In this document: one piece after another, positions 1-64,000 of the stretch | Position numbering within the stretch: the stretch's first letter is position 1 | Layout of the letters: each line of letters opens with the position of its first letter | Assembly: GCF_030263935.1 (NCBI RefSeq) | Contig: NZ_CP127162.1 | Coordinates: 1,683,501-1,747,500, forward strand | Direction of reading: 5' to 3' | Length of the DNA stretch: 64,000 nt | Source: Paenibacillus polygoni | GTDB lineage: Bacteria; Bacillota; Bacilli; Paenibacillales; Paenibacillaceae | Notes under the pieces: generated by a model | The model's database searches: none | Seen by the model: the letters and a program-made list of their open reading frames with translations, nothing else | Told to the model about the DNA's origin: nothing | Made by a program: the position numbers and the translations under genes

Positions 1-278
1 AAGGATTAGAGTCCTATAAAGGGAAATGGATCGCCTATAGCACAGGTAATTTTATTTTTTCAAGATCAGCTACTGCGGAAACGTGGAAAACGGCGATCTT
101 TGAAGCAACATGTCAAAAAGACGGGAAATGCGGTATCAAAGTATTACCTTATCATGCGGAGCTTGCTCAGCCCGTTCCCATGGACAAGAAAGAGGGAGCA
201 GCACTGCTGCGTGAGATTCAGAATAGATCATTTGGAGCTAAAATAAGCGAAGACGGGACGGTTACATCCATTAAATAA
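1..278 (+). CDS. CapA/PgsA-type poly-gamma-glutamate/capsule protein, C-terminal end only
   Basis: The frame is open from base 3 and ends in TAA at 276-278, giving the last 91 residues of a protein whose start lies outside the window. The stretch KGKWIAYSTGNFIF near its beginning matches the block near the end of the CapA (PGA_cap, calcineurin-like phosphoesterase) domain, where 'G-x-x-I-AYS-x-GNF-x-F' is typical. The family takes part in making or anchoring poly-gamma-glutamate or capsule at the cell surface. Only the tail is visible, so the domain order, signal peptide and metal ligands cannot be judged. Confidence 0.6.
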   Translation, partial: GLESYKGKWIAYSTGNFIFSRSATAETWKTAIFEATCQKDGKCGIKVLPYHAELAQPVPMDKKEGAALLREIQNRSFGAKISEDGTVTSIK

Positions 279-307
279 AATCGTTCCTGCAAAGAGGGTG
301 AAGTTAG

Positions 308-1072
308 ATGGACAATCCATGTGTAGCACATCGCGGGTATTCTTCCCTTGCTCCTGAGAATACAATGGCTGCTTTCCAACTGGCTATGGAGCAAAAGCAG
401 GTTTCCTGGATTGAGCTAGATGTGCAGCTCTCTCGCGATGGAGTTCCTGTGGTTATCCATGACTTCCGTCTGGAAAGAACAACGAATGGCAGTGGCAATG
501 TTAGAGATCATACCCTTGCTGAACTAAAGAAACTGGATGCGGGAAGCTGGAAATCGAAAAAGTTTGCGGGGGAACGTATTCCTACTTTAATGGAAGTACT
601 TAAACTTACCAAGGGGAAAGTGAAGCTTAATATTGAACTGAAAACAGTTGGGAATATGTATCCGGATTTGGCAGCTACCGTTATTGAAAAACTGCAAAAC
701 GCTTGGAAACCTCGTGATTATGTCATTACCTCGTTTGAGAAGAAGGCATTACAGCAGGTAAAACGAGTTCATCCCGATCTTCCAACAGGGCTGATTATTA
801 ATGCATCTCCTGCAGATCTTTCAAGGCAGCTAGAAGAACTAGGATGTCATTTTCTATCCATTGGATTTCCTTATGTCACGAAGTCGCTCATAAAGGAGAT
901 GACTAGCAAAAATATTACAGTCATGGCATGGACGATTGATTCATCGCGTATCATGCGTAATATTGCAGCGCTGGACCCAAGTATTATGCTGTGCACGAAT
1001 CGGCCTGAATTGTGGAACAAAGCGAACTCCAGGAAGTTATCGAAATTATTTAAATCGAGTTCACCCAAGTAG
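308..1072 (+). CDS. glycerophosphodiester phosphodiesterase family protein
   Basis: This 254-residue protein has the GDPD signature: HRG at residues 8-10, PENT at 16-19, the E36-L-D38 metal pair, IHD with His51, and an IELK block about a third of the way in. Family members hydrolyse glycerophosphodiesters to glycerol 3-phosphate and an alcohol on a TIM barrel with a divalent metal. There is no signal peptide, so it should be cytosolic, like YqiK-type enzymes. The start follows GAGGGTGAAG. It lies 29 bp after the CapA-type gene and 24 bp before the FAH-fold gene, so the three may be co-transcribed. The exact substrate is not visible. Confidence 0.85.
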   Translation: MDNPCVAHRGYSSLAPENTMAAFQLAMEQKQVSWIELDVQLSRDGVPVVIHDFRLERTTNGSGNVRDHTLAELKKLDAGSWKSKKFAGERIPTLMEVLKLTKGKVKLNIELKTVGNMYPDLAATVIEKLQNAWKPRDYVITSFEKKALQQVKRVHPDLPTGLIINASPADLSRQLEELGCHFLSIGFPYVTKSLIKEMTSKNITVMAWTIDSSRIMRNIAALDPSIMLCTNRPELWNKANSRKLSKLFKSSSPK

Positions 1073-1096
1073 ACATGACAAGAGGAGAGAAGAGAT

Positions 1097-1720
1097 ATGC
1101 AAAAAACAATTCGAAATGTATATTGTGTGGGGCGAAATTACCGGCTTCATGCGGAAGAACTAGGGAATGCGGTTCCAGAAGAACCAATGATTTTTATGAA
1201 ACCATCTCATGCACTTGTAATGATGAATGGACAGACTCTCGCACTGCCCGAAGGACGCGGTGAAATCCATTATGAAGCAGAACTTGTCATCAAAATAGGA
1301 AAAGAAGTTTGTCCTGGAGAAGTTATAAATCAAGTAGTGGACTCCTACGCTTTCGGCATTGATTTTACCCTGCGAGATGTACAGTCTAAACTAAAAAGCA
1401 AGGGCCACCCTTGGACAGCAGCGAAAGGTTTCCTTGGTTCTGCTCCCATCAGTGAGTTTAGACCTTTTGAAGGAATAGACGCTCTTATGGCGTCTGATTT
1501 TACGCTGAATAAGAATGATGTAGAGGTGCAGCGGGGCAATATTAAGGACATGATCTTTAGTCTTCAGGAAATCGTAGATTATGTAGCACTGCATTATGGA
1601 CTTGGCGAAGGAGATCTTATATTTACAGGAACGCCTGCAGGCGTAGGACCAGTTAAGTCGGGAGATATGCTAAAAATAAACTTTGCTGGTGAAGATATGG
1701 GCAGTATTACGATTAAGTAA
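1097..1720 (+). CDS. fumarylacetoacetate hydrolase (FAH) family protein
   Basis: The 207 residues form one short FAH domain. Visible are the metal ligands in HYEAELVIKIG (E-x-E) and in YAFGIDFTLRD (Asp), the WTAAKGFLGSAPIS block with the active-site Lys, and the terminal FTGTPAGVGP motif. Such single-domain proteins act as acylpyruvate hydrolases, oxaloacetate tautomerases or decarboxylases on small 2-oxo acids. The start is the ATG after AGGAGAGAAGAG. The neighbouring GDPD gene does not reveal the substrate. The FAH fold is clear; the precise reaction is open. Confidence 0.8.
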   Translation: MQKTIRNVYCVGRNYRLHAEELGNAVPEEPMIFMKPSHALVMMNGQTLALPEGRGEIHYEAELVIKIGKEVCPGEVINQVVDSYAFGIDFTLRDVQSKLKSKGHPWTAAKGFLGSAPISEFRPFEGIDALMASDFTLNKNDVEVQRGNIKDMIFSLQEIVDYVALHYGLGEGDLIFTGTPAGVGPVKSGDMLKINFAGEDMGSITIK

Positions 1721-1759
1721 TTAGATGTATGACAGATGATAAAAAGGAACTAAATAAGG

Positions 1760-1810
1760 ACACGCTTTTGCGACTATCCTGAATCAGCTGGTTGCGATTG
1801 CGTGTTTTTT
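1760..1810 (+). terminator. probable terminator after the FAH gene
   Basis: ACACGC (1760-1765) pairs with GCGTGT (1800-1805) and the right arm runs into a T tract ending at 1810. The stem is short and the loop long, so this is a modest call. It closes the GDPD-FAH unit. Confidence 0.45.
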
Positions 1811-1903
1811 ATATGGTCTGATTCATTAGCTGGACTGACTCGGCATGGATCCGCGTGTTATACTATTGAAATATAAAATAGATGTACAGGAGAACTGACA
1901 CAT

Positions 1904-2713
1904 ATGGATTATATATGGGGTACTTTATTTGCACTCCTCGTGGCTGGTGCTGCCTACAGAAAGAAGTCACTGACAGGTTCGGGTTTTGCTGCAGCTGTTG
2001 TGATGGGTGCAGTATACTATGGAGCAGGTAATTTATTCTGGTTCGGCACATTGCTGCTATTTTTTATTACTTCAACCCTGCTCTCAAGATATAAGAAACG
2101 TGAGAAGCGTGAATTAGAAGCATCCTATGCAAAGAGCGGAAACCGGGATGCTGCTCAAGTATTTGCCAATGGCGGACTTGGGATGATAGCAGTCATTCTA
2201 TATGCTCTTTTTCCGCATCCCGTGTGGATGTATGTTTTCATAGGGATCATGGCAACGGTTACAGCGGATACGTGGGCTACGGAAATTGGAAGTCTTAGCC
2301 GTAGAAGACCGAGATCGGTCATTACACTGAAACCAGTAGCTCCCGGTGCTTCTGGGGGAGTGACATGGACAGGTAATCTTGCATCGATGTCAGGAGCGCT
2401 TCTTATTGGTGTGGGAGCTTATCTTTTCTTACATGTAGCAGGGCAAGAGATGCCTTCTTCCTTATTATCATATGCACTAATTGGGCTTATCTCTGGTTTT
2501 GCTGGAGCTTATCTTGATTCTCTGTTAGGAGCGACGGTGCAGCGAATGTACCGCTGTAGGGTATGCGGTAAAGAAGTGGAAGTCCATGAGCACTGCGGTG
2601 TTAGGACGGTAAAAAGCCGTGGTTTAGGCTGGATGAGCAATGACCTTGTGAATTTATTAAGTTCCTTGTTCGGCGGAGCTCTGGCAGGTATTCTGGGGCA
2701 CTTTATATTTTAA
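1904..2713 (+). CDS. DUF92 family integral membrane protein
   Basis: This 269-residue protein has about six hydrophobic segments and the conserved DUF92 core: TADTWATEIGSLSRRRPRSV followed by the glycine-rich PGASGGVTWTGN, then a late loop with two Cys pairs (CRVCGKEVEVHEHCG) and WMSNDLVN. The family is widespread in bacteria, archaea and plastids. Plant relatives (VTE6 type) phosphorylate prenyl phosphates, but the bacterial role is not established. AGGAG precedes the ATG at rather long spacing. It stands 17 bp before the TetR gene's upstream GTG and may be co-transcribed with it. Confidence 0.8.
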   Translation: MDYIWGTLFALLVAGAAYRKKSLTGSGFAAAVVMGAVYYGAGNLFWFGTLLLFFITSTLLSRYKKREKRELEASYAKSGNRDAAQVFANGGLGMIAVILYALFPHPVWMYVFIGIMATVTADTWATEIGSLSRRRPRSVITLKPVAPGASGGVTWTGNLASMSGALLIGVGAYLFLHVAGQEMPSSLLSYALIGLISGFAGAYLDSLLGATVQRMYRCRVCGKEVEVHEHCGVRTVKSRGLGWMSNDLVNLLSSLFGGALAGILGHFIF

Positions 2714-2742
2714 ATGAGTAGATTTACAGGGTGGTGATAAGA

Positions 2743-3330
2743 ATGGATCCAATAGACAAACAGGAAGCGATCTTGGACGCGGGTTATCATCTGTTTGGGA
2801 TGAAAGGTTTTTACGAAACGAAAATGTCCGAAATTGCCGATGAGGCTGGCATTGCCAAAGGAACTATTTATTTATATTTTAAAAATAAAGAAGCTCTTTT
2901 TACAGCAGTGACTCGCAGAGATTGCGATCGTTTTCTTCAGTCAGCCAGAGCTATTTTAAAAGACTCTTCTATGAACATGCAAGATAAACTAATTGTTTTC
3001 GCACGGAATCATTTAACATACTATTATGAGCGGCGGCAGCACACAAAGCTGTTCTTTATGACGCCAAATAATGATCCTGAGCTCATAGAGTTTATGAAAC
3101 GTTTTTTACAGGAGTATATGTATATTGTGCAAGAAATGCTCGCAGAGGGCGGATTACCAGATCCCGAACTGTATGCTGTTTCTTATATTGGTATTTTAGA
3201 CCGGCATAAAATGGATATTATGGTCAAACCAAATTTTGGGGCAGAGGAACTGGAGAAAAGAGTGAAGTTTGCTAGCAACTTATTCATCAATGGTTGTGGT
3301 AAAGAGCTTGCAAGTTCGTACTTCACCTAA
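2743..3330 (+). CDS. TetR/AcrR family transcriptional regulator
   Basis: The N-terminal third is a TetR helix-turn-helix: AILDAGYHLFGMKGFYETKM, then IADEAGIAKGTIYLYFKNKE, the most conserved TetR block. The C-terminal ligand domain is not diagnostic. A GTG 12 bp upstream is in frame, but the ATG at 2743 is placed correctly behind GGGTGGTG and starts the protein at MDPIDKQ, giving 195 residues. It sits between the DUF92 gene and the ABC-F gene; its target and ligand cannot be read from the sequence. Confidence 0.85.
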   Translation: MDPIDKQEAILDAGYHLFGMKGFYETKMSEIADEAGIAKGTIYLYFKNKEALFTAVTRRDCDRFLQSARAILKDSSMNMQDKLIVFARNHLTYYYERRQHTKLFFMTPNNDPELIEFMKRFLQEYMYIVQEMLAEGGLPDPELYAVSYIGILDRHKMDIMVKPNFGAEELEKRVKFASNLFINGCGKELASSYFT

Positions 3331-3383
3331 TAAAAACACTTATAAGATGTATCTAAACTGAAGTAAAGTAGGGAAATTTCATA

Positions 3384-5321
3384 ATGAATATAATGACAGT
3401 TGAACATATTTCCAAAAGCTATGGAGAGAAGATTCTTTTCAAAGATGCGTCGTTTGGTATGAACGATCAAGATAAAATCGGTATTGTGGGAGTAAATGGT
3501 ACAGGTAAATCCACATTTCTTCGCGTAATTGCAGGTAAGGAACAAGCAGACGAAGGGAATGTGGCGATCGGTAATCATGTAAGGATTGAGATGTTAGATC
3601 AGAATCCCGATTATGACCCCGATATCACGGTGCTGCAGCAAGTATTTCAAGGTGACTCACCCGAGATGCAGACCGTTCGCAGCTATATGGAAATTATGGA
3701 ACTGCTAGAACTAAAGCCAAATGATGAAATGCTGCTGCAGAAGCTAACTGCAATTAGTGAAAAGATGGAAGCCCATGATGTATGGCAGCTAGAGAGCGAA
3801 GCTAAGACCATTCTCTCTAAACTTGGCATTCAGCAGTTCGATGCAAAAATGGGCAGTCTATCGGGTGGACAGCGAAAAAGGGTTGCGCTTGCTGCTGCAC
3901 TTATTCATCCATCGGATCTTCTTATACTGGATGAGCCTACAAACCATATTGATAACGATTCTGTCGTTTGGCTGGAACAATATTTACAAAAACGCCGCGG
4001 TGCGCTTCTTATGATCACGCATGATCGTTATTTTTTGGACCGAGTAGCGAATGTGATGATTGAACTTGATCATGGACGCCTTTTCCGGTATGAAGCAAAC
4101 TATACTAAGTTTCTAGAGCTGAAAGCAGAACGTGAAGAGAGAGAAGCATCATCAGAGCAAAAACGGCAAAATTTATTACGCAGCGAACTTGCCTGGATTC
4201 GCCGAGGCGCGAAAGCAAGGACGACCAAACAGAAAGCAAGAATTGACCGCTTTGAAAAACTGAAAGATCAGGACATTCTCCATCGTTCTGGCGATCTGGA
4301 AATGTCAGTGGCTTCTGCTAGACTCGGCAAGAAGATTTTAGAAATAGAACATCTGTCTAAAAAAATCGAAGATCGCACCTTGGTAGATGATCTAAGTTAT
4401 ATTGCAGTTCCTGGTGACCGTGTAGGTATTGTAGGTCCAAACGGCAGCGGGAAATCAACACTGCTTAATATGATTGCAGGCCGAATTCAGCCAGATTCCG
4501 GTGAGATTGTAGTAGGACCTACTGTTAAACTGGGTTACTTTACACAAGAACATCAAGAAATGGACGAGAACCTAAGGGTTATCGAATATATCAAAGAAGA
4601 AGCAGAAGTGATTCGCACAGGAGACGGAGAAACCATTACTGCGGCTCAGATGCTCGAACGATTCTTATTTCCTCCTGCAGCGCAGTGGACGTATATTTCC
4701 CGTTTGTCAGGGGGAGAAAAGCGCCGTCTGTATTTGCTAAGAGTCCTGATGTCTGCACCTAACGTACTTCTTCTAGATGAGCCTACGAATGATCTGGATA
4801 TCAGTACCCTAAGTGTTCTCGAAACCTACTTGGAAGATTTCCCTGGCGTTGTTTTTGTCGTATCGCATGATCGGTATTTCCTTGATCGTACGATTGATAA
4901 AGTGCTTGCCTTTGAAGGCGAAGGTCAGGTGAGAGTACATGTAGGGGATTACTCTGAGTACGCAGAGTGGCTTGTGAAGAATGGGCAAGAGCTCGGGAAA
5001 GAGATGAATAAAAAAGAATCAAGTGTGGAGAAAAAAGATTCTCCAGCTGCATCTGTAAAGTCTGAAGATACGCCTAAAACGAAACTAAAATTTAGTTTTA
5101 AAGAACAGCGGGAATATGAGCAGATTGATACAATGATCGAAGCTGCAGAGCAGAAGATAGCAGATCTTACTTCTCAAATGGAAGAAGCTTTTGCGGATGC
5201 ATCAAGACTCCAAGAATTAATGAAGCAACAGACAGAGGCGGAGTTAGAGCTGGAACATTTAATGGAAAGATGGACTTATTTAAATGAACTAGCAGAGCAG
5301 ATTGAACAGAACAAGAAGTAA
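3384..5321 (+). CDS. yfmR: ABC-F family ATPase, YfmR/Uup type
   Basis: The protein has 645 residues, two ABC domains and no membrane segments. The first has Walker A GVNGTGKST (36-44), signature LSGGQRKR and Walker B LLILDEPTNHID. The second has GPNGSGKST, LSGGEKRR and VLLLDEPTNDLD. Between them lies a charged ABC-F linker (AWIRRGAKARTTKQKARID). A C-terminal coiled coil of about 90 residues after a lysine-rich spacer is characteristic of Uup/YfmR rather than EttA. Known relatives act on ribosomes or branched DNA. It is followed 45 bp later by a coiled-coil gene on the same strand. Confidence 0.85.
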   Translation: MNIMTVEHISKSYGEKILFKDASFGMNDQDKIGIVGVNGTGKSTFLRVIAGKEQADEGNVAIGNHVRIEMLDQNPDYDPDITVLQQVFQGDSPEMQTVRSYMEIMELLELKPNDEMLLQKLTAISEKMEAHDVWQLESEAKTILSKLGIQQFDAKMGSLSGGQRKRVALAAALIHPSDLLILDEPTNHIDNDSVVWLEQYLQKRRGALLMITHDRYFLDRVANVMIELDHGRLFRYEANYTKFLELKAEREEREASSEQKRQNLLRSELAWIRRGAKARTTKQKARIDRFEKLKDQDILHRSGDLEMSVASARLGKKILEIEHLSKKIEDRTLVDDLSYIAVPGDRVGIVGPNGSGKSTLLNMIAGRIQPDSGEIVVGPTVKLGYFTQEHQEMDENLRVIEYIKEEAEVIRTGDGETITAAQMLERFLFPPAAQWTYISRLSGGEKRRLYLLRVLMSAPNVLLLDEPTNDLDISTLSVLETYLEDFPGVVFVVSHDRYFLDRTIDKVLAFEGEGQVRVHVGDYSEYAEWLVKNGQELGKEMNKKESSVEKKDSPAASVKSEDTPKTKLKFSFKEQREYEQIDTMIEAAEQKIADLTSQMEEAFADASRLQELMKQQTEAELELEHLMERWTYLNELAEQIEQNKK

Positions 5322-5366
5322 ATAACATGGATCATCGTAAGTCTTGGAAGTACCAGAAGGGAGAGA

Positions 5367-6308
5367 ATGTCTGTGTATGAGGAAATGAATGAACGTCTTG
5401 CGCTACTAAAGGAAAAAGGCAGATTGCTTCACAAATGGACTTCCCGGGAAGAAAACCTGCAAGAGCTTGAAAAAAGGGGAGAAGAACTCCTTTCTGTTCG
5501 TAAAGAACATCTGCGTGCAGAACAAAAGGACGTAGATCAGCTGCTTAAGACTTCTTTGTCTTCTTTATTTTATAGTTTGGTAGGAAGAAAAGAAGAGAAG
5601 CTGGAGAAAGAGGAGAAAGAACTTTTAGAGAGCAAAGCATTGTATGATGAAGCATCCCGTGCACTTGAGGATATTCGCAGACAGCTGTCTGAGGTGAGAA
5701 GCGAGATTGCAGATTTGTATGAGTGGCAGCACTGGGAACAAGAATACGATGAACTTATGGCTGATAAACAGAAAAGCTTGGCAGAATCAGATGATTTTAT
5801 TCAGAATTGTCTAGAAAATGAGGTCAAAATCAAAGGACAACTGAAAGAGATCGATGAAGCGCTGGGCGCAGGTAATCGAGTACTCGATAGTCTTGATGAG
5901 GCTGCGGAGTCTTTAAAATCAGCGGGAAATTGGGGAACTTACGATATGCTTGGTGGAGGAGTGATCTCCACACATATTAAACACAGCCGAATTGGAGATG
6001 CAGAAGATCATGTTCATGAGGCTCAGTCCCATCTTCGTAAATTTCAGGAAGAGCTTCGTGATGTCAATGTAATCCTGGATAGTGATTTTGAAATTGGAGG
6101 TATGCTTACTTTTGCGGATTATTTCCTGGATGGATTTTTTAGTGACTGGTTGGTACAAAATAAAATCCATGATGCAGAGGATCGTGTTAGCAAAGGGATG
6201 GGTGAGGTGGGCAGAGTTCTAATAAAACTCGAATCCACAAAGCAGAAACTACTCCGTGAACTTATGGATTGGGAGAATAAGCGGAAGAGAGCAGTAGAAG
6301 AAGCTTAA
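5367..6308 (+). CDS. coiled-coil protein of unknown function
   Basis: This 313-residue protein is very rich in Glu, Lys, Leu and Arg, with heptad-like helices over residues 1-170 and again near the C-terminus. There is no signal peptide or membrane segment. The middle holds a Gly-rich break (YDMLGGGVISTHIKHSRIGDAEDHVHEAQSHL, seen at about 193-224). I recognise no named family. The start follows AGAAGGGAGAG. Its position 45 bp downstream of the ABC-F gene with no terminator between suggests one transcript, but a functional link is inference only. Confidence 0.7.
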   Translation: MSVYEEMNERLALLKEKGRLLHKWTSREENLQELEKRGEELLSVRKEHLRAEQKDVDQLLKTSLSSLFYSLVGRKEEKLEKEEKELLESKALYDEASRALEDIRRQLSEVRSEIADLYEWQHWEQEYDELMADKQKSLAESDDFIQNCLENEVKIKGQLKEIDEALGAGNRVLDSLDEAAESLKSAGNWGTYDMLGGGVISTHIKHSRIGDAEDHVHEAQSHLRKFQEELRDVNVILDSDFEIGGMLTFADYFLDGFFSDWLVQNKIHDAEDRVSKGMGEVGRVLIKLESTKQKLLRELMDWENKRKRAVEEA

Positions 6309-6344
6309 CGATTTTTAACATTACTATTGAGGTTGAATGTATAA

Positions 6345-6461
6345 AGCCCTTTCAGCAGTGGCGGTGAAGTGTATTTCGGAGAACATATCGGTGAAATGTC
6401 AAGAGCAGCTAATGCCGATTTAAAGGGATATCCTCAAGTGTATGAAATCATCACCTTATAA
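6345..6461 (+). pseudogene. gene relic: C-terminal fragment without a start
   Basis: Reading in frame from 6345 gives 38 codons ending in TAA at 6459-6461. The translation, which includes GGEVYFGEHIGEMSRAANAD and then YPQVYEIITL, has normal protein composition. A stop at 6342-6344 cuts it off upstream and there is no suitable start. It ends just before a clear terminator, as expected for the 3' end of a once longer gene. I do not recognise the family. Confidence 0.35.
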
Positions 6462-6470
6462 TAATAAAAG

Positions 6471-6497
6471 AAGACCCCGAGAGGGGTCTTTACTATT
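6471..6497 (+). terminator. intrinsic terminator
   Basis: AAGACCCC (6471-6478), loop GAGA, GGGGTCTT (6483-6490), then a T-rich run. It closes the ABC-F/coiled-coil transcript and the relic. The following bases up to 6691 hold nothing I can support. Confidence 0.8.
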
Positions 6498-6691
6498 GAA
6501 GGAGAGTATTAAGTTCGATCCTTTGTTTTATCAGGATGTGTGCTAATCTAAGTTTCAATTCATCTTCATTTTGGAGTCATAAGCAGAGTACCTTATAATT
6601 ATCGAAGTTGAACGCTTAGAGTAGAGAACCAGAAATTCTCCCCTCTTCGAGCTTTTATGATGTAAGTTATGCTTTTTCAATCAAAAGAAAT

Positions 6692-7729
6692 TTAAGCAGT
6701 GATGTAAGCAGCTAACAGTCTAGCTGTATTGATTACTGCTTTTTTGTGCGTACGTTCCATAGCGTGGGAAGCATGTACACCAGGTCCGATCAAAGCCGCA
6801 CGAATATTGTTACCGCCGCGTAGGGCAGCTGTAGCATCTGAACCATAGAAAGGATAGATATCGACAGCGTAGTCGATGTCAGAAGCTTTAGCCAGCTCAA
6901 TCAGCCTTGATGTCATCTCATAATCATAGGGTCCTGAAGAATCTTTTGCACAAATGGATACGTCGGTTTCTTTACAAGACAGATCGTCTCCAATACAGCC
7001 CATATCTACAGCAATCATTTCATCAATATCACTTGGAATATAAGCCGTACCGTGACCAACTTCCTCATAATTGCTGATTAACAGTTTAACTTGATGTTTA
7101 GGCTTCCATTGAGTACTTTTAGCTGATTCTAGTAAGGCAAAGAGAGCAGAGACACTTGCTTTGTCATCCAAATGACGGGATTTGATATATCCGCTGGCTG
7201 TAAACTCAGCACGCGGGTTAAAAGAAATGAAATCGCCTACTCCGATTCCTAGATCCAAAACATCTTGTTTTGTTTCTACCATCTCATCAATTCGAATTTC
7301 CATATGACTTTCTTCTCGTTTGAACTCTCTAGCACCTGAATAGACGTGAACGGATGGGGCCGTAGACATAATTGTACCCGTGTAGGATTTACCGCTGCGA
7401 GTATGAATGATGCAGTATTCATTTTCGATCGAATTCATCATGAATCCACCGATAGATGTTAATTTTAGAGTTCCGTTAGAGGTAATGGAACGCACCATGG
7501 CACCCAGGGTATCGACATGAGCACTTAACGCGATCGTTCTGCTGTTGTCCTCACCTGGAAGCGTGATAATTGTGCCGCCTTTTGCATTACGTTCATATGA
7601 AAATCCCAGTCTCGACGCTTCTATTTCAATGATTTTCATAATGTGATGAGTATACCCGCTCGGGCTAGGAGTGTTAAGTAATGTATCAAGTAATTGTAAA
7701 GTATATTTCTCGTTGATTTGAATGCTCAT
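6692..7729 (-). CDS. M42 family metallopeptidase (glutamyl aminopeptidase-like)
   Basis: The 345 residues show the full M42 metal set: SAHVDTLG (His and Asp), HLDDKAS (bridging Asp), NYEEVGHG (catalytic Glu and ligand Glu), VDMGC (Asp) and the C-terminal HASHAMERTH (His). These cytosolic tetrahedral aminopeptidases or deacylases trim peptides using two metals. The start ATG follows GGGAGATGG. It is transcribed on the same strand as pepF downstream, which would make a small peptide-degradation cluster, although a 105-bp gap with a hairpin separates them. Confidence 0.85.
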   Translation of the reverse strand: MSIQINEKYTLQLLDTLLNTPSPSGYTHHIMKIIEIEASRLGFSYERNAKGGTIITLPGEDNSRTIALSAHVDTLGAMVRSITSNGTLKLTSIGGFMMNSIENEYCIIHTRSGKSYTGTIMSTAPSVHVYSGAREFKREESHMEIRIDEMVETKQDVLDLGIGVGDFISFNPRAEFTASGYIKSRHLDDKASVSALFALLESAKSTQWKPKHQVKLLISNYEEVGHGTAYIPSDIDEMIAVDMGCIGDDLSCKETDVSICAKDSSGPYDYEMTSRLIELAKASDIDYAVDIYPFYGSDATAALRGGNNIRAALIGPGVHASHAMERTHKKAVINTARLLAAYITA

Positions 7730-7790
7730 CGTTCCATCTCCCTTGACCTGTGTGTTATCTAATTCTACTTGAAACTGCTGTAAATCATGG

Positions 7791-7822
7791 AGAATCCCTT
7801 ACCGGTGGCGGCAAGGGATTCT
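7791..7822. other. inverted repeat between the M42 and pepF genes
   Basis: AGAATCCCTT (7791-7800) and AAGGGATTCT (7813-7822) form a 10-bp perfect stem around a GC-rich loop, directly after the pepF stop. No T run follows on either strand, so it is a poor intrinsic terminator. It may protect the pepF transcript end. Confidence 0.5.
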
Positions 7823-7834
7823 AAGTACAACATC

Positions 7835-9751
7835 TTATTTCGTAAGTTGTTCCATTTGAGTAATTACCTCTTCAAATACAGCCATAGCCTCGCGAATCGG
7901 TTCTGGAGAAGACATATCAACACCCGCTTTTTTCAGGATATTGATAGAGTAGTCACTTCCACCGCTTTGCAGGAAACCAAGGTAACGATCTACGGCAGGT
8001 TGACCTTCTTCCAAAATCTGTTTGGAGAAGCTGGTCGCTGCAGAGAATCCGGTAGCATACTTATAAACGTAGAAGCTGTTGTAGAAATGTGGGATACGCG
8101 CCCATTCCATTTCGATATCCTGATCAACTACCATATCATCTCCATGATACTTTTTGTTCAGTTCATAGTAGATTTCGGAGAGAAGCTGAGGTGTTAAGGA
8201 TTCTCCTTGTTCTGCACGCTCATGAATGATCTTCTCGAATTCAGCAAACATCGTTTGACGGAATACGGTTGTACGGAACTGATCTGCATAATAGGTGAGG
8301 AGATACAACTTCTCTTTTGGATCTGTTGATTTTTTAAGCATATAATCCATCAGCAGAGCTTCATTCGTTGTAGACGCAACTTCAGCCAAGAAAATGGTGT
8401 ACTGCGCGTCTCTATATTTCTGTGCATGGTCTGAGAAATAAGAGTGAAGGGCGTGACCCATCTCATGAGTTAACGTGAACATGCTGTTCAAATTATCTTT
8501 ATGATTCAAAAGTACGTATGGATGTGTACCGTAGGCGCCCCAGCTGTATGCTCCAGTACGTTTGTTTTCATTTTCGTATACATCAATCCAGCGGTCATTA
8601 AATCCTTCCTGAAGAGCATCCAGGTACTTCTCACCAAGAGGCTTCAAGCTTTCTTTAACCGTCTTCTTCGCTTCATCGTAGGAGATATCCATTTTGTACT
8701 CATCGACGAGAGGAGCGAAGAGATCATACATATGCAGTTCATCTACTCCGAGCAGCTTTTTGCGCAGTTTCATATAACGCTGAAGCAGCGGCAAGCTTTC
8801 ATGGATGGTATCAACGAGGTTCGTATACACTTCGGTTGGAATGTTGTCGCCATAGAGGGACATTTCCATAACAGAAGGATATTTACGAACGGTTGAATAA
8901 AAAATGTTTTTATTTACGCTCGCGCTAAGCGTAGCAGCGATGGTATTTTTATTTTTCGCGTAAGTGCTGTAGACCGCTTTGAATGCTCTCTCACGCACTT
9001 CACGATTTGGATTCTCCAGAAACTGAATATAGCTGCCGTGAGTCAGTTCAACTTCGTTTCCATGCTCATCCTTAATTTTCGGGAATTTGAGATCGGCGTT
9101 ATTCAGCATACCAAAAATCGTCTGCGGAGCTTGAGACAAGTTACCAACTTGCGCAAGTAAAGCTTCTTCCGCTTTGGATAGAACATGTGCTTTTTCGCGT
9201 TTCATCTCTACTAATGTGAATTGGTAAGGCTTAAGAATAGGATTTTCGATAAAAGCATCGAGTTCCTTGTCGGGTAAAGCAAGAATTTCCGGAGTTACAA
9301 AAGATAAAGATTCGCTGACCTGCACACTCAACTTTTTCGCCTTTTGAGAAAGTGCTTGATATGTAGGATTTGCCGTATCTTCATCATGATGCATATGAGC
9401 GTAAACATACAGACGTTCTGTTTTGAGGGAAATATCATCTTCGAGTTCAAAACAGGATTTTACAGCTTCCGCTTGACTCAGTTTGCCTTGGAATTCTGCT
9501 GCTTTTTTGGTCAAAGTTTTGACCTCTTCATATTCTTTATCCCAAGCAGCTTGATTCTCAAATAAATCCTGCAGGTTCCACTGATCTTCTAAAGGTACTT
9601 CACTTCGTTTCACTACTTTACTCATATTCATCCTCCTTTGATGATCATTAAATAAAGACGGGCCGGAACGGTCAGCTTGTGCATGAGCGGCACCATTTGC
9701 AAATATAAAACTGACTGCAAGCACTAAGAGCAATGTCTTTCGGGCATACAA
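7835..9751 (-). CDS. pepF: oligoendopeptidase F (M3 family) with an optional in-frame signal peptide
   Basis: The catalytic part is a normal M3B oligoendopeptidase F with zinc motif HEMGH in THEMGHALHSYFSDH and the family's early block DQWNLQDLF. Two starts in one frame each have a strong ribosome site. A TTG at 9751 lies 8 nt after AAGGAGG and begins MYARKTLLLVLAVSFIFANG, a Sec-type signal peptide with likely cleavage after AHA; this form has 638 residues. An ATG at 9625 lies 6 nt after CAAAGGAGG (9632-9640) and gives the usual 596-residue cytosolic form beginning MSKVVKRSEV. Both may be made. The enzyme cleaves short peptides. Confidence 0.85.
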   Translation of the reverse strand: MYARKTLLLVLAVSFIFANGAAHAQADRSGPSLFNDHQRRMNMSKVVKRSEVPLEDQWNLQDLFENQAAWDKEYEEVKTLTKKAAEFQGKLSQAEAVKSCFELEDDISLKTERLYVYAHMHHDEDTANPTYQALSQKAKKLSVQVSESLSFVTPEILALPDKELDAFIENPILKPYQFTLVEMKREKAHVLSKAEEALLAQVGNLSQAPQTIFGMLNNADLKFPKIKDEHGNEVELTHGSYIQFLENPNREVRERAFKAVYSTYAKNKNTIAATLSASVNKNIFYSTVRKYPSVMEMSLYGDNIPTEVYTNLVDTIHESLPLLQRYMKLRKKLLGVDELHMYDLFAPLVDEYKMDISYDEAKKTVKESLKPLGEKYLDALQEGFNDRWIDVYENENKRTGAYSWGAYGTHPYVLLNHKDNLNSMFTLTHEMGHALHSYFSDHAQKYRDAQYTIFLAEVASTTNEALLMDYMLKKSTDPKEKLYLLTYYADQFRTTVFRQTMFAEFEKIIHERAEQGESLTPQLLSEIYYELNKKYHGDDMVVDQDIEMEWARIPHFYNSFYVYKYATGFSAATSFSKQILEEGQPAVDRYLGFLQSGGSDYSINILKKAGVDMSSPEPIREAMAVFEEVITQMEQLTK

Positions 9752-9850
9752 TAGCGGTTCCTCCTTAATGTAAGGCACTAATGCATAGTATGACCGTTCC
9801 GGTAATGAAATATTTGAAAGGAAGTAACCGCGAGGGTACCAGGTGAGCGG

Positions 9851-10033
9851 TTAGCTGCCCATTGTCAACAAACTGTACATAATAAGGAAGAAGGCAAACG
9901 CAATCAATAGAATAGAAATAATAGCAAGCGGTCTGCGAAGTCTTTGTGGAAGCGAATCTTTTTTCACAATAACGACAACGCCGAGCAGGAAGGCAGAAAC
10001 AATAAAAATAAGTATGTTACTGCTGACATCCAT
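9851..10033 (-). CDS. small membrane protein, two transmembrane segments
   Basis: The 60 residues contain two hydrophobic segments (ILIFIVSAFLLGVVVIV and LAIISILLIAFAFFLIMYSL) separated by a basic turn KKDSLPQRLRRP, so both ends probably face outward. AGAGGTATAG precedes the ATG, and this ribosome site overlaps the end of the upstream gene, whose stop is 5 bp away; the two are surely co-translated. I do not recognise a named family. Confidence 0.65.
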   Translation of the reverse strand: MDVSSNILIFIVSAFLLGVVVIVKKDSLPQRLRRPLAIISILLIAFAFFLIMYSLLTMGS

Positions 10034-10038
10034 ATATT

Positions 10039-10272
10039 CTATACCTCTTTGAAAGCAGCCATGATTTCAGCCCATTCTTCTTCTCTGTCTACAAAATCTT
10101 CTTTAGGGAATCGATTCTTTGCCCACTGCATAAGAGCAGGTCTGCTCATAAATGTATGAGTATCTTCTCCCCATTGATCAGAGATTTCACGAAGCACTAT
10201 ATAACGACCTTGTACCTCTACAGTCATCATATTCCATTTGTCTTTTTTATATATTTGATGTTTTTTAATCAT
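10039..10272 (-). CDS. small hypothetical protein
   Basis: This 77-residue protein starts MIKKHQIYKKDKWNM and carries an acidic, aromatic C-terminal part (WAKNRFPKEDFVDREEEWAE). An ATG 6 bp upstream is in frame, but the ATG at 10272 is the one correctly spaced (8 nt) behind GGAG. There is no signal peptide or membrane segment. It forms a two-gene unit with the small membrane protein downstream. Function unknown. Confidence 0.65.
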   Translation of the reverse strand: MIKKHQIYKKDKWNMMTVEVQGRYIVLREISDQWGEDTHTFMSRPALMQWAKNRFPKEDFVDREEEWAEIMAAFKEV

Positions 10273-10362
10273 GTGCATTTCTCCATTTGCGGTTTTGGTA
10301 AAATGATACCTTACCCGAGTTCCAGAAGCAAATTATTTTATAGGTTTGATCAAAACAGGAAT

Positions 10363-10390
10363 TGCATTGTAAAAACTTATGCAGTATAAT
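10363..10390 (+). promoter_or_regulatory. sigma-A promoter of the cold-shock gene
   Basis: TTGCAT (10363-10368), 16 bp, then a perfect TATAAT (10385-10390). Just downstream, CGCCAT-A-GATGGCG (10400-10413) can form a small hairpin in the short leader, ahead of the AGGAGG ribosome site. Confidence 0.7.
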
Positions 10391-10435
10391 ATAGACATTC
10401 GCCATAGATGGCGGTATTTTTAGGAGGTTGTTCAT

Positions 10436-10633
10436 TTGAAAGGTACAGTTAAATGGTTTAATGCAGAAAAAGGTTATGGTTTTCTTCAAGTTGAAGGCGG
10501 CGACGATGTATTCGTTCACTTCTCCGCTATTCAAGGAGACGGCTTCAAAACTCTAGAAGAAGGTCAAGCGGTAGAATTCGAAATTACTGATGGAAACCGT
10601 GGTCCTCAAGCAGCTAACGTAATCAAACTGTAA
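10436..10633 (+). CDS. cold-shock protein (CspA/CspB family)
   Basis: The 65-residue single CSD fold has both RNA-binding motifs intact, KGYGFL (RNP1) and VFVHFS (RNP2), after the typical opening [12 protein letters not shown]. It is an RNA chaperone that binds single-stranded nucleic acid. The start is a TTG 9 nt after TAGGAGG. The gene is monocistronic, with its own sigma-A promoter, a short leader hairpin and a terminator. Confidence 0.95.
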
Positions 10634-10688
10634 GAATTTTTCCGTACTTATCGGATTTCTTATACAAGTTTGTTTGAACCGTGTATTG

Positions 10689-10728
10689 AAAGCGCAGTTT
10701 TCCCGATTTGGGGAGCTGCGCTTTTTTT
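10689..10728 (+). terminator. intrinsic terminator of the cold-shock gene
   Basis: AAAGCGCAG (10689-10697) pairs with CTGCGCTTT (10716-10724), followed by more T residues. Confidence 0.85.
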
Positions 10729-10829
10729 GATTGTTTCTGTGATTATATTCACACATGCTATAATGTAAATATGATAAAAAATGGGTAGAGGGCTAAAGTT
10801 TGATAATATAAATAAGTGACTTAGATTAT

Positions 10830-10858
10830 TTGTACAAAATGGCATGTCATATTATAAT
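10830..10858 (+). promoter_or_regulatory. sigma-A promoter of ytpB-pfkA
   Basis: TTGTAC (10830-10835), 17-bp spacer, TATAAT (10853-10858), 57 bp before the ytpB start. A second TATAAT preceded by TGC lies at 10759-10764 and could be an additional extended -10 promoter. Confidence 0.6.
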
Positions 10859-10914
10859 GGGTATTGGTTTGAACAGGTATGAATATGTAAAGAACAAAGT
10901 GGAGGCACCGTCAT

Positions 10915-12003
10915 TTGATTAACCAAAAACAAAGTTATCGTAATGTTCCACGGGGGCCCATTGGACTAATGAACCGGGTATACAGACATATTTTCCCCGG
11001 TGTAAGACAAGAACTTAGTCGCATTAAAATGAGAGCAGAAGAGATTCCGGACCCGGAGCTTAGAACACAGGCACTTGCCAGTATTGCAAGCAAACAGTTT
11101 CACTGCGAAGGAGGCGCTGTTTATGCAGCCGCCAATTTGTCGATGAAGGAGATCCTTATTCCGCTCATCGTATCGTACCAAACGATCAGTGATTATTTGG
11201 ATAATTTATGCGATCGAAGCACTTCCATGGATGCCGATGATTTTAGGTTGCTACATAAATCGATGCTTGACGCGGTTAATCCTGACGCGAAATTAGTAAA
11301 TTATTATGCACTTCGTAATGAACAAGAAGATGAAGGTTATTTGCATAGTCTTGTATCTACTTGTCAATCCTGCTTAAAGAGGTTGCCCGGATATTCGGCT
11401 GTTAAATCTCATGTCCAGGATTTGGTAGGGCTCTATGTTGACTTACAAGTGTACAAGCATATTAAGCCTGAACTTCGTGAACAAGCTTTACTCGATTGGT
11501 GGGAACTTCATAAGCAGCGCACGCCGGCATTACAATGGAATGAGTTTGCAGCAGCTACGGGTTCAACACTAGGGGTATTCATGCTTTTCCTTGCTGCTAC
11601 AGACCCACATCTAGATGATGTTGAAGCTTCCTCTATTCATGCATCCTATTTCCCGCATGTGACAGGACTACACATCATGCTCGATTACTTAATCGATCAG
11701 GAGGAAGACAGACAGGGTGGAGATCTTAACTTTTGTAATTATTACGAAAGTGAGAATGAAATGATCGAACGGTTCGCTTATATTGTTGACGAGGCTCGTA
11801 ACGACGTTTCGCACATTCCCGCCAGCTCTTTTCACCGGATGATTATTGAAGGACTGCTTGCACTATACTTGACTGATCCTAAGGTCAGCGAGCAGCAGGA
11901 GGTTCGTTCCGTCTCCAAAAGGTTACTAAGAAATAGCCCGCTAACTAGACGCTTTTTCTTGGTCAATACCAAATGGATTCGTAAACATATGTATGAGAAA
12001 TAA
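10915..12003 (+). CDS. ytpB: YtpB-family sesquarterpene cyclase (DUF2600)
   Basis: The 362-residue, mostly helical protein matches YtpB (tetraprenyl-beta-curcumene synthase), a terpene cyclase family unlike classic class I or II enzymes. Aspartate-rich stretches are seen at residues 93-100 (DYLDNLCD) and later in LDYLIDQEEDR, which suit diphosphate or metal binding. Known relatives cyclise heptaprenyl diphosphate to C35 terpenes. TTG starts 8 nt after GTGGAGG. It lies 15 bp before pfkA on the same transcript, an unexpected partner for a terpene enzyme. Confidence 0.8.
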   Translation: MINQKQSYRNVPRGPIGLMNRVYRHIFPGVRQELSRIKMRAEEIPDPELRTQALASIASKQFHCEGGAVYAAANLSMKEILIPLIVSYQTISDYLDNLCDRSTSMDADDFRLLHKSMLDAVNPDAKLVNYYALRNEQEDEGYLHSLVSTCQSCLKRLPGYSAVKSHVQDLVGLYVDLQVYKHIKPELREQALLDWWELHKQRTPALQWNEFAAATGSTLGVFMLFLAATDPHLDDVEASSIHASYFPHVTGLHIMLDYLIDQEEDRQGGDLNFCNYYESENEMIERFAYIVDEARNDVSHIPASSFHRMIIEGLLALYLTDPKVSEQQEVRSVSKRLLRNSPLTRRFFLVNTKWIRKHMYEK

Positions 12004-12018
12004 GAGGAGGAAATCATA

Positions 12019-12990
12019 ATGTCAGCAGTCAAAAAAATTGCAGTGTTAACTAGTGGAGGAGACTCTCAGGGAATGAACGCCGCTGTTCGTGCCGTGGTAC
12101 GCAGCGGGCTTTACTATGGGCTTGAAGTATTCGGTATTCAACGTGGGTATCAAGGTCTCTTAAATAATGATATTCGCCAAATGGATCTTCGCAGTGTTGG
12201 AGATATTATTCAGCGCGGCGGAACCGTGCTTCAATCTGCTCGTTGTAAGGAGTTTATGACACCAGAAGGTCAACAAAAAGGTGCAGACATTCTGAGAGAG
12301 CACGGCATCGACGGTCTTGTCGTTATTGGCGGGGACGGATCTTATCAAGGGGCTAACAAGCTGAGTAAACTCGGAATTAATACGATGGCTCTTCCTGGCA
12401 CAATTGACAATGATATTTCTTATACGGATTACACGATTGGGTTTGATACAGCTACAAGTATTGTAGTAGATGCCATTAACAAACTTCGTGATACCATGTC
12501 TTCACATGAACGTTCCTCCATCGTAGAGGTTATGGGTCGCCACTGTGGTGATATCGCACTGCATGCAGGACTAGCATCTGGTGCTGAGACTATTCTTGTT
12601 CCAGAAGTTCCATTTGATATGGATGAAGTGGCAAATCGAATGAGATCAAACTTTGAACACGGAAAACGTCATAGTATCATTGTTGTGGCAGAAGGTGTTG
12701 GCAAGGGAGAAGACGTGGCTAAAGAAATTATGGAACGCTGCCCAGCATATGAGCCGCGAGTAACCGTTCTAGGTCATATTCAGCGTGGCGGTACGCCAAC
12801 TCCGTTTGATCGTAACTTAGCTAGCCGTCTAGGTGATTTTGCTGTTCGTAAACTGATTGAAGGTGAATCCGATAAAGCTTGCGGAATTATTAATAATCAG
12901 TTGACTCTTACAGACATTGACCTTGTAGTTAATACAAAAAAACCAATTAATATGGAATTGTATGATCTTGCACTTCGCCTTTCACAATAA
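12019..12990 (+). CDS. pfkA: ATP-dependent 6-phosphofructokinase
   Basis: The 323-residue protein phosphorylates fructose 6-phosphate in glycolysis. It has the GGDSQGMN glycine loop, ATP/metal motif GGDGS, catalytic PGTIDND, MGRHCGD and HIQRGGTPTPFDR. The glycine loop has Gln where GGDSPGMN or GGDAPGMN is usual. Length is typical of bacterial PfkA. The start follows TAAGAGGAGG 15 bp after ytpB. No pyruvate kinase gene follows, unlike the common pfkA-pyk arrangement; the unit ends at a strong terminator. Confidence 0.95.
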   Translation: MSAVKKIAVLTSGGDSQGMNAAVRAVVRSGLYYGLEVFGIQRGYQGLLNNDIRQMDLRSVGDIIQRGGTVLQSARCKEFMTPEGQQKGADILREHGIDGLVVIGGDGSYQGANKLSKLGINTMALPGTIDNDISYTDYTIGFDTATSIVVDAINKLRDTMSSHERSSIVEVMGRHCGDIALHAGLASGAETILVPEVPFDMDEVANRMRSNFEHGKRHSIIVVAEGVGKGEDVAKEIMERCPAYEPRVTVLGHIQRGGTPTPFDRNLASRLGDFAVRKLIEGESDKACGIINNQLTLTDIDLVVNTKKPINMELYDLALRLSQ

Positions 12991-13006
12991 CCTATATAAA
13001 TTAACC

Positions 13007-13055
13007 AAAAAGCTGCTCAGTGAATACCTTTTAGGTACACTGAGCAGCTTTTTTA
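13007..13055. terminator. bidirectional terminator between pfkA and the MATE gene
   Basis: AAAAGCTGCTCAGTG (from 13007) pairs with CACTGAGCAGCTTTT (from 13038), with an inner TACC/GGTA pairing. A runs on the left and T runs on the right make it work on both strands, for two convergent genes. Confidence 0.85.
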
Positions 13056-14414
13056 CTTACTTGTTAACTTTTGATTATATTTTCGTTGTATTCTAACAAG
13101 GCGCCATAACAGGGCGAATGCTCCGAAGCCAAGGCCAACGATTAAACCAATCCAGTACCCGTAAGGTCCGAGAGTTGTATAAGTAGCCGTTATAAACCCG
13201 ACGGGCAGTCCAATTACCCAAAAAGCAATAAAAGTGATGATAAAAGCAGGGGAAACATCCTTGTAACCTCGTAATGAACCTTGTACGGGTGTGGCTACTG
13301 CATCTGAAATTTGAAAGAAAATAGCATATACTAAAAAATGCTGAATCAGACTAATGACCAGAGGGTCGGTAGAGTATATACCAGCAACCTGCTTGCCAAA
13401 TACAATAAGCACCACAGCAGTAAGTAATGATAGCGTTACAGCACTGCCAATTCCAATGATGCTGTATTTCTTAGCATCCTGTAATCTTTTTGCTCCAACT
13501 TCAAAACCGACCAGTATCGTGAGAGCCATACTGATACTAAGAGGAATCATGTATAAGGTAGAAGCAAAGTTTAGGGCAGCTTGATGCGCTGCAATGGTTG
13601 CTGTATCAAAACTGCTCATAAGTAAGGTAACCGCTGAGAATACAGAGGTCTCAAAAAAGATCGCAAATCCAATGGGTATACCAATAGTCAAAAGCTCTTT
13701 CCATTTACGAATAGAAGGACCATGCCATTTCCGGAAGATGCCATACTCGGCAAAAGGGTGTATACGATGCACAACAACGATAGATATAAAGAATATAATC
13801 CAGTACGTACATGCGGAAGCAACACCCGCCCCAACCCCGCCTAGACGAGGGAAGCCAAGTTGACCAAATATCAGTAGATAATTCAGTAAGATATTAATTG
13901 GCAAGGAAATGAGCGTAATGATCATCGTTATTCTTGTTTGGCCAAGAGAATCCATAAAGTTACGAAGTACGGTATATCCGAAGAGCGGGATAACCCCAAA
14001 TGAAATAGCGCATAAGAAATAATAAGCAACCGATTGAACCCGATCTTCAAGACTCATAAATTCTAAAACAGGGCCAATGATGAAACTTCCCACAAGAAGA
14101 ATAAAAATTGCGATCGTAACAGCAAAATAGAGCGCCTGTATTACATTGAAACGCACATCACTCTTGCGACCGCTGCCGATCAACTGAGATACAATCGGTG
14201 TAATTCCCATGAGAATCCCGCTGAGCCCAGTCTGGATGGGCACCCAGAGACTAGCTCCAATCGCCACACCTGCTAAATCTTGCGGGCTGTAGTGGCCTGA
14301 CATATTGGTGTCAAAAAAAGTGATTGCCGATAACGAAATCTGCGTAATGAGGATGGGGAGCAAAATGATAAGAAATTGCTTCCATTTTTGCGAAGTAGTA
14401 AATGTCTGATTCAT
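13053..14414 (-). CDS. MATE family multidrug/cation efflux transporter
   Basis: The 453 residues contain about twelve membrane helices in two MATE halves. Typical features are the early ITQISLSAITFFDTNMSG block, the repeated G-P-PIN-like turn SLPINILLNY, and polar helix residues. Members export cationic drugs in exchange for Na+ or H+. The frame is open 15 codons further upstream, but the ATG at 14414 lies 5 nt after GGAGAA and begins the normal MNQTFTT N-terminus. It stands alone, convergent with pfkA. Confidence 0.85.
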   Translation of the reverse strand: MNQTFTTSQKWKQFLIILLPILITQISLSAITFFDTNMSGHYSPQDLAGVAIGASLWVPIQTGLSGILMGITPIVSQLIGSGRKSDVRFNVIQALYFAVTIAIFILLVGSFIIGPVLEFMSLEDRVQSVAYYFLCAISFGVIPLFGYTVLRNFMDSLGQTRITMIITLISLPINILLNYLLIFGQLGFPRLGGVGAGVASACTYWIIFFISIVVVHRIHPFAEYGIFRKWHGPSIRKWKELLTIGIPIGFAIFFETSVFSAVTLLMSSFDTATIAAHQAALNFASTLYMIPLSISMALTILVGFEVGAKRLQDAKKYSIIGIGSAVTLSLLTAVVLIVFGKQVAGIYSTDPLVISLIQHFLVYAIFFQISDAVATPVQGSLRGYKDVSPAFIITFIAFWVIGLPVGFITATYTTLGPYGYWIGLIVGLGFGAFALLWRLVRIQRKYNQKLTSK

Positions 14415-14548
14415 GTCTATTCTCCATTTATTTCTTGTATAAATTTTGTGAATGCACACAAAGAAATATTTTAATAGAAGTGCCGGAGAATGAACAGAGT
14501 AATTTCTTTCTATACGAGTGGAAAAAGAGAAGAAAATTCATGAAAAAA

Positions 14549-14584
14549 TAAAAAACCGCTATGCCAAAGAAATGGCAATAGCGG
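14549..14584 (-). terminator. intrinsic terminator of the 64-residue protein gene
   Basis: On the minus strand CCGCTATTGCCA pairs with TGGCATAGCGG and is followed by a run of six T (14550-14555 on the plus strand as A). Confidence 0.8.
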
Positions 14585-14596
14585 CGGCGTGCGGTT

Positions 14597-14791
14597 TTAT
14601 TGTAAATACATATTGTCTTGCTGTTCACAAATACTGTACTGAATAATTTCCATAGCATCCTCTGGTTCCAAAATTCCGAATCCATCCCGAAGCACAATTA
14701 ACGAATTGAGTTCATGTTGCCTTAGAGTGGGGAGCATTTCTGGAAACCATTTTGAGACGATATCAGACAGTTTTACCCTTTCCATTTCCAC
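14597..14791 (-). CDS. small hypothetical protein
   Basis: A GTG start about 7 nt after AAAGGGTGAT gives 64 residues beginning MEMERVKLSD. The protein is helical and soluble, with no cysteine pair, signal peptide or membrane segment beyond one isolated Cys. It has its own terminator and a possible extended -10 promoter (TGGTATACT on the minus strand, around 14930-14938), which supports a real gene. I recognise no family. Confidence 0.6.
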   Translation of the reverse strand: MEMERVKLSDIVSKWFPEMLPTLRQHELNSLIVLRDGFGILEPEDAMEIIQYSICEQQDNMYLQ

Positions 14792-14971
14792 AAATAATCA
14801 CCCTTTCCTCACTTAGAATCATTCAGCAAAGAATCATTCATTGCCTGGAAAAGCCGTGTGCTTGGTGAAATTACGGATAGACAAGATAAGCTCTTGAGAA
14901 CATGAGTTGCAATACACGTATGCATTCATAGTATACCACAAGGACCTTAAATATTACACTTGACAAACACC

Positions 14972-15793
14972 CTAATTCTTCCTAAAAGAACCCATAATCC
15001 CGACAGTTTCTACAATGTTAACAAATGCCTTCGGATCGGTATCCTTGATAATTTGTTTAATTTCGTCGAGTTCATATTTTGTCGTTACCGTCATCAGCAT
15101 ATCTTTTTCATGTTCAGTGAAGGCACCTTGTGTTTTGATTTTGGTGACTCCTCGCTGCCTTGGCAACAATTTTTTTAGCATGGTCTCTGTCTCGTTGGTA
15201 ACGATAAATAAAGTCACTTTTACATGCCCGATATGAATAAGGTCAATAATTTTGCCTGTTATATAAATGGATAATACAGAGATTAAGGCAATATTCCAGT
15301 CATCATTCAAATATCCGGCAAGCATAATGATAATCCCGTTCATACACGCCATAATCGTTCCGATAGGAAAATCTCGGTACCGGGTAATAATGGAAGCAAC
15401 GATATCGAGACCTCCAGATGATCCTCCTGCCCGGTATGCAAGGCCAGTTCCTACCCCTATCAGTACCCCCCCAAATACCGAAGAGAGGAGCGGGTCTACT
15501 ACGACGGCAGTTACAGGTACTAAATTTAACATCCATGTCGTCGCTATAACATTCAATATGCTAAAAGTGATAAACCTTCTGCCGAGCATAAACCAACCGG
15601 CAATAAGGAGCGGGATGTTAAGAGCGAAGTACATGAAGTTAAAATCAAGACTGGTGAAATATCCGATCAGCATGGATACACCAGAAATACCCCCACTAAG
15701 AAGCTCATGAGGGATTAAAAAAAGATTGAAGCCTGCTGCAATAATGGCACCGCCTATAAAAACAAGTGCGGATTTTGTTAGTAATTTAAACAC
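14972..15793 (-). CDS. YitT family membrane protein (DUF161 + DUF2179)
   Basis: The 273 residues have five hydrophobic segments in the first 200, including the family motif PHELLSGGISGVSMLIGY and the glycine-rich GVGTGLAYRAGGSSGG, then a soluble C-terminal DUF2179 domain of about 85 residues. GTG starts the gene 3-4 nt after GAGGTGAGAAA. The role of the family is not established; members are common in Bacillus and often present in many copies. It is divergent from cshA. Confidence 0.85.
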   Translation of the reverse strand: MFKLLTKSALVFIGGAIIAAGFNLFLIPHELLSGGISGVSMLIGYFTSLDFNFMYFALNIPLLIAGWFMLGRRFITFSILNVIATTWMLNLVPVTAVVVDPLLSSVFGGVLIGVGTGLAYRAGGSSGGLDIVASIITRYRDFPIGTIMACMNGIIIMLAGYLNDDWNIALISVLSIYITGKIIDLIHIGHVKVTLFIVTNETETMLKKLLPRQRGVTKIKTQGAFTEHEKDMLMTVTTKYELDEIKQIIKDTDPKAFVNIVETVGIMGSFRKN

Positions 15794-15852
15794 TTTCTCA
15801 CCTCAACAATAATTCATATTATAATGCTAGCTGGTAATTGTAAATCGTTTTG

Positions 15853-15861
15853 TGATATAAT
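15853..15861 (+). promoter_or_regulatory. possible extended -10 promoter of cshA
   Basis: TGA-TATAAT (15853-15861) forms an extended -10 element. This would leave a leader of about 250 nt before the cshA ribosome site, long for this window and reminiscent of cold-induced helicase genes. The remaining leader holds no structure I can name. ATTATA at 15818-15823 may be the divergent -10 for the YitT-type gene. Confidence 0.4.
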
Positions 15862-16116
15862 ATTGTTTAGATGTTCTTGAGTAGGTCGCTTTTTTCGGAA
15901 AAAGCATGTTTTGTTTTCAGCAAGTTTCAATTAAACATCATATGTAGTTTAGTCAATAATAGAGGGAAAGTATTCTCAAAATTATTGAAAAAAGGTGAAA
16001 TCGTGCAGAAAACTTCGCATGATCCAACAGCCCAATAAATGTAACGCTACTTAAGAATACAGATAACGAAGTGGATCTGTCCACATGTCCACCATATAAA
16101 AGGAGTTTGAAAAAAT

Positions 16117-17709
16117 TTGACAACTTTCTCAGAATTTAATTTGGAACCTAAGGTTCTGCAAGCAATTACGGAACTAGGATTCGAAGAAGCAACACCCATT
16201 CAATCGAAATCAATCCCATTAGCACTTGGCGGAAGTGATTTGATTGGACAAGCACAAACAGGTACAGGTAAAACGGCTGCGTTTGGTATTCCACTCATCA
16301 GCAAAATCGACAGAGCTGACGAAAAAATTCGTGCCCTGATTATGGCACCTACCCGTGAACTTGCTATTCAAGTAGCAGAAGAAATCGAGAAACTTTCTCG
16401 TTTTAAAGGGATCCGCACTCTTCCAATCTACGGCGGTCAAGATATCGTTCGCCAAATTCGCGCTTTGAAAAAGAAACCACAAGTGATTATCGGTACACCG
16501 GGTCGTTTGCTTGACCATATCAACCGTAAAACAATCAAACTTGAAGATGTACAAACTGTTGTACTGGACGAAGCTGATGAAATGCTCGATATGGGATTCA
16601 TGGAAGATATCCAATCGATCCTGAAACAAGTTCCAGACGAGCGTCAAACGATGTTGTTCTCGGCTACAATGCCTCCTAACATTCAAAAACTTGCACAACA
16701 ATTCTTGAAAAACCCAGAGCACGTATCCGTTATTCCTAAACAAGTAAGCGCACCGCTTATCGATCAATCTTATATCGAAGTACCTGAACGTCAAAAATTT
16801 GACGCGCTGAGCCGTTTGCTTGATATGGAATCTCCTGAGCTTGCTATCGTATTCGGTCGTACAAAACGCCGTGTAGACGAGCTTGCAGAAGCTTTGCAAA
16901 AACGTGGATACTCTGCAGATGGTTTGCATGGTGACCTTTCTCAGAATCAACGTGACGCTGTAATGCGTAAATTCCGTGATGGAAGCATTGATGTACTCGT
17001 AGCTACAGACGTAGCAGCTCGTGGACTTGACGTTTCTGGCGTAACGCATGTAGTAAACTTTGACCTTCCACAAGATCCTGAGAGCTATGTTCACCGTATT
17101 GGTCGTACAGGCCGTGCAGGTAAAGAAGGGGCAGCTTACTCTTTCGTAACTCCGCGTGAAATTGATCATTTGCACTTCATCGAGCGTGTAACTCGTCACC
17201 GCATTCCGCGTAAACCGCTTCCTACACTTGCTGAAGCAATTGAAGGTAAACAACGCGTAACTGCAGAGCGTCTTCTTGAAATTGTTCAAGATGGTGAACT
17301 GAACGAGTACAAAGGTATTGCGATTCAAATGCTTGAGCAGTACGATTCTGTACAACTCTTATCTGCAGCTCTGAAACTCCTTACAGGAGACAAAAAAGAT
17401 GCAACGATCGAACTTACACCTGAGGATCCGATTCGTGCGAAACGTCGTAAACCAGATGTTCGTTCTAGTGGACGTAAGCCTTCTGGCGGTTACGGTGGTA
17501 ATCGCAGCGGCGGATACAACCGCAGCGGCAGCGGAAGCAGCAACCGAGGCGGATACAACAGTGGTGGACGTAAAGAAGGCGGATATAATCGTGACCGTGA
17601 TCGTGATCGCAAACCGCGTTCTTATAGCAGCAATAACAGTGCTGGCAACAACAGCAATAACAATAGCGGTGAGCGCAGACCTCGTCGTGAAGATTCTTCA
17701 TTTGAATAA
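16117..17709 (+). CDS. cshA: DEAD-box RNA helicase CshA
   Basis: The 530-residue protein has every DEAD-box motif: Q motif (ATPIQ), [26 protein letters not shown] and [11 protein letters not shown]. Length and motif order fit CshA, which unwinds RNA in ribosome assembly and in the degradosome-like complex. The last 90 residues are a low-complexity Gly/Ser/Arg/Asn tail (for example [20 protein letters not shown]) that should bind RNA. TTG starts the gene behind AAAGGAG. Codon use is strongly biased, as for a highly expressed gene, which leaves a long antisense frame open. Confidence 0.93.
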
Positions 17710-17721
17710 GATACAAAAAGA

Positions 17722-17750
17722 AGACGAAGCATATGATGCTTCGTCTTTTC
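17722..17750 (+). terminator. intrinsic terminator of cshA
   Basis: AGACGAAGCAT (17722-17732), loop ATG, ATGCTTCGTCT (17736-17746), then TTT. It also borders the convergent YjcZ-type gene. Confidence 0.75.
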
Positions 17751-17756
17751 TGTTAT

Positions 17757-17882
17757 TTAACAGAAGAAGGTTTTAGAAATAATGACAAGCAGGATGAATA
17801 AAACGAGAATCGTACCTATGGAGAACCATTCAAATCCACCAGTACCACATCCACCAACAACAGGACCGCAGCCGTAAGACAT
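17757..17882 (-). CDS. YjcZ-family sporulation protein
   Basis: This 41-residue peptide has the family's layout: a Gly/Cys-rich head (MSYGCGPVVGGCGTGG) and one C-terminal hydrophobic helix (IGTILVLFILLVIIS). YjcZ-type peptides are very small membrane-associated proteins of Bacillus and Paenibacillus spores, usually made late under mother-cell sigma factors; their exact task is unknown. The start ATG follows GGGAGGTGAAAGCG, an excellent ribosome site. It is easily missed because of its length. Confidence 0.85.
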   Translation of the reverse strand: MSYGCGPVVGGCGTGGFEWFSIGTILVLFILLVIISKTFFC

Positions 17883-18304
17883 CGCTTTCACCTCCCTACG
17901 ATCAGAAGAATGTTTTGCTCTGCTACTACACTTTATCCTATGGATGAATTAAGAAATATGACTAGATATATGCCTAAACGTCTAATAAATAGGCTTATAC
18001 CTTGTTATTTCAGCAAAATATACATTTTTTTATAAATGGAAAGCCTCGTATTTGCCTGAGATGCTAGCTTTTCATTATAGTTATGCGGTATAGTTACTAG
18101 TAGAGATCACGAATAACTCTGGATTTTCTGGAGCGGTCAATTTACATTATGAATGGATATTCTTTGCTAACAGAGCTGCGTTTGCCTTGTATTCATACAT
18201 AATATAAAGCACTACTCGGATTCGAGAATCCGCATCTAAGATGATACATGGGGCTGAATTTCGGAATAAATGAAATTTTTCCTGTGTGTAAGGAGGAGAA
18301 AAAT
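17883..18304. other. intergenic region with one perfect palindrome
   Basis: This 420-bp A/T-rich stretch lies between divergent genes and has no convincing reading frame. CGGATTC-GA-GAATCCG (18217-18232) is a 16-bp perfect palindrome 73 bp before the YesL-type start and could be an operator or a leader hairpin. Confidence 0.4.
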
Positions 18305-19081
18305 TTGGAGTTTAAGGGAGCAATGGGAGGCATATATCGCCTTACGGAATGGATCACTAGATTTGCAGGGGCTAACCTGTTATGGGTACTCTGTGCTTCA
18401 CCATTCTTTTTCTTTACGATTGTGAAGATTCTCGTATTGGGGCAAGGAATGACGAATGAATCGCTGCAAATGAACTGGGCCATCGCAGTTGTGGCACCGT
18501 TTACATTCTTTCCTGCGACAGCAGCCTTATTTGGTGTAGTTCGTAAGTGGGTCATGGGGGATCCTGATGTCCCTGTATTCAAAACCTTTTTTGCCGGTTA
18601 CAAAGATAACTTTAAGCAAAGTATGTTAGGCGGTATTTTCTATACTATTCTATTTGTTGTAATGTATTTGGATTATACCGTATACATGACACAATTTCAG
18701 AATTTGCAGTTAATTGGCATTATTATGCTGATTCTATTACTATTACTTGGTGTTTCTATGTTTAACTTCTTTTCGATGGTGGTTCATTACCACATGTCGA
18801 TTGGACTCATCATTAAGAATGCTGTGCTCATTACGTTAATCCGTCCCTTCCGCGTGTTCTCAACTCTGCTTGGAGCGGGATTAGTAACTTATATTGGTGC
18901 ACAGTATCCAGCATTGTTCTTTTTCTTTATTGGCAGCATCATTGCATGGTTTGCTTTCTTTAATTTCTACGCTACTTTCACCAAAATGCAGGAACAAATA
19001 GAGAAAATGCAAGCAGATCAAGCAGATGAAGAGGGAACTCTAGAAGAACCATCCTCAGAGTCCCGCACAGAATTGAAATAA
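18305..19081 (+). CDS. YesL family membrane protein (DUF624)
   Basis: A TTG start 8-9 nt after TAAGGAGGA gives 258 residues beginning MEFKGAMGGIYRLTEW, which matches the usual YesL opening, so a longer in-frame ATG at 18248 is rejected. Four or five membrane helices follow, with the DUF624 middle (PATAALFGVVRKWVMGDPD) and an acidic C-terminal tail. YesL-like genes often accompany sugar-uptake operons and YesM/YesN regulators, but here none is adjacent. Function unknown. Confidence 0.85.
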   Translation: MEFKGAMGGIYRLTEWITRFAGANLLWVLCASPFFFFTIVKILVLGQGMTNESLQMNWAIAVVAPFTFFPATAALFGVVRKWVMGDPDVPVFKTFFAGYKDNFKQSMLGGIFYTILFVVMYLDYTVYMTQFQNLQLIGIIMLILLLLLGVSMFNFFSMVVHYHMSIGLIIKNAVLITLIRPFRVFSTLLGAGLVTYIGAQYPALFFFFIGSIIAWFAFFNFYATFTKMQEQIEKMQADQADEEGTLEEPSSESRTELK

Positions 19082-19117
19082 GAAGAGTCGTGATGATTAG
19101 CATATTCTGTTTTCTTA

Positions 19118-19146
19118 TTTACATTTACATGGAATAGCGCTATAAT
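19118..19146 (+). promoter_or_regulatory. sigma-A promoter of 6S RNA
   Basis: TTTACA (19118-19123), exactly 17 bp, TATAAT (19141-19146). The RNA should start near 19153. Confidence 0.8.
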
Positions 19147-19152
19147 TGTTTC

Positions 19153-19345
19153 TACATCCTGCGGTGTTCGTATCGGTTATTCGTTGTTTTTGAACCAATG
19201 ACTATGTCTCGGGAGATCAAACGAGGTGCGGCTGAAACGCCCTGTCTATATGACATGGGGACTTCATAACCAGCTCTGAGATCACCCACCTGCTATCGCA
19301 GGTTCAGAAGACAATATAATCGGACGGCATTTGCGGGAATCCTTT
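19153..19345 (+). ncRNA. ssrS: 6S RNA
   Basis: The 5' segment CATCCTGCGGTGTTCG (from 19156) is complementary, with the family's bulges, to the 3' segment CGGCATTTGCGGGAATCC (about 19325-19342). These paired ends, 'GGTGTTCG' and 'GGCATTTGCGGGA', are the conserved closing stem of 6S RNA, as in GAGATGTTCGC/GCGGCATCTCGGAGATTCC-type pairing of the E. coli RNA. The size of about 190 nt, a perfect sigma-A promoter 7 nt upstream and a terminator downstream all agree. 6S RNA mimics an open promoter and holds sigma-A RNA polymerase in stationary phase. Exact ends are estimates. Confidence 0.85.
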
Positions 19346-19357
19346 TCAGGATTTAAG

Positions 19358-19402
19358 AAACATCTCCACGTACTCTGTAAGGGTGCTTTGAGATGTTTTT
19401 TT
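19358..19402 (+). terminator. intrinsic terminator after 6S RNA
   Basis: AAACATCTC (19358-19366) pairs with GAGATGTTT (19390-19398) and continues in T residues. A small AATCC/GGATT hairpin sits just before it. Confidence 0.8.
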
Positions 19403-19573
19403 AGTTTTATTAGACATGGCGAATAGACGCAGCTCATTAGTCTTCCCGTTCTAATTACGAATGGATTTTATTATAATTACATAGGTTGTTCTGCTCACTT
19501 TTGTTCTGTGATAGAGAATGTTACACTAGACTAAAGAAAAAAGGGAGCGGCTATATATAAAGGGGGAAGAGAC

Positions 19574-19969
19574 TTGTCACTCAAAAGAACACTTGTCGGT
19601 ATTATCCGCAGTATGGAAGGAACAAGCGATCGAGCTAAGGATCCCAAAATGAAAACACGTTACTATAACTTGTCAAGAGATAAAGCATGGGAAGAAATTT
19701 CCTCTCTAATGAAGAAGATTCCTGGCTACAAAGTACTTCACGAGGTACCTTCTGTGGGTGAAATTACGATGGAGAAACGCACTACTTTTGGCCGTACATT
19801 AGATATTACGGTGACTTTAATTCAAGTGACACCTGTCCGTACGGCGGTTGATATTTATTCTGCTTCAAAAGGTTCATTAGGAGATCTTGGAGCGAACTAT
19901 CGGATTATAATACAACTTTTTGATATTATTGATAAGAAGCTCTCCAGGTATAAAGTAACCGGAGAATAA
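19574..19969 (+). CDS. DUF1499-like protein
   Basis: The 131-residue soluble protein has a single alpha/beta domain: NLSRDKAWEEISSLMKKIPGY, then VGEITMEKRT and a late SKGSLGDLGANYRII block, which resembles the DUF1499 fold (residues for lipid- or ligand-binding sheets). A TTG start follows AGGGGGAAGAG. It is monocistronic, with a terminator directly after the stop. The biological role is not known. Confidence 0.6.
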   Translation: MSLKRTLVGIIRSMEGTSDRAKDPKMKTRYYNLSRDKAWEEISSLMKKIPGYKVLHEVPSVGEITMEKRTTFGRTLDITVTLIQVTPVRTAVDIYSASKGSLGDLGANYRIIIQLFDIIDKKLSRYKVTGE

Positions 19970-19974
19970 AATAA

Positions 19975-20008
19975 AAAGCGAGCAAGGACAAGTCCTCGTT
20001 CGCTTTTT
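19975..20008 (+). terminator. intrinsic terminator
   Basis: AAAGCGA and AGGAC pair with GTCCT and TCGCTTT around a small AA loop, followed by TTTT. It separates the DUF1499-like gene from the convergent tpx. Confidence 0.8.
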
Positions 20009-20022
20009 TTGTGTGACAGGAA

Positions 20023-20541
20023 TTACAAAAGTTCTTTTACTGCTTGAATTGCTGCTTCAAAGTTAGGCGGCTCTGCCATTTCCGCCAGATACTCTACATA
20101 TGTAATTTTGTCGTTTGCATCAATTACAAAAATAGAACGCATATCAAGTGCGAATTCTTTAATGAGAACACCATATGCTTGACCAAAGGAGTTCGTTTTG
20201 TAATCCGAAAGGGTTACTACTTTATCCACGCCTGCTGCACCGCACCAGCGAGCTTGAGCAAAAGGTAGATCTGCGCTTACTGTTAAGATAACTACATTCT
20301 CTCCAAGAGAAGCAGCCTCTTCATTGAAACGGCGAGTTTGTGCATCACATACACCCGTATCTAGGGAAGGAACGACGCTGATCAGTTTGATTTTGCCAGC
20401 ATAGTCCGAAAGAGTTACTTCAGTAAGCAAGTCTTTGTTTAGTGTAAAGTTGGGAGCTGGATCTCCCGCTTTCAGTTCGGGTCCGATCAGTGTGAGGGGA
20501 CTGCCTTTAAATGTGGCTACGCCACTACGTTCTTGGGACAT
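20023..20541 (-). CDS. tpx: thiol peroxidase
   Basis: The 172-residue peroxiredoxin has the Tpx signature PSLDTGVCDAQTRRF with peroxidatic Cys65 and the resolving Cys100 in ARWCGAAG. It reduces hydroperoxides with electrons from thioredoxin in the cytosol. Residues 3-15 (QERSGVATFKGSP) are the typical Tpx head, including the substrate-strand. The start follows AAGGAGG. It stands alone, divergent from the rhomboid gene. Confidence 0.93.
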   Translation of the reverse strand: MSQERSGVATFKGSPLTLIGPELKAGDPAPNFTLNKDLLTEVTLSDYAGKIKLISVVPSLDTGVCDAQTRRFNEEAASLGENVVILTVSADLPFAQARWCGAAGVDKVVTLSDYKTNSFGQAYGVLIKEFALDMRSIFVIDANDKITYVEYLAEMAEPPNFEAAIQAVKELL

Positions 20542-20642
20542 CTATGTGTGCCTCCTTAAAATTGGTTATCTTCATACTTATCTATTATAATCGTATTAGC
20601 AAGTTTATGTCCAATGCAGGGCATTTAAGAAAGGGTGTAGTT

Positions 20643-21263
20643 ATGATATTTTTGCGTTATGAGAACTGGAAAGGATACATAAAGTATTATCCGATAACCA
20701 CGATCTTACTTGCAGCTAACGTCATTATGTTTATAGTATTAGTCTTTAATGGTGGATCGGAGAATCCTTACACCTTAATAAAATTTGGAGCTTTAGCTAA
20801 TATCCCTCCATTGAATGAGGAAGTTTGGCGCTTATTCGCTTCGATGTTCCTTCATTCTGGATTTAGTCATTTGTTCTTTAATTGTTTTGCCTTGCTGGTA
20901 TTTGCACCGCCGCTGGAAAGATTACTTGGTTGGTGGAAATATGCTTTTTTATACGTAGCAAGTGGTTTTATTGGTAATCTGATTACACAGGGTTATTATA
21001 ATAACCTGTCGTCAGCCGCATTTTCGGTGGGAGCATCAGGTGCAATCTATGGTGTTTATGGTGCATTTTTGTATATAGCTATTTTCCAGCGCAACAAGAT
21101 GGATGAAGCCTCAAGAAAAGTGATGTATACCATTTTAGGATTTGGTATTATTTTTTCATTAGGTGTAGCGAACATTAATTTAGTTGCTCATTTTGGCGGG
21201 CTGATTGCTGGCTTTTTCATATACGGGTTACTAATTAGATTATTTAAACAGAAGCATCGTTGA
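20643..21263 (+). CDS. rhomboid family intramembrane serine protease
   Basis: The 206-residue protein has six membrane helices. Catalytic Ser is in GASGAIYGVYGAF and catalytic His in VAHFGGLIAGFF; the HSGFSHLFFNCFAL block before them carries the conserved His and Asn. Rhomboids cut membrane proteins inside the bilayer. An open frame extends 44 codons upstream, but ATG 20643 behind AAAGGGTG gives the natural start MIFLRYENW. The protein lacks the soluble repeats of longer Bacillus GluP. Confidence 0.9.
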   Translation: MIFLRYENWKGYIKYYPITTILLAANVIMFIVLVFNGGSENPYTLIKFGALANIPPLNEEVWRLFASMFLHSGFSHLFFNCFALLVFAPPLERLLGWWKYAFLYVASGFIGNLITQGYYNNLSSAAFSVGASGAIYGVYGAFLYIAIFQRNKMDEASRKVMYTILGFGIIFSLGVANINLVAHFGGLIAGFFIYGLLIRLFKQKHR

Positions 21264-21351
21264 TTCATTCGTACTTGCATGATACAGTAGAGTCAAGAAG
21301 AGCATCCTTGGAATACTTGGATGGTTTTAGTAGATTGGAGCGATTAAACGA

Positions 21352-22263
21352 GTGGAACTACGACAGTTGCAGTACTTTTTAAAGGTTGCACAGAAAGAAC
21401 ACGTGACTCAAGCTGCGGAAGAGCTTCATGTAGCTCAATCCGCAGTAAGTCGCCAGATTCATCATCTTGAAGAGGAACTCGGAGTCGACTTGTTTATGCA
21501 CAAGGGAAGAAATTTGCAACTTACTCCTGTGGGACAATTATTCTGTAAAAGAGTAGAGGGGATTCTTAAGGACTTGGATCGGGCTGTTGGTGAGGTACAT
21601 GAATTTTCGGACCCGGAAAAAGGGGAAATTCGTATTGGTTTCCCGCATAGTCTTGGTATTCACCTTATTCCTTCTGTCGTATCGGAGTTTAGAAAGCGCT
21701 ATCCTAATGTGAAATTTAAATTTAAACAAGGGATGTACCCAACATTGATTAGAGATGTATTATCTTCAGAAGTAGATCTAGCGTTTATTTCTCCTTTTCC
21801 TGAAAAACATGAGCAGATCGGCGGGGATGTCGTTCTTACAGAAGAGTTGTATGCCATTTTACCACAAAACCACCCGCTTGCTGGAGAAGAAACCATTCGA
21901 TTGGAACAATTAAAAGAAGACAAGTTCATCTTATTTAGCAAAGGTTATTCTCTAAGGCCGATCGTATGGCATGCTTGTTTAGAAGCAGGATTTACTCCGA
22001 GGATTGCATTTGAAGGTGAAGAGACAGATGCTATACGCGGTCTTGTAGCAGCGGGAATGGGTGTGAGTGTTCTCCCGGAAATGGCTTTATTTCAAACCAA
22101 CCCGCTTCAACCTGCTAGAGTAAGGTTATCAAGCCCGAGAGTAACTCGTTCCATCGGACTGATTCATCGAAATGATGAGAAGTTGCCGCTGGTTGCGCAG
22201 TCTTTCCGGTCATTTTTACTTGATTACTTTGGCTTAGAAAATAACAAAACCCCAGTCAATTAA
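21352..22263 (+). CDS. LysR family regulator, GltC-like
   Basis: The 303 residues comprise an N-terminal winged helix (MELRQLQYFLKVAQKEHVTQ, AQSAVSRQIHHLEEELGV) and a periplasmic-binding-type effector domain. Similarity to B. subtilis GltC, the activator of glutamate synthase, runs through the whole length (GEIRIGFPHSLG, GLVAAGMGVSVLPE). No gltA gene is adjacent, so the target is uncertain. GTG start behind TTGGAG. The stop codon lies inside the loop of the terminator that follows. Confidence 0.8.
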   Translation: MELRQLQYFLKVAQKEHVTQAAEELHVAQSAVSRQIHHLEEELGVDLFMHKGRNLQLTPVGQLFCKRVEGILKDLDRAVGEVHEFSDPEKGEIRIGFPHSLGIHLIPSVVSEFRKRYPNVKFKFKQGMYPTLIRDVLSSEVDLAFISPFPEKHEQIGGDVVLTEELYAILPQNHPLAGEETIRLEQLKEDKFILFSKGYSLRPIVWHACLEAGFTPRIAFEGEETDAIRGLVAAGMGVSVLPEMALFQTNPLQPARVRLSSPRVTRSIGLIHRNDEKLPLVAQSFRSFLLDYFGLENNKTPVN

Positions 22264-22278
22264 GACTGGGGTTCTTAT
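22248..22278. terminator. bidirectional terminator overlapping the LysR stop
   Basis: AACCCCAGTC (22248-22257) and GACTGGGGTT (22264-22273) are perfect complements. The TAA stop at 22261-22263 is in the loop. It serves the regulator and the convergent yugP. Confidence 0.8.
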
Positions 22279-22285
22279 ATATTCT

Positions 22286-22960
22286 CTATTCACGGTTACT
22301 TGTGAAAATCGCAATGTATCTAATAAGCTCAAGTAGGGAGATAAGAGCAGCAGCTACATAAGTCAGGGCTGCGGCATTAAGAACTTTACCAACACCACGT
22401 TCTTCTTCCCTCTGAATGAAACCTTCTTGTACAATAATGTCGCGAGCACGGTTGCTGGCATTAAATTCAACAGGAAGGGTAATCAATTGAAAGGCTACTG
22501 TTACCGAGAAGAAAATGATACCAAGACCAATTAAATTAAAAGCATTAAAGATAAATCCACCCAAAATAAGAAATGGTGCAATACCGGATGCAAAGTTCAC
22601 GACTGGGAAAATTCTGTGACGCAATACGAGCATTGGATAATGTTCTTTATGCTGAATCGCGTGACCCACCTCGTGAGATGCAACAGAAACGGCTGAAATG
22701 GATCTTTCGTAATACACGGGCTCTGACAGACGAACCACACGGTGAATCGGGTCATAGTGGTCAGATAGAGCGCCGCGAACAGGCTCAATCGGAACATCAT
22801 GAAGTCCGTTAAGATCGAGCATGCGTCTTGCAACATCATAGCCTGTCATTCCGGTGGTGTTTTCTACTTTAGCCCATTTATTAAATGTACCTTTTACTCG
22901 GAACTGGGCCCAAAGTGACAATATAAATGCAACAATAATTAGAACATACAGAAATCCCAT
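22286..22960 (-). CDS. yugP: neutral zinc metallopeptidase, YugP family
   Basis: The 224 residues have a membrane helix at 3-16, the zinc motif HEVGH in ASHEVGHAIQHKE, and two or three further helices (IAPFLILGGFIFNAF and later). The family is thought to be membrane-bound proteases with the active site near the cytosolic face; the substrate is unknown. The ATG follows ATGGAGG. It is 28 bp downstream of a MerR-type regulator on the same strand, which may control it. Confidence 0.88.
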   Translation of the reverse strand: MGFLYVLIIVAFILSLWAQFRVKGTFNKWAKVENTTGMTGYDVARRMLDLNGLHDVPIEPVRGALSDHYDPIHRVVRLSEPVYYERSISAVSVASHEVGHAIQHKEHYPMLVLRHRIFPVVNFASGIAPFLILGGFIFNAFNLIGLGIIFFSVTVAFQLITLPVEFNASNRARDIIVQEGFIQREEERGVGKVLNAAALTYVAAALISLLELIRYIAIFTSNRE

Positions 22961-22988
22961 AAACTTACCTCCATATTATTATAAATAA

Positions 22989-23438
22989 CTACATCATGGA
23001 GCTTTCAAGCAAAATCTTCAGTGCTTCCATACAAGCGGCACTTTTCGTTAACAACCCTGCAACGACTTTGCGCTGATGGGTTGGTTTCATGTCTTGAAGG
23101 AGAGGTTTCAGTTCGTTCATTTCTCGTTCAAGCTGCTGTACATGAATTTCCAGACTGTTAAGTTTGCTTGTAACCTGCTCATTTGAGGAAACGGAGCTCC
23201 ATTTTTCTAAAGACTGTTTAATCTCTTCGAGACTATACTTCTCTAGTTTCATCTGGATAATACGTTCGAGACGAGACAAGGTTTCATGATTGTATAATCT
23301 ATAGTTTTTTTGTGTACGTTGCTCTGGCGTGATTAGCCCAAGCTTCGTGTAATAGTCAATCGTACGTTCACTGACACCGGCAGCTTTCGACAATTCACCG
23401 ATTCGATACAGTTTCATATCCCCATCGAGAACACTCAC
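22989..23438 (-). CDS. MerR family transcriptional regulator
   Basis: The 149 residues start with a MerR helix-turn-helix (YRIGELSKAAGVSERTIDYY, TKLGLITPEQR) and continue with a long dimerisation helix. Only one Cys lies near the C-terminus, so it is not a classic metal sensor. The GTG at 23438 fits GGGAAAG poorly and an in-frame ATG at 23417 (MKLYRIGEL) follows GATGGGG at short spacing, so either start is possible. It is probably co-transcribed with yugP. Confidence 0.8.
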   Translation of the reverse strand: MSVLDGDMKLYRIGELSKAAGVSERTIDYYTKLGLITPEQRTQKNYRLYNHETLSRLERIIQMKLEKYSLEEIKQSLEKWSSVSSNEQVTSKLNSLEIHVQQLEREMNELKPLLQDMKPTHQRKVVAGLLTKSAACMEALKILLESSMM

Positions 23439-23715
23439 CTTTCCCTATTCAATAAACAATATGATACATGAAGAAGAACCGTACAGTCAAACGTTACACT
23501 TTTTAGGTCCTTATATACACTTGCTCTCATAATTAGTCAAAAAAATAAACGAAAGTGGTAACGATTTCATAAAAATATATACATTGTAATAATTATATGG
23601 TAATGATTATAATCTTAATGATAATTAATTTCTTATTGGTTGTTAATTTATATGACATATATATTTCGATTAATAAAATGTTGGATCTATGCGAAAAGGA
23701 CAGGAGGCAGGAAAT

Positions 23716-24762
23716 ATGGATAACCTGGAAGATGTGGATTCCGCCTTTACACTCAAGCAAGCTCGCATGAAGAGACAAGAGGAGTTACAAAAGGAAATAG
23801 ATCAGATAAATATTCTGGAATGGTATCAACACGTTAATGATTTGCATGATGCCATTGCCAAAAAAGCGATCGAGCTTACAGAAAAAGAAATGCGTGAAGA
23901 GGGTTATGGCCTGGCACCCGTTCCTTATGCTTTCGTTGTATTTGGCAGTTCTGGAAGAAGGGAAGCTACGCTGTGGAGTGATCAGGATAACGGACTTATT
24001 ATTAGTGATGAAGAGCATCCAGACAAAGAACGTTTTTTCAAAGAGTTTGGTATAAGACTAAGTAATATGCTGGAGTCAGCAGGTTATGCGAAATGTGAAG
24101 GAAAAGTAATGTGTTCTGAAACGTTATGGGCGAGAACGCTCTCTTCCTGGAGGGAGCAGCTCAGTGAATGGTCGAGTGACTTACAATGGGAACCGGTACG
24201 CTACTATATTATTGCTGCTGATATGCGGCATGTTGCGGGAGATCTCACGCTATCTCATCAGTTTCAGGAATATTTCTCTTTCCTGTTTGAATCCACACCT
24301 GATTTAGCTGCGGCTGTATTACGTAACACGGTAAGGCATAAGGCTACTTTAAATATCCTTGGCCAAGTTGTGAAGGAACGTTTTGGGGAGCATGCTGGAG
24401 GATTTGATGTGAAATACGGTATGTATATTCCGCTTGTGAACAGCGGACGCTATTTTTCTTTACAGCACAGTCTGAAAGAGACAAATACACTTCAGCGCTT
24501 AACGAAACTTTCGACTCTCGAAGCAGCCCCGTCCAGCCTTATTGAACCTTGTGAAAAAGCATTCTTGATTACACTGCATTTAAGAAGAAGCGCTCAGATG
24601 AAGGAAGATCATGGTGTGCTATCAAGCAGCGGATATATTGACCAAGATCAGTTAAGAGATAAAGACACGTTATATAAACTGAGAATAGGACTGTCTGCTG
24701 TGAAGAAAATTCACCGGAATCTGCAAAGACAACTTCGGTTTGTCGAGAGGGGCCGTCTATGA
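23716..24762 (+). CDS. DUF294 nucleotidyltransferase-like protein
   Basis: The 348 residues contain the GlnD-type nucleotidyltransferase motif FGSSGRREATLWSDQDNGLI (Gly-Ser followed by Asp-x-Asp) near residue 75, and a DUF294 C-terminal helical domain. The CBS domains that often precede this pair in other bacteria are absent. ATG 23716 is chosen because it follows GGACAGGAGG; an upstream in-frame ATG lacks a site. The stop overlaps the next start as ATGA, so the exonuclease is translated directly after it. The transferred nucleotide and target are unknown. Confidence 0.8.
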   Translation: MDNLEDVDSAFTLKQARMKRQEELQKEIDQINILEWYQHVNDLHDAIAKKAIELTEKEMREEGYGLAPVPYAFVVFGSSGRREATLWSDQDNGLIISDEEHPDKERFFKEFGIRLSNMLESAGYAKCEGKVMCSETLWARTLSSWREQLSEWSSDLQWEPVRYYIIAADMRHVAGDLTLSHQFQEYFSFLFESTPDLAAAVLRNTVRHKATLNILGQVVKERFGEHAGGFDVKYGMYIPLVNSGRYFSLQHSLKETNTLQRLTKLSTLEAAPSSLIEPCEKAFLITLHLRRSAQMKEDHGVLSSSGYIDQDQLRDKDTLYKLRIGLSAVKKIHRNLQRQLRFVERGRL

Positions 24763-25496
24763 AAGAGCCAAGCAGGGGAAATAACGGTTTTTGGAACTCG
24801 TTTAGACAAGGCGGAGTACCGTCTGCAATCGCTTCTATGATGGGGACTCCTACGGCACAGCACATGGCTTTTTTACGATCTCTCATGAGAGAAAATCGGC
24901 GGCCGGAGACCTTGCGGACACCGCTTCATGAACTGGACGCTGTTGTATTTGATTTAGAGACGACAGGTTTTGCGCCCCAGCATGGAGATGAAATTTTGTC
25001 TTTTGGTGCTGTGCGGGTTATCGGGGGGAAAGTAGTAGAAGAGGAACAGTTTTATACTCTTGTTAAAACGAAGAACCGTATTCCGGAGCACATTGCTGAG
25101 CTTACTGGAATCACAACGGAAATGTCCCAAGATGCTCCTCAGCTGTTGAATGGACTGCATGATTTTATGTCTTTTGTAGGGGGGCGGGTTCTTATAGCCC
25201 ATGCGAGTGCACATGACAAATCTTTTCTGAATGCTGCCTTATGGAAAACCTCAAAAGTGAGACTAAGCCACCGCGTCATTGATACCATGATGCTGGCGAG
25301 ATGGCTTGAACCGCAGCGATCTGGTTATGGACTTGATGAACTCCTTCAATCAAGAAATATTGAAATTAAGGGGAGACACCATGCGTTAGAAGATGCGATG
25401 ATGACAGCCCGTTTATGGGGAGCTTATCTCGATGATATTTCAAAAATGAATGTGGTAACCTTATCTGATCTTTATCATCATCTAAGTCACGAATAG
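24759..25496 (+). CDS. DnaQ-type 3'-5' exonuclease
   Basis: The 245 residues hold one DEDDh exonuclease domain: FDLETTGF (first Asp and Glu), IAHASAHDKSFL (third acidic residue) and HHALEDAMMTA (His and last Asp). About 60 residues precede the domain. It starts within the stop of the DUF294 gene (ATGA). DUF294 proteins and stand-alone epsilon-like exonucleases are repeatedly found as neighbours, suggesting a joint role, perhaps in nucleotide-linked repair or signalling; that is inference. Its last 15 bp overlap the convergent JAMM gene. Confidence 0.85.
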   Translation: MKEPSRGNNGFWNSFRQGGVPSAIASMMGTPTAQHMAFLRSLMRENRRPETLRTPLHELDAVVFDLETTGFAPQHGDEILSFGAVRVIGGKVVEEEQFYTLVKTKNRIPEHIAELTGITTEMSQDAPQLLNGLHDFMSFVGGRVLIAHASAHDKSFLNAALWKTSKVRLSHRVIDTMMLARWLEPQRSGYGLDELLQSRNIEIKGRHHALEDAMMTARLWGAYLDDISKMNVVTLSDLYHHLSHE

Positions 25497-25913
25497 TGCG
25501 GCATGCCTAAGGCTGTATCCATGTTCTTGCTTTACTACCTCGTAAGCTTTAACTTCTAATCGCTGCTCGTTGGGATCGATTCCTGCAATAAGATAGACTT
25601 TCATCAATTGTCCGTATGACTGCAAGTCCTGAAGATCCTCAGCTGAGGGAAGCGGAACGGAAATAGGATGCGTATGATATAGACCTACTAAGTCAGGAGA
25701 TGTCAGCAGATGATGGACCCATACTTCAGGTTCAAGCTCAAAGTGATGATTGGGCTTTGCTGCCACGTTTTTGACAGGTATTATGGAATGGATGTCAACA
25801 GAATCGTCAATGGACGAAGTTCCTAGCAGTAAACCGCATCCTTCAAAAGGCGTGGATGTATGGAATTGGTTTTTTATTTGTTCGTTCATTGCAGCCGTCA
25901 TTCGGATGATCAT
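25482..25913 (-). CDS. JAMM/MPN+ domain protein (M67 family peptidase)
   Basis: The 143 residues form a single JAMM domain with its metal site: Glu in FEGCGLLLG, then HTHPISVPLPSAEDL (His-x-His and the distant Asp). Bacterial members remove ubiquitin-like or sulfur-carrier tails, or cleave similar C-termini. An open frame extends 18 codons further, but ATG 25913 lies about 9 nt after AAAGGAG. It stands alone; no sulfur-carrier gene is adjacent, so the substrate cannot be guessed. Confidence 0.85.
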   Translation of the reverse strand: MIIRMTAAMNEQIKNQFHTSTPFEGCGLLLGTSSIDDSVDIHSIIPVKNVAAKPNHHFELEPEVWVHHLLTSPDLVGLYHTHPISVPLPSAEDLQDLQSYGQLMKVYLIAGIDPNEQRLEVKAYEVVKQEHGYSLRHAALFVT

Positions 25914-25971
25914 GTTAAGGGGCTCCTTTTTATTCTTGGGATAAGGATAAGATTGAGATAGGATCATGCGG

Positions 25972-26006
25972 CTCCTTTTTAGAAAAGGAGTTTTTTGTGA
26001 TATAAT
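25972..26006 (+). promoter_or_regulatory. hairpin and possible extended -10 promoter before the ResA-like gene
   Basis: CTCCTTTT/AAAAGGAG plus TTTTTT (about 25971-25996) forms a plus-strand terminator, probably for transcripts running on from the exonuclease gene. Directly after it TGA-TATAAT (25998-26006) looks like an extended -10 element for the thioredoxin gene. Confidence 0.4.
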
Positions 26007-26092
26007 GAACCAAAATTAGGGATAAAATGAGATCAATAGGAAATCAATAATGAAAGCATATATAGTCTATAACATGGAAAAAGGATGGGCAA

Positions 26093-26662
26093 ATGAAACG
26101 TAACTTGTATATATGGGCTGGAATTCTACTGCTGATCGGTTTTGCGTTTTGGCAAACAAGTAATAAAGAAGGGGGGGTGTCCATTCAAAATGTATTCCAA
26201 CCGGACAAACCTCTTCCTACAGAAACGGGGGCGAAAGCAGGACTGCTTGCTCCACCTTTTGAGTTAAAGGGACTAGAGAATAAAGAAGAAACTTATAGAG
26301 TAGGCGGGACAAGAGAAAAAGCACTCCTGCTTAATTTTTGGGCATCATGGTGTGATCCTTGTAAGATGGAAGCTGCCTCGTTAAATTTGCTTGCGAAAAA
26401 CTACAAAGATAAGCTTGATGTATACGGAGTTAATGTAACGAAATATGATACGGAAAAAGACGCCAAACAATTTGTTGACACATTTAAACTTCAATTTCCA
26501 ATCCTAACGGATGAAGATGGAGCAGTTTATGATTTATATAAAGGAATGGCATTTCCAACGAACGTTCTGATTGATAAAAACGGCGTGATTCAAGAGATTA
26601 TTCTGGGCATTCTGACAGAAGAAGAACTAGAGAAGAAAGTTGAGGCGCTTGTGAAAAAATAA
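26093..26662 (+). CDS. ResA/TlpA-type membrane-anchored thioredoxin
   Basis: The 189-residue protein has an N-terminal membrane anchor (residues 4-20) and an extracytoplasmic thioredoxin fold with active site Cys87-Asp-Pro-Cys90 in NFWASWCDPCKMEA. The cis-Pro loop is FPTNVLIDKNG. Such proteins reduce disulfides outside the membrane, for example in cytochrome c maturation or spore cortex formation. The CDPC dipeptide differs from the CEPC of ResA. The start follows AAAAGGATGGG. Its original terminator has been split by an insertion sequence. Confidence 0.88.
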   Translation: MKRNLYIWAGILLLIGFAFWQTSNKEGGVSIQNVFQPDKPLPTETGAKAGLLAPPFELKGLENKEETYRVGGTREKALLLNFWASWCDPCKMEAASLNLLAKNYKDKLDVYGVNVTKYDTEKDAKQFVDTFKLQFPILTDEDGAVYDLYKGMAFPTNVLIDKNGVIQEIILGILTEEELEKKVEALVKK

Positions 26663-26733
26663 AAAGAGGCTGCAGATGATGAGATCTGGTCATAGCCCCG
26701 TCAAGTAGACATTAAAAAAAGAGGATTTTCCAT

Positions 26734-27540
26734 TTACGCGGCGACTTTTTCCCGGAATTCGATTGGGGAGAGGTCGCCGAGTTTGTTTTGGAAACGTTCC
26801 TTATTGTAAAATGAAATATACTCCGTAATTTGGCTTCTTGCTTGTTCCAGATTATTAGGCTTTTCCAAATACAGCTTTTCCGTCTTTAAGTGGGAAAAGA
26901 ACGACTCGATACAAGCATTGTCATAGCAGTTTCCACGTCGGGAATGACTCCCTGTCAACTGCTTCTCTTCAAGCAACTTAGCATAGCTTTTCGAGGTATA
27001 CTGAAACCCTTGGTCCGAATGGAGCAAAGAGGGTCCATCTTTTAGTTGCTGCACAGTGTCCATAACGAGTTTTAGGTCATTGCGCTCGGAGAGTTCCCAG
27101 GCTACTATTTCGTTGTTATATAAATCCATTACAGCCGAGAGATAAGCAAATTCATGCCCAATCCGGACATATGTAATATCTGTCACAAGCTTCTGCACAG
27201 GAGCAGTCGCAGAGAATTCCCGATTTAAGACATTAGGGAACAAGGCCGATGGTTTGCGGCCACAAAACGGACGTTTCTTGCGAATAACAGAACGAATCTG
27301 AAGTTCTCTCATTAAGCGACGGACCTTCTTGTGATTCACAACGAAGCCTTCTTTTCCTAAAGCAGTACGCATTCGCTTGTAACCGAAATACGGACGAATT
27401 CGATGAATGCTCAAGATGTGTGCCTTTAGATCTGCATCACGATTTGCTCGTTTCTCTCGATGAACTAAATTCTTCTTCCATTTATAGTAGCCTGCACGTG
27501 ATATTTCAGCGATTCTACATAGCCAAACTACGGGAGCCAC
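26734..27540 (-). CDS. IS3 family transposase OrfB (DDE integrase domain)
   Basis: This phase contains the catalytic rve domain. The DDE triad is seen in VTDITYV, LLHSDQGFQYT and NACIESFF, and the second Asp and the Glu are separated by exactly 35 residues. The N-terminal part (SRAGYYKWKKN) is the HTH_21-like segment of IS150-type OrfB. It is probably made only as an OrfAB fusion by a -1 frameshift at 27615-27621, which removes the need for its own start. No internal stop is seen. Confidence 0.9.
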   Translation of the reverse strand: MAPVVWLCRIAEISRAGYYKWKKNLVHREKRANRDADLKAHILSIHRIRPYFGYKRMRTALGKEGFVVNHKKVRRLMRELQIRSVIRKKRPFCGRKPSALFPNVLNREFSATAPVQKLVTDITYVRIGHEFAYLSAVMDLYNNEIVAWELSERNDLKLVMDTVQQLKDGPSLLHSDQGFQYTSKSYAKLLEEKQLTGSHSRRGNCYDNACIESFFSHLKTEKLYLEKPNNLEQARSQITEYISFYNKERFQNKLGDLSPIEFREKVAA

Positions 27541-27545
27541 TTTGC

Positions 27546-27884
27546 TTATTTCTCGAATGGACTGGCACCGGGCTTCGAAATCCAGCTTCCCTCCCCGTGC
27601 AAGTTTGGATTTAGCTTTTTTAGATATTCTACCTGCGCTTTCAGATATGCATTTTCTTCTTCCGCACTACTAAAATGCTTCTTCGCCCAACGTCCCCGGT
27701 AATCCTCAAACCCCTCACCATTTTGGCATTTACGAACCCATGTGATAATCTGGCTCTCACTTTTGATTCCAAACTTCTCCATGATTCGACTGTACGTCCA
27801 CCCTTCTTCTACTCGCAAACGGACAGCCTCTTTCTTCGTTTCTTCACTATATCGATTAAAAGTTTGACCTTTCTTCGCTGACAT
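27546..27884 (-). CDS. IS3 family transposase OrfA (HTH domain)
   Basis: The 112 residues carry a helix-turn-helix of IS150-type OrfA (YSEETKKEAVRLRVEEGWTY, then IITWVRKCQNG) and a leucine-zipper-like C-terminal helix (NAYLKAQVEYLKKLN). ATG 27884 is preferred over a longer in-frame start because it follows GGAGGGG. Near its end, minus-strand A-AAA-AAG (27615-27621) is a -1 slippery site that fuses it to OrfB. Confidence 0.88.
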   Translation of the reverse strand: MSAKKGQTFNRYSEETKKEAVRLRVEEGWTYSRIMEKFGIKSESQIITWVRKCQNGEGFEDYRGRWAKKHFSSAEEENAYLKAQVEYLKKLNPNLHGEGSWISKPGASPFEK

Positions 27885-28013
27885 AACAAAAATCCCCTCC
27901 GGTTTTCCAGTGTTTGAGTTCATTGTAACATGTTCTCTTTTTTCACTGTCTACCATGAGGGGATAATACCAATCTGCAGCCTCTTTTTCATAGATAAGAT
28001 CTGCACTTAGCGC

Positions 28014-29633
28014 TTAATGGTTAACTAATCCTTGGTGCGGTAAAGCATCCGGTTCAATGAATTCAGAGGGATCTTCCTCAAGAAGTGCATACCGGAAACT
28101 GTGTACGAGTGCTTCCCAGCTCGCTTCAATAATATTCTCAGAAACCCCTACGGTGTTCCAGGAATCGGTGAAGTTTTTGGATTCGATAAGAACTCTAACT
28201 TTGGCAGCTGTCGTATCTTTATCATCAAGGACTCTAACTTTATAGTCGGATAAATGCATGTTTTTTAAAGATGGATAATAAGTAATGAGTGCTTTACGAA
28301 GTGCATTATCCAGTGCATTCAGCGGACCGTTACCTTCTGCGGCAGTATAGTGACTGCGTCCGCCAACGTTGATCTTGACAAAGGCTTCGGATACAACCGG
28401 TTTGCCGACGTTTTTCTCAACTAACATCTTAAAAGACTCAAAGGTAAACAGCTCTTGCATTTCACCGTTTGCTTCCCGAATGAGGAGTTCAAGAGAAGCA
28501 TCTGCTCCTTCAAACTGATAGCCTTGATGTTCGAGATCTTTAATTTTGTTAATTACGTTCTTTGTCTGTTCACTGGTTGGATCAAATTCAATTCCCATGT
28601 CTTTGGCCTTGGATACAATGTTGCTCTGTCCTGCGAGCTCAGATACGAGTATTCTTTGTTTGTTACCGACTTGTTCGGGAACAATATGTTCATAAGTACG
28701 AGAATCACGCATGATGGCTGATACGTGAATGCCGCCTTTATGTGCAAAAGCAGCGTTACCTACATACGGCTGATTTACCGGCATATTGACATTGGCAATC
28801 TCACTGATATATCTAGCTACATTGGTTAACTGTGCCAGTTTTTCTTCTTCAACGCATTCATAACCGAATTTAAGCTGTAAATTAGGAATGACGGAGCACA
28901 GATTTGCATTACCACAACGTTCCCCGTAGCCATTGATTGTCCCTTGAACTTGTCTTGCCCCGCTATTGATGGCTGCCAGTGCATTGGCTACAGCCAGCTC
29001 ACAGTCATTGTGGGTATGGATGCCAAAGTTTGCATGTGGCAGTTGCTCTGTCAGGGACGAGACCACCTCATGGACTTCATGCGGCATCGTTCCCCCGTTC
29101 GTATCACACATTACAAGCCAGTCAGCGCCGGCTTCATATGCTTTTTTCATGACAGAAACGGCGTACTCCGCATTATTTTTATAGCCGTCAAAAAAATGTT
29201 CTGCATCAAAAATGACCTCTAGTCCGCTTTGTTTCAGGTAACGGATGGAGTCATAAATCATTTCTAAGTTCTCTTCCAGTGTCGTTTGGAGTGCAGTATG
29301 CACATGAAAATCCCAAGACTTGCCCACGAGCGTAGCTGCATCTGCACCTGATTCAATAATACGATTTAGATTCGCATCTTCAGAAGCAACACTGCCCTTA
29401 CGGCGTGTACTGCCAAAGGCTACGATTTTTGCAGAAAGTCCGAGCTTCTGAACTCGTTTGAAGAATTCAATGTCTTTCGTGTTACTGCCTGGAATGCCGC
29501 CTTCAATATACTGTACTCCAAGGAAATCAAGCTTCCTCGCAATATGTAATTTGTCGTCTACAGATAAACTGATTCCTTCACCTTGTGTGCCATCGCGAAG
29601 TGTAGTATCAAAGATAGAGATGGACTTAGACAT
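28014..29633 (-). CDS. cimA: citramalate synthase
   Basis: The 539 residues form a DRE-TIM metallolyase: FDTTLRDGTQ at the start with catalytic Arg-Asp, metal ligands in FGIHTHND and GYGERCGNAN, then a LeuA-type allosteric domain in the last 150 residues. The length and the GEGISLSVDDK opening fit CimA, which makes citramalate from pyruvate and acetyl-CoA as the threonine-independent route to 2-oxobutanoate and isoleucine. Homocitrate synthase or 2-isopropylmalate synthase is less likely. ATG follows AAAAGGGGGA. It is monocistronic; its terminator is split by the IS. Confidence 0.88.
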   Translation of the reverse strand: MSKSISIFDTTLRDGTQGEGISLSVDDKLHIARKLDFLGVQYIEGGIPGSNTKDIEFFKRVQKLGLSAKIVAFGSTRRKGSVASEDANLNRIIESGADAATLVGKSWDFHVHTALQTTLEENLEMIYDSIRYLKQSGLEVIFDAEHFFDGYKNNAEYAVSVMKKAYEAGADWLVMCDTNGGTMPHEVHEVVSSLTEQLPHANFGIHTHNDCELAVANALAAINSGARQVQGTINGYGERCGNANLCSVIPNLQLKFGYECVEEEKLAQLTNVARYISEIANVNMPVNQPYVGNAAFAHKGGIHVSAIMRDSRTYEHIVPEQVGNKQRILVSELAGQSNIVSKAKDMGIEFDPTSEQTKNVINKIKDLEHQGYQFEGADASLELLIREANGEMQELFTFESFKMLVEKNVGKPVVSEAFVKINVGGRSHYTAAEGNGPLNALDNALRKALITYYPSLKNMHLSDYKVRVLDDKDTTAAKVRVLIESKNFTDSWNTVGVSENIIEASWEALVHSFRYALLEEDPSEFIEPDALPHQGLVNH

Positions 29634-29856
29634 GATATGTTATCCCCCTTTTAAGAAGTCACCCTTAACTTTATAATTTTACTATTATATCAGTTCTTAC
29701 CTAGAAAGTAAGATGTTATTTGTAATTATTGTAGATGAATCCATTTATTTTAGACGTATTCCGGTATACTTAAGGAGATATTAACGGTAAAATAAAATTT
29801 TGATGAATTGAATTATATCTATTTTTTAGTGAGTAAAGAGTAAAGAAGGTATCCGC

Positions 29857-31137
29857 ATGGAGAACGTAAAGGATTATTATCCAGTGAAGGGCCGTGTCAT
29901 TTTACATGTAGATATGAATGCTTTTTATTGCTCCGTTCATGCTGCGGAAAGGCCTGATCTATATGCAGGAAAACCAACCGCCGTTGCGGGCAGCAGTGAA
30001 AAGCGGAAAGGTGTTATCGTCACCTGTTCTTACGAAGCACGTAAACTAGGGATCAGTACAGGAATGGTCGTAAATCAGGGACTTCGAAAATGCCCTGAAC
30101 TGATCGTTATTACACCGGACTTTCACCTATATCGTAAATACTCCAAGGCATTTATGAAGATCGCCTATGAATATACGCCAGAACTAGAGGCCACTTCTAT
30201 TGATGAATGTTATCTAGACATTACAGGATCAAAACAATTCGGTACGCCGATCCAGATTGCAGAAGAAATTCAGAGAAGAATTAATGAAGAACTGGGGATT
30301 CCTTGTTCTATAGGGATTGCTCCTAATAAATTGCTGGCAAAAATGGGCTCAGATATGAAGAAGCCAAACGGGATTACCGTTCTTCGGTTGCGGGATGTTG
30401 AAAAAATTCTATGGAGTAAGCCGTGCGCGGAATTGTTTGGGATTGGACAAAAAACAGCAGAGAAACTGCGAAAACTTAACATTATGACCATTGGGCAGCT
30501 TGCGAAGGCAGATGAACAAATGTTAAAAGATTATTTTGGCGTGCTTGGAACATGGATGAAGCAAGCAGCAAATGGAATCAGTCATTCACCCGTACTCGCT
30601 AATCGTGAGCCGAATAAGTCAATCGGTCACACCACAACGCTACCTGAAGATATTTCGAATGAAAGCGACATTAACCGGGTACTGCTGAATATCAGTGACC
30701 AAGTGGGACGGCGTTTGAGAAGACAAGGGATGATGGCAGGCGGGATACAGCTTACCATTCGCACACCTGATATGAGAACCATTACTCGGTCCCATGCGCT
30801 GCAGGCACCTACTGACTTCGACAAGGATATTTATAAAGAGGCTGTAAACTTATTTTACCGGCAGTTTGGTGCAGGCAAACCGATTAGGCTGCTCGGGATT
30901 ACGCTTCAAAATCTAATTCCGAAGAGTGAATCTGTAGTGCAGCTAGATCTATTCGATTATCAAGAACAGCCGAAAAAAGAGTCTCTTATTAAGGTAATGG
31001 ACACATTAAGAGATAAATTTGGAGAAAATGCGGTGGTAACTGCAGGGATGCTTGGAGACGATCCATCGACGCTGATTCGTAACTATAAATCGCGTGGAAC
31101 ATCCTTACAAAAGGATAATCTTTCTCTCCCAGAATAG
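29857..31137 (+). CDS. dinB: DNA polymerase IV (Y family)
   Basis: The 426-residue translesion polymerase has HVDMNAFYCSVH with the first catalytic Asp, SIDECYLDI with the second Asp and Glu, the YSTGM-like KLGISTGM block, and the HhH region (IGQKTAEKLRKLN). A sliding-clamp-binding motif QLDLF is near residue 370. The remaining C-terminal tail is basic. The start follows AAGAAGG. No clear LexA box is seen in the 223-bp upstream gap, so damage control is not evident. Confidence 0.93.
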   Translation: MENVKDYYPVKGRVILHVDMNAFYCSVHAAERPDLYAGKPTAVAGSSEKRKGVIVTCSYEARKLGISTGMVVNQGLRKCPELIVITPDFHLYRKYSKAFMKIAYEYTPELEATSIDECYLDITGSKQFGTPIQIAEEIQRRINEELGIPCSIGIAPNKLLAKMGSDMKKPNGITVLRLRDVEKILWSKPCAELFGIGQKTAEKLRKLNIMTIGQLAKADEQMLKDYFGVLGTWMKQAANGISHSPVLANREPNKSIGHTTTLPEDISNESDINRVLLNISDQVGRRLRRQGMMAGGIQLTIRTPDMRTITRSHALQAPTDFDKDIYKEAVNLFYRQFGAGKPIRLLGITLQNLIPKSESVVQLDLFDYQEQPKKESLIKVMDTLRDKFGENAVVTAGMLGDDPSTLIRNYKSRGTSLQKDNLSLPE

Positions 31138-31506
<369 letters not shown>

Positions 31507-31521
31507 TTTCATCCATTTCAG

Positions 31522-31559
31522 ACGCCTTGGTGCCGATTTTCGGTGCCGGGCGTTTTTTT
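31522..31559 (+). terminator. intrinsic terminator of fer
   Basis: ACGCC (31522-31526) pairs with GGCGT (31548-31553 region), with inner CCGA/TCGG pairing, followed by seven T. Confidence 0.7.
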
Positions 31560-31658
31560 ATGGAAATAGATCTACACTTTCCGGCACAGGCCGAGGACGG
31601 AACTCGAGCAAGGCTTGTCCACGGCCAAACGAATCCGGATAAACGTATTACTGCTGCA

Positions 31659-31805
31659 TTAAGGGTTTGTTGATTCGCCGATAATGACGAAGACCGCAAT
31701 TAAGATAATTAGGAGCAAAACGCTTAGTGCAGTCCAGTATAAGGCTTTCCGGTTTACTTCCTCTTTCTTTTGCTGCAAGCTTGGTTTCTTCCTCTTTTGA
31801 GACAT
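31659..31805 (-). CDS. small single-pass membrane protein
   Basis: This 48-residue protein starts at ATG 31805, 7 nt after AAAGGAG (31813-31820). It has a basic head (MSQKRKKPSLQQKKEEVNRK) and one hydrophobic helix (ALYWTALSVLLLIILIAVFV), then a short polar end. Composition and ribosome site make a real gene likely. It lies in the 600-bp space between fer and pyrD on the opposite strand. No family or partner is recognised. Confidence 0.65.
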   Translation of the reverse strand: MSQKRKKPSLQQKKEEVNRKALYWTALSVLLLIILIAVFVIIGESTNP

Positions 31806-32119
31806 GTCAGATGCTCCTTTCACGACAAAAGTTAGGTTTTATCATAAGCTTTCTCTATTGTATTCAAACTGGGATAAATTATCAAAGTATTATATCTATC
31901 CAGATCTTCGTAAAAGGGTAGGAGTTGGGTCTCTATCCCTTTTCTTTTGCAACAAAAAACGCTAAACTGGAGAGTAGAGGGGAAGCTGGTGATATCAAAA
32001 AGTAAGCTGTATTCATACTATATGTTGTTAGTTTACATACGATATAGCTAGATATAGCAACCATGTTTTGATACATTTGTAAGCTCCCATAAATAGATCT
32101 AGTAAACGGAGTGGATGAT

Positions 32120-33214
32120 TTGCTGTATCGTAATTTCGGAAAACCTTTTTTCTTCGCAATGGACGCTGAAAAAGCACACCATCTTGTAATAGGCAGTCTA
32201 AACAAAGCAGGCCGAATACCAGGAGGAGTGAGTTTGCTTCGCTCCATGTATCGTGTACGTGAAACAGCGGATCTAGCCACCGATTTATTCGGTCTCCATT
32301 TTCCAACGCCGATAGGTCTTGCTGCAGGACTGGATAAGAATGGGGAAGCTGTTCCTGGTTTTTCTTCCATTGGATTTGGATTCATGGAAGTGGGAACCGT
32401 AACTCCTGAACCACAACCAGGAAATGAACAGCCTAGACTGTTCAGACTCCCTCAAGATGAAGCTCTTATTAACCGAATGGGCTTTAATAACCAAGGTGCA
32501 GCAGCAATGGCAACGGTTTTATCTGGGATAAAAGAAAGACCCATACCGGTTGGCATTAATATTGGAAAAAACAAGATCACTGCGAATGAGGATGCTCCAT
32601 TAGATTATCGCAAGTGTATCGAAAAGTTGTATTCGCATGCTGACTTTTTTGTTGTAAATATCAGTTCTCCAAATACACCGGATCTGCGCAGCTTGCAGCA
32701 CGGAAGTGAACTTAGTGATTTGCTTGCTGCAGTTATGGATCAGATGAAGAAAGAATCTCAGAAATCAGGTGTAAAGAAGCCTGTTTTAGTTAAGATTGCA
32801 CCGGATGTAACTGAGGTTGAACTAAAATATATGGTGGATACGATTTCAAAAAGCGGTGTTTCGGGTATCATAGCTACGAATACAACAATAAGCCGCGAAG
32901 GATTGACTCATGAGAATGCGAAAGAAACAGGTGGACTGAGCGGTAAGCCGCTTCGTGATCGTTCAACTGAAATCATCAGCCAGATTTACCGTCAAACGAA
33001 TGGGCAGCTCCCTATTATCGGATCGGGAGGCATTTTTACAGCAAAAGATGCTTACGACAAAATTAAAGCGGGGGCAAGCTTGGTTGAGATTTATACCGCA
33101 CTTATTTATGAAGGTCCTGAGATTAATCAACGTCTTCATGAAGGACTCAGAGAACTGCTTCGTAAGGATGGTTATCGTCACATTTCCGAAGCGGTCGGAG
33201 CAGACCATAGATAA
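32120..33214 (+). CDS. pyrD: dihydroorotate dehydrogenase (quinone)
   Basis: The 364-residue protein is a class 2 PyrD: the N-terminal extension MLYRNFGKPFFFAMDAEKAH binds membrane and quinone, then NRMGFNNQGA, the catalytic Ser in VVNISSPNTP, and the FMN phosphate loop IGSGGI. It oxidises dihydroorotate in pyrimidine synthesis. A GTG at 32111 is in frame, but TTG 32120 lies 8 nt after GGAG and matches the family opening. It is not within a pyr operon. Class 2 enzymes are less usual in Bacillus (which uses PyrDB/PyrK). Confidence 0.9.
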   Translation: MLYRNFGKPFFFAMDAEKAHHLVIGSLNKAGRIPGGVSLLRSMYRVRETADLATDLFGLHFPTPIGLAAGLDKNGEAVPGFSSIGFGFMEVGTVTPEPQPGNEQPRLFRLPQDEALINRMGFNNQGAAAMATVLSGIKERPIPVGINIGKNKITANEDAPLDYRKCIEKLYSHADFFVVNISSPNTPDLRSLQHGSELSDLLAAVMDQMKKESQKSGVKKPVLVKIAPDVTEVELKYMVDTISKSGVSGIIATNTTISREGLTHENAKETGGLSGKPLRDRSTEIISQIYRQTNGQLPIIGSGGIFTAKDAYDKIKAGASLVEIYTALIYEGPEINQRLHEGLRELLRKDGYRHISEAVGADHR

Positions 33215-33273
33215 GTGGCTGGTACTATAATGAGTAAGATTTAGGTATGAGCATAAGACAGGAGGCATAGGCA

Positions 33274-34086
33274 ATGGACGGAAGAGACTGGGGGACATTT
33301 TTGCTTCCTTACGAACAGACCGTAGAGGAACTTAAGGTTAAGTTTAAAACAATGCGGGCGGAACTTAAAAAACGTGAAGAGTATGCACCTATCGAATTCG
33401 TAACCGGTCGCGTCAAGAAAATTTCAAGTATCTTGGATAAAGCCAAACGGCTTTCCGTGCCCATGAATGAAATTGAAACGGGGATCGAGGATATCGCAGG
33501 TATTCGGATCATGTGTCAATTTGTAGAGGATATCCGCAGAGTGGCCGAGTACATTCGGGAACGAAAAGACTTAAAAGTTCTTTATGAGAAGGACTACATT
33601 ACCAATTTCAAGGAAAGCGGTTATCGTAGTTTCCATATGATTGTTGAATACCCTGTCCAGACAGCGCTTGGTCAAAAGCATGTACTTGCTGAGATCCAGA
33701 TTCGAACCCTGGCGATGAATTTTTGGGCAACCATTGAGCATTCCTTGAACTACAAATTCAGAGACAACCTGCCTGACATGGTCAGAGAACGACTGAAGAA
33801 AACGTCTGAAGCCGCCTTTATCCTGGACAATGAGATGTCTGCAATACGGCTTGAGATTTTGGAAGCTCAAAAGACGTTTGAAGATGAGTCCAGTATCATT
33901 TCCAAGACACTTGCCATCATTCATCAGTTATACTTCTATCACCTTGTGGATGAGGCAATTGATGCCCAAGAGAAATTTAATACGTACTGGCAGGCACACG
34001 ATATCGAGGCGATTAAGCATTTATCCGGAGAAGTTAAGGAGCTGCTTAATAACGCAAGAAAAAGCAGTGAAACTGATGAGTTCTAA
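33274..34086 (+). CDS. relQ: small alarmone synthetase RelQ/SasB (YjbM type)
   Basis: The N-terminal 205 residues are a RelA/SpoT synthetase domain without a hydrolase: GIEDIAGIRIMCQFVEDI, ESGYRSFHMIVEYP and EIQIRTLAMNFWATIEHSL, close to B. subtilis YjbM. It makes pppGpp/ppGpp as a tetramer. The protein has 270 residues, about 60 more than YjbM (211), with a helical C-terminal addition. ATG follows GACAGGAGG. The last 11 bp overlap the DUF309 gene, implying coupled translation. Confidence 0.9.
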   Translation: MDGRDWGTFLLPYEQTVEELKVKFKTMRAELKKREEYAPIEFVTGRVKKISSILDKAKRLSVPMNEIETGIEDIAGIRIMCQFVEDIRRVAEYIRERKDLKVLYEKDYITNFKESGYRSFHMIVEYPVQTALGQKHVLAEIQIRTLAMNFWATIEHSLNYKFRDNLPDMVRERLKKTSEAAFILDNEMSAIRLEILEAQKTFEDESSIISKTLAIIHQLYFYHLVDEAIDAQEKFNTYWQAHDIEAIKHLSGEVKELLNNARKSSETDEF

Positions 34087-34567
34087 ATACGATCCGCTTT
34101 ATGTCGATTACCTGGTCTATTTTAACCGGGATCAGGACTATTTCGAGTGTCATGAAGTACTTGAGGAATTGTGGCTTGCTGAGGATCGTGAGCCTGTATA
34201 TAAAGGATTATTGCAAGTCGCTGTAGGGATGTATCATTATCGGAATCAGAATCTGCGCGGTGCACAGTTAATGCTTACCAGCGCGATTCAGATTCTTGAA
34301 CCGTATCCCGAGCAGTTCCTGGGTATAGAACTTGGACTCCTTCTCTCATCTTGCCGTAATGCCCTTGAGAAACTGCAGCATTCGGACCAGATTCCAGTAC
34401 CTTATCAGGATTATACAATCGTGATAGGGGATGATGAACTCGAAGAAGCGGTATACCAGAGATCGAAGGAATTAAAACCGAGTATACCTCAGCGGAGAAG
34501 CCCGACACGGGGGAAAGTGTACGAGGAACGAATGAAAGCAATGGGTAAAAACGGATTCACATCCTAA
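34076..34567 (+). CDS. DUF309 domain protein
   Basis: This 163-residue helical protein has the DUF309 core: FNRDQDYFECHEVLEELW followed by YKGLLQVAVGMYHYRNQN. The conserved His-Glu and Trp suggest a metal or ligand pocket, but no activity is established. ATG 34076 lies within relQ (stop at 34084-34086). A GTG 9 bp further upstream is also in frame. A long terminator follows the stop. The coupling to an alarmone synthetase is the main clue to its role. Confidence 0.8.
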   Translation: MSSKYDPLYVDYLVYFNRDQDYFECHEVLEELWLAEDREPVYKGLLQVAVGMYHYRNQNLRGAQLMLTSAIQILEPYPEQFLGIELGLLLSSCRNALEKLQHSDQIPVPYQDYTIVIGDDELEEAVYQRSKELKPSIPQRRSPTRGKVYEERMKAMGKNGFTS

Positions 34568-34626
34568 TCATATAAACCCCCGACTCTTCACTGACAAAGT
34601 GAAAGAAATCGGGGGTTTATATGATT
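34566..34626. terminator. bidirectional terminator with an 18-bp perfect stem
   Basis: AATCATATAAACCCCCGA (34566-34583) is exactly complementary to the segment 34609-34626, with an inner TTCACT/AGTGAA stem. It separates relQ-DUF309 from the convergent redox pair. Confidence 0.85.
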
Positions 34627-34649
34627 ATATATTTAGCTTTTTGGCAGGA

Positions 34650-35138
34650 TTAACCGGGATGTACTTCGCTAGAAGAAGGAGCACCTTCGGGAGCATATTT
34701 ATCATCAATAAAGGTCTGGATTTCCTCTATCGATTTCCCTGCTGCACTGAGTTCTACGGTATCTCGCAGTTCTTCTAGACAAATACCGCACTGGGCTCCG
34801 TGATCGGTCCAAGTCACTTCACCGTTCTCTTCAGAGGCGATAAAGCAGCGGTAAAGGGAATCATGAGCTGATTCATAATCCATACATCCACAGTAACAGT
34901 TGAGCATTTTCAGCTTCTCTTTAACTTGTCCAACAAGAGCATAGGTCGCTTGTGTGTTATCTGTATATTTTGTGAGGAATTCAGGCATTTCAGTGAGAGA
35001 GGCACTTGCCTCATACTGTTCGCTTTCTTTGCCATGCATGGTGTGGTCGTGTCCTGCTTCTTTTTGCCCACAGGCACTTAGTGCAAGGCTGCCGAAGATG
35101 AGACCGGCGAAGAGGGTTCCATACCATTTGGTTTTCAA
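34650..35138 (-). CDS. lipoprotein with a (P/N)CYCGC motif
   Basis: The 162 residues begin with a lipoprotein signal peptide (LALSAC, lipid-modified Cys23), then a His-rich spot (GHDHTMH, 29-35) and the PCYCGC-family core, here NCYCGCM with Cys81, Cys83 and Cys85, followed by Cys98 and a C-G-I-C pair (117-120). Asn replaces the usual Pro. It should sit on the outer face of the membrane and may bind metal or exchange disulfides; this is not proven. TTG starts behind AAAGGAGAGG and overlaps the TGA of the upstream thioredoxin gene. Confidence 0.8.
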   Translation of the reverse strand: MKTKWYGTLFAGLIFGSLALSACGQKEAGHDHTMHGKESEQYEASASLTEMPEFLTKYTDNTQATYALVGQVKEKLKMLNCYCGCMDYESAHDSLYRCFIASEENGEVTWTDHGAQCGICLEELRDTVELSAAGKSIEEIQTFIDDKYAPEGAPSSSEVHPG

Positions 35139-35704
35139 TTTGCAGCCTCTCCTTTATATTTCGTAAAGAAAGTTCTGATATCTTCTTCCGTATAACCGGT
35201 ATTCGTGCCTTCTTCTTGAATACCGCCAACAAGACGCTCTTTCTCTACACCTTTCTCAAAATAAACAAGGGTTGGTGTGAATTCAATATTGTATTCTCTC
35301 CAGCCGCTGTCAAACTCCCTTAGATTAAACTGGGGAAGATCGATACCTAAGTCGTCGGCAATCGGCATGAGTTTCGGAGTCGTTGCACGGCAGTGAGGAC
35401 AATCAGAAGCAAAGAAATATACGAAAAAGTCCTCTTTGTTATCAATTTTCCCTTTGAGTTCTTCCGGGAGGATGATATTCTGATAATTTGGGTCATCTAA
35501 TATTTCAATTGTTGAGGCACTCAGCTTCGACTGAGGAAGCCCGTATACTTCGTTAATATCTTTGTTATTGATCATATTCATGGTGATAAGTGCGCCGATC
35601 AGTATGACAAATGCAGCAATAAAGGCAATAATAGCAGTGTTCGATTTTTTGTTTTTCTTACCGGTATAGCCTGTCTTCGTTTTGGTTTGTGTTTTAGAAC
35701 TCAT
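35135..35704 (-). CDS. membrane-anchored thioredoxin-fold protein (CPHC)
   Basis: The 189 residues have a lysine-rich cytosolic head, one membrane helix (24-43) and an extracytoplasmic thioredoxin domain with Cys102-Pro-His-Cys105 in YFFASDCPHCRATTP. The CPHC dipeptide is the DsbA kind, favouring oxidation or isomerisation. Cis-Pro is in FTPTLVYFEKG. Its stop overlaps the start of the CYCGC lipoprotein (ATTGA), so the two make a translationally coupled redox pair. Confidence 0.85.
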   Translation of the reverse strand: MSSKTQTKTKTGYTGKKNKKSNTAIIAFIAAFVILIGALITMNMINNKDINEVYGLPQSKLSASTIEILDDPNYQNIILPEELKGKIDNKEDFFVYFFASDCPHCRATTPKLMPIADDLGIDLPQFNLREFDSGWREYNIEFTPTLVYFEKGVEKERLVGGIQEEGTNTGYTEEDIRTFFTKYKGEAAN

Positions 35705-35989
35705 TGTTCATCCCCCGTCAATATGATAAATTATGGAACTGGTTTAATGCCCTTCATTATACAACATTACGCATTGTAGTGGAACAGGAATACGGGGATG
35801 GATTTATTAAATAAGATACAGACTGCGACAGATATTCTAATAACAGAACAGCATAATCGTATTCTTATAGCGTTACAACTGCCTTTACGCTCTATAGAAC
35901 GTATGTAATCTTTGTATTTTACGTAATATGAACAATTTGTGAAGTCTTATTTGAAAATAAGATCCGGTAGGATGGAGGTGGACTTTAGT

Positions 35990-36766
35990 ATGAGTCAGCA
36001 AATGAATCAAAAGAAAACGGTGAAAAAGTTGCGCATTGATAAAATTTTAAGTCATATGGGATATGGCACTCGTTCGGAAATTAAGAAAGCAGTAAAGAAT
36101 GGGTATGTTACGGTGAACGGGAAGCGGATCAAGGACAGCGGGATGCAAGTGGATCCATATAAAGATCTGATAGAAATTGACGGTGAAACGGTGAAGTATA
36201 GAGAGTTCATTTATCTGATGCTTCATAAGCCGCCAGGGGTAATATCAGCTACAGAGGATGTAAGGGAAAAGACGGTAATTGATCTTCTTGATCCGGAATA
36301 CGCATTGTTCCAGCCATTTCCGGTCGGACGTTTAGATAAGGATACTGAAGGGCTGCTGATTCTCACGAATGATGGACAACTCTCACATAACTTACTATCT
36401 CCGAAGAAGCATGTACCCAAAACATATGAAGCCGTTGTCTCAGGGGAGATGGGAGAGAAAGAAATTCATGCTTTTCAGCAGGGCGTAACCCTGGATGATG
36501 GATACACAACGAAACCGGCAGTTCTAGAGATTATCTCTGTCGATCCTAGTGAAGAGGGAACTACCTCTCGCGTGCTGGTTACGATTCATGAAGGGAAATT
36601 CCATCAAGTGAAACGGATGTTTGAAGCAGTTCAGTCGAAAGTCTTATATCTGAAGCGCATCTCGATGGGAGCTTTGCAGTTAGATCCACTGCTTCCGATT
36701 GGATCTTTTCGTGAGCTAACGGAGGAAGAACTGAATATTCTCACCGAGACAGAAATTACAAAATAA
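35990..36766 (+). CDS. RsuA/RluB-family pseudouridine synthase
   Basis: The 258-residue enzyme has an N-terminal S4 RNA-binding domain (LRIDKILSHMGYGTRSEIKK) and the catalytic GRLDKDTEGLLILTNDG motif with the nucleophilic Asp. The LHKPPGVISAT block is typical of the 16S-modifying RsuA branch. An open frame runs 17 codons further upstream, but ATG 35990 is the one behind GGAGGTG. It modifies a uridine in ribosomal RNA; which one is not evident. The Cof-type HAD gene follows 24 bp later. Confidence 0.88.
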   Translation: MSQQMNQKKTVKKLRIDKILSHMGYGTRSEIKKAVKNGYVTVNGKRIKDSGMQVDPYKDLIEIDGETVKYREFIYLMLHKPPGVISATEDVREKTVIDLLDPEYALFQPFPVGRLDKDTEGLLILTNDGQLSHNLLSPKKHVPKTYEAVVSGEMGEKEIHAFQQGVTLDDGYTTKPAVLEIISVDPSEEGTTSRVLVTIHEGKFHQVKRMFEAVQSKVLYLKRISMGALQLDPLLPIGSFRELTEEELNILTETEITK

Positions 36767-36790
36767 TAAAGAAATAAGGATGGTTAGCAT

Positions 36791-37597
36791 ATGAATTATA
36801 AACTGATTGCACTAGACGTAGATGGAACTCTCCTCCATGATAATCATGAATTATCGGAAGAGAATAAAGATAGTATCAAGGCAGCGGTGAGTCTCGGGGC
36901 TGAGCTGGTGCTTTGCACCGGCAGAGGACCGGTAAGTACGATGCCTATTATGGAAAAAATGGGACTCAGCGGTTATGTGATCACACATAACGGAGCCGTT
37001 ACCGTTGACTTAAAAACGCAGAAAGTAATCGACCAGTTCCCAATGGATGCAGAGGGTCTGCAGCCTTATGTAGATTATTGCCGGGAGCATGGGATTCATT
37101 TTGATGTGAATACGGCGTTTGGTTTGTATATTGATAAAGCAGATCAAATGACCCCGAAAATGCGCAGTATGTATGATGAAGTTTTTCTTGAACCTATGAA
37201 CTTGCCGCACTGGTCAGAATTAAAAGAACCGGTTGTGAAATTCTCGGCTTTTGGCGATCTAGAAACGATGAATGAGCTTGAAAAAGAGTGGAACACTTGG
37301 AACAGCCCGTTTTATATGGTCCGCAGCGGCGATTTCTTCCTGGATCTTATGCATAAGGATGCTTCTAAAGGAGAGGCACTGAGACGTCTCGCAGCGAGCA
37401 AGGGAATTGCTCGGGAGAACGTTCTGGCTATGGGAAACTACTATAATGATATTACGATGCTAACATTTGCAGGTAAGGGTATTGCGATGGATAATTCCCC
37501 TGTTGATGTAAAGGCAGCAGCTGACGAAGTTACCCTGTCTAATAATGAAGATGGAGTTCATCATGCCCTCGAAAAATTTGTAGTCGGTGTTAAGTAA
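36791..37597 (+). CDS. Cof-type HAD-IIB hydrolase
   Basis: The 268-residue phosphatase has motif I DVDGTLL, motif II CTGRG, and a IIB cap. Motif III is HKDASKGEAL. Motif IV reads GNYYND, with Asn where the first Asp of GDNxND usually stands, so metal binding may be altered. Such enzymes dephosphorylate sugar phosphates, FMN or other small metabolites. The start follows AAGGATGG, 24 bp after the pseudouridine synthase, suggesting an operon. Confidence 0.88.
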   Translation: MNYKLIALDVDGTLLHDNHELSEENKDSIKAAVSLGAELVLCTGRGPVSTMPIMEKMGLSGYVITHNGAVTVDLKTQKVIDQFPMDAEGLQPYVDYCREHGIHFDVNTAFGLYIDKADQMTPKMRSMYDEVFLEPMNLPHWSELKEPVVKFSAFGDLETMNELEKEWNTWNSPFYMVRSGDFFLDLMHKDASKGEALRRLAASKGIARENVLAMGNYYNDITMLTFAGKGIAMDNSPVDVKAAADEVTLSNNEDGVHHALEKFVVGVK

Positions 37598-37682
37598 TAT
37601 TCTTCCTTGTCCCAGGGTACTACTATGGATATCAAATACTCTTCAACCAAGAGTGAAATGGTCTACAGGAGGTTAACATAAG

Positions 37683-38726
37683 ATGAGCTATCATATTCGG
37701 CTGCGGCCCGATTTGCGAACAGCAAATGGAGAAGTTCAAGATATTTTAATTGAAGACAGGTATGCCGGCACGCTTATTCTTGTCTTCCGGGAAGGCCATC
37801 GGCTTGCAGGTAGTGTTCAGCTGGATGCCAAAAGCGTCCCCTTGAAGGCCAAAGAAGAGATTGTTACTTATATCGAGCAATATTTACTGCAATACCGTGA
37901 TGCGGTAGATGCCGAACATATTGATATTTTGTTAACCTGGGGCGAGGTGGAAAGCGTCCTTGAAGATGAGGAAGGTTACGAGGAAGATACACCGCCGCCT
38001 GCATCAGAGTCTATTATTCCTGAGCCATCGCCTCTTTTCCTATATGAAGATGAGAGCGGTGAAATGCAGATTGAGCTGATCTCTGCCGGACGATTCGTGT
38101 CTTCCTTTGAACTGCAAAATGGGAAGGGAGAGACGATAGCCCATGCGGTTCTAAAGCAGTATGGTACAGACATCCAGGGAAAAGTAGACTGGCTGAAGGA
38201 ACCGCTGGAGGAGGAACTTGAATCCGCGGAAGAACTTTTAGTTGCTGAAGTGGATGATGGGGAGATTGATACCATTACCATTGAGATGAAATATAAAGAT
38301 ACAATGATTACCATCCTTGAACTCGTTAGACAAGATCACGCCCCTTCATCAGATGAGGCAGAGGGTCCCGATTGGGATGAGGATGGAGTAGAACTGCAGT
38401 CTATCTTAGATCAGGATGAAGAGGAAGTGGAAGAATCCTGCTACGTGAGAATGATTCGTCACGATCAGGAGATTGTATCTTACGATCTGTTTCTTCAGGA
38501 GCACGGGGGATTACCTGTCGCTTCTGCTACCGTAGATATAAGTGAAGCAGTAGTCTCGGGATATATGGATTTCTATATAGAACCTTCGGAGGAACAGCGG
38601 CACGACCTTGTCTTGGTCCTTTCCAAAGAAATTGAAAAAGAGGTCGATATAAAACAGCTGCACATTACCATGTTATATCGAAATGTTGTTATTGATGAAA
38701 TGCTGCTGACTTCGGATGAAGATTAA
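37683..38726 (+). CDS. acidic protein with three diverged repeats, function unknown
   Basis: The 347 residues fall into three similar blocks of roughly 85-95 residues (about 15-95, 115-215 and 250-343), each with the order beta-rich strand, 'V/I-A-x-A/S-V', a helix of acidic residues, then a strand such as DILLTW, TITIEMKYKDTMI or HITMLYRNVVI. Acidic Glu/Asp/Pro linkers separate them. There is no signal peptide, membrane helix or Cys pair. ATG follows ACAGGAGG. I do not recognise a family; an adapter or scaffold is a guess. Confidence 0.7.
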   Translation: MSYHIRLRPDLRTANGEVQDILIEDRYAGTLILVFREGHRLAGSVQLDAKSVPLKAKEEIVTYIEQYLLQYRDAVDAEHIDILLTWGEVESVLEDEEGYEEDTPPPASESIIPEPSPLFLYEDESGEMQIELISAGRFVSSFELQNGKGETIAHAVLKQYGTDIQGKVDWLKEPLEEELESAEELLVAEVDDGEIDTITIEMKYKDTMITILELVRQDHAPSSDEAEGPDWDEDGVELQSILDQDEEEVEESCYVRMIRHDQEIVSYDLFLQEHGGLPVASATVDISEAVVSGYMDFYIEPSEEQRHDLVLVLSKEIEKEVDIKQLHITMLYRNVVIDEMLLTSDED

Positions 38727-38747
38727 AAATAAATAAAGCTATAAGTT

Positions 38748-38776
38748 AAAAGGCATCCTTGTCGGGATGCCTTTTT
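38748..38776 (+). terminator. intrinsic terminator
   Basis: AAAAGGCATCC (38748-38758) pairs with GGATGCCTTTT (38765-38775), closing the unit from the pseudouridine synthase to the three-repeat protein. Confidence 0.85.
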
Positions 38777-38934
38777 CTTATGTATTTACAAGGAAACAGA
38801 CACTTAGCTGTCCTCTGTGATGTCCTCTGCTTTTATGAAAAGAATGGGTACCTTCTTTACTAATTTACATAAGCTAAGATATCATGATGAAAGAATTACT
38901 TGATAAGATGACTACGAGAAAGGGGCTCTAATAC

Positions 38935-40065
38935 ATGCGATTGCTCCAAGCGTTATTTTTCCCTCCTGAACAGCCGGGCGGGGTATCCTCCATGATTCCT
39001 TATATGCAAGAACGTTTTAGCAGCCCAAGATGGGAGATGGAATTGTTCTCCTTGCCAAAACGGATTCGGAATAAAGGCAGTGAGGAAGTTGTATTTGATA
39101 CGTTTGATTGGACTCTTTATCAGGACAGTCCTGTGGTCACCAAATACATTCAAACATACCGTGATTACTTATGGTGGGTGAAGCTCCGGCTACATAAAAC
39201 TTATGATCTTATTCATGCACATCATCCCATTGCCGGACTTGCCATGAAAGAAGCATATCCTGAGGTTTCTCTTATTCAAACCATTCACTCAAGTTACGAG
39301 AGAGAACTCATACTCAACGGAAGAATCAAAGAGGGGGGATTGGAACATCAGTTCCTGACTTCGCTCTATAAAGAATTAGAAGCTAAAGCAGATTGTCTCC
39401 TTACGGTTTCTGAATCATTTAAAGACTATTTGAGACCTTATATACAGCATCCTGAGAAGATTGATATTATTCCTAATGGATTTGATGAGAAGCGTTTTAA
39501 GCCTGTCCCTCATGAAAATGAAGTGCCTCAGCTTGTCACTGTATGCCGCCTTGTCCCAGCAAAAGGGATTGATACGCTGCTGAGGGCTTGTTATGAGCTC
39601 AAAAAGAAAGGGCATGACTATGTCCTTCATATTATTGGGGATGGTCCGATCCGTTCCGAGCTTGAGAAGTTGGCACAGGAGCTTGGCATATATAACGAAA
39701 CGATATTTTATGGGTACACGCTTCATCCCGAGGAGTTTATGCCGTTCTTTGATATCTTTGTTCTTCCCTCGAGAGCAGAAGCATTCGGTTCGGTATTTGC
39801 AGAAGCAGCACTAAGCTCACTTGCACTAGTTGGGACGGATATCGGAGGGATTGCAGAACAAATCGAAGATGGAGTAAATGGACTGCTTGTTCCCGAGAAC
39901 AACCCTGTTGCGCTTGCTGATGCACTGGAAAAAGTCATTCTTGATCCAGCGTACCGATATGAACTGGCCCGTACGGCAAGTGAGAAAGCAAAATCAGAAT
40001 ACTCGCTCAGCCGTTCTGTTAATTTGCTCAAGAAGCTGTATTTACAGTATGAAGTATGCAGTTAA
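38935..40065 (+). CDS. glycosyltransferase family 4 protein
   Basis: The 376-residue GT-B enzyme has FFPPEQPGGVSSM at the N-terminus, a middle IPNGFDEKRF linker and the retaining GT4 signature EAFGSVFAEAALSSLALVGT (Glu-x7-Glu). The GDGPIRSELEKLAQELG block binds the nucleotide sugar. No signal or membrane anchor. The acceptor, perhaps a teichoic acid or exopolysaccharide, is not given by the context, since the gene stands alone and is convergent with ykvI. ATG follows AAAGGGG. Confidence 0.88.
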   Translation: MRLLQALFFPPEQPGGVSSMIPYMQERFSSPRWEMELFSLPKRIRNKGSEEVVFDTFDWTLYQDSPVVTKYIQTYRDYLWWVKLRLHKTYDLIHAHHPIAGLAMKEAYPEVSLIQTIHSSYERELILNGRIKEGGLEHQFLTSLYKELEAKADCLLTVSESFKDYLRPYIQHPEKIDIIPNGFDEKRFKPVPHENEVPQLVTVCRLVPAKGIDTLLRACYELKKKGHDYVLHIIGDGPIRSELEKLAQELGIYNETIFYGYTLHPEEFMPFFDIFVLPSRAEAFGSVFAEAALSSLALVGTDIGGIAEQIEDGVNGLLVPENNPVALADALEKVILDPAYRYELARTASEKAKSEYSLSRSVNLLKKLYLQYEVCS

Positions 40066-40074
40066 GAAGAAGAG

Positions 40075-41124
40075 TTACGATTTACTGCGAAAGGAACCGA
40101 GCGGGCTTTTGATTAGATGAAAAACCCAGACGATCGCAAGCAGCCCGTAAACGGGATATAAGATGGATAGTAAGGAACTGAATCCAAACTGGCTTACTAA
40201 ATAACAAGTTGTCATGATGAACAAGGTAAGAAGTTTTGGCGACACTTGGATATGCTGACGCACTTGCAGTGTAATTCCATAAATATCGGCAACAAACGTA
40301 CTGAAAATTTCCATGAAGATAAGAATAACATAGATGATCTGTATGGCGGCTCCCAAAGCGAAGGCAATACTCCCCATTGGAATCTCGAATTGCCGAATTC
40401 CTGGCATATAGGCGGAGATCGCGAAGTGGGCCGTCATTAGCATGCAGCCAATCCCAATTCCTCCAATGATTCCTCCATACTTAATAACATTCCTGTCTTT
40501 TAGCTGACTGCCAAGAGGGACAAGTATAGCTTGAGCCATAGCTAGGTTGAAGGACGTATACAACAGCGGAGACAGCCAAGTAGCAAACATGCTGCGGTCG
40601 TAATCCAGACGGATGAAATTAAAAGCTGATGGATGATGAATTGTATTGATGAGAATCATGAGCGATAACAGAAGCATAAAAGGTACAATGACACTGTTCA
40701 ATTGCAAAATCGCTTTTATTCCTCTTCCAAGCAGTATATAAGTACCGATGAGAGTGATGAGAAGACCGGTTTGATAAGATAGATGAAGATTTTCTACGAA
40801 GACAGAACCTGCACCTGCCAGAATTACACTATTGACCCCAATCAGAACAAATAAAGTGAAAAAACTGATCCATTTCCCTGCTTTTTTGCCAAAAAGCTCC
40901 GCGTTTAAGTCCTCATATGAATTCGCTCCGGTATCATGTGCGATCAACATCATTTTCGTACCCAGCCATACAAATAGCAGGCTCGACAAGACAATGGTGA
41001 GACTGGCCCATTTTCCATACTCGGTAAAAAACTGTAAGATTTCTTGGCCTGTGGCAAAGCCAGCTCCGACAATTGTGCCAATATAAGTGAATGCAACCTG
41101 TAAGACCTTGAAACCCTGTCTCAT
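40075..41124 (-). CDS. ykvI: YkvI family membrane protein
   Basis: The 349 residues contain about ten membrane helices and open with VAFTYIGTIVGAGFATGQEI, characteristic of the YkvI/amino-acid-transporter-like family related to LeuT-fold carriers. Substrate unknown. The frame is open 31 codons further upstream, but ATG 41124 follows CAAGGAGG. It is convergent with the glycosyltransferase, only 9 bp away, and divergent from xpt. A TGTCCA-TC-TGGACA palindrome (41203-41216) lies in the divergent region. Confidence 0.8.
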   Translation of the reverse strand: MRQGFKVLQVAFTYIGTIVGAGFATGQEILQFFTEYGKWASLTIVLSSLLFVWLGTKMMLIAHDTGANSYEDLNAELFGKKAGKWISFFTLFVLIGVNSVILAGAGSVFVENLHLSYQTGLLITLIGTYILLGRGIKAILQLNSVIVPFMLLLSLMILINTIHHPSAFNFIRLDYDRSMFATWLSPLLYTSFNLAMAQAILVPLGSQLKDRNVIKYGGIIGGIGIGCMLMTAHFAISAYMPGIRQFEIPMGSIAFALGAAIQIIYVILIFMEIFSTFVADIYGITLQVRQHIQVSPKLLTLFIMTTCYLVSQFGFSSLLSILYPVYGLLAIVWVFHLIKSPLGSFRSKS

Positions 41125-41202
41125 GCGTATCCTCCTTGTCCGATCTGTGTAACAACCGCTTATAGTCGTCCAAAAAATAACTACTCGTACAAGGTATGCT
41201 CT

Positions 41203-41216
41203 TGTCCATCTGGACA
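41203..41216. promoter_or_regulatory. 14-bp palindrome between ykvI and xpt
   Basis: TGTCCA-TC-TGGACA is a perfect inverted repeat 79 bp upstream of ykvI and 133 bp upstream of xpt. It could be an operator; it does not resemble a purine riboswitch. Confidence 0.3.
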
Positions 41217-41349
41217 TGACAAAGAGTAAGATTAAGAAAGTGTAAGGTAGATATAGTTACAGGGAGTGGAAGAAATAAACTTTCATATTGAAAGCCACCC
41301 ATATTTTATGATACTTTTACGTCATAGGATGGGCTGGGAGGTCATAACA

Positions 41350-41919
41350 TTGGAAGTACTAAAACAAAAAATCAGAGAACAGGGCGTTGTTATTTCAGAT
41401 CAGGTTCTGAAGCTTGATGCATTACTGAATCACCAGATTGATCCTGCACTTACCATGCAGATGGGCCGGGAGTTTGCGGCAAAATTTAGTGAAGATGGAG
41501 TCACACGTATCGTTACCGTTGAATCATCAGGAATTCCGGTTGCTTTTGCTGCTGCTGTGGAAATGGGAGTGCCTCTTGTTTTTGCTCGAAGAAAGAAAAC
41601 ATTGCTGGCTGACCCGGATGCATATTGTGAGCGTGTACCTTCGTTTACGAAGGGGATTGTAACGGATATTATGGTTTCTCGCGAGTTTCTTGGTCCAGAA
41701 GATCGGGTTCTATTTATCGATGATATTATCGCAAATGGGGATGCAGCCAAGGGTGTCATTAAAATTATCGAGCGCTCTGGAGCAGAACTCGTCGGATTCG
41801 GAGTTGTAGTTGAGAAGTGTTTCCAATCGGGTGCGAGCACCCTTCGTGAACAAGGGATTAGAGTAGAATCACTTGCGAAGATCAAGTCGCTGTCTGATGG
41901 CGAAGTCCACTTTGCTTAA
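41350..41919 (+). CDS. xpt: xanthine phosphoribosyltransferase
   Basis: The 189-residue enzyme salvages xanthine to XMP. It shows the PRPP loop RVLFIDDIIANGDAAKG and the Xpt opening EVLKQKIREQGVVISDQVLKLDALLNHQIDP (cited here as residues 2-32). TTG 41350 lies 8 nt after GGGAGG; the upstream open frame of 28 codons has no ribosome site. In B. subtilis the gene is followed by pbuX and preceded by a guanine riboswitch; neither is seen here, so regulation differs. Confidence 0.93.
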   Translation: MEVLKQKIREQGVVISDQVLKLDALLNHQIDPALTMQMGREFAAKFSEDGVTRIVTVESSGIPVAFAAAVEMGVPLVFARRKKTLLADPDAYCERVPSFTKGIVTDIMVSREFLGPEDRVLFIDDIIANGDAAKGVIKIIERSGAELVGFGVVVEKCFQSGASTLREQGIRVESLAKIKSLSDGEVHFA

Positions 41920-42043
41920 TCTTAAGTAAACCTCATTTCTCTTTTTGATTTATATGATGATTGCCTAATTTTGCTTAAATGCCTTTGCATCGCGTTTCGT
42001 ATGGATTATAATATAAGTAGGTTAGGGAGAGGAGGCAACACCC

Positions 42044-42370
42044 ATGGGGAAAGAACCAAACGAACAGTATTTCCTTGATAAGTTAGCGCAGTCCAAAGTT
42101 CATTTTGAGCGTGCCCTTGATTGTAAGCATACGGAGTTTGATGACCTTTATCCCTATATGCTTGAACATCCACAGTTCTTCTGGTATAAAAGGTATGTTG
42201 CTTGGTCTGAACTTCTCACTATTGTAAACCTGTGTGAAGAATTGTCCTTCTCATGGAAAGATGAATTTACACCTCACCAGGTCGAATATGTTGAACAGCG
42301 TGTGATGTCGGCGAAGGTGCTTGATTTCTGGTTCGAGAAGAACGACAGTAAAGAGCATGCTTCACGTTGA
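42044..42370 (+). CDS. hypothetical protein, 108 residues
   Basis: This soluble helical protein is rich in aromatic residues (QFFWYKRYVAWSELL, FSWKDEF) and acidic groups. A strong GAGAGGAGG ribosome site and a terminator directly after the stop support it. No motif or named family is recognised. It stands alone between xpt and another small gene. Confidence 0.65.
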   Translation: MGKEPNEQYFLDKLAQSKVHFERALDCKHTEFDDLYPYMLEHPQFFWYKRYVAWSELLTIVNLCEELSFSWKDEFTPHQVEYVEQRVMSAKVLDFWFEKNDSKEHASR

Positions 42371-42389
42371 TTTTTCTAGTGATTAGCCT

Positions 42390-42423
42390 AAAGACCTAAA
42401 TGCATGCATTTAGGTCTTTTTTT
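42390..42423 (+). terminator. intrinsic terminator, perfect palindrome
   Basis: AAAGACCTAAATGCA (42390-42404) is followed immediately by its exact complement (42405-42419) and seven T. Confidence 0.85.
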
Positions 42424-42481
42424 GCATGTTAGAAGAGACAAGCTGCGAAGAACGCAGAAGCCGTAAGGAGGGGAACTAATA

Positions 42482-42700
42482 ATGATAACAGATGAACGAT
42501 TAAATGAACTCCGTGAGTCGGGTGAACGTGTTCGTGTCGTCAGAGACAATTTGGAAGTTAACGATGTGGTGGGTATCATCGTGGCTTGGAGTGATGAACA
42601 GATTATGGTTCGGAAACGGAATCGTCGTATTGTAAAATTAGATCGGAATTATCTGATTCAGCTGGAAAGCGAGCCAAGACAGAGTCCTACAGACATATAA
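42482..42700 (+). CDS. hypothetical protein, 72 residues
   Basis: A TAAGGAGGGG ribosome site precedes the ATG. The small basic protein has beta-strand-like alternation (VNDVVGIIVAW, QIMVRKRNRRIVKLD) that suggests an SH3- or KOW-like barrel able to bind nucleic acid; this is inference from pattern only. No signal or membrane segment. It has its own terminator. Family not recognised. Confidence 0.65.
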   Translation: MITDERLNELRESGERVRVVRDNLEVNDVVGIIVAWSDEQIMVRKRNRRIVKLDRNYLIQLESEPRQSPTDI

Positions 42701-42714
42701 CTAGCACGGTATCG

Positions 42715-42779
42715 CCGTTCTTATTCTTATCCTTTTCATAAAAAGGGCATAAGAGAGAGAACGGTTTTTTTATTATATT
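42715..42779 (+). terminator. probable terminator
   Basis: CCGTTCT (42715-42721) pairs with AGAACGG (42768-42774), loop about 46 nt with further T/A-rich pairing, then seven T. Confidence 0.55.
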
Positions 42780-43144
42780 TCGATATTCATTCCACCAAGG
42801 TAAACTCTCATTCTTGAGTATAATTCATTTTTATACTGAGATAAGGGAAAAACAACGCGCATCTCTTTTCCTCTTATTTTGGCATCTGCCCATAATCCTT
42901 CCTTATTCGATTTGATATTCGTAATCCGTATATCTTTTCGGGCGAACTCCATTTGTATTTCTGACAACAGCAAAGTGACACGCTCTATTCCACTGGACAG
43001 CACTTCGATATAAAGAATCGGTGTTCGAAGGAACGGTTGGTTTGTTAATACCCGCAGATCGCGGTGAAAAATGCGGTCAACGAGCAATAACTGCAAATAG
43101 CTGCATATCAGGTTTTGTTCTTCATATGATGTGTCTGCCTTCAA
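42773..43144 (-). CDS. hypothetical protein, 123 residues
   Basis: The gene starts best at TTG 43144, 5 nt after AAGGGGAG; an ATG at 43165 is in frame but has no ribosome site. The protein has alternating strands and helices (YIEVLSSGIERVTLLLSEI, RVVFPLSQYK) and no Cys cluster, signal or membrane segment. A perfect 20-bp palindrome lies just upstream and may be its operator. I do not recognise the family. Confidence 0.6.
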   Translation of the reverse strand: MKADTSYEEQNLICSYLQLLLVDRIFHRDLRVLTNQPFLRTPILYIEVLSSGIERVTLLLSEIQMEFARKDIRITNIKSNKEGLWADAKIRGKEMRVVFPLSQYKNELYSRMRVYLGGMNIEI

Positions 43145-43163
43145 GTGAATCTCCCCTTCCATC

Positions 43164-43183
43164 ATAAGAACTTATGTTCTTAT
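43164..43183. promoter_or_regulatory. 20-bp operator-like palindrome
   Basis: ATAAGAAC-TTAT-GTTCTTAT is a perfect inverted repeat 20 bp upstream of the TTG start of the 123-residue protein gene, in the expected promoter/leader zone. It has no T run and looks like a repressor-binding site more than a terminator. Confidence 0.5.
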
Positions 43184-43336
43184 TTTATGCTGTATTCCAC
43201 AAATTAATCAATGAATCGTTTACTAAATATAAGAAATGAGGTTTCTATAAAAAATCACATATTTTTTTGGATCTAAACCAATAATGTATATATCCTCAAT
43301 AATAAGAAAAAATTCACATCAGAAGGAGGGGGAATC

Positions 43337-44203
43337 ATGGCAACTCGTAAACAAAAACGAAGACAACTTAAGAAAAAAGTGCTGACTTCTTTTCGGTGGG
43401 GGAGTCAAGGCTTAATCGTATGGTGTATAGCGTTAAGTATAATGATATCAGCGACGATAGGAGCGGTTCCGGTACATGCTGAGCCTGTGAAGAAAATGGT
43501 TATCATCATTGATGACCTTGGTAATGGGATGAAAGGGACGAATGAAATGCTGAATATGCCGACAACAATAAGTGTCGCGATCATGCCTTTCTTGCCGACG
43601 ACGAAAAGAGATGCAGAACTTGCTCATCAAAAGGGCATTGATGTGCTTGTTCATATGCCTATGGAACCACGTAAAGGAAAAAAGGAATGGTTAGGTCCCG
43701 GTGCAATTACGACGGATTTGTCCGATGAAGAGATTCGCAAACGAGTGAATGCAGCCATTGATGAGGTTCCTTATGCAGTTGCGATGAACAATCACATGGG
43801 ATCTAAAGTCACTTCGGATCGGCGTATCATGTCCATTGTGCTGGATGTATGTAAAGAAAGAGGACTCTTTTTTGTGGATAGTAAAACTGATCCAAATTCG
43901 GTTGTGGCCGAACTTGCCGCAGAAAGGGGCATGCCGCCCGTAGAAAATGATATCTTTCTGGATGATCAGTACACCATTAGCCATATATCAAGGCAGATGA
44001 GACTTGCTGAAGAGAAATTGAAGCAACAAGATATCTGTATAACGATTGGGCATGTCGGAGTGCCAGGGCTTATGACGGCTGGCATCATCAGAGATGCTAT
44101 TCCCCGATTAACGGGGAAGGTCGAACTAATCAGCATCAGTGATTTGGTGAAACAAGTATGGAACTGGAATCCAGATCCTATAGTACCGACAAATAATAAA
44201 TAA
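43337..44203 (+). CDS. divergent polysaccharide deacetylase family protein (YibQ/DUF610)
   Basis: The 288 residues begin with a basic head and a signal/anchor helix (about 27-46, ending VPVHAEP), then the fold's first strand VIIIDDLGNG, the VLVHMPMEP and NNHMGS blocks, and FFVDSKT. These are the DUF610 versions of the NodB motifs; the fold is that of polysaccharide deacetylases, but catalytic His order differs from classic NodB enzymes. It acts outside the membrane, perhaps on cell-wall glycan. ATG follows AAGGAGGGGG. The end overlaps the amidase by 26 bp. Confidence 0.85.
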   Translation: MATRKQKRRQLKKKVLTSFRWGSQGLIVWCIALSIMISATIGAVPVHAEPVKKMVIIIDDLGNGMKGTNEMLNMPTTISVAIMPFLPTTKRDAELAHQKGIDVLVHMPMEPRKGKKEWLGPGAITTDLSDEEIRKRVNAAIDEVPYAVAMNNHMGSKVTSDRRIMSIVLDVCKERGLFFVDSKTDPNSVVAELAAERGMPPVENDIFLDDQYTISHISRQMRLAEEKLKQQDICITIGHVGVPGLMTAGIIRDAIPRLTGKVELISISDLVKQVWNWNPDPIVPTNNK

Positions 44204-44879
44204 TGCCTGCACTGATAGCTTCGGCTATTTTCTTCTGTCCACGGTTTGAGCGAAGCATCTCCCGATCTTGTAAGTTACTGATAAAACCGGCCTCAACGAT
44301 GACGGCTGGTTTCTTTACATAATTGAGTAAATAAAAAGGTTTACCCCATTCTACCTGGCGATCCGTTTGATACATCGTATTCAGTGAACTTTGAATCGAT
44401 TCAGCAAGCATATAACTTTTTCCTTCCCGCTGATGAAGGACGACAGGACCATGTGATTTTTCTTTTTTGCTCCAGTTCACATGAATACTGACAATAAGAT
44501 CAGATGGAAGTTCATCACTAAGTCCTTTTCGCTGTGCCAAGTCTTTTAAATGCCGGGAATTGCTTTTAAGCCAAGTATTGTCATCGCTGAGTGCGTAGTC
44601 TCCATTTCGATTCAGTACGACAGCATAACCTTTTGATTTGAGCATTAAGTACACTTTTTGGGAGATCGCAAGATTAATGTTTTTTTCAAGTAAATCATCA
44701 GCAGATGTTCCTCCGTCAATCCCCCCATGGCCTGCATCAATAAGGATAACGGGGTGACGAAATGCAGCATGCGATACGTGATCTTCTTCCACTTGCGGGA
44801 CAGGCGCTGCTGCTCCGTTCACAGATCCGATAAGGAAAAGAAAAAGTACAGAAAAACACGTGATCATTCGTTTTAGCAT
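44178..44879 (-). CDS. N-acetylmuramoyl-L-alanine amidase (Amidase_3, CwlD-like)
   Basis: The 233-residue secreted zinc amidase has a signal peptide (about 1-24), the first ligand in IDAGHGGIDGG, Glu in LLEKNINLAI, SIHVNWSKK with the second His, and the catalytic Glu in VIVEAGFISN. It cuts muramic acid-peptide links. Domain size matches CwlD, which prepares spore cortex peptidoglycan. No SPOR or LysM domain is present. Starts behind GGAAGG. Convergent with, and overlapping, the divergent deacetylase gene, a suggestive wall-remodelling pair. Confidence 0.88.
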   Translation of the reverse strand: MLKRMITCFSVLFLFLIGSVNGAAAPVPQVEEDHVSHAAFRHPVILIDAGHGGIDGGTSADDLLEKNINLAISQKVYLMLKSKGYAVVLNRNGDYALSDDNTWLKSNSRHLKDLAQRKGLSDELPSDLIVSIHVNWSKKEKSHGPVVLHQREGKSYMLAESIQSSLNTMYQTDRQVEWGKPFYLLNYVKKPAVIVEAGFISNLQDREMLRSNRGQKKIAEAISAGIIYYLSVL

Positions 44880-45050
44880 CTAAACTAAACCTTCCTTCCC
44901 GTGTATTGCTTAGCTTCTCATTTCAAACTCTTTACCATAGGCTGTACAAATTTCAATGTTTCATTCAGTAGTAAAAATAGAAATGTTTATTTATTTAGTT
45001 TCCGTACACACTAAGAATAAGAACTTCAGGTTATAAGGGAGTGAATGGAC

Positions 45051-45263
45051 ATGGCTAAAGGAAATGATTTAATTAGATATATAACCGAGCAAGTGGTTGA
45101 TTATATGGAAAAGCCGAAAGAGGAGCGTAAATCCCAAAGAAAGAGAAAAGAACCTTGGCAGACAAAATGGTTTGGAATGCTTCCGCTCGGAGTATCCATG
45201 TGGGCAAAGGATAAGAAAAAGGAAAAAAGTTCACAAAAAAAAGAATCAGAATACCGCATCTGA
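45051..45263 (+). CDS. yqzE: YqzE family protein
   Basis: The 70-residue basic protein begins MAKGNDLIRYITEQVVDYME, which matches YqzE, and keeps PKEERK and the W-F-G-x-LP core. ATG 45051 is preferred over ATG 45045 because it lies 9 nt after GGGAG. In Bacillus the gene follows the comG operon; here no comG gene is present. The last codons lie inside an AGAATCAGA/TCTGATTCT stem. Confidence 0.8.
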   Translation: MAKGNDLIRYITEQVVDYMEKPKEERKSQRKRKEPWQTKWFGMLPLGVSMWAKDKKKEKSSQKKESEYRI

Positions 45264-45316
45264 TTCTTGAGTTCAAAAGCCTTATTCCATTACATAAAGG
45301 GATAGGGCTTATTTTA
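45242..45316. terminator. hairpin pair after yqzE
   Basis: AGAATCAGA/TCTGATTCT spans the yqzE stop. Next, AAGCCTTATTCC and GGGATAGGGCTT (about 45278-45312) form an imperfect stem ending in ATTTT. They separate two convergent genes. Confidence 0.55.
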
Positions 45317-46235
45317 TGTTCTCGTAAAATTCTCCATTTCCAATCAGTTTGTTCACGGGAATATACCTAACTAGGGATGGATCTGTGCCAATACGAACGT
45401 ATGAGACGTTCGTTGTACCAGGGCTGGTCCATGTTGTATATCCTGAGATGGAAAGTGGACCGCTAAACCACATATTGAAATCAGAAGAACGAAAGATGAG
45501 CTGTTTTGACGTATCTAACTCTTTTAGAAGCATAAGGTCAGATGTAATAGGTAACGAATTTGAAACTCGCCACTTCAAATTTTCCGAAGAATCAAACAGG
45601 GGAGAGGTCAGTTGTATCGTTTGAATGGTATGGCTTGTCCCAATTGAATCGGATCGGTCATCTACAATAAGCGGCTTAGCGAGCCTTTCCGGGTTATCAG
45701 GAAGCACATCGCCATTACTGGCATCTACATAGATCGTTTTCGCTTCTTTTTCGATCACCCAATAGGGTAATCCCCCTGTATACTCCATTTCATAACGACT
45801 TGAATGTACCGGACTCTGTTCTTGACGAGAAAGATTTCCTAGTGAATATAACAATTCAGGATCGAAAACGGAGGAAGTTCCTACCCCATATTCAGTAACT
45901 AGATATTTGATCTCTGAAGCCTTCGTTTCTTCGATAGATGATTGTTCTGCTGTAATGATGAGGTAACCCACGATCTCTTTTCCTTGATAAACATGCACAA
46001 GAAAACTGTGCGTTCCGGGACCAAGCGGCATAATCTGAAGACGGGAGTTAATAAAGTCAGCAAATTCGCTCGTTTGCGAAAGCTCTTTTATGGTATGCTC
46101 TGCAACCTGAAAGACGGAGGCAGGAGCGGTATTATGATGAGAAATAGAGCTTTGACCAGCGTAGGATGGAGTATGGCCAGCGAAAGAAAACAATACGGCA
46201 CACAACAAGCTCAGCATATATTTTGTTCGTTTCAA
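45309..46235 (-). CDS. secreted protein of unknown function
   Basis: TTG 46235 behind AAGGTG gives 308 residues with a signal peptide (KRTKYMLSLLCAVLFSFAGH; cleavage likely near SYAG). The mature part has strand-rich blocks such as VGYLIITAEQ and PYWVIEKEAKTIYVDASNGDV that are reminiscent of PepSY-like propeptide folds. No catalytic motif or anchor is visible. It stands alone, convergent with yqzE. Family not recognised. Confidence 0.6.
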   Translation of the reverse strand: MKRTKYMLSLLCAVLFSFAGHTPSYAGQSSISHHNTAPASVFQVAEHTIKELSQTSEFADFINSRLQIMPLGPGTHSFLVHVYQGKEIVGYLIITAEQSSIEETKASEIKYLVTEYGVGTSSVFDPELLYSLGNLSRQEQSPVHSSRYEMEYTGGLPYWVIEKEAKTIYVDASNGDVLPDNPERLAKPLIVDDRSDSIGTSHTIQTIQLTSPLFDSSENLKWRVSNSLPITSDLMLLKELDTSKQLIFRSSDFNMWFSGPLSISGYTTWTSPGTTNVSYVRIGTDPSLVRYIPVNKLIGNGEFYENIK

Positions 46236-46423
46236 GGATAGGACACCTTCTTTTCTGCAAGCATAAAACGGCACCTGCTGTTCTTATCTACATTTTACCG
46301 AGGAAAGAACGAGAAAGGTGCTGTTTACTGGAGTGGACTTTAAGAAAGACACGCACTAGTTTTGACGAAAAAAGTGATGTTTCCTTTTCCTGTGCCGAAG
46401 ATTGAGGAAACAGCTTTCACTCT

Positions 46424-47383
46424 TTACCTTAGATGCATAATTCCACAGCTAATTGTACTTACGTTAATTTTAGGTTCATATTGCCATTTCATTTCGCTGC
46501 GCCTGCGGTTATATTGTTCCTGAATAGGGAGTTTTTGCTCTTCATCCGGTTGTTCTTTGAGTAAATCTTCATAATAAGTATCCAGGACAGCTAGTTCTTC
46601 TTCTAAGCGGTTCTTTGCAGCATCTGCCCAGCTGTAATCAAGTAACCGAAGTTTACCCTGGATATGTTTTTCCAGTGACTCAGCTGCTTGCTTAAGCGGA
46701 ATTCGTCCTCCCTGAACATGCATATTATCGGGGAGCCTTGGACTGAGTTCTCTTTTATCCAGTACGAGGCCAAAGTCTTCTGCAATTCTGCCCGTCAACA
46801 GTGAAATGCCTAGAAAGTGAAGTTCCTCTCGTTTAAGATCGCAAGATAATTCTACTTTAAAGCAGACACTAAGCCATGGTTCGTAGGCTTTTGGAATGGA
46901 ACCGCTGGCCTGCCTCTTAGAAGGGAGCTCAAACAAGTTAACGTAAGCTCCACCTTCACGAGAAGCCGTGAAAATTTGCTTAAGTCGCGGGCAGCCATAG
47001 ACGATCTGTTCACGAAGTACTCGCCCCGGGCCAAGAACAGGGAGGGAAGGAACGTTTCCAAAGTAGCGTCCCAGTACTGTGTCCTGATTGGTTCCAGTTG
47101 TACCAAGTTCCGCAGCTGACTCTAAACTGGCTTGCTGTTTCTGTATTTGCTCAGCCTTTTCATGTGCTTCTTGGTCAAAAATAAACGTAAAAGACATCGT
47201 CTCCGCAGGCGTGCCTGTCCGGTCTACAAATCCCCAGTAATAAGGACGATTGGTGAGTGCTTTATCTGCTTCTACTGATAACTTAACAGTTACATGAGCT
47301 GGAGACTTCTCAATCACTTGGCAATCCATTGCTTCAAGATATGTCATAACATAAGATTGTACCTCGTCTTTAGACATCGTCAT
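46424..47383 (-). CDS. yqhG: YqhG family protein
   Basis: The 319 residues open with SKDEVQSYVMTYLEAMDCQV and have the YqhG body (PYYWGFVDRTG, GCPRLKQIF). No enzymatic motif is seen. Its start overlaps the stop of the SNF2 helicase gene by 4 bp (ATGA), as in B. subtilis where yqhH and yqhG are neighbours. The pair appears to act together, perhaps on nucleic acid. Mostly helical C-terminal half, no membrane segment. Confidence 0.85.
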   Translation of the reverse strand: MTMSKDEVQSYVMTYLEAMDCQVIEKSPAHVTVKLSVEADKALTNRPYYWGFVDRTGTPAETMSFTFIFDQEAHEKAEQIQKQQASLESAAELGTTGTNQDTVLGRYFGNVPSLPVLGPGRVLREQIVYGCPRLKQIFTASREGGAYVNLFELPSKRQASGSIPKAYEPWLSVCFKVELSCDLKREELHFLGISLLTGRIAEDFGLVLDKRELSPRLPDNMHVQGGRIPLKQAAESLEKHIQGKLRLLDYSWADAAKNRLEEELAVLDTYYEDLLKEQPDEEQKLPIQEQYNRRRSEMKWQYEPKINVSTISCGIMHLR

Positions 47384-49203
47384 AAAGAGCTCCCCCTTTT
47401 GCGGCTTTTAGCGGAAGAACGAGCTTGCTGCTTCATAGGATCCAGAACGCTGCCTACGGCATCTTTAACAAAAGAGGCGTTAGGATGCTGTTTGACCTCT
47501 TCTTTGAGTGAATGAATGTTATGAGACAGGGCATTCATTTTTTCATTGATTTCGTCTTCACTTGAAGATTCAAGTATGATTTTCGTGAGACTTTTCTCAA
47601 TGGATTCTTGTTTCTCAAGACGTTCAAGGATGACGTCAAGTCCGCCAATGACCATCTCGAACATATTAATTTTTTCATGTAAGAGGTGCAAGATATGCTC
47701 TTCAATGGTGCCGCGCGTTGCTAAATTATAGATATTTACGTCATTTTGCTGACCAAGCCGGTGGACACGACCAATCCGCTGTTCAACTCGCATCGGATTC
47801 CAAGGCAGATCAAAGTTAATCATGTTATGACAAAACTGCAGATTAATTCCCTCACCGCCGGCTTCTGTAGCGATCATAACTTGAACCCTTCCGCGAAATA
47901 GATCCATCATCCAGTCTTTTTTACCCCGGTTCATACCACCCCGGTAAGGTACCGCTGTTAGACCGCGGTCGCGGAAATAGTTAAGCAAATACTCCTGAGT
48001 AGCTCGGTATTCCGTGAAAACAATCACTTTCTCATTCATTTCACGAATAAGCTCCATCGTTTTCTCTGCTTTCGTGTTCGCTTTGATCGCCTTAATATTG
48101 GCCACAAGATCCCAAATACGGTCACGCCACGGGGAGTCTGGGGCCAGTTTCTTAGATAGATTTACAAGAGTAACGAATACAGCATCACGACTGCTGCATA
48201 CTTCTCGTTGTAAAGTTACCATCGAGAACATACTGGTCATATTCCCTCCCGCCGAGTGAAACTGATCTTTTACAAAAGCGGTAACTCCATCATAAAGAGC
48301 TTGCTCTTCCGGTGAGAGGGTGAGATTAATATTCGTAACTTTACGTTTCGTAAATTGAACAGGACCTTCGCCTCTTCGATTACGGATCATGACTTTAGCC
48401 AGCTCATCCTTCAGCTGATCCTCATTTTTCGCCATTCGTTTATCAACGACGAAATTGGCGGCAAAGTCGCCTTGACGTCCTAGCTGTCCTGGTTTTAAAA
48501 GAGTAATGAGATTGAATAACTCGCTTAAATCATTTTGGACCGGCGTTGCGGTTAACAATAGACAATACTTTTTACGAAGTTTCAGCATAAATTGATAATT
48601 AGAAGTTTTTTTGTTTTTTAATTTATGAGCTTCATCGACAATAATCATATCGTAGTCCGTACTCATGAGTATTTCCTGATGGGGGTCGCGCTTGGCTGTA
48701 TCCATGGAAGCGACAACAATATCATTTTGCCAGGAGTATGCTTTTTTCTGTGCGACCGCCGGTATGCCAAATTTAGAATTGAGTTCTCTAACCCATTGCA
48801 GTACAAGTGATGCAGGGACAAGAATAAGGACTTTAGAGACAAGACCGCGAATTAAATATTCTTTTAAAATAAGGCCCGCTTCAATCGTTTTCCCAAGACC
48901 TACTTCATCTGCAAGAATCGCACGCCCTGACATTTCAAAGAGCACTCTGCGAGCAGTGTCAATCTGATGCGGCAGCGGTGTAAGCTCAGGGATATGTTTT
49001 AAGCACTGCATATCATCAAAACTTGGTATGAGTCCTCTTTCTTCAGCCTCCACGGCAAGCTGAAAAAGACGATAGTCGCCCCATGGTCCGCCTTTGTCTA
49101 GTCTATTTGTAAGTTCATCAAGCCAAGTTTGATCAAAGTGAATTGGAACGGGCAGTGGTTCCGGCTGAAAGGTTGCGCGGTCGGGTATTATTTTTCTATT
49201 CAC
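47380..49203 (-). CDS. yqhH: SNF2-family helicase/ATPase YqhH
   Basis: About 607 residues with a full SNF2 ATPase: Walker A DEVGLGKT, DEAH box, LTATPVQN, and motif VI QRIGRVHRLGQ. The C-terminal helical part follows the second RecA fold. Lack of an accessory DNA-binding domain fits YqhH/RapA-like proteins. The frame is open to 49335. GTG 49203 lies 11 nt after GGGGAGG and is my choice, with some doubt; an ATG at 49242 has no ribosome site. No glycine riboswitch or gcv gene is adjacent as in B. subtilis. Confidence 0.85.
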   Translation of the reverse strand: MNRKIIPDRATFQPEPLPVPIHFDQTWLDELTNRLDKGGPWGDYRLFQLAVEAEERGLIPSFDDMQCLKHIPELTPLPHQIDTARRVLFEMSGRAILADEVGLGKTIEAGLILKEYLIRGLVSKVLILVPASLVLQWVRELNSKFGIPAVAQKKAYSWQNDIVVASMDTAKRDPHQEILMSTDYDMIIVDEAHKLKNKKTSNYQFMLKLRKKYCLLLTATPVQNDLSELFNLITLLKPGQLGRQGDFAANFVVDKRMAKNEDQLKDELAKVMIRNRRGEGPVQFTKRKVTNINLTLSPEEQALYDGVTAFVKDQFHSAGGNMTSMFSMVTLQREVCSSRDAVFVTLVNLSKKLAPDSPWRDRIWDLVANIKAIKANTKAEKTMELIREMNEKVIVFTEYRATQEYLLNYFRDRGLTAVPYRGGMNRGKKDWMMDLFRGRVQVMIATEAGGEGINLQFCHNMINFDLPWNPMRVEQRIGRVHRLGQQNDVNIYNLATRGTIEEHILHLLHEKINMFEMVIGGLDVILERLEKQESIEKSLTKIILESSSEDEINEKMNALSHNIHSLKEEVKQHPNASFVKDAVGSVLDPMKQQARSSAKSRKRGSSL

Positions 49204-49432
49204 TGGTGTTATTGCCTCCCCTGTCGTCTCATAAGTCTTCATAGTATGGACGAAAGCGAAGAGATTCATAACTGAGCCTGTATTTAACGATAGAAGCGAT
49301 AGAATAAAGATCATGAAATTAATTTGACTTACCATAGGCGCGTATACATAATGGCTACATACAATATAATTGTATATAATGGTTAGACATCATGAAGCGA
49401 TTTTGTTTTGTACAGCAGTAGGAGGGACACAG

Positions 49433-50449
49433 GTGAATAAACAATTCATACAAAGTAATGCAGATTTATCAGCTTATTCTACTTATGAGATCGGAGGCAA
49501 AGCTAAATACCTAGCTGCGCCTGCCACAATAGAGGAATTAACTTCTGTACTAGAATTTGCAAAAGAAAAAGAATTAAAACCATTTTGGTTTGGCATGGGA
49601 TCGAACATCCTATTTCCGGATGAGCCTAAAGAAGATATGATCTTTATCAGTCTTAAAGGACTGAAAGAAACTCATATTGATGAGAAGGGCTGGTTTGTTT
49701 CTGCCGGTATGCCAATGTCGCATCTATCGCTTATTGGTCTGGCTTCAGGAACAGCTGACTTTGACTTTTGCTTCCTGCTTCCGGGTACGGTTGGCGCAGG
49801 AATCTATATGAACGCGAAATATTATAACAGACAGATTTGTGACATTCTTGATACGGCCTTTTATATTGATTTGAAAGACCCGGAATTCAAAGTACAGAGC
49901 ATTCATGTAGATGGATGCGGGTATAGTTACAAAAATTCGATCTTTATGAACAATGATTGGATTATTGTGGGTGCATACTTACACCATCCTGACTTTAACG
50001 CGCTTGAGAAGGGTATACGTGAAGTGGAAAGACTCGAGCAAATCGTAGAATATCAAAACCCTTCTGTCTTGCCTAATTTCTATAAATATTACACGGCCAT
50101 GGCCGAGACTTGGGCACAGGATCATGGAGCAGAGGTTCCTGAATCGTTCAAAAGCGTAATTCAAGACCGGGGAAGTAAGTTCCATTTTGATTATCCTTCT
50201 TGCGGATCTGTTTTCAAAAACAACTATGATTTTGGTGAACCGATGGGTAAAGTGGTCGATCGGCTGAACATGAGAGGGACGGTGCACGGGGGTGCATCTA
50301 TTTCATCGTGGCATGGAAATATGATTGTAAATCAAGGGAATGCAAAAGCAGAAGATATCGTACATTTGGTTGAACAAGTGAAAAAATCAGTGAATGAAGC
50401 CTTTGATTTTATCCCAGAAGAAGAACTTATTATTGTAGAAAAGAAATGA
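49433..50449 (+). CDS. murB: UDP-N-acetylenolpyruvoylglucosamine reductase (MurB), divergent
   Basis: The 338-residue FAD enzyme has the MurB nucleotide loop PFWFGMGSNILFPDE, the LPGTVGAGIYMNAKYY block and YPSCGSVFKNN with the proton-donor Ser. It departs from the usual pattern: GAGIYMNAKYYN for GGAVYMNAGAYG, and HGGASISSWHGNMIVNQGN for GGAxVSxxHAGFIVN. It reduces the enolpyruvyl unit in peptidoglycan precursor synthesis, or is a paralogue with a shifted role. GTG follows AGGAGGG. It is not in a mur/fts cluster. Confidence 0.8.
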   Translation: MNKQFIQSNADLSAYSTYEIGGKAKYLAAPATIEELTSVLEFAKEKELKPFWFGMGSNILFPDEPKEDMIFISLKGLKETHIDEKGWFVSAGMPMSHLSLIGLASGTADFDFCFLLPGTVGAGIYMNAKYYNRQICDILDTAFYIDLKDPEFKVQSIHVDGCGYSYKNSIFMNNDWIIVGAYLHHPDFNALEKGIREVERLEQIVEYQNPSVLPNFYKYYTAMAETWAQDHGAEVPESFKSVIQDRGSKFHFDYPSCGSVFKNNYDFGEPMGKVVDRLNMRGTVHGGASISSWHGNMIVNQGNAKAEDIVHLVEQVKKSVNEAFDFIPEEELIIVEKK

Positions 50450-50475
50450 GATTATATCGTTAGTCCATGATAATT

Positions 50476-50575
50476 AAAAAACCAGGTCTGTTCCTTTTGT
50501 TGAATTGCAACCTATTGTTAGATACAACTAACAATAGGGTACAGTTTATATTAGGAATCTTAACCTGGTTTTTTG
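50476..50575. terminator. nested palindrome acting as terminator of murB
   Basis: The outer stem AAAAACCAGGT (50476-50486) pairs with ACCTGGTTTTT (50563-50573), and an inner perfect stem CCTATTGTTAG (50511-50521)/CTAACAATAGG (50528-50538) lies in the loop. A and T runs at the ends fit a bidirectional terminator. From here to the MarR gene (50576-50805) I see nothing else. Confidence 0.65.
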
Positions 50576-50805
50576 ATATTTTCTTTCCTTTTCTTTGGTT
50601 CGTAAAGGCAAGCTAGCAGTTCACAAAACTTGTTATGGTTCATAAGTTTATGATAAAGTTAACATAATAAATCGCTATTTTCGGGCAAAAAAAGCTGATT
50701 TTGTTCGTTTAGGTGCTGAATGTGATGATAAGAATTTCTATATCTGAGAGTATAGACTGTGCTTGAATGATCTATTTTCTATTTTCAGAAAGGTGAGAAA
50801 TTCGG

Positions 50806-51264
50806 GTGGTAAATAACAATGAGCTGCAGGCAGAAGAACTAGAAATGTTTGACCAGTTTTTAATGGCGTTTATTCGGTTTAAACACAAAATATATGCAGA
50901 ACAGCAAAAAGAACTTAATCACAAGTTAAACCCCACAAAGATACGAATCATATACATGTTATCTCGTGAACGTCTCATGGCAGTTGATATTGTAAAGCGG
51001 CTCCAGCTTACTTCGGGGGCAACCACGGTCATACTTAACCAATTGGAAGCAGAAGGATACATTATCCGGGCTCGAAGTGAGGAAGACAGACGAATCGTGT
51101 GGTTATACCTAACGGAGGAAGGGCAGCACGTTGCAGATAAGCTGCGTGAAAATCGAGAACGTATGAATAAAGAGATTCTAGGGCTTCTATCAAAAGAGGA
51201 AAGAGTACCTTTTCTGGATATCGTTAAAAGAATCGAAGAACGAATCCTTGCTGCTCTTACATAA
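50806..51264 (+). CDS. MarR family transcriptional regulator
   Basis: The 152 residues have a MarR winged helix: LTSGATTVILNQLEAEGYII, then the wing ARSEEDRRIVWLYLTEEG. GTG starts the protein about 9 nt after AAAGGTGA. No cysteine pair is visible, so oxidation sensing is unlikely. It is monocistronic, with a terminator after the stop; the target is unknown. The palindrome about 270 bp upstream could be a binding site. Confidence 0.85.
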   Translation: MVNNNELQAEELEMFDQFLMAFIRFKHKIYAEQQKELNHKLNPTKIRIIYMLSRERLMAVDIVKRLQLTSGATTVILNQLEAEGYIIRARSEEDRRIVWLYLTEEGQHVADKLRENRERMNKEILGLLSKEERVPFLDIVKRIEERILAALT

Positions 51265-51318
51265 AAAGAACCAGACTCTTGAAGCCTAGGGCTGCCCTTG
51301 AGTTTGGTCTTTTTTTAT
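51262..51318. terminator. probable bidirectional terminator
   Basis: AAAAAGAACCAGACTC (from 51264) pairs imperfectly with GAGTTTGGTCTTTTT (ending near 51316), followed by T on the plus strand and A-run complement on the other. Confidence 0.55.
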
Positions 51319-51614
51319 AATTTGAATCTTTGAATATGGTCATATCGCTTTTCTTGTAATAGAATTTCTTTTTGCCTTGACCCCAGAAGATCAAAGTGCG
51401 GGAATGGTTCTCGGTGATGAATATATTTGGGATTAAGTTCATGCTCTTTGCACCAGCGCTGTAATCGCTTGAGATCAGAGCAACCTACCTTTGTAACGCT
51501 GGTTATACCAGGAAAGCGGGGGTCAATCCAGTAATGAGTCAGATAAGCAATTTGACCTTCTCTCACTTTTTCTTTCCACTCACTGAGTTCACTTCGTGTA
51601 ATGCCAAAAGCCAT
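51315..51614 (-). CDS. yneQ: YneQ-like protein
   Basis: The 99 residues begin MAFGITRSELSEWKEKVREG and continue FLTHYWIDPRFPG-like (here YLTHYWIDPRFPGIT), TKVGC and FPHFDLLG, all matching B. subtilis YneQ. Function unknown. ATG 51614 follows AAAGGATGA; the upstream open frame of 15 codons has no site. Confidence 0.8.
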   Translation of the reverse strand: MAFGITRSELSEWKEKVREGQIAYLTHYWIDPRFPGITSVTKVGCSDLKRLQRWCKEHELNPKYIHHREPFPHFDLLGSRQKEILLQEKRYDHIQRFKL

Positions 51615-51770
51615 GTTATTCATCCTTTGCTTCATTACGTTTAGACGATCTATTCTCATATTTTACCTCATAAATGAGATAGAAGCGAACAGGATATGGA
51701 AAAACCATGCTGTATTCATCAGAATATAAAGCCCATAGGAAAGAAGCAAGAGAGGAATTGATGAAGAGAT

Positions 51771-53777
51771 ATGGAGCTTTTTATAACCATACTTATTATG
51801 CTCATAATTATCGGCTTATCCAACGTAATTAATCGGTTTGTTCCCTTTATTCCGGTGCCGCTTATTCAAATTGCGCTTGGAGTAGTCTTTGAAGTTGTTC
51901 CTTTCGGGATCCATCTCGATTTAAATCCAGAACTATTTTTTGTGCTGTTTATCGCTCCGCTGCTCTATAACGATGGACGTAAAACACCGCGAGATGAACT
52001 GTGGAGTCTTCGTACTCCAATTTTGCTGCTTGCACTAGGACTTGTCTTTCTCACCGTACTTGTTGCAGGTTATGGTATTCATATGCTGATTCCAAGCATA
52101 CCGCTTCCCGCAGCGTTTGCGCTTGCGGCCATATTATCTCCAACGGATGCTGTAGCCGTAGGAGCCATGGCTGAGCGTGTTCATCTGCCAAAGAGTATAC
52201 TTCGGACGCTTGAAGGTGAAGCGCTTATGAACGATGCTTCTGGTCTTGTTGCTTTTAAATTTGCGCTTGCTGCAACGGTAACAGGTGTATTTTCTTTAGC
52301 AGATGCCTCTATTAGTTTTGTAATTATTGCGGCCGGCGGACTGCTCCTTGGGGCAGTGATGTCTTTTCTCATTCGTAAAATCGGAGTGCTGCTTCGAAGA
52401 CTCGGCATGGAAGACGTAACCGTTCATATGCTGATTCAAATTATTACGCCGTTTATTATTTACCTCGTAGCTGAGGAACTTGGTTTGTCAGGAATTTTAG
52501 CGGTGGTTGCAGGCGGAATTATCCATGCGATTGACCGGGACCGAGCGGATACGATTCAGCCCAAATTGCAAATTGTGGCAGAAAGCACTTGGTCTGTAAT
52601 AGTATATATACTAAATGGACTTGTCTTTGTTATTCTCGGTTTACAGCTCCCGAATGTAATCAGTAAGATTTGGGATAATGACGCATTCAATCATGTACAG
52701 ATTATGACCTATATTTTCATCATTACGCTGATGCTGTTTGTTCTGCGTTTTCTATGGATTTATGCATTTGAGACGACAGCATGGAAAATGAATAAGCAGG
52801 AAAAACCGCTTTTGAAACATATCATATTAACAACCTTATCTGGTGTACGCGGAGCTGTAACGTTAGCCGGTGCCTTTTCCATTCCTTTTGTGCTGATGGA
52901 TGGATCCCCGTTTCCTGAACGAGATCTCATCCTCTTTATATCTGCCGGGGTGATTCTGCTTACCTTGATTACAGCGAGTGTCACACTTCCGCTTATCGCA
53001 GATAAAGAAGAGAAGACCGGCGCAGATGTCGCCCAAATTCGTGCATTAACCAAAATATTTAATCGTTCCATCCAAGTGGTTAAAGACGAGATGAATGATG
53101 ACAATAAAGCGGCCGTGTTGTCCGTGATCGCGGACCTCAACAAATACTTGAACCGCTATTCAGCTCAGGACGATAAGAAAAAATGGGGAAGCCATTACCA
53201 AAAACAAGAAATGTCCATTCGTATGAAAGCCATTCATGCGGAGCGAAAAGAAATTGAGCATCTCCTGAAAACAGGAGAAGTCAATGAAGAACTGGGGATA
53301 TTCTATTTAAAGGTTCTGGATCGACGTGAAATTGTCATGTCCAGCCGAATGAAATCGCAGATTTGGTCTTCTTTACGCAGTATTGGGCGAACGATCGGAA
53401 GAGTCTTTATGAAGAAACAGCTGGATCCAAGCAATCCAATGAGAGAAAGAGTCAATGCATCTCGGAACCTTCGTATTCAAACCTGTGAAAGTGCAATTAC
53501 AGCGATCCGTAATCAAATGAACGATGAAAACAGAGCTGCATCACTGACGATTATTTCTCATTATGAACGGATTTTATTCATGCTTCGTGCAGGTGCTACC
53601 GAACTTGATGATAATGCATTTAATGAGAAGAAATTGGAGCTGCAAATTAAAGCGATTCAGGAACAAAGGAATGCCGTTCAAGAGTTGTTTGAAACCGGCG
53701 GTATCCAGCGGAATACAGCTGCTTCTTTACGCCATTATATAAATAGTTTAGAATCTAATCTTCTTAGTGAAGAATAA
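51771..53777 (+). CDS. CPA1 family Na+/H+ antiporter with a duplicated cytosolic tail
   Basis: Residues 1-415 hold about twelve membrane helices of a CPA1 exchanger, with the ion-binding block LSPTDAVAVGAMAERVHLPKS and GEALMNDASGLVAFKF (double Asp). The last 250 residues are cytosolic and contain two similar helical units of about 75 residues, each with EMNDDNKAA or QMNDENRAA followed later by IKAI(H/Q)xxR. The usual Bacillus NhaG/NhaK tail is one such unit or shorter. It exchanges Na+ or K+ for H+ for pH and salt control. ATG is close to AAGAGAT, a weak site. Confidence 0.88.
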   Translation: MELFITILIMLIIIGLSNVINRFVPFIPVPLIQIALGVVFEVVPFGIHLDLNPELFFVLFIAPLLYNDGRKTPRDELWSLRTPILLLALGLVFLTVLVAGYGIHMLIPSIPLPAAFALAAILSPTDAVAVGAMAERVHLPKSILRTLEGEALMNDASGLVAFKFALAATVTGVFSLADASISFVIIAAGGLLLGAVMSFLIRKIGVLLRRLGMEDVTVHMLIQIITPFIIYLVAEELGLSGILAVVAGGIIHAIDRDRADTIQPKLQIVAESTWSVIVYILNGLVFVILGLQLPNVISKIWDNDAFNHVQIMTYIFIITLMLFVLRFLWIYAFETTAWKMNKQEKPLLKHIILTTLSGVRGAVTLAGAFSIPFVLMDGSPFPERDLILFISAGVILLTLITASVTLPLIADKEEKTGADVAQIRALTKIFNRSIQVVKDEMNDDNKAAVLSVIADLNKYLNRYSAQDDKKKWGSHYQKQEMSIRMKAIHAERKEIEHLLKTGEVNEELGIFYLKVLDRREIVMSSRMKSQIWSSLRSIGRTIGRVFMKKQLDPSNPMRERVNASRNLRIQTCESAITAIRNQMNDENRAASLTIISHYERILFMLRAGATELDDNAFNEKKLELQIKAIQEQRNAVQELFETGGIQRNTAASLRHYINSLESNLLSEE

Positions 53778-53792
53778 AGAAATCGTTTAATT

Positions 53793-53840
53793 AAAAGAGT
53801 TATCCTGTTGCCGCACTGGTGATGGGATAACTCTTTTTTG
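53793..53840 (+). terminator. intrinsic terminator
   Basis: AAAAGAGTTATCC (53793-53805) pairs with GGATAACTCTTTT (53825-53837), then TT. Confidence 0.85.
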
Positions 53841-53959
53841 AGTTGAAACTCATGCTTCGATGTATTTTTTTACAAAACAGAAAATTATATATTTCCTGAG
53901 CGCTTGTGGGATACTACGGAGCAGTTATGTACACAAGACAAATGTAAGGTGAGGATGAT

Positions 53960-54718
53960 ATGACAATAAGAAAATGGTGCATGGCACTAGCATCCGCTAT
54001 ACTTGTATGTTCGATGATCGCCTCCGAGGCAAAAGCTAGTCAGCCCATATTAAAGGACAGAACGTATTATGAAAAAAGAGGCGATATTGTATGGGAAGCT
54101 CCAATTTCTAAAAAACAGATTGCTCTTACCTTTGATGACGGACCAGATGAGCTGGAAACGGTACAAATTTTAGATCTGCTTAAAAAATATGACGCGAAAG
54201 CTACCTTTTTTGTAGTGGGCCAGCAATCAAAAAAGAAAGCGCATCTTATTCGCAAGGAGATTGAAGAAGGTCATGAAGTGGGAAATCACACCTATTTTCA
54301 TACCTTTGCAGATAAAATCAAGAATAAAGAAGATTATTTAAAAGAACTGGAAGACACAGATCGTTTAATTGAGGAAGCGGGTGGACCCAAACCAACCCTT
54401 TTTCGCCCGCCGGGCGGTGTATATAACGACATTGTGCTAGACAGTGCTAAAAAAAGGGGATATACAATTGTGCTGTGGTCTTGGCATCAGGATACAGGGG
54501 ACTGGAGCAGACCAGGAAAACAGCGTATTATTAATAAAGTACTTCGTAATGCCCGTAATGGAGATATCGTTCTTTTTCATGATAATGTACATGGGCAAAG
54601 TCAGACGATAAAAGCACTAGAGCGAATATTACCCGAACTAAAAAAGCAAGGGTATCAGTTTGTGACAGTATCACAGCTGCTGAAGACGAAGGAAAAGGAA
54701 GTCATGGAATTACCTTAA
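53960..54718 (+). CDS. secreted polysaccharide deacetylase (NodB domain)
   Basis: The 252-residue protein has a signal peptide (KWCMALASAILVCSMIASEA; cleavage after KAS) and a NodB domain with the metal triad: LTFDDGPD, HEVGNHTYFH, plus LFRPPGG and the final DIVLFHDNVHG with catalytic His. It removes acetyl groups from wall or other glycans outside the cell. A start after GGTGAGGATG. It lies 39 bp upstream of ywbE and no terminator separates them. Confidence 0.9.
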   Translation: MTIRKWCMALASAILVCSMIASEAKASQPILKDRTYYEKRGDIVWEAPISKKQIALTFDDGPDELETVQILDLLKKYDAKATFFVVGQQSKKKAHLIRKEIEEGHEVGNHTYFHTFADKIKNKEDYLKELEDTDRLIEEAGGPKPTLFRPPGGVYNDIVLDSAKKRGYTIVLWSWHQDTGDWSRPGKQRIINKVLRNARNGDIVLFHDNVHGQSQTIKALERILPELKKQGYQFVTVSQLLKTKEKEVMELP

Positions 54719-54757
54719 ATCATGGGATGACTAGAAGAGAAGGGGAGAAATAAAGGG

Positions 54758-54955
54758 ATGAATGGAAACAGCAGATCCGATATCCGCGCAGGAATTGAAG
54801 TTGATATTGTACTTAAACAGGATCAAAGAACAGGGAAATTAACGAGGGGAATGGTCAAAGATATTTTAACCAATTCTCCGTCACATCCGCATGGCATCAA
54901 GGTTCGTCTTGAAAACGGTCAGGTAGGCAGAGTAAAGCATATTATACAAAAGTAA
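54758..54955 (+). CDS. ywbE: YwbE family protein
   Basis: The 65 residues match YwbE throughout: RSDIRAGIEVDIVLKQDQRT, then G-x-V-KDILTNSPSHPHGIKVRL and GRVKHI. It looks like a small beta-barrel; the function is not known. Starts behind GGGGAGAAATAAAGGG. A strong terminator follows the stop. Confidence 0.9.
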   Translation: MNGNSRSDIRAGIEVDIVLKQDQRTGKLTRGMVKDILTNSPSHPHGIKVRLENGQVGRVKHIIQK

Positions 54956-54988
54956 ATATAAAGTTGCAGTATTATAATCAAAATGATG

Positions 54989-55023
54989 AAAAGGACTCCG
55001 GATGCGCAGGAGTCCTTTTTTTG
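54989..55023 (+). terminator. intrinsic terminator of ywbE
   Basis: AAAAGGACTCC (54989-54999) pairs with GGAGTCCTTTT (55009-55019), then T residues. Confidence 0.85.
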
Positions 55024-55084
55024 TTTTAATGAACCAATTTTCCTCACCAGTTCTTTCAGAAGTTTGATTCTTTTTACTTTTTTG

Positions 55085-55113
55085 TTGAAAATTTATTAGA
55101 AAATGAGTACTAT
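55085..55113 (+). promoter_or_regulatory. sigma-A promoter of the arabinofuranosidase gene
   Basis: TTGAAA (55085-55090), 17 bp, TACTAT (55108-55113). An A/T palindrome ATTTATA-TATT-TATAAAT (55130-55147) lies just downstream and could bind a repressor. No AraR box is recognised. Confidence 0.5.
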
Positions 55114-55197
55114 AACCTGTAAGTGACTCATTTATATATTTATAAATCGATTTACATTTGTTCAAACCAAACGTTTATTTACATAGGAGGCAGAAGA

Positions 55198-58100
55198 ATG
55201 AGCAATTTTAATGAAAAACTCATTGCACACTATAAGTTCGATAATTCAGCACATGTTGGGGAAGACAGCTCAGGAAATGGACATGATGGCAAAGCAATGG
55301 GCACGTTGAAACCTGAAATTACACGGATCGCCGGCAGATCCGCAGCTCAATTTCCAGGTGGAGCAAATGGAACTTCTTATATACAGCTTCCATCTAATTT
55401 ACTAGCAGATGTAAGCGATAACACGGGTCTGACCGTGACAGCATGGGTTAATCTTGGTAAAGGTTCGAACGTTTGGGAACGAATTTTTGACTTTGGTAAA
55501 GGTGAACAAGGGCCTTATGCCTTTTTGACGCGTCAGCTAAGAGGGACTCTATATGCTGGAGATGATCTAGTCGTAGACCCAGGCCGGGGATTTACTGCCG
55601 GTGAATGGATGCATATTGCATTCTCGGTGACAGGTACAGAGGGTGGTAAACTGAGCAGTGCTGGTCCGGTTGTCTATGTGAACGGAGAAAAAGTCGCAGA
55701 TGGTTCCATCAGTCAAACTTCCAGTGGAACGTATGCTAAGCTGCGCAGCTGGTTTGATACGTTTACCGAATCTTCGAATTACAGCCAAAATTATATTGGA
55801 CGTTCTCAGTATGCAGCCGATGTGGACTTTACGGGTTCACTATCTGATTTTCGGATTTATCGGGATGGTCTGACGATCGATGAAGTGATTGAAGTTATGT
55901 GCGAATCATTGACGGATGAAGAGATTGTAAAACTTGCCGGAGATAAATATTTATCTTTTCCAACGAAGATTGTTACAAAAGACATAACACTCCCTGCTAG
56001 TTTACTAGGCGGTAAAGTACAAGTCAGCTGGAACTCAAGTAATCCCGAATCTCTATCTCATACAGGTAAAGTTCAGTCCATTACATCTGCTGAGGAAATC
56101 ACACTCCGCGCGGTATTAAGTAAAGGAGAAAGTACGCTGAGCAAACATTTTGAGATTTCGGTCGTACCGGGGCATCTTCCGCCCTATACAGTAACGATTC
56201 ACGGAGATCAAAAAGTCGCAGATATCAGTGAAGTGATGTATGGACTCTTTTATGAGGATATCAATAACGCAGCAGATGGCGGAATTTACGCTGAGCTGGT
56301 ACAGAATCGTTCGTTTGAATCTTTTGCCTTCGATACGTATTCACCAGAATCAGGGGAATGCGGTTGTTCTACAGGCCGAAATCGTGATCCTTTGTTTGCG
56401 TGGTCCGGAGACACCCATCTGATGAACCCGCAAAATAAAGGCGGATTAAATGAACACTTTGGAGCCAGTGATCCAGAAGTGAACGCTTATTATGTAACAG
56501 TTCAAAATGGAGCAACGATTCGCAATCGTGGATTTTCGGATTCTAATCACCATTGTGCGATGTCGATTAAGCAGGGAGAAAACTACAACTTCACCATTTG
56601 GGCAAAAGCAGATGCTCCTGGTAATATAACCGTTCAATTGCAAGATGCGGATCATAAGCCGATCAGTGAACCGTTCACACTGCAAGTAGAAGGCGGGGGC
56701 ACATGGAGAAAATACGGTGTGCAGGATCAAGAAAGCATTGTTCTTACAGGTACGGGAACGGCTCTTGGTCAGCTGGTTCTTACCTTTGAAGGTGATATTT
56801 CCATTGATATGGTGTCACTTACGCCGCAAGATGTGTGGGGAGCAGATCCAGAGGAGCAAGGGATATCCGCTTCAGCACACGCGAACTATACAGGAAATCC
56901 AAATTACCGATTGAGAAAAGATCTAATTCAAGCACTAGCTGACCTGCATCCTACATTTTTACGTTTTCCTGGCGGCTGTATCTCCGAAGGGTCTTTTATA
57001 TGGGAGAATGTCTATGACTGGAAGGACTCCGTAGGCCCAGTTGAGCTGAGAAAAGAGAACTATAATGTCTGGGGTTATATGATGACGATGGGGCTTGGCT
57101 ATATGGAATACTTCCAATTGGCTGAGGATTTGAATGCTCTTCCGGTTCCGGTTATGGCATGCGGTGTTCTGTGTCAGGCACGTTCTGATTATGCGCATCC
57201 GGCAGGCGGAGCTTTAAGGGAGTACTATATTAAGAACTTTACAGATTTAATCGACTTTGCGCTAAGTACCGATACGGAGCATAACGAGTGGGCACAAGTA
57301 CGCAGCAGTATGGGACATCCAGAGCCTTTTGATCTTCGCTACCTTGGAGTGGGAAATGAGAACTGGGGAAATGAATTTTTCGCCAACTTTGAAGTGTTTA
57401 AAGCCTCAATTGATGAATATATGAAACAGAACTATCCAGATCATGAACTTCATATTATCTCTACGGTTGGTGCACAGGCCGATGATGATGCATACCAGCA
57501 AGGATGGAAATTCCTTAGCGGGAACCTTACCGGCTCAGCACAGGTGGCTTTTGCAGATGGTAAAGAGGTAATTGAGGAGACGGTAACCTGGTATGAGAAT
57601 CAGAAGGACTACATGGATACCATTGCAGATGAGCACTACTATAGATCGAATGAATATCTCTTGAACAATGCGGATCGTTACAACTACTATGACCGTGCCT
57701 ACAACGCGGATGGAAGTGTAGACTTTAAAAAGACATCTAAGGTATTTGTCGGGGAATATGCATCCACGGATAAAAATACACTGGCAGGGGCGATCGCTGA
57801 AGCTGCGATTATGACCAGTTTTGAAAACAATGCAGACGTTGTCCGCATGGCAGCCTATGCGCCGCTGTTTAATAAGGTGCTGACAGACGGTACGTACCGC
57901 TGGACCCCGGACTGCATCTGGTTTGATGATGAGACGGTGTGGTTTACACCGAATTATTATGTTCAGCAGATGTTTGCTAAGAGTGTAGGTGAAGAGGTGC
58001 TTCGCACATCGTTTGGTACCTACAGCAAAGGTAAGCCGGTAGAACTCATTCCGCATGGCGGAATCGAAATTGCTACTGGCAATGCCGATATTCTTGTGAA

Positions 58101-58950
58101 GAAAGTGGTTGTTATTTCGAACAAGGATGGCCGTGTTCTTTTTGAGGAAGATTTCCGGGAACAAGAGGGACCAAGTGAAGCATGGAGTCTCATTCCTGGA
58201 TCGGAAGGCTATACATCGATGCCTGGCAAAGGATTGCTTCTGAAGGCGCAGAAGAGCGGCCTGAACGGGTTGTACCTGATGAATGATGAGTGGACCAACT
58301 ACAAGGTGCAGGTAGAAGCAAGCCGGATGAAGGGTGAGGATGGATTCTATATTGGTGTAGGACTGACGGATATCTCGCCTGAGAAAAAAGATGTCATCGA
58401 GTATGCGATTAATTACGGCGGAGAAGCCACAGGAGTGAAAGTGTATAAACAAGGAATCGAAGGGTATACACTAGGTGATTATTCGTCGAGTACAGCAGCC
58501 GGGAACCTCAGAGCGGCAAATTATGAACCACTGGATAATGAGAAGGACTATGTAATTACCGTGAATTACGGCGGAGAGAATGGAAAAAATCTAATCTGCT
58601 CTTATACAGACGGAGAGTTCACTAGTAAAACGCTGGATTACAAGCTCGAAGCATATAATCGGGAGGTATTCCATTCGGTTACGAGAGATGCACAGAATGT
58701 ATATGTGAAATTGGTAAATGCAGATGGTGTCGATAAGGCGACACGGATTAACTTGCAAAATCTAACCGTTCAGCCAAATGCAACACTGGTAACGCTAAAC
58801 GGAGAAGAAAGTGTGCTTCATGTTCCGAATGTAAATAAGAAAAACGATGAAAAAATTACACCGAAACAGCAAAAGATAGAGTTGCAAGGAGATAGCGTTA
58901 TACTTCAGCTTCCTGCGAATTCTGTAAGCTTGCTGGTGATGTCGATCTAG
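55198..58950 (+). CDS. modular GH51-type alpha-L-arabinofuranosidase
   Basis: The 1250-residue protein has an N-terminal LamG-like module (about 7-235), a bacterial Ig-like module (about 260-345, with VSWNSSNPESLSHTGKV), a GH51 TIM barrel (about 350-930) with acid/base Glu721 in VGNENWG and nucleophile Glu853 in VGEYAST, an inserted beta-sandwich, and a final barrel-closing sheet. It releases L-arabinofuranosyl units. The start is ATG 55198 behind AGGAGG. There is no signal peptide, odd for an enzyme with surface-type modules. Monocistronic. Confidence 0.85.
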   Translation: MSNFNEKLIAHYKFDNSAHVGEDSSGNGHDGKAMGTLKPEITRIAGRSAAQFPGGANGTSYIQLPSNLLADVSDNTGLTVTAWVNLGKGSNVWERIFDFGKGEQGPYAFLTRQLRGTLYAGDDLVVDPGRGFTAGEWMHIAFSVTGTEGGKLSSAGPVVYVNGEKVADGSISQTSSGTYAKLRSWFDTFTESSNYSQNYIGRSQYAADVDFTGSLSDFRIYRDGLTIDEVIEVMCESLTDEEIVKLAGDKYLSFPTKIVTKDITLPASLLGGKVQVSWNSSNPESLSHTGKVQSITSAEEITLRAVLSKGESTLSKHFEISVVPGHLPPYTVTIHGDQKVADISEVMYGLFYEDINNAADGGIYAELVQNRSFESFAFDTYSPESGECGCSTGRNRDPLFAWSGDTHLMNPQNKGGLNEHFGASDPEVNAYYVTVQNGATIRNRGFSDSNHHCAMSIKQGENYNFTIWAKADAPGNITVQLQDADHKPISEPFTLQVEGGGTWRKYGVQDQESIVLTGTGTALGQLVLTFEGDISIDMVSLTPQDVWGADPEEQGISASAHANYTGNPNYRLRKDLIQALADLHPTFLRFPGGCISEGSFIWENVYDWKDSVGPVELRKENYNVWGYMMTMGLGYMEYFQLAEDLNALPVPVMACGVLCQARSDYAHPAGGALREYYIKNFTDLIDFALSTDTEHNEWAQVRSSMGHPEPFDLRYLGVGNENWGNEFFANFEVFKASIDEYMKQNYPDHELHIISTVGAQADDDAYQQGWKFLSGNLTGSAQVAFADGKEVIEETVTWYENQKDYMDTIADEHYYRSNEYLLNNADRYNYYDRAYNADGSVDFKKTSKVFVGEYASTDKNTLAGAIAEAAIMTSFENNADVVRMAAYAPLFNKVLTDGTYRWTPDCIWFDDETVWFTPNYYVQQMFAKSVGEEVLRTSFGTYSKGKPVELIPHGGIEIATGNADILVKKVVVISNKDGRVLFEEDFREQEGPSEAWSLIPGSEGYTSMPGKGLLLKAQKSGLNGLYLMNDEWTNYKVQVEASRMKGEDGFYIGVGLTDISPEKKDVIEYAINYGGEATGVKVYKQGIEGYTLGDYSSSTAAGNLRAANYEPLDNEKDYVITVNYGGENGKNLICSYTDGEFTSKTLDYKLEAYNREVFHSVTRDAQNVYVKLVNADGVDKATRINLQNLTVQPNATLVTLNGEESVLHVPNVNKKNDEKITPKQQKIELQGDSVILQLPANSVSLLVMSI

Positions 58951-58966
58951 ACTAGGTTTTATCTGT

Positions 58967-59020
58967 AAATCCTCCATCCGATAGGGCGCGATGTCGCTTC
59001 TGCTAGGATGGGGGATTTTT
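58967..59020 (+). terminator. intrinsic terminator of the arabinofuranosidase gene
   Basis: The segment 58967-58979 pairs with 59006-59018 (AAATCCTCCATCC against GGATGGGGGATTT, one mismatch), followed by TTT. Confidence 0.75.
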
Positions 59021-59037
59021 ATATAAATAAGACATAG

Positions 59038-59208
59038 GTAGATTTACTTTTTGCCCCTCAAATTAATAATCAGGGGTGGCTGAAAGGATATTTTGACCCC
59101 TTCAAAGAAATCTACTACTTCCAAACAAATAAGACAGGAGGTTTCGATAAATCATATGAATTTAATGGAGGCAGTAGATTTTTTAAAGCAATATCAGTCT
59201 CTCCCTGA
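59038..59208 (+). pseudogene. relic: C-terminal tip of a lost protein, probably a polymorphic toxin
   Basis: The frame from 59038 is open for 56 codons and ends in TGA at 59206-59208; TAG cuts it off at 59035-59037. There is no start. The translation is convincing protein, aromatic and Gly-rich (GWLKGYFDPFKEIYYFQTN, then KTGGFDKSYEFNGGSRFF). It overlaps the start of the immunity-like gene that follows, the arrangement of a toxin C-terminal tip with its immunity gene. Family not recognised; the toxin reading is inference. Confidence 0.4.
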
Positions 59209-59633
59209 TGATAGGGTATTGGAAACGAAGTCTGACATACTCGAAAAATATAACGAAGTTCGAAAATATTTTTTAGAGAATCCGAATCCCATTTGTATCC
59301 CATTATTTATAAATTCATATTGAGGATGTCCTATTAAAGTATTCTTCGGAACAAGTAATACCTCATTTAATCAAAGGGTTACATAGTGAAAAGTATGGTA
59401 TAAGGTATTGGAGTTCGCAAATAGCTTCTTCATTTCCTGACCAAAAACTAATTGAGCCACTTGCACAGTTACTAACAGACAAGGCGTCTGATCTAAGGTA
59501 TGCGGTAATTGTAGCATTAGCTGAAATTAATGATATGAGGGTTTTAGATGTAATAAAAAATGCACAAAAGCAAGAAGAAGAGACTGAAGTGATTGAGCTT
59601 ATAGAAGAAATTATGAGCAATTTAGAAATATAG
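59156..59633 (+). pseudogene. frameshifted HEAT-type immunity-like gene
   Basis: The N-terminal half starts at ATG 59156 (MNLMEAVDFLKQYQSLPDDR) and stops at TGA 59321-59323. The C-terminal half continues in another phase from 59313 to TAG 59631-59633 with DVLLKYSSEQVIPHLIKGLH and DLRYAVIVALAEINDMRVLD, helical HEAT-repeat style. Together they form one protein of about 155 residues, broken by a small indel near 59310-59320. HEAT-repeat proteins of this size are common immunity or accessory genes beside polymorphic toxins. Confidence 0.6.
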
Positions 59634-59660
59634 CTTGAAACAAGGACCTTGGTTGGCTAC

Positions 59661-59852
59661 ATGCCTTTCAAGTTTTTTGTTTTTTATAACGGTACGCTTA
59701 TAAAGCCTGATATTAGAATAAAAAGAAGGGAAAAACTGATAAATGAGGTAAATGAACAGAGAAGAAAAAATACATAATACGGGATTTCGCCTGTTTACTT
59801 TGGTTCTGGTGGTAATATAAGTGGGAAAATAGGAGGGGATAAAAGTAAATGA
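59661..59852 (+). pseudogene. second relic tip joined to the SUFU gene
   Basis: In one phase, an ATG at 59661 leads to KPDIRIKRREKLINEVNEQR, TAA at 59775-59777, and then resumes with YGISPVYFGSGGNISGKIG until TGA 59850-59852. The last stop overlaps the ATG of the SUFU gene (ATGA), which marks a translationally coupled upstream partner, now decayed. A CTTGAAA/TTTCAAG plus T-run hairpin (59634-59640/59666-59672) lies at the upstream edge. Confidence 0.35.
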
Positions 59853-60418
59853 ATAGTTATATCAATTTTTTAGAAAGCCATCTAGGTGAAATTGAGTATG
59901 GATGGAACAAAGACGCTGAAGACAATATACTCCCTTTCCACATTGTAAAGTATAAAAGGGGACCGTTTTCTGGAACTGTAACTTATTCAACTTTAGGTTT
60001 AAGCAAACAGAAATTGATTTCCCCCACTTCAAAAAAAGAAATTAGACAGGAGTTAATATTGGTTACGTACTCTAATTTTGGAGATAAGAATATTCCTGGG
60101 ATTCTACAACAAGTAGGATTACAAGCAATAAATAATAAAGTTGCTTATTTAAGGGGAGATGTAATAGGTCCATATGGAAAGATGTTTCAAGATTTTTGCT
60201 TAGAAGCGTTATATTCATCAATCCCTGTTTATTTCCCTGAAACTTTTCAGATTTTTGAAGTAGATGGTGATTTACCAATCATTCAAACATGGTTATTTCC
60301 AATTACATTCAATGAAGCAAAATTTATTAAGGAAAATGGGTGGGATGAATTTGAAAATAGACTAGTGGATCTTGATCCTGACTTAGTTGATTTTAAACGT
60401 CAAAGTATTATTCGATAA
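59849..60418 (+). CDS. suppressor-of-fused (SUFU) domain protein, probable immunity protein
   Basis: The 189-residue protein begins with NFLESHLGEIEYGWNKDAED and carries TVTYSTLGLS and the RQELILVTYSN strand, typical of bacterial SUFU-domain proteins. In bacteria these are frequent immunity proteins of polymorphic toxins. ATG follows AGGAGGGG. The coding region is intact and A/T-rich relative to neighbours. No toxin gene is present, so it is an orphan or protects against toxins from related strains; this role is inferred. Confidence 0.75.
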   Translation: MNSYINFLESHLGEIEYGWNKDAEDNILPFHIVKYKRGPFSGTVTYSTLGLSKQKLISPTSKKEIRQELILVTYSNFGDKNIPGILQQVGLQAINNKVAYLRGDVIGPYGKMFQDFCLEALYSSIPVYFPETFQIFEVDGDLPIIQTWLFPITFNEAKFIKENGWDEFENRLVDLDPDLVDFKRQSIIR

Positions 60419-60498
60419 GTATGATCAATCTTGATTCGCAACAGTGACATTTAAATATAACGATTACACTTACTACTCAATTTAAATTTACATACTAG

Positions 60499-60526
60499 AA
60501 GACTTCCTATTCAGGAGGTCTTTTCT
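60499..60526 (+). terminator. intrinsic terminator
   Basis: AAGACTTCCT (60499-60508) pairs with AGGAGGTCTT (60513-60522) with one bulge, then TTT. The rest of the gap up to rocD shows nothing else. Confidence 0.65.
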
Positions 60527-60705
60527 TTATTGTGCGTTGTTCCCGCTCGAATTGAGAAGGAATAGAATAAGCACACTACACCCGGACAGCCCTTCTATGT
60601 CAAAGAAAAAGGGACCAAACAATCAACAAACACACCATGATAAGGCTAAAAAGCATACATTAAATAGAGAACCCCGATTGTAACAGCACAAGGGAGGCGA
60701 AATAG

Positions 60706-61896
60706 ATGAAAACTTCAGCAGATATCATGTCACAGACCGAAAGGCTTGGTGCCCATAATTATCATCCACTTCCGATTGTAATTCATAAGGCGGAGGGGGT
60801 GTGGGTTGAGGACCAAGAGGGTCGGCGTTATATGGATATGCTCAGCGGGTACTCTGCTTTGAATCAAGGACATCGTCATCCTCGTATTATTGAAGCGCTC
60901 AAACGACAGGCAGACGAGGTAACGCTTACTTCAAGGGCTTTTTATAATGCGCCTCTTGCTGAACTAATGGAAGTCCTTACGAAGCTGACAGGGAAAAATA
61001 AAATGCTCCCCATGAATACAGGTGCAGAAGCAGTGGAGACTGCGGTGAAAGCGGCAAGGCGCTGGGCTTACCGTGTTAAGGGAGTGGTTCCTGATCAAGC
61101 AGAAATCATCGTCTGCGAAGGGAATTTTCATGGAAGAACAACAACCATTACATCTTTCTCATCAGAACCGGATTATAAAAGAGAGTTTGGACCTTTTACT
61201 CCGGGGTTCGTCATTATTCCTTATGGGGATATTGATGCATTAAAGGCTGCAATCACACGGAATACGGCAGCTTTTTTAGTAGAGCCTATTCAGGGTGAGG
61301 CTGGAATTGTCATACCAAGGGAAGGTTACCTGCGGGAAGCAAGAGAGATTTGTGATCAAGAGAAGGTGCTGCTCTTAGCCGATGAAATACAGACTGGATT
61401 CGGCAGAACAGGTAAGCGGTTTGCATGTGATTGGGAGAAGGTAGTTCCGGATATATACATTATGGGAAAAGCACTCGGGGGAGGGGTGCTGCCCGTATCT
61501 GCGGTTGCTGCAAATGATGATATTCTCGGACTATTTGAACCAGGATCTCACGGCTCAACTTTTGGGGGAAATCCACTGGCAAGCAGTGTCGCCATAGCTG
61601 CACTAGCTGTGATTGAAGATGAAAAGCTTGCAGATCGCTCTCTTGACCTTGGCAAGAAAATGATGAAGAGGTTACAAGCCATCCATTCTCAAGATATTGT
61701 AACCATTCGCGGGCGCGGGTTATTTATTGGCATCGAAACCAAAGGTTCAGCACGGCCGTACTGCGAGAAGTTAATGCAACTAGGTCTGCTGTGCAAAGAA
61801 ACACATGAAAATGTGATTCGATTGGCTCCCCCGCTCATTATCTCTGACCAAGAACTGGAATGGGCAATCACACAACTGGAGCAGGTGTTTACGTAA
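60706..61896 (+). CDS. rocD: ornithine aminotransferase
   Basis: The 396-residue class III PLP aminotransferase has [12 protein letters not shown], the [12 protein letters not shown] loop, [12 protein letters not shown] and the PLP-binding Lys in [10 protein letters not shown]. Length and [20 protein letters not shown] opening match RocD, which converts ornithine and 2-oxoglutarate to glutamate semialdehyde for arginine breakdown. ATG follows AAGGGAGG. No rocA, rocE or rocF gene is adjacent, so it stands alone. Confidence 0.9.
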
Positions 61897-62065
61897 TACA
61901 GACAATGGTAAACTAACAGAAATCGTCATTTTGTTACCCGCTTGCGCAATATAACGAAATGCATAAAAGTATGTCATCGATAAGTGCGGTGAATGTCGAG
62001 GAGACGGGATTATTCGCTCTCGAATGATGTCAGAATATAGTATGAATTTTTTAGTAATATTTTTG

Positions 62066-62094
62066 GGTAGACGTGAGAGTCTGCCTTTTTTTTT
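62066..62094 (+). terminator. intrinsic terminator
   Basis: GGTAGAC (62066-62072) pairs with GTCTGCC (62079-62085, one G-U) and nine T follow. It lies 170 bp after rocD. The rest of 61897-62232 shows no further feature. Confidence 0.7.
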
Positions 62095-62232
62095 GCATGA
62101 GAAACAGAAAAAGTTTTACTTTTTCCATATCAAACGCTTACAATTAGTTCGTCCGACATTTTTCGATTATTATTTCAGTCATTCGCCATTATTTACAATA
62201 CCTATTTAAGATTTGGGGTGGCTTACACAGCT

Positions 62233-63966
62233 ATGGTTCGATATCACTTGTTTACGAAAATGGTACTTCTCATTGTAATTATGCTAATTCCTGTTGTGCT
62301 TTTATACAGTTACTCGAACAAAATGACAACAAACGTCGTTGTGAGTGAACTCAATCGATCCAGTAGTAATCAACTTGCTTTTTTTCAAAGTCAAGTGAAT
62401 ACAAGCATCGAGGAATTATCCTCTTGGCCTATTACATTAATCCATGATCCGGATATTGAGGGCTTTGAACAACAAGATTTGGAGAGTGAATATCTAAATT
62501 TGGATCTTATTAACCATGTGAAGAGAATCCAGAATAAGTTAAGTATTCAGGAGAGCTCTTCTAATTGGAGAAGCAGTTTGAGCTTATATTCAGCTTCTAT
62601 GAAACGTATGATTACCGAGAATGATGCGAGAACCTACGATAAAAAAGAGCTGGAGAATGCCAATTTACCCGGTTGGCAGGTACAAAAAGTGACAACAGGA
62701 AATGAGGAGCGTTACCTCTTTTCTTGGTATACATCATCTCCATATTCAGCTAGAGATGTAGTGGAAAATGCGAGAAGTATTATCAAGCTTGAATTCGACA
62801 GTACTAATATCCAGGATATGCTGGACAAGTTCAAAAGTAACGGAAGGAGAGATCCTTTTTATTATATACCTGGGACAGGCACCATTTATAACCGCACAGC
62901 GGATATTGACCGGAGTACAGAACTATTGAAACAGCTCGATTTTACCGAAATAAAAGATGTGGATTACCGCACGATTGAGCTTGGTGAGGAAGTTTATAGT
63001 GTTCACACGGTGATATCGCCCGCAACAGGCTGGTATTTAATTGATTATATTCCGCTGACCGATGTGCTCGCTCCTATTAAGAACTCGAATCGGTTGTTTT
63101 ATGGAGCGGTTGCCTGCCTATTATTTATGAGTTTCTTGGCAGCCTACTTGTTATATGTACAAGTGCAGATTCCAGTCAGAGATTTAATGCACGGCTTTCA
63201 GCGTTTAAAGATTGGAGACTATTCTGTCCGGCTTAAGCCAAAAGGACGGAATGAATTCAGCTTTTTATCAGAGCGTTTTAACTCTATGGTTATACAGATC
63301 CAGGAGCTGTTCGAACACGTATACCTAGAGCAGATCCAAGTACGCGAAGCAAGGCTGAAACAGCTGCAGTCTCAAATTAATCCTCATTTTTTCTATAATT
63401 GTTTTTCATATATTACGAGTATGGCGAAGCTTGGAAAAACAGATGCAGTGGTGGCGATGTCTCATAACCTTTCTCGTTATTATCGTTACACGACACGTCA
63501 AGAAAAGGATCTCGTTCCTTTGAAAGAAGAGATTGCTTTTGTCATTTCTTATTTAAAGATTCAAAAGATGAGAATGAGCCGTTTGGATTATGTGATGGAA
63601 ATACCAGAAGAAATGATGGAACTGCTGGTTCCTCCGCTTGTCCTTCAGCCGCTGATCGAAAATGCCGTTATTCATGGAATTGAGAGGTCAGCAGATGCGT
63701 CTTTTATCCGCGTATCGGGATTTGAAGATGAGGGGCGTCTATGCCTCGAGGTCGAAGATGATGGGCTTGGAATGAATGAGGAGGCAATGAGGTTATTACA
63801 AAACCAGCTTACAAGACCTATGGACGAACACAGCGGTTGCGGGCTATGGAATGTGAATCAGAGAGTGCAGCTGCGGTATGGCGAGAGAAGTTATTTAACT
63901 TTTGGAAAATCTCCTATGGGTGGCCTGAAAGCAACGATCTATATAGATAATATAAAGAAGGGATGA
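62233..63966 (+). CDS. sensor histidine kinase, YesM/LytS type
   Basis: The protein of about 577 residues has two membrane helices around an extracellular sensor region (roughly 45-290), a HAMP linker (VQIPVRDLMHGFQRLKIGDY), the His_kinase phosphoacceptor block QINPHFFYNCFSYI and an HATPase with IENAVIHGIE and DDGLGM. YesM-type kinases sense carbohydrates or their uptake, with a YesN partner. ATG 62233 is behind GGGGTGG at long spacing; an in-frame GTG at 62218 is possible. The partner response regulator starts 7 bp after the stop. Confidence 0.88.
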   Translation: MVRYHLFTKMVLLIVIMLIPVVLLYSYSNKMTTNVVVSELNRSSSNQLAFFQSQVNTSIEELSSWPITLIHDPDIEGFEQQDLESEYLNLDLINHVKRIQNKLSIQESSSNWRSSLSLYSASMKRMITENDARTYDKKELENANLPGWQVQKVTTGNEERYLFSWYTSSPYSARDVVENARSIIKLEFDSTNIQDMLDKFKSNGRRDPFYYIPGTGTIYNRTADIDRSTELLKQLDFTEIKDVDYRTIELGEEVYSVHTVISPATGWYLIDYIPLTDVLAPIKNSNRLFYGAVACLLFMSFLAAYLLYVQVQIPVRDLMHGFQRLKIGDYSVRLKPKGRNEFSFLSERFNSMVIQIQELFEHVYLEQIQVREARLKQLQSQINPHFFYNCFSYITSMAKLGKTDAVVAMSHNLSRYYRYTTRQEKDLVPLKEEIAFVISYLKIQKMRMSRLDYVMEIPEEMMELLVPPLVLQPLIENAVIHGIERSADASFIRVSGFEDEGRLCLEVEDDGLGMNEEAMRLLQNQLTRPMDEHSGCGLWNVNQRVQLRYGERSYLTFGKSPMGGLKATIYIDNIKKG

Positions 63967-63972
63967 GCATTT

Positions 63973-64000
63973 ATGATAAATGTACTGCTTGTAGATGATG
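63973..64000 (+). CDS. response regulator, start only (YesN-like expected)
   Basis: ATG 63973 behind GAAGGGATG opens MINVLLVDD, the first strand and acidic pocket of a CheY-type receiver domain. Only nine codons are visible before the window ends. Its position 7 bp after a YesM-type kinase predicts an AraC-type YesN output domain, which cannot be seen. Confidence 0.75.

Follow-up and report, generated by a model that had tools for sequence, protein, structure and literature searches.

Gene content and organization of the locus

The window is a stretch of 64,000 nucleotides from Paenibacillus polygoni (contig NZ_CP127162.1, positions 1,683,501 to 1,747,500), and coordinates given without a locus handle refer to it. 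Near its end are two immunity-like genes side by side, a broken HEAT-repeat gene and an intact SUFU gene, and the DNA at positions 59661-59852 separates them. The locus comprises the following features:

59018..60652 (no strand): variable island from the 3' end of a GH51 gene to rocD (both labels are those of the original prediction); the flanks match other genomes and the interval does not
59156..59633 (+): broken HEAT-repeat immunity-like gene in two frames (PF13646; relative in genome G482)
59647..59673 (+): conserved terminator-like hairpin and T-run, recognized by fold and pattern search and missed by a consensus terminator scan
59723..59778 (+): spacer DNA resembling the stretches that separate RHS cassettes (match to L136), holding the "premature" TAA at 59775-59777
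59803..59852 (+): 3' remnant of a decayed GH-E (HNH/EndoVII) nuclease tip, its TGA overlapping the SUFU ATG (alignments to L070, L004, and L002)
59831..59838 (+): likely SUFU ribosome-binding site, AGGAGGGG, within the toxin remnant (from sequence)
59849..60418 (+): intact SUFU immunity-type gene (PF05076, E 2e-15; single genome match; dN/dS 0.22 against L002)
60497..60524 (+): terminator-like hairpin 3' of SUFU, with 12 pairs and a T-rich tail

The HEAT-repeat gene is split between two frames, the N-terminal part lying in one (the ORF listed at 59093-59323) and the C-terminal part, running to a stop at 59631-59633, in the other; PF13646 matches 59331-59630 (E 2.3e-9). The C-terminal piece found matches in 39 of the 398 genomes searched, its own included. 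Only that in G482 is close (63% over 96 residues, in an intact protein of 169 aa), the other 37 being HEAT proteins of 24-31% identity. In G482 the gene lies within a run of immunity-type genes about 6 kb behind hairpin-bearing RHS-type cassettes, one with a GH-E tip. The original prediction took this neighboring cassette for a further toxin-tip/immunity pair; it is a broken HEAT-repeat gene and not a tip.

The SUFU gene encodes 189 aa and is the only PF05076 match in its genome, scoring 57.6 bits against a curated cut-off of 25. Two of the conserved Imm-SuFu elements listed in PMC3482391 (GxS and DxxR, plus two lone E positions) are present as GLS and DFKR in the aligned sequences, judged by eye. 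Of ten proteins run against NCBIfam, SUFU among them, none received a useful name.

The predicted A/T-rich patch was borne out: G+C is 30-34% across 59000-60499 and 44-49% on either side (500-nt windows). Between the GH51 gene and rocD, content varies between genomes, as seen in two relatives compared in detail. The flanks of G018 (96% identical) and G005 (88-89%) align with the window as far as 58978/59017 and from 60653 onward, and the interval between has no match. Both instead hold a reverse-strand permease-like gene (by eye), whole in G018 and shortened by another insert in G005 (L038:12983-15013), where it is followed by some 1 kb of other DNA carrying a 190-aa ORF; this second insert indicates that the interval was hit more than once. 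Pfam gave no match for the permease-like gene, and a single search of the P. polygoni genome, run without a positive control and therefore weak, did not find it there. Elsewhere in the window, at 26734-27540, a reverse-strand ORF has the look of an IS3-type transposase (by eye).

A hairpin recurring in Bacilli, often behind immunity-type genes

The hairpin at 59647-59673 starts 13 nt past the HEAT-repeat stop codon. Its fold z-score is -2.42 in the window and -5.20 in L002 (5842-5868), where it precedes the SUFU gene of Aquisalibacillus elongatus. Searching 398 Bacilli genomes, including that of P. polygoni, for the 27-base hairpin CCTTGATTGGCNNNNTGCCTTTCAAGG with up to 3 mismatches recovered it in 62 genomes and in 33 of 145 genera, while the reversed pattern was listed for two genomes (G079 and G153). 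P. polygoni has one copy at this threshold, which rules out a repeat of its own genome. At least six T occur in the 12 bases behind the hairpin in 28 of 30 pattern loci fetched. Hairpin and T-run have the form of an intrinsic terminator and are predicted to end transcription; since a scan of the locus found no promoter-like site between the hairpin and SUFU, such termination would leave the expression of SUFU unexplained.

The 65 distinct copies with such a T tail that we collected represent 27 numbered genera plus two named records (L002, Aquisalibacillus elongatus, and L003, Paenibacillus terricola). For 62 of these, a same-strand ORF of at least 45 aa ends no more than 220 nt upstream; the median gap is 25 nt and the median ORF length 133.5 aa, with 57 of the 62 ORFs within 60-250 aa. 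Pfam was run on 47 upstream proteins, comprising 45 of 51 ORFs and two others; those left out (L002, the second copy of L106, the first ORF of L107, L118, the second ORF of L128, and L129) were mostly near-duplicates, L002 and L106 excepted. Up to 11 belong to immunity families: five SMI1/KNR4, two Imm7, and one each of Imm32, Imm70, Imm74, and CdiI_2. The remaining matches are one Tox-SHH toxin and single instances of YxiF, UPF0167, DUF4274, DUF6572, a transposase, and AzlD, and at least 22 of the 47 have no Pfam match. As a control, 47 size-matched ORFs were taken from 20 shifted regions of the same genomes; no immunity or toxin family occurs among the 25 listed of their 81 families, nor in the 10 of 47 proteins listed in full. 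Because the genes before the hairpin are mostly short, and immunity families are frequent among them, a general Bacilli gene terminator is not favored; against this, two of the 47 are clearly of other kinds (AzlD and the transposase), and a variant stands behind holin-like genes in one genus.

An RHS core motif was found in 11 of 40 hairpin regions and in none of 20 control regions. L107, L109, and L112 repeat the order trunk fragment, tip, immunity-type gene, hairpin; Pfam identifies GH-E in one cassette of L107 and Tox-REase-3 in one of L112, while for a cassette of L109 it gives just an RHS repeat below threshold. An array with three hairpin copies is headed by an LXG protein with a GH-E tip (L108:12446-13831), showing that the hairpin is not tied to RHS.

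Several further observations concern individual copies. A variant hairpin, CCTTGATCGGC..AGCCCTTCAAGG, follows short phage-holin-like genes (by eye), not immunity genes, in L096, L099, and L103, all of one genus. Pairs of serine-recombinase-like and IS110-like transposase genes (by eye) occur amid hairpin-bearing genes at L106:7811-9984, L106:13033-15173, and L113:528-2700, and the tail of apparently the same IS110-like transposase lies upstream of the GH-E tip in L070. Different genera have in common as much as about 280 nt of seemingly non-coding DNA after the hairpin (L003:8135-8420, L132, L134, L135, L139, L078, and others); in several copies it closes with a second hairpin and T-run, and Rfam gave nothing above threshold for it. 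L110, L111, L131, and L120 share another stretch, unrelated to the first, in the same position.

Rfam gave no match overlapping the window hairpin, even at E up to 10; one sub-threshold match falls at the second hairpin of L132 (E 0.84), and six array loci have none at gathering level. Covariation was discarded as proof of RNA structure because the stem is nearly invariant and the pattern itself had served to select the copies. We found no description of the hairpin in the open-licence literature searched, which is no proof of novelty; the word "terminator" is absent from the main texts of PMC3482391 (first 300,000 characters), PMC3150448, PMC8321402, PMC9484751, and PMC5361080. An 11-base part of the hairpin occurs in 12 papers, which by their titles deal with different topics.

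Homology breaks at the hairpin

All 65 copies were compared all-against-all by blastn, with genus labels assigned by hand; L002 and L003 were labeled separately, although either may belong to the genus of a numbered genome. In 163 of the cross-genus pairs the shared DNA extends less than 60 nt past the hairpin, and 17 have flanks too short to tell. In three, upstream homology ends at the hairpin (605-786 nt); in 42, downstream homology starts there (61-277 nt); in one, homology runs through. Homology therefore starts or stops exactly at the hairpin in 45 of 46 informative pairs, which represent four locus groups and three single pairs and are not independent. The 42 pairs in which it starts trace back to only four groups, with 10, 4, 2, and 3 loci, whose members have seemingly non-coding DNA in common after the hairpin. 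When the two named records are dropped, the counts are 33 starting, three ending, and one running through (36 of 37). Of the same-genus pairs, 11 share less than 60 nt, three are too short, one ends, seven start, and six run through. Between the window and L002, DNA similarity begins at 59646, at the hairpin, becomes patchy past 59687, and resumes from 59833 to the end of SUFU; the genes preceding the two hairpins have no DNA match.

From these stop sites we infer a short 3' boundary common to unrelated immunity genes. A rival explanation is that the hairpin is only a good terminator carried with cassettes, with no part in recombination, so that homology stops where cassettes happen to end. 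This has about an even chance of being right. The stem and T-run are those of a terminator, a match of 27 bp offers little length for homologous recombination, and the 42 pairs reduce to four locus groups. It accounts less readily for the same bases standing behind unrelated genes across 27 numbered genera and two named records (a likeness due in part to selection by pattern), for the scarcity of the reversed pattern, and for the near-unanimous break of cross-genus homology at the hairpin, with or without the named records. A more far-reaching possibility, which we put forward tentatively and with rather less than even confidence, is that hairpin and T-run form a Bacilli-wide cassette boundary, closing transcripts and serving as the 3' crossover with the trunk as the 5' one, so that unrelated cassettes could be swapped on RHS and LXG trunks in an integron-like arrangement.

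A spacer and a toxin stub upstream of SUFU

Positions 59723-59778 are 79% identical over 57 nt to L136:3709-3763 (E 2e-5), a spacer with an immunity-type gene before it and an RHS fragment after it; RHS Pfam domains flank it on both sides (ORFs of 698 and 269 aa). L136:3248-3628 and L002:4253-4633 are apparently the same immunity-type gene, so that L002 and the L136 RHS array share more than the spacer of the window.

The toxin-derived part is limited to about 59803-59844, corresponding to the last ~14 codons of a GH-E tip. We aligned 70 nt backwards from the SUFU start codon to the corresponding DNA of six other loci and compared the scores with 1000 base shuffles and with 1416 other 70-mers lying upstream of ATGs in the window. 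For L070, which has the best GH-E end, and L004, no shuffle and no other 70-mer scored as high; for L002, two of 1000 shuffles and none of the 70-mers did. L003 (20/1000 and 19/1416) and L041 (10/1000 and 11/1416) gave weak matches, and L044 showed no similarity (755/1000 and 325/1416). In unanchored local alignment against 500 dinucleotide shuffles, L070 alone stands out (2/500), followed by L004 (11), L003 (40), L002 (49), L041 (117), L044 (429), and L045 (493). The toxin-derived piece is thus above chance by anchored alignment and weaker by unanchored alignment, and nucleotide homology to the GH-E 3' end is best against L070, L004, and L002. Pfam, including PF14410, found nothing in the stub after the TAA and only a sub-threshold, unrelated family before it. 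The GH, E, and N motif residues of Tox-GH-E are not in the remnant, whose short span makes it a fossil rather than a toxin.

The same similarity could arise with no toxin remnant at all, as a conserved leader and ribosome-binding site traveling with the gene. The best-conserved stretch before SUFU, AAATAGGAGGG, does contain the likely ribosome-binding site, and most unanchored alignments are weak. However, in L003, L041, and L070 these bases code for the end of the GH-E tip, the similarity extends upstream of the ribosome-binding site to about 59803, and L002 retains a longer GH-E piece upstream of SUFU (score 63 to L070), so that we regard a mere leader as unlikely. We propose that a true toxin stub has been kept because it carries the likely ribosome-binding site of SUFU.

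SUFU relatives and their GH-E neighbors

Eleven loci with SUFU proteins of at least 45% identity were read (the window, L002, L003, L004, which is the same record as L042, L041, L043, L044, L045, L046, L070, and L071); another 107 homologues were available without context, and seven of their sequences were used. The SUFU genes do not sit in unrelated operons: a GH-E sequence or remnant lies just upstream in eight of the 11 loci, the window included. A PF14410 tip is directly upstream in L003 (E 1.1e-9), L004 (E 5.7e-7), and L041 (E 1.6e-9, seen in the wider locus L114). L044, L045, and L070 have GH-E-type ends recognized by eye from a common pattern, DWDxxHxPxWTNRxF...CxSCNR, that of L045 lying about 115 nt from SUFU, and L002 has a short remnant. 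The tip in the L041 locus is preceded by pretoxin HINT and TG domains (Pfam). The L003 tip protein has an RHS-like stretch by eye with no RHS Pfam match, and a separate RHS_repeat protein is encoded upstream. No GH-E sequence was seen upstream of SUFU in L043, L071, and L046, so the pairing is not universal (three of 11 loci lack it).

Imm-SuFu is listed as a partner of Tox-GH-E, firmicutes included (Zhang et al. 2012, PMC3482391). Together with the PF05076 match, the GH-E neighbors sustain the original view of SUFU as an immunity gene with a toxin-tip remnant in front of it.

Close SUFU relatives are rare. Of the 149 genomes searched only P. polygoni has one; 147 of its 148 relatives have no SUFU, and one has a protein of 26% identity. 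This last (L036), the only other SUFU found in the genus of the window, has a GH-E-like motif, EMGHKPGYEF, upstream (by eye). The closest SUFU among the genome contigs searched is that of the distant genus Aquisalibacillus (A. elongatus, L002; 88% identical), which, given the rarity among relatives, indicates transfer. Downstream of the gene, 60442-60488 is 81% identical over 47 nt to DNA 3' of SUFU in L070, so the transferred block extends past the stop codon. A viral or plasmid origin was considered and set aside: viral contigs contained no SUFU relative and no exact hairpin pattern, and plasmid records held five distant relatives (<60%).

Comparison with L002 gave dS 0.26, dN 0.058, and dN/dS 0.22, which points to purifying selection on SUFU since the two copies split. 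Lineage-specific codon changes are 10 non-synonymous and 6 synonymous in the window copy and 6 and 10 in L002; selection on the window copy may have relaxed recently, although the changes are few.

It is very unlikely that SUFU is a chromosomal protein of some other function lying beside toxin debris by chance. Among the loci of at least 45% identity, the three without GH-E upstream would fit such a protein, but it is at odds with the patchy distribution of SUFU and its transfer between genera, as well as with the GH-E neighbors in most loci and the immunity role published for the family (PMC3482391).

The P. polygoni genome contains no match to GH-E (PF14410), RHS_repeat (PF05593), or LXG in searches that were positive in B. 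subtilis; no RHS trunk gene was therefore found by PF05593, and SUFU is an orphan. The prediction of an orphan-immunity island in variable DNA agrees both with the missing toxin and trunk matches and with the different interval in G018 and G005.

Origin of the locus

As first described, the frame from the ATG at 59661 contains one premature TAA (59775-59777) and closes in a TGA (59850-59852) that overlaps the SUFU ATG at 59849 (ATGA). The further claim, that all of 59661-59852 represents one toxin tip, which this TAA inactivates and which is translationally coupled to SUFU, is highly improbable even with a real frame and overlap and a GH-E end in L070 that overlaps its SUFU start similarly (TAATG), because 59661 falls inside a hairpin with its own relatives in other genera, 59723-59778 matches spacer DNA between RHS cassettes, and toxin ends align to the last ~45 nt only. 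Its three pieces rule out the whole stretch as one toxin, most of it being terminator-like hairpin and array spacer.

We consider it very probable that 59661-59852 consists of hairpin, RHS-type spacer, and decayed GH-E stub, followed by an intact SUFU gene whose likely role is orphan immunity against GH-E toxins delivered by other bacteria. To produce it, an RHS locus elsewhere in Bacilli would have gained a new toxin-immunity cassette with the hairpin as its 3' end, the trunk anchoring the incoming tip-immunity pair on the other side during replacement. The older GH-E toxin body would have been displaced, its 3' stub and SUFU staying behind the hairpin and spacer. Such displacement would leave a hairpin, a spacer, a stub, and an old immunity gene, the arrangement seen in the window and in L002. 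The block of HEAT immunity gene, hairpin, stub, and SUFU may later have been carried between the GH51 gene and rocD, replacing the permease-like gene, with the stub persisting through the SUFU ribosome-binding site. We propose that SUFU acts on incoming toxins by binding their GH-E nuclease domain.

Comparison with known systems

As in the Tox-GH-E/Imm-SuFu pairs described in PMC3482391, a SUFU-family immunity gene here lies just behind a GH-E tip, toxin first, and a pretoxin HINT domain accompanies the tip in the L041 locus; unlike them, the window has only a stub of the toxin, in a genome without RHS_repeat, LXG, or GH-E matches. The heterogeneous polyimmunity loci of the same paper likewise join different immunity-like families without a working toxin (PMC3482391), whereas the window has just two genes, one broken, with a recurrent hairpin between them.

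In the type VI secretion (T6SS) immunity arrays of Vibrio cholerae, displacement that leaves old immunity genes behind new modules, once with an effector 3' end, was proposed from genome comparison (PMC5361080). Those arrays are perhaps due to homology-facilitated illegitimate recombination, under a section title that speaks of no specific integration sites (PMC5361080), while here the cassettes are RHS-type, in Bacilli, and the remnant lies behind a conserved hairpin. The immunity clusters of the staphylococcal type VII system (T7SS) are similar in that esaG genes recombine at conserved blocks of gene end and downstream intergenic DNA (PMC9484751); there the genes are paralogues, whereas here the hairpin is what otherwise unrelated upstream genes have in common.

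The GH-E/SUFU pairing is already known; what would be new, as we infer from the sequence comparisons, is the short shared 3' hairpin boundary as a junction. The locus is a clear case of how an orphan immunity gene originates, with stub, ribosome-binding site, and antidote kept and toxin and trunk gone. The hairpin matters more than the locus, since how unrelated tip-immunity pairs are joined cleanly at their 3' ends is a question for RHS and related systems. If the boundary is real, it would be testable in naturally transformable Bacillus, and the hairpin would be a sequence tag for cassette ends, toxin fossils, and new immunity genes in Bacilli genomes.
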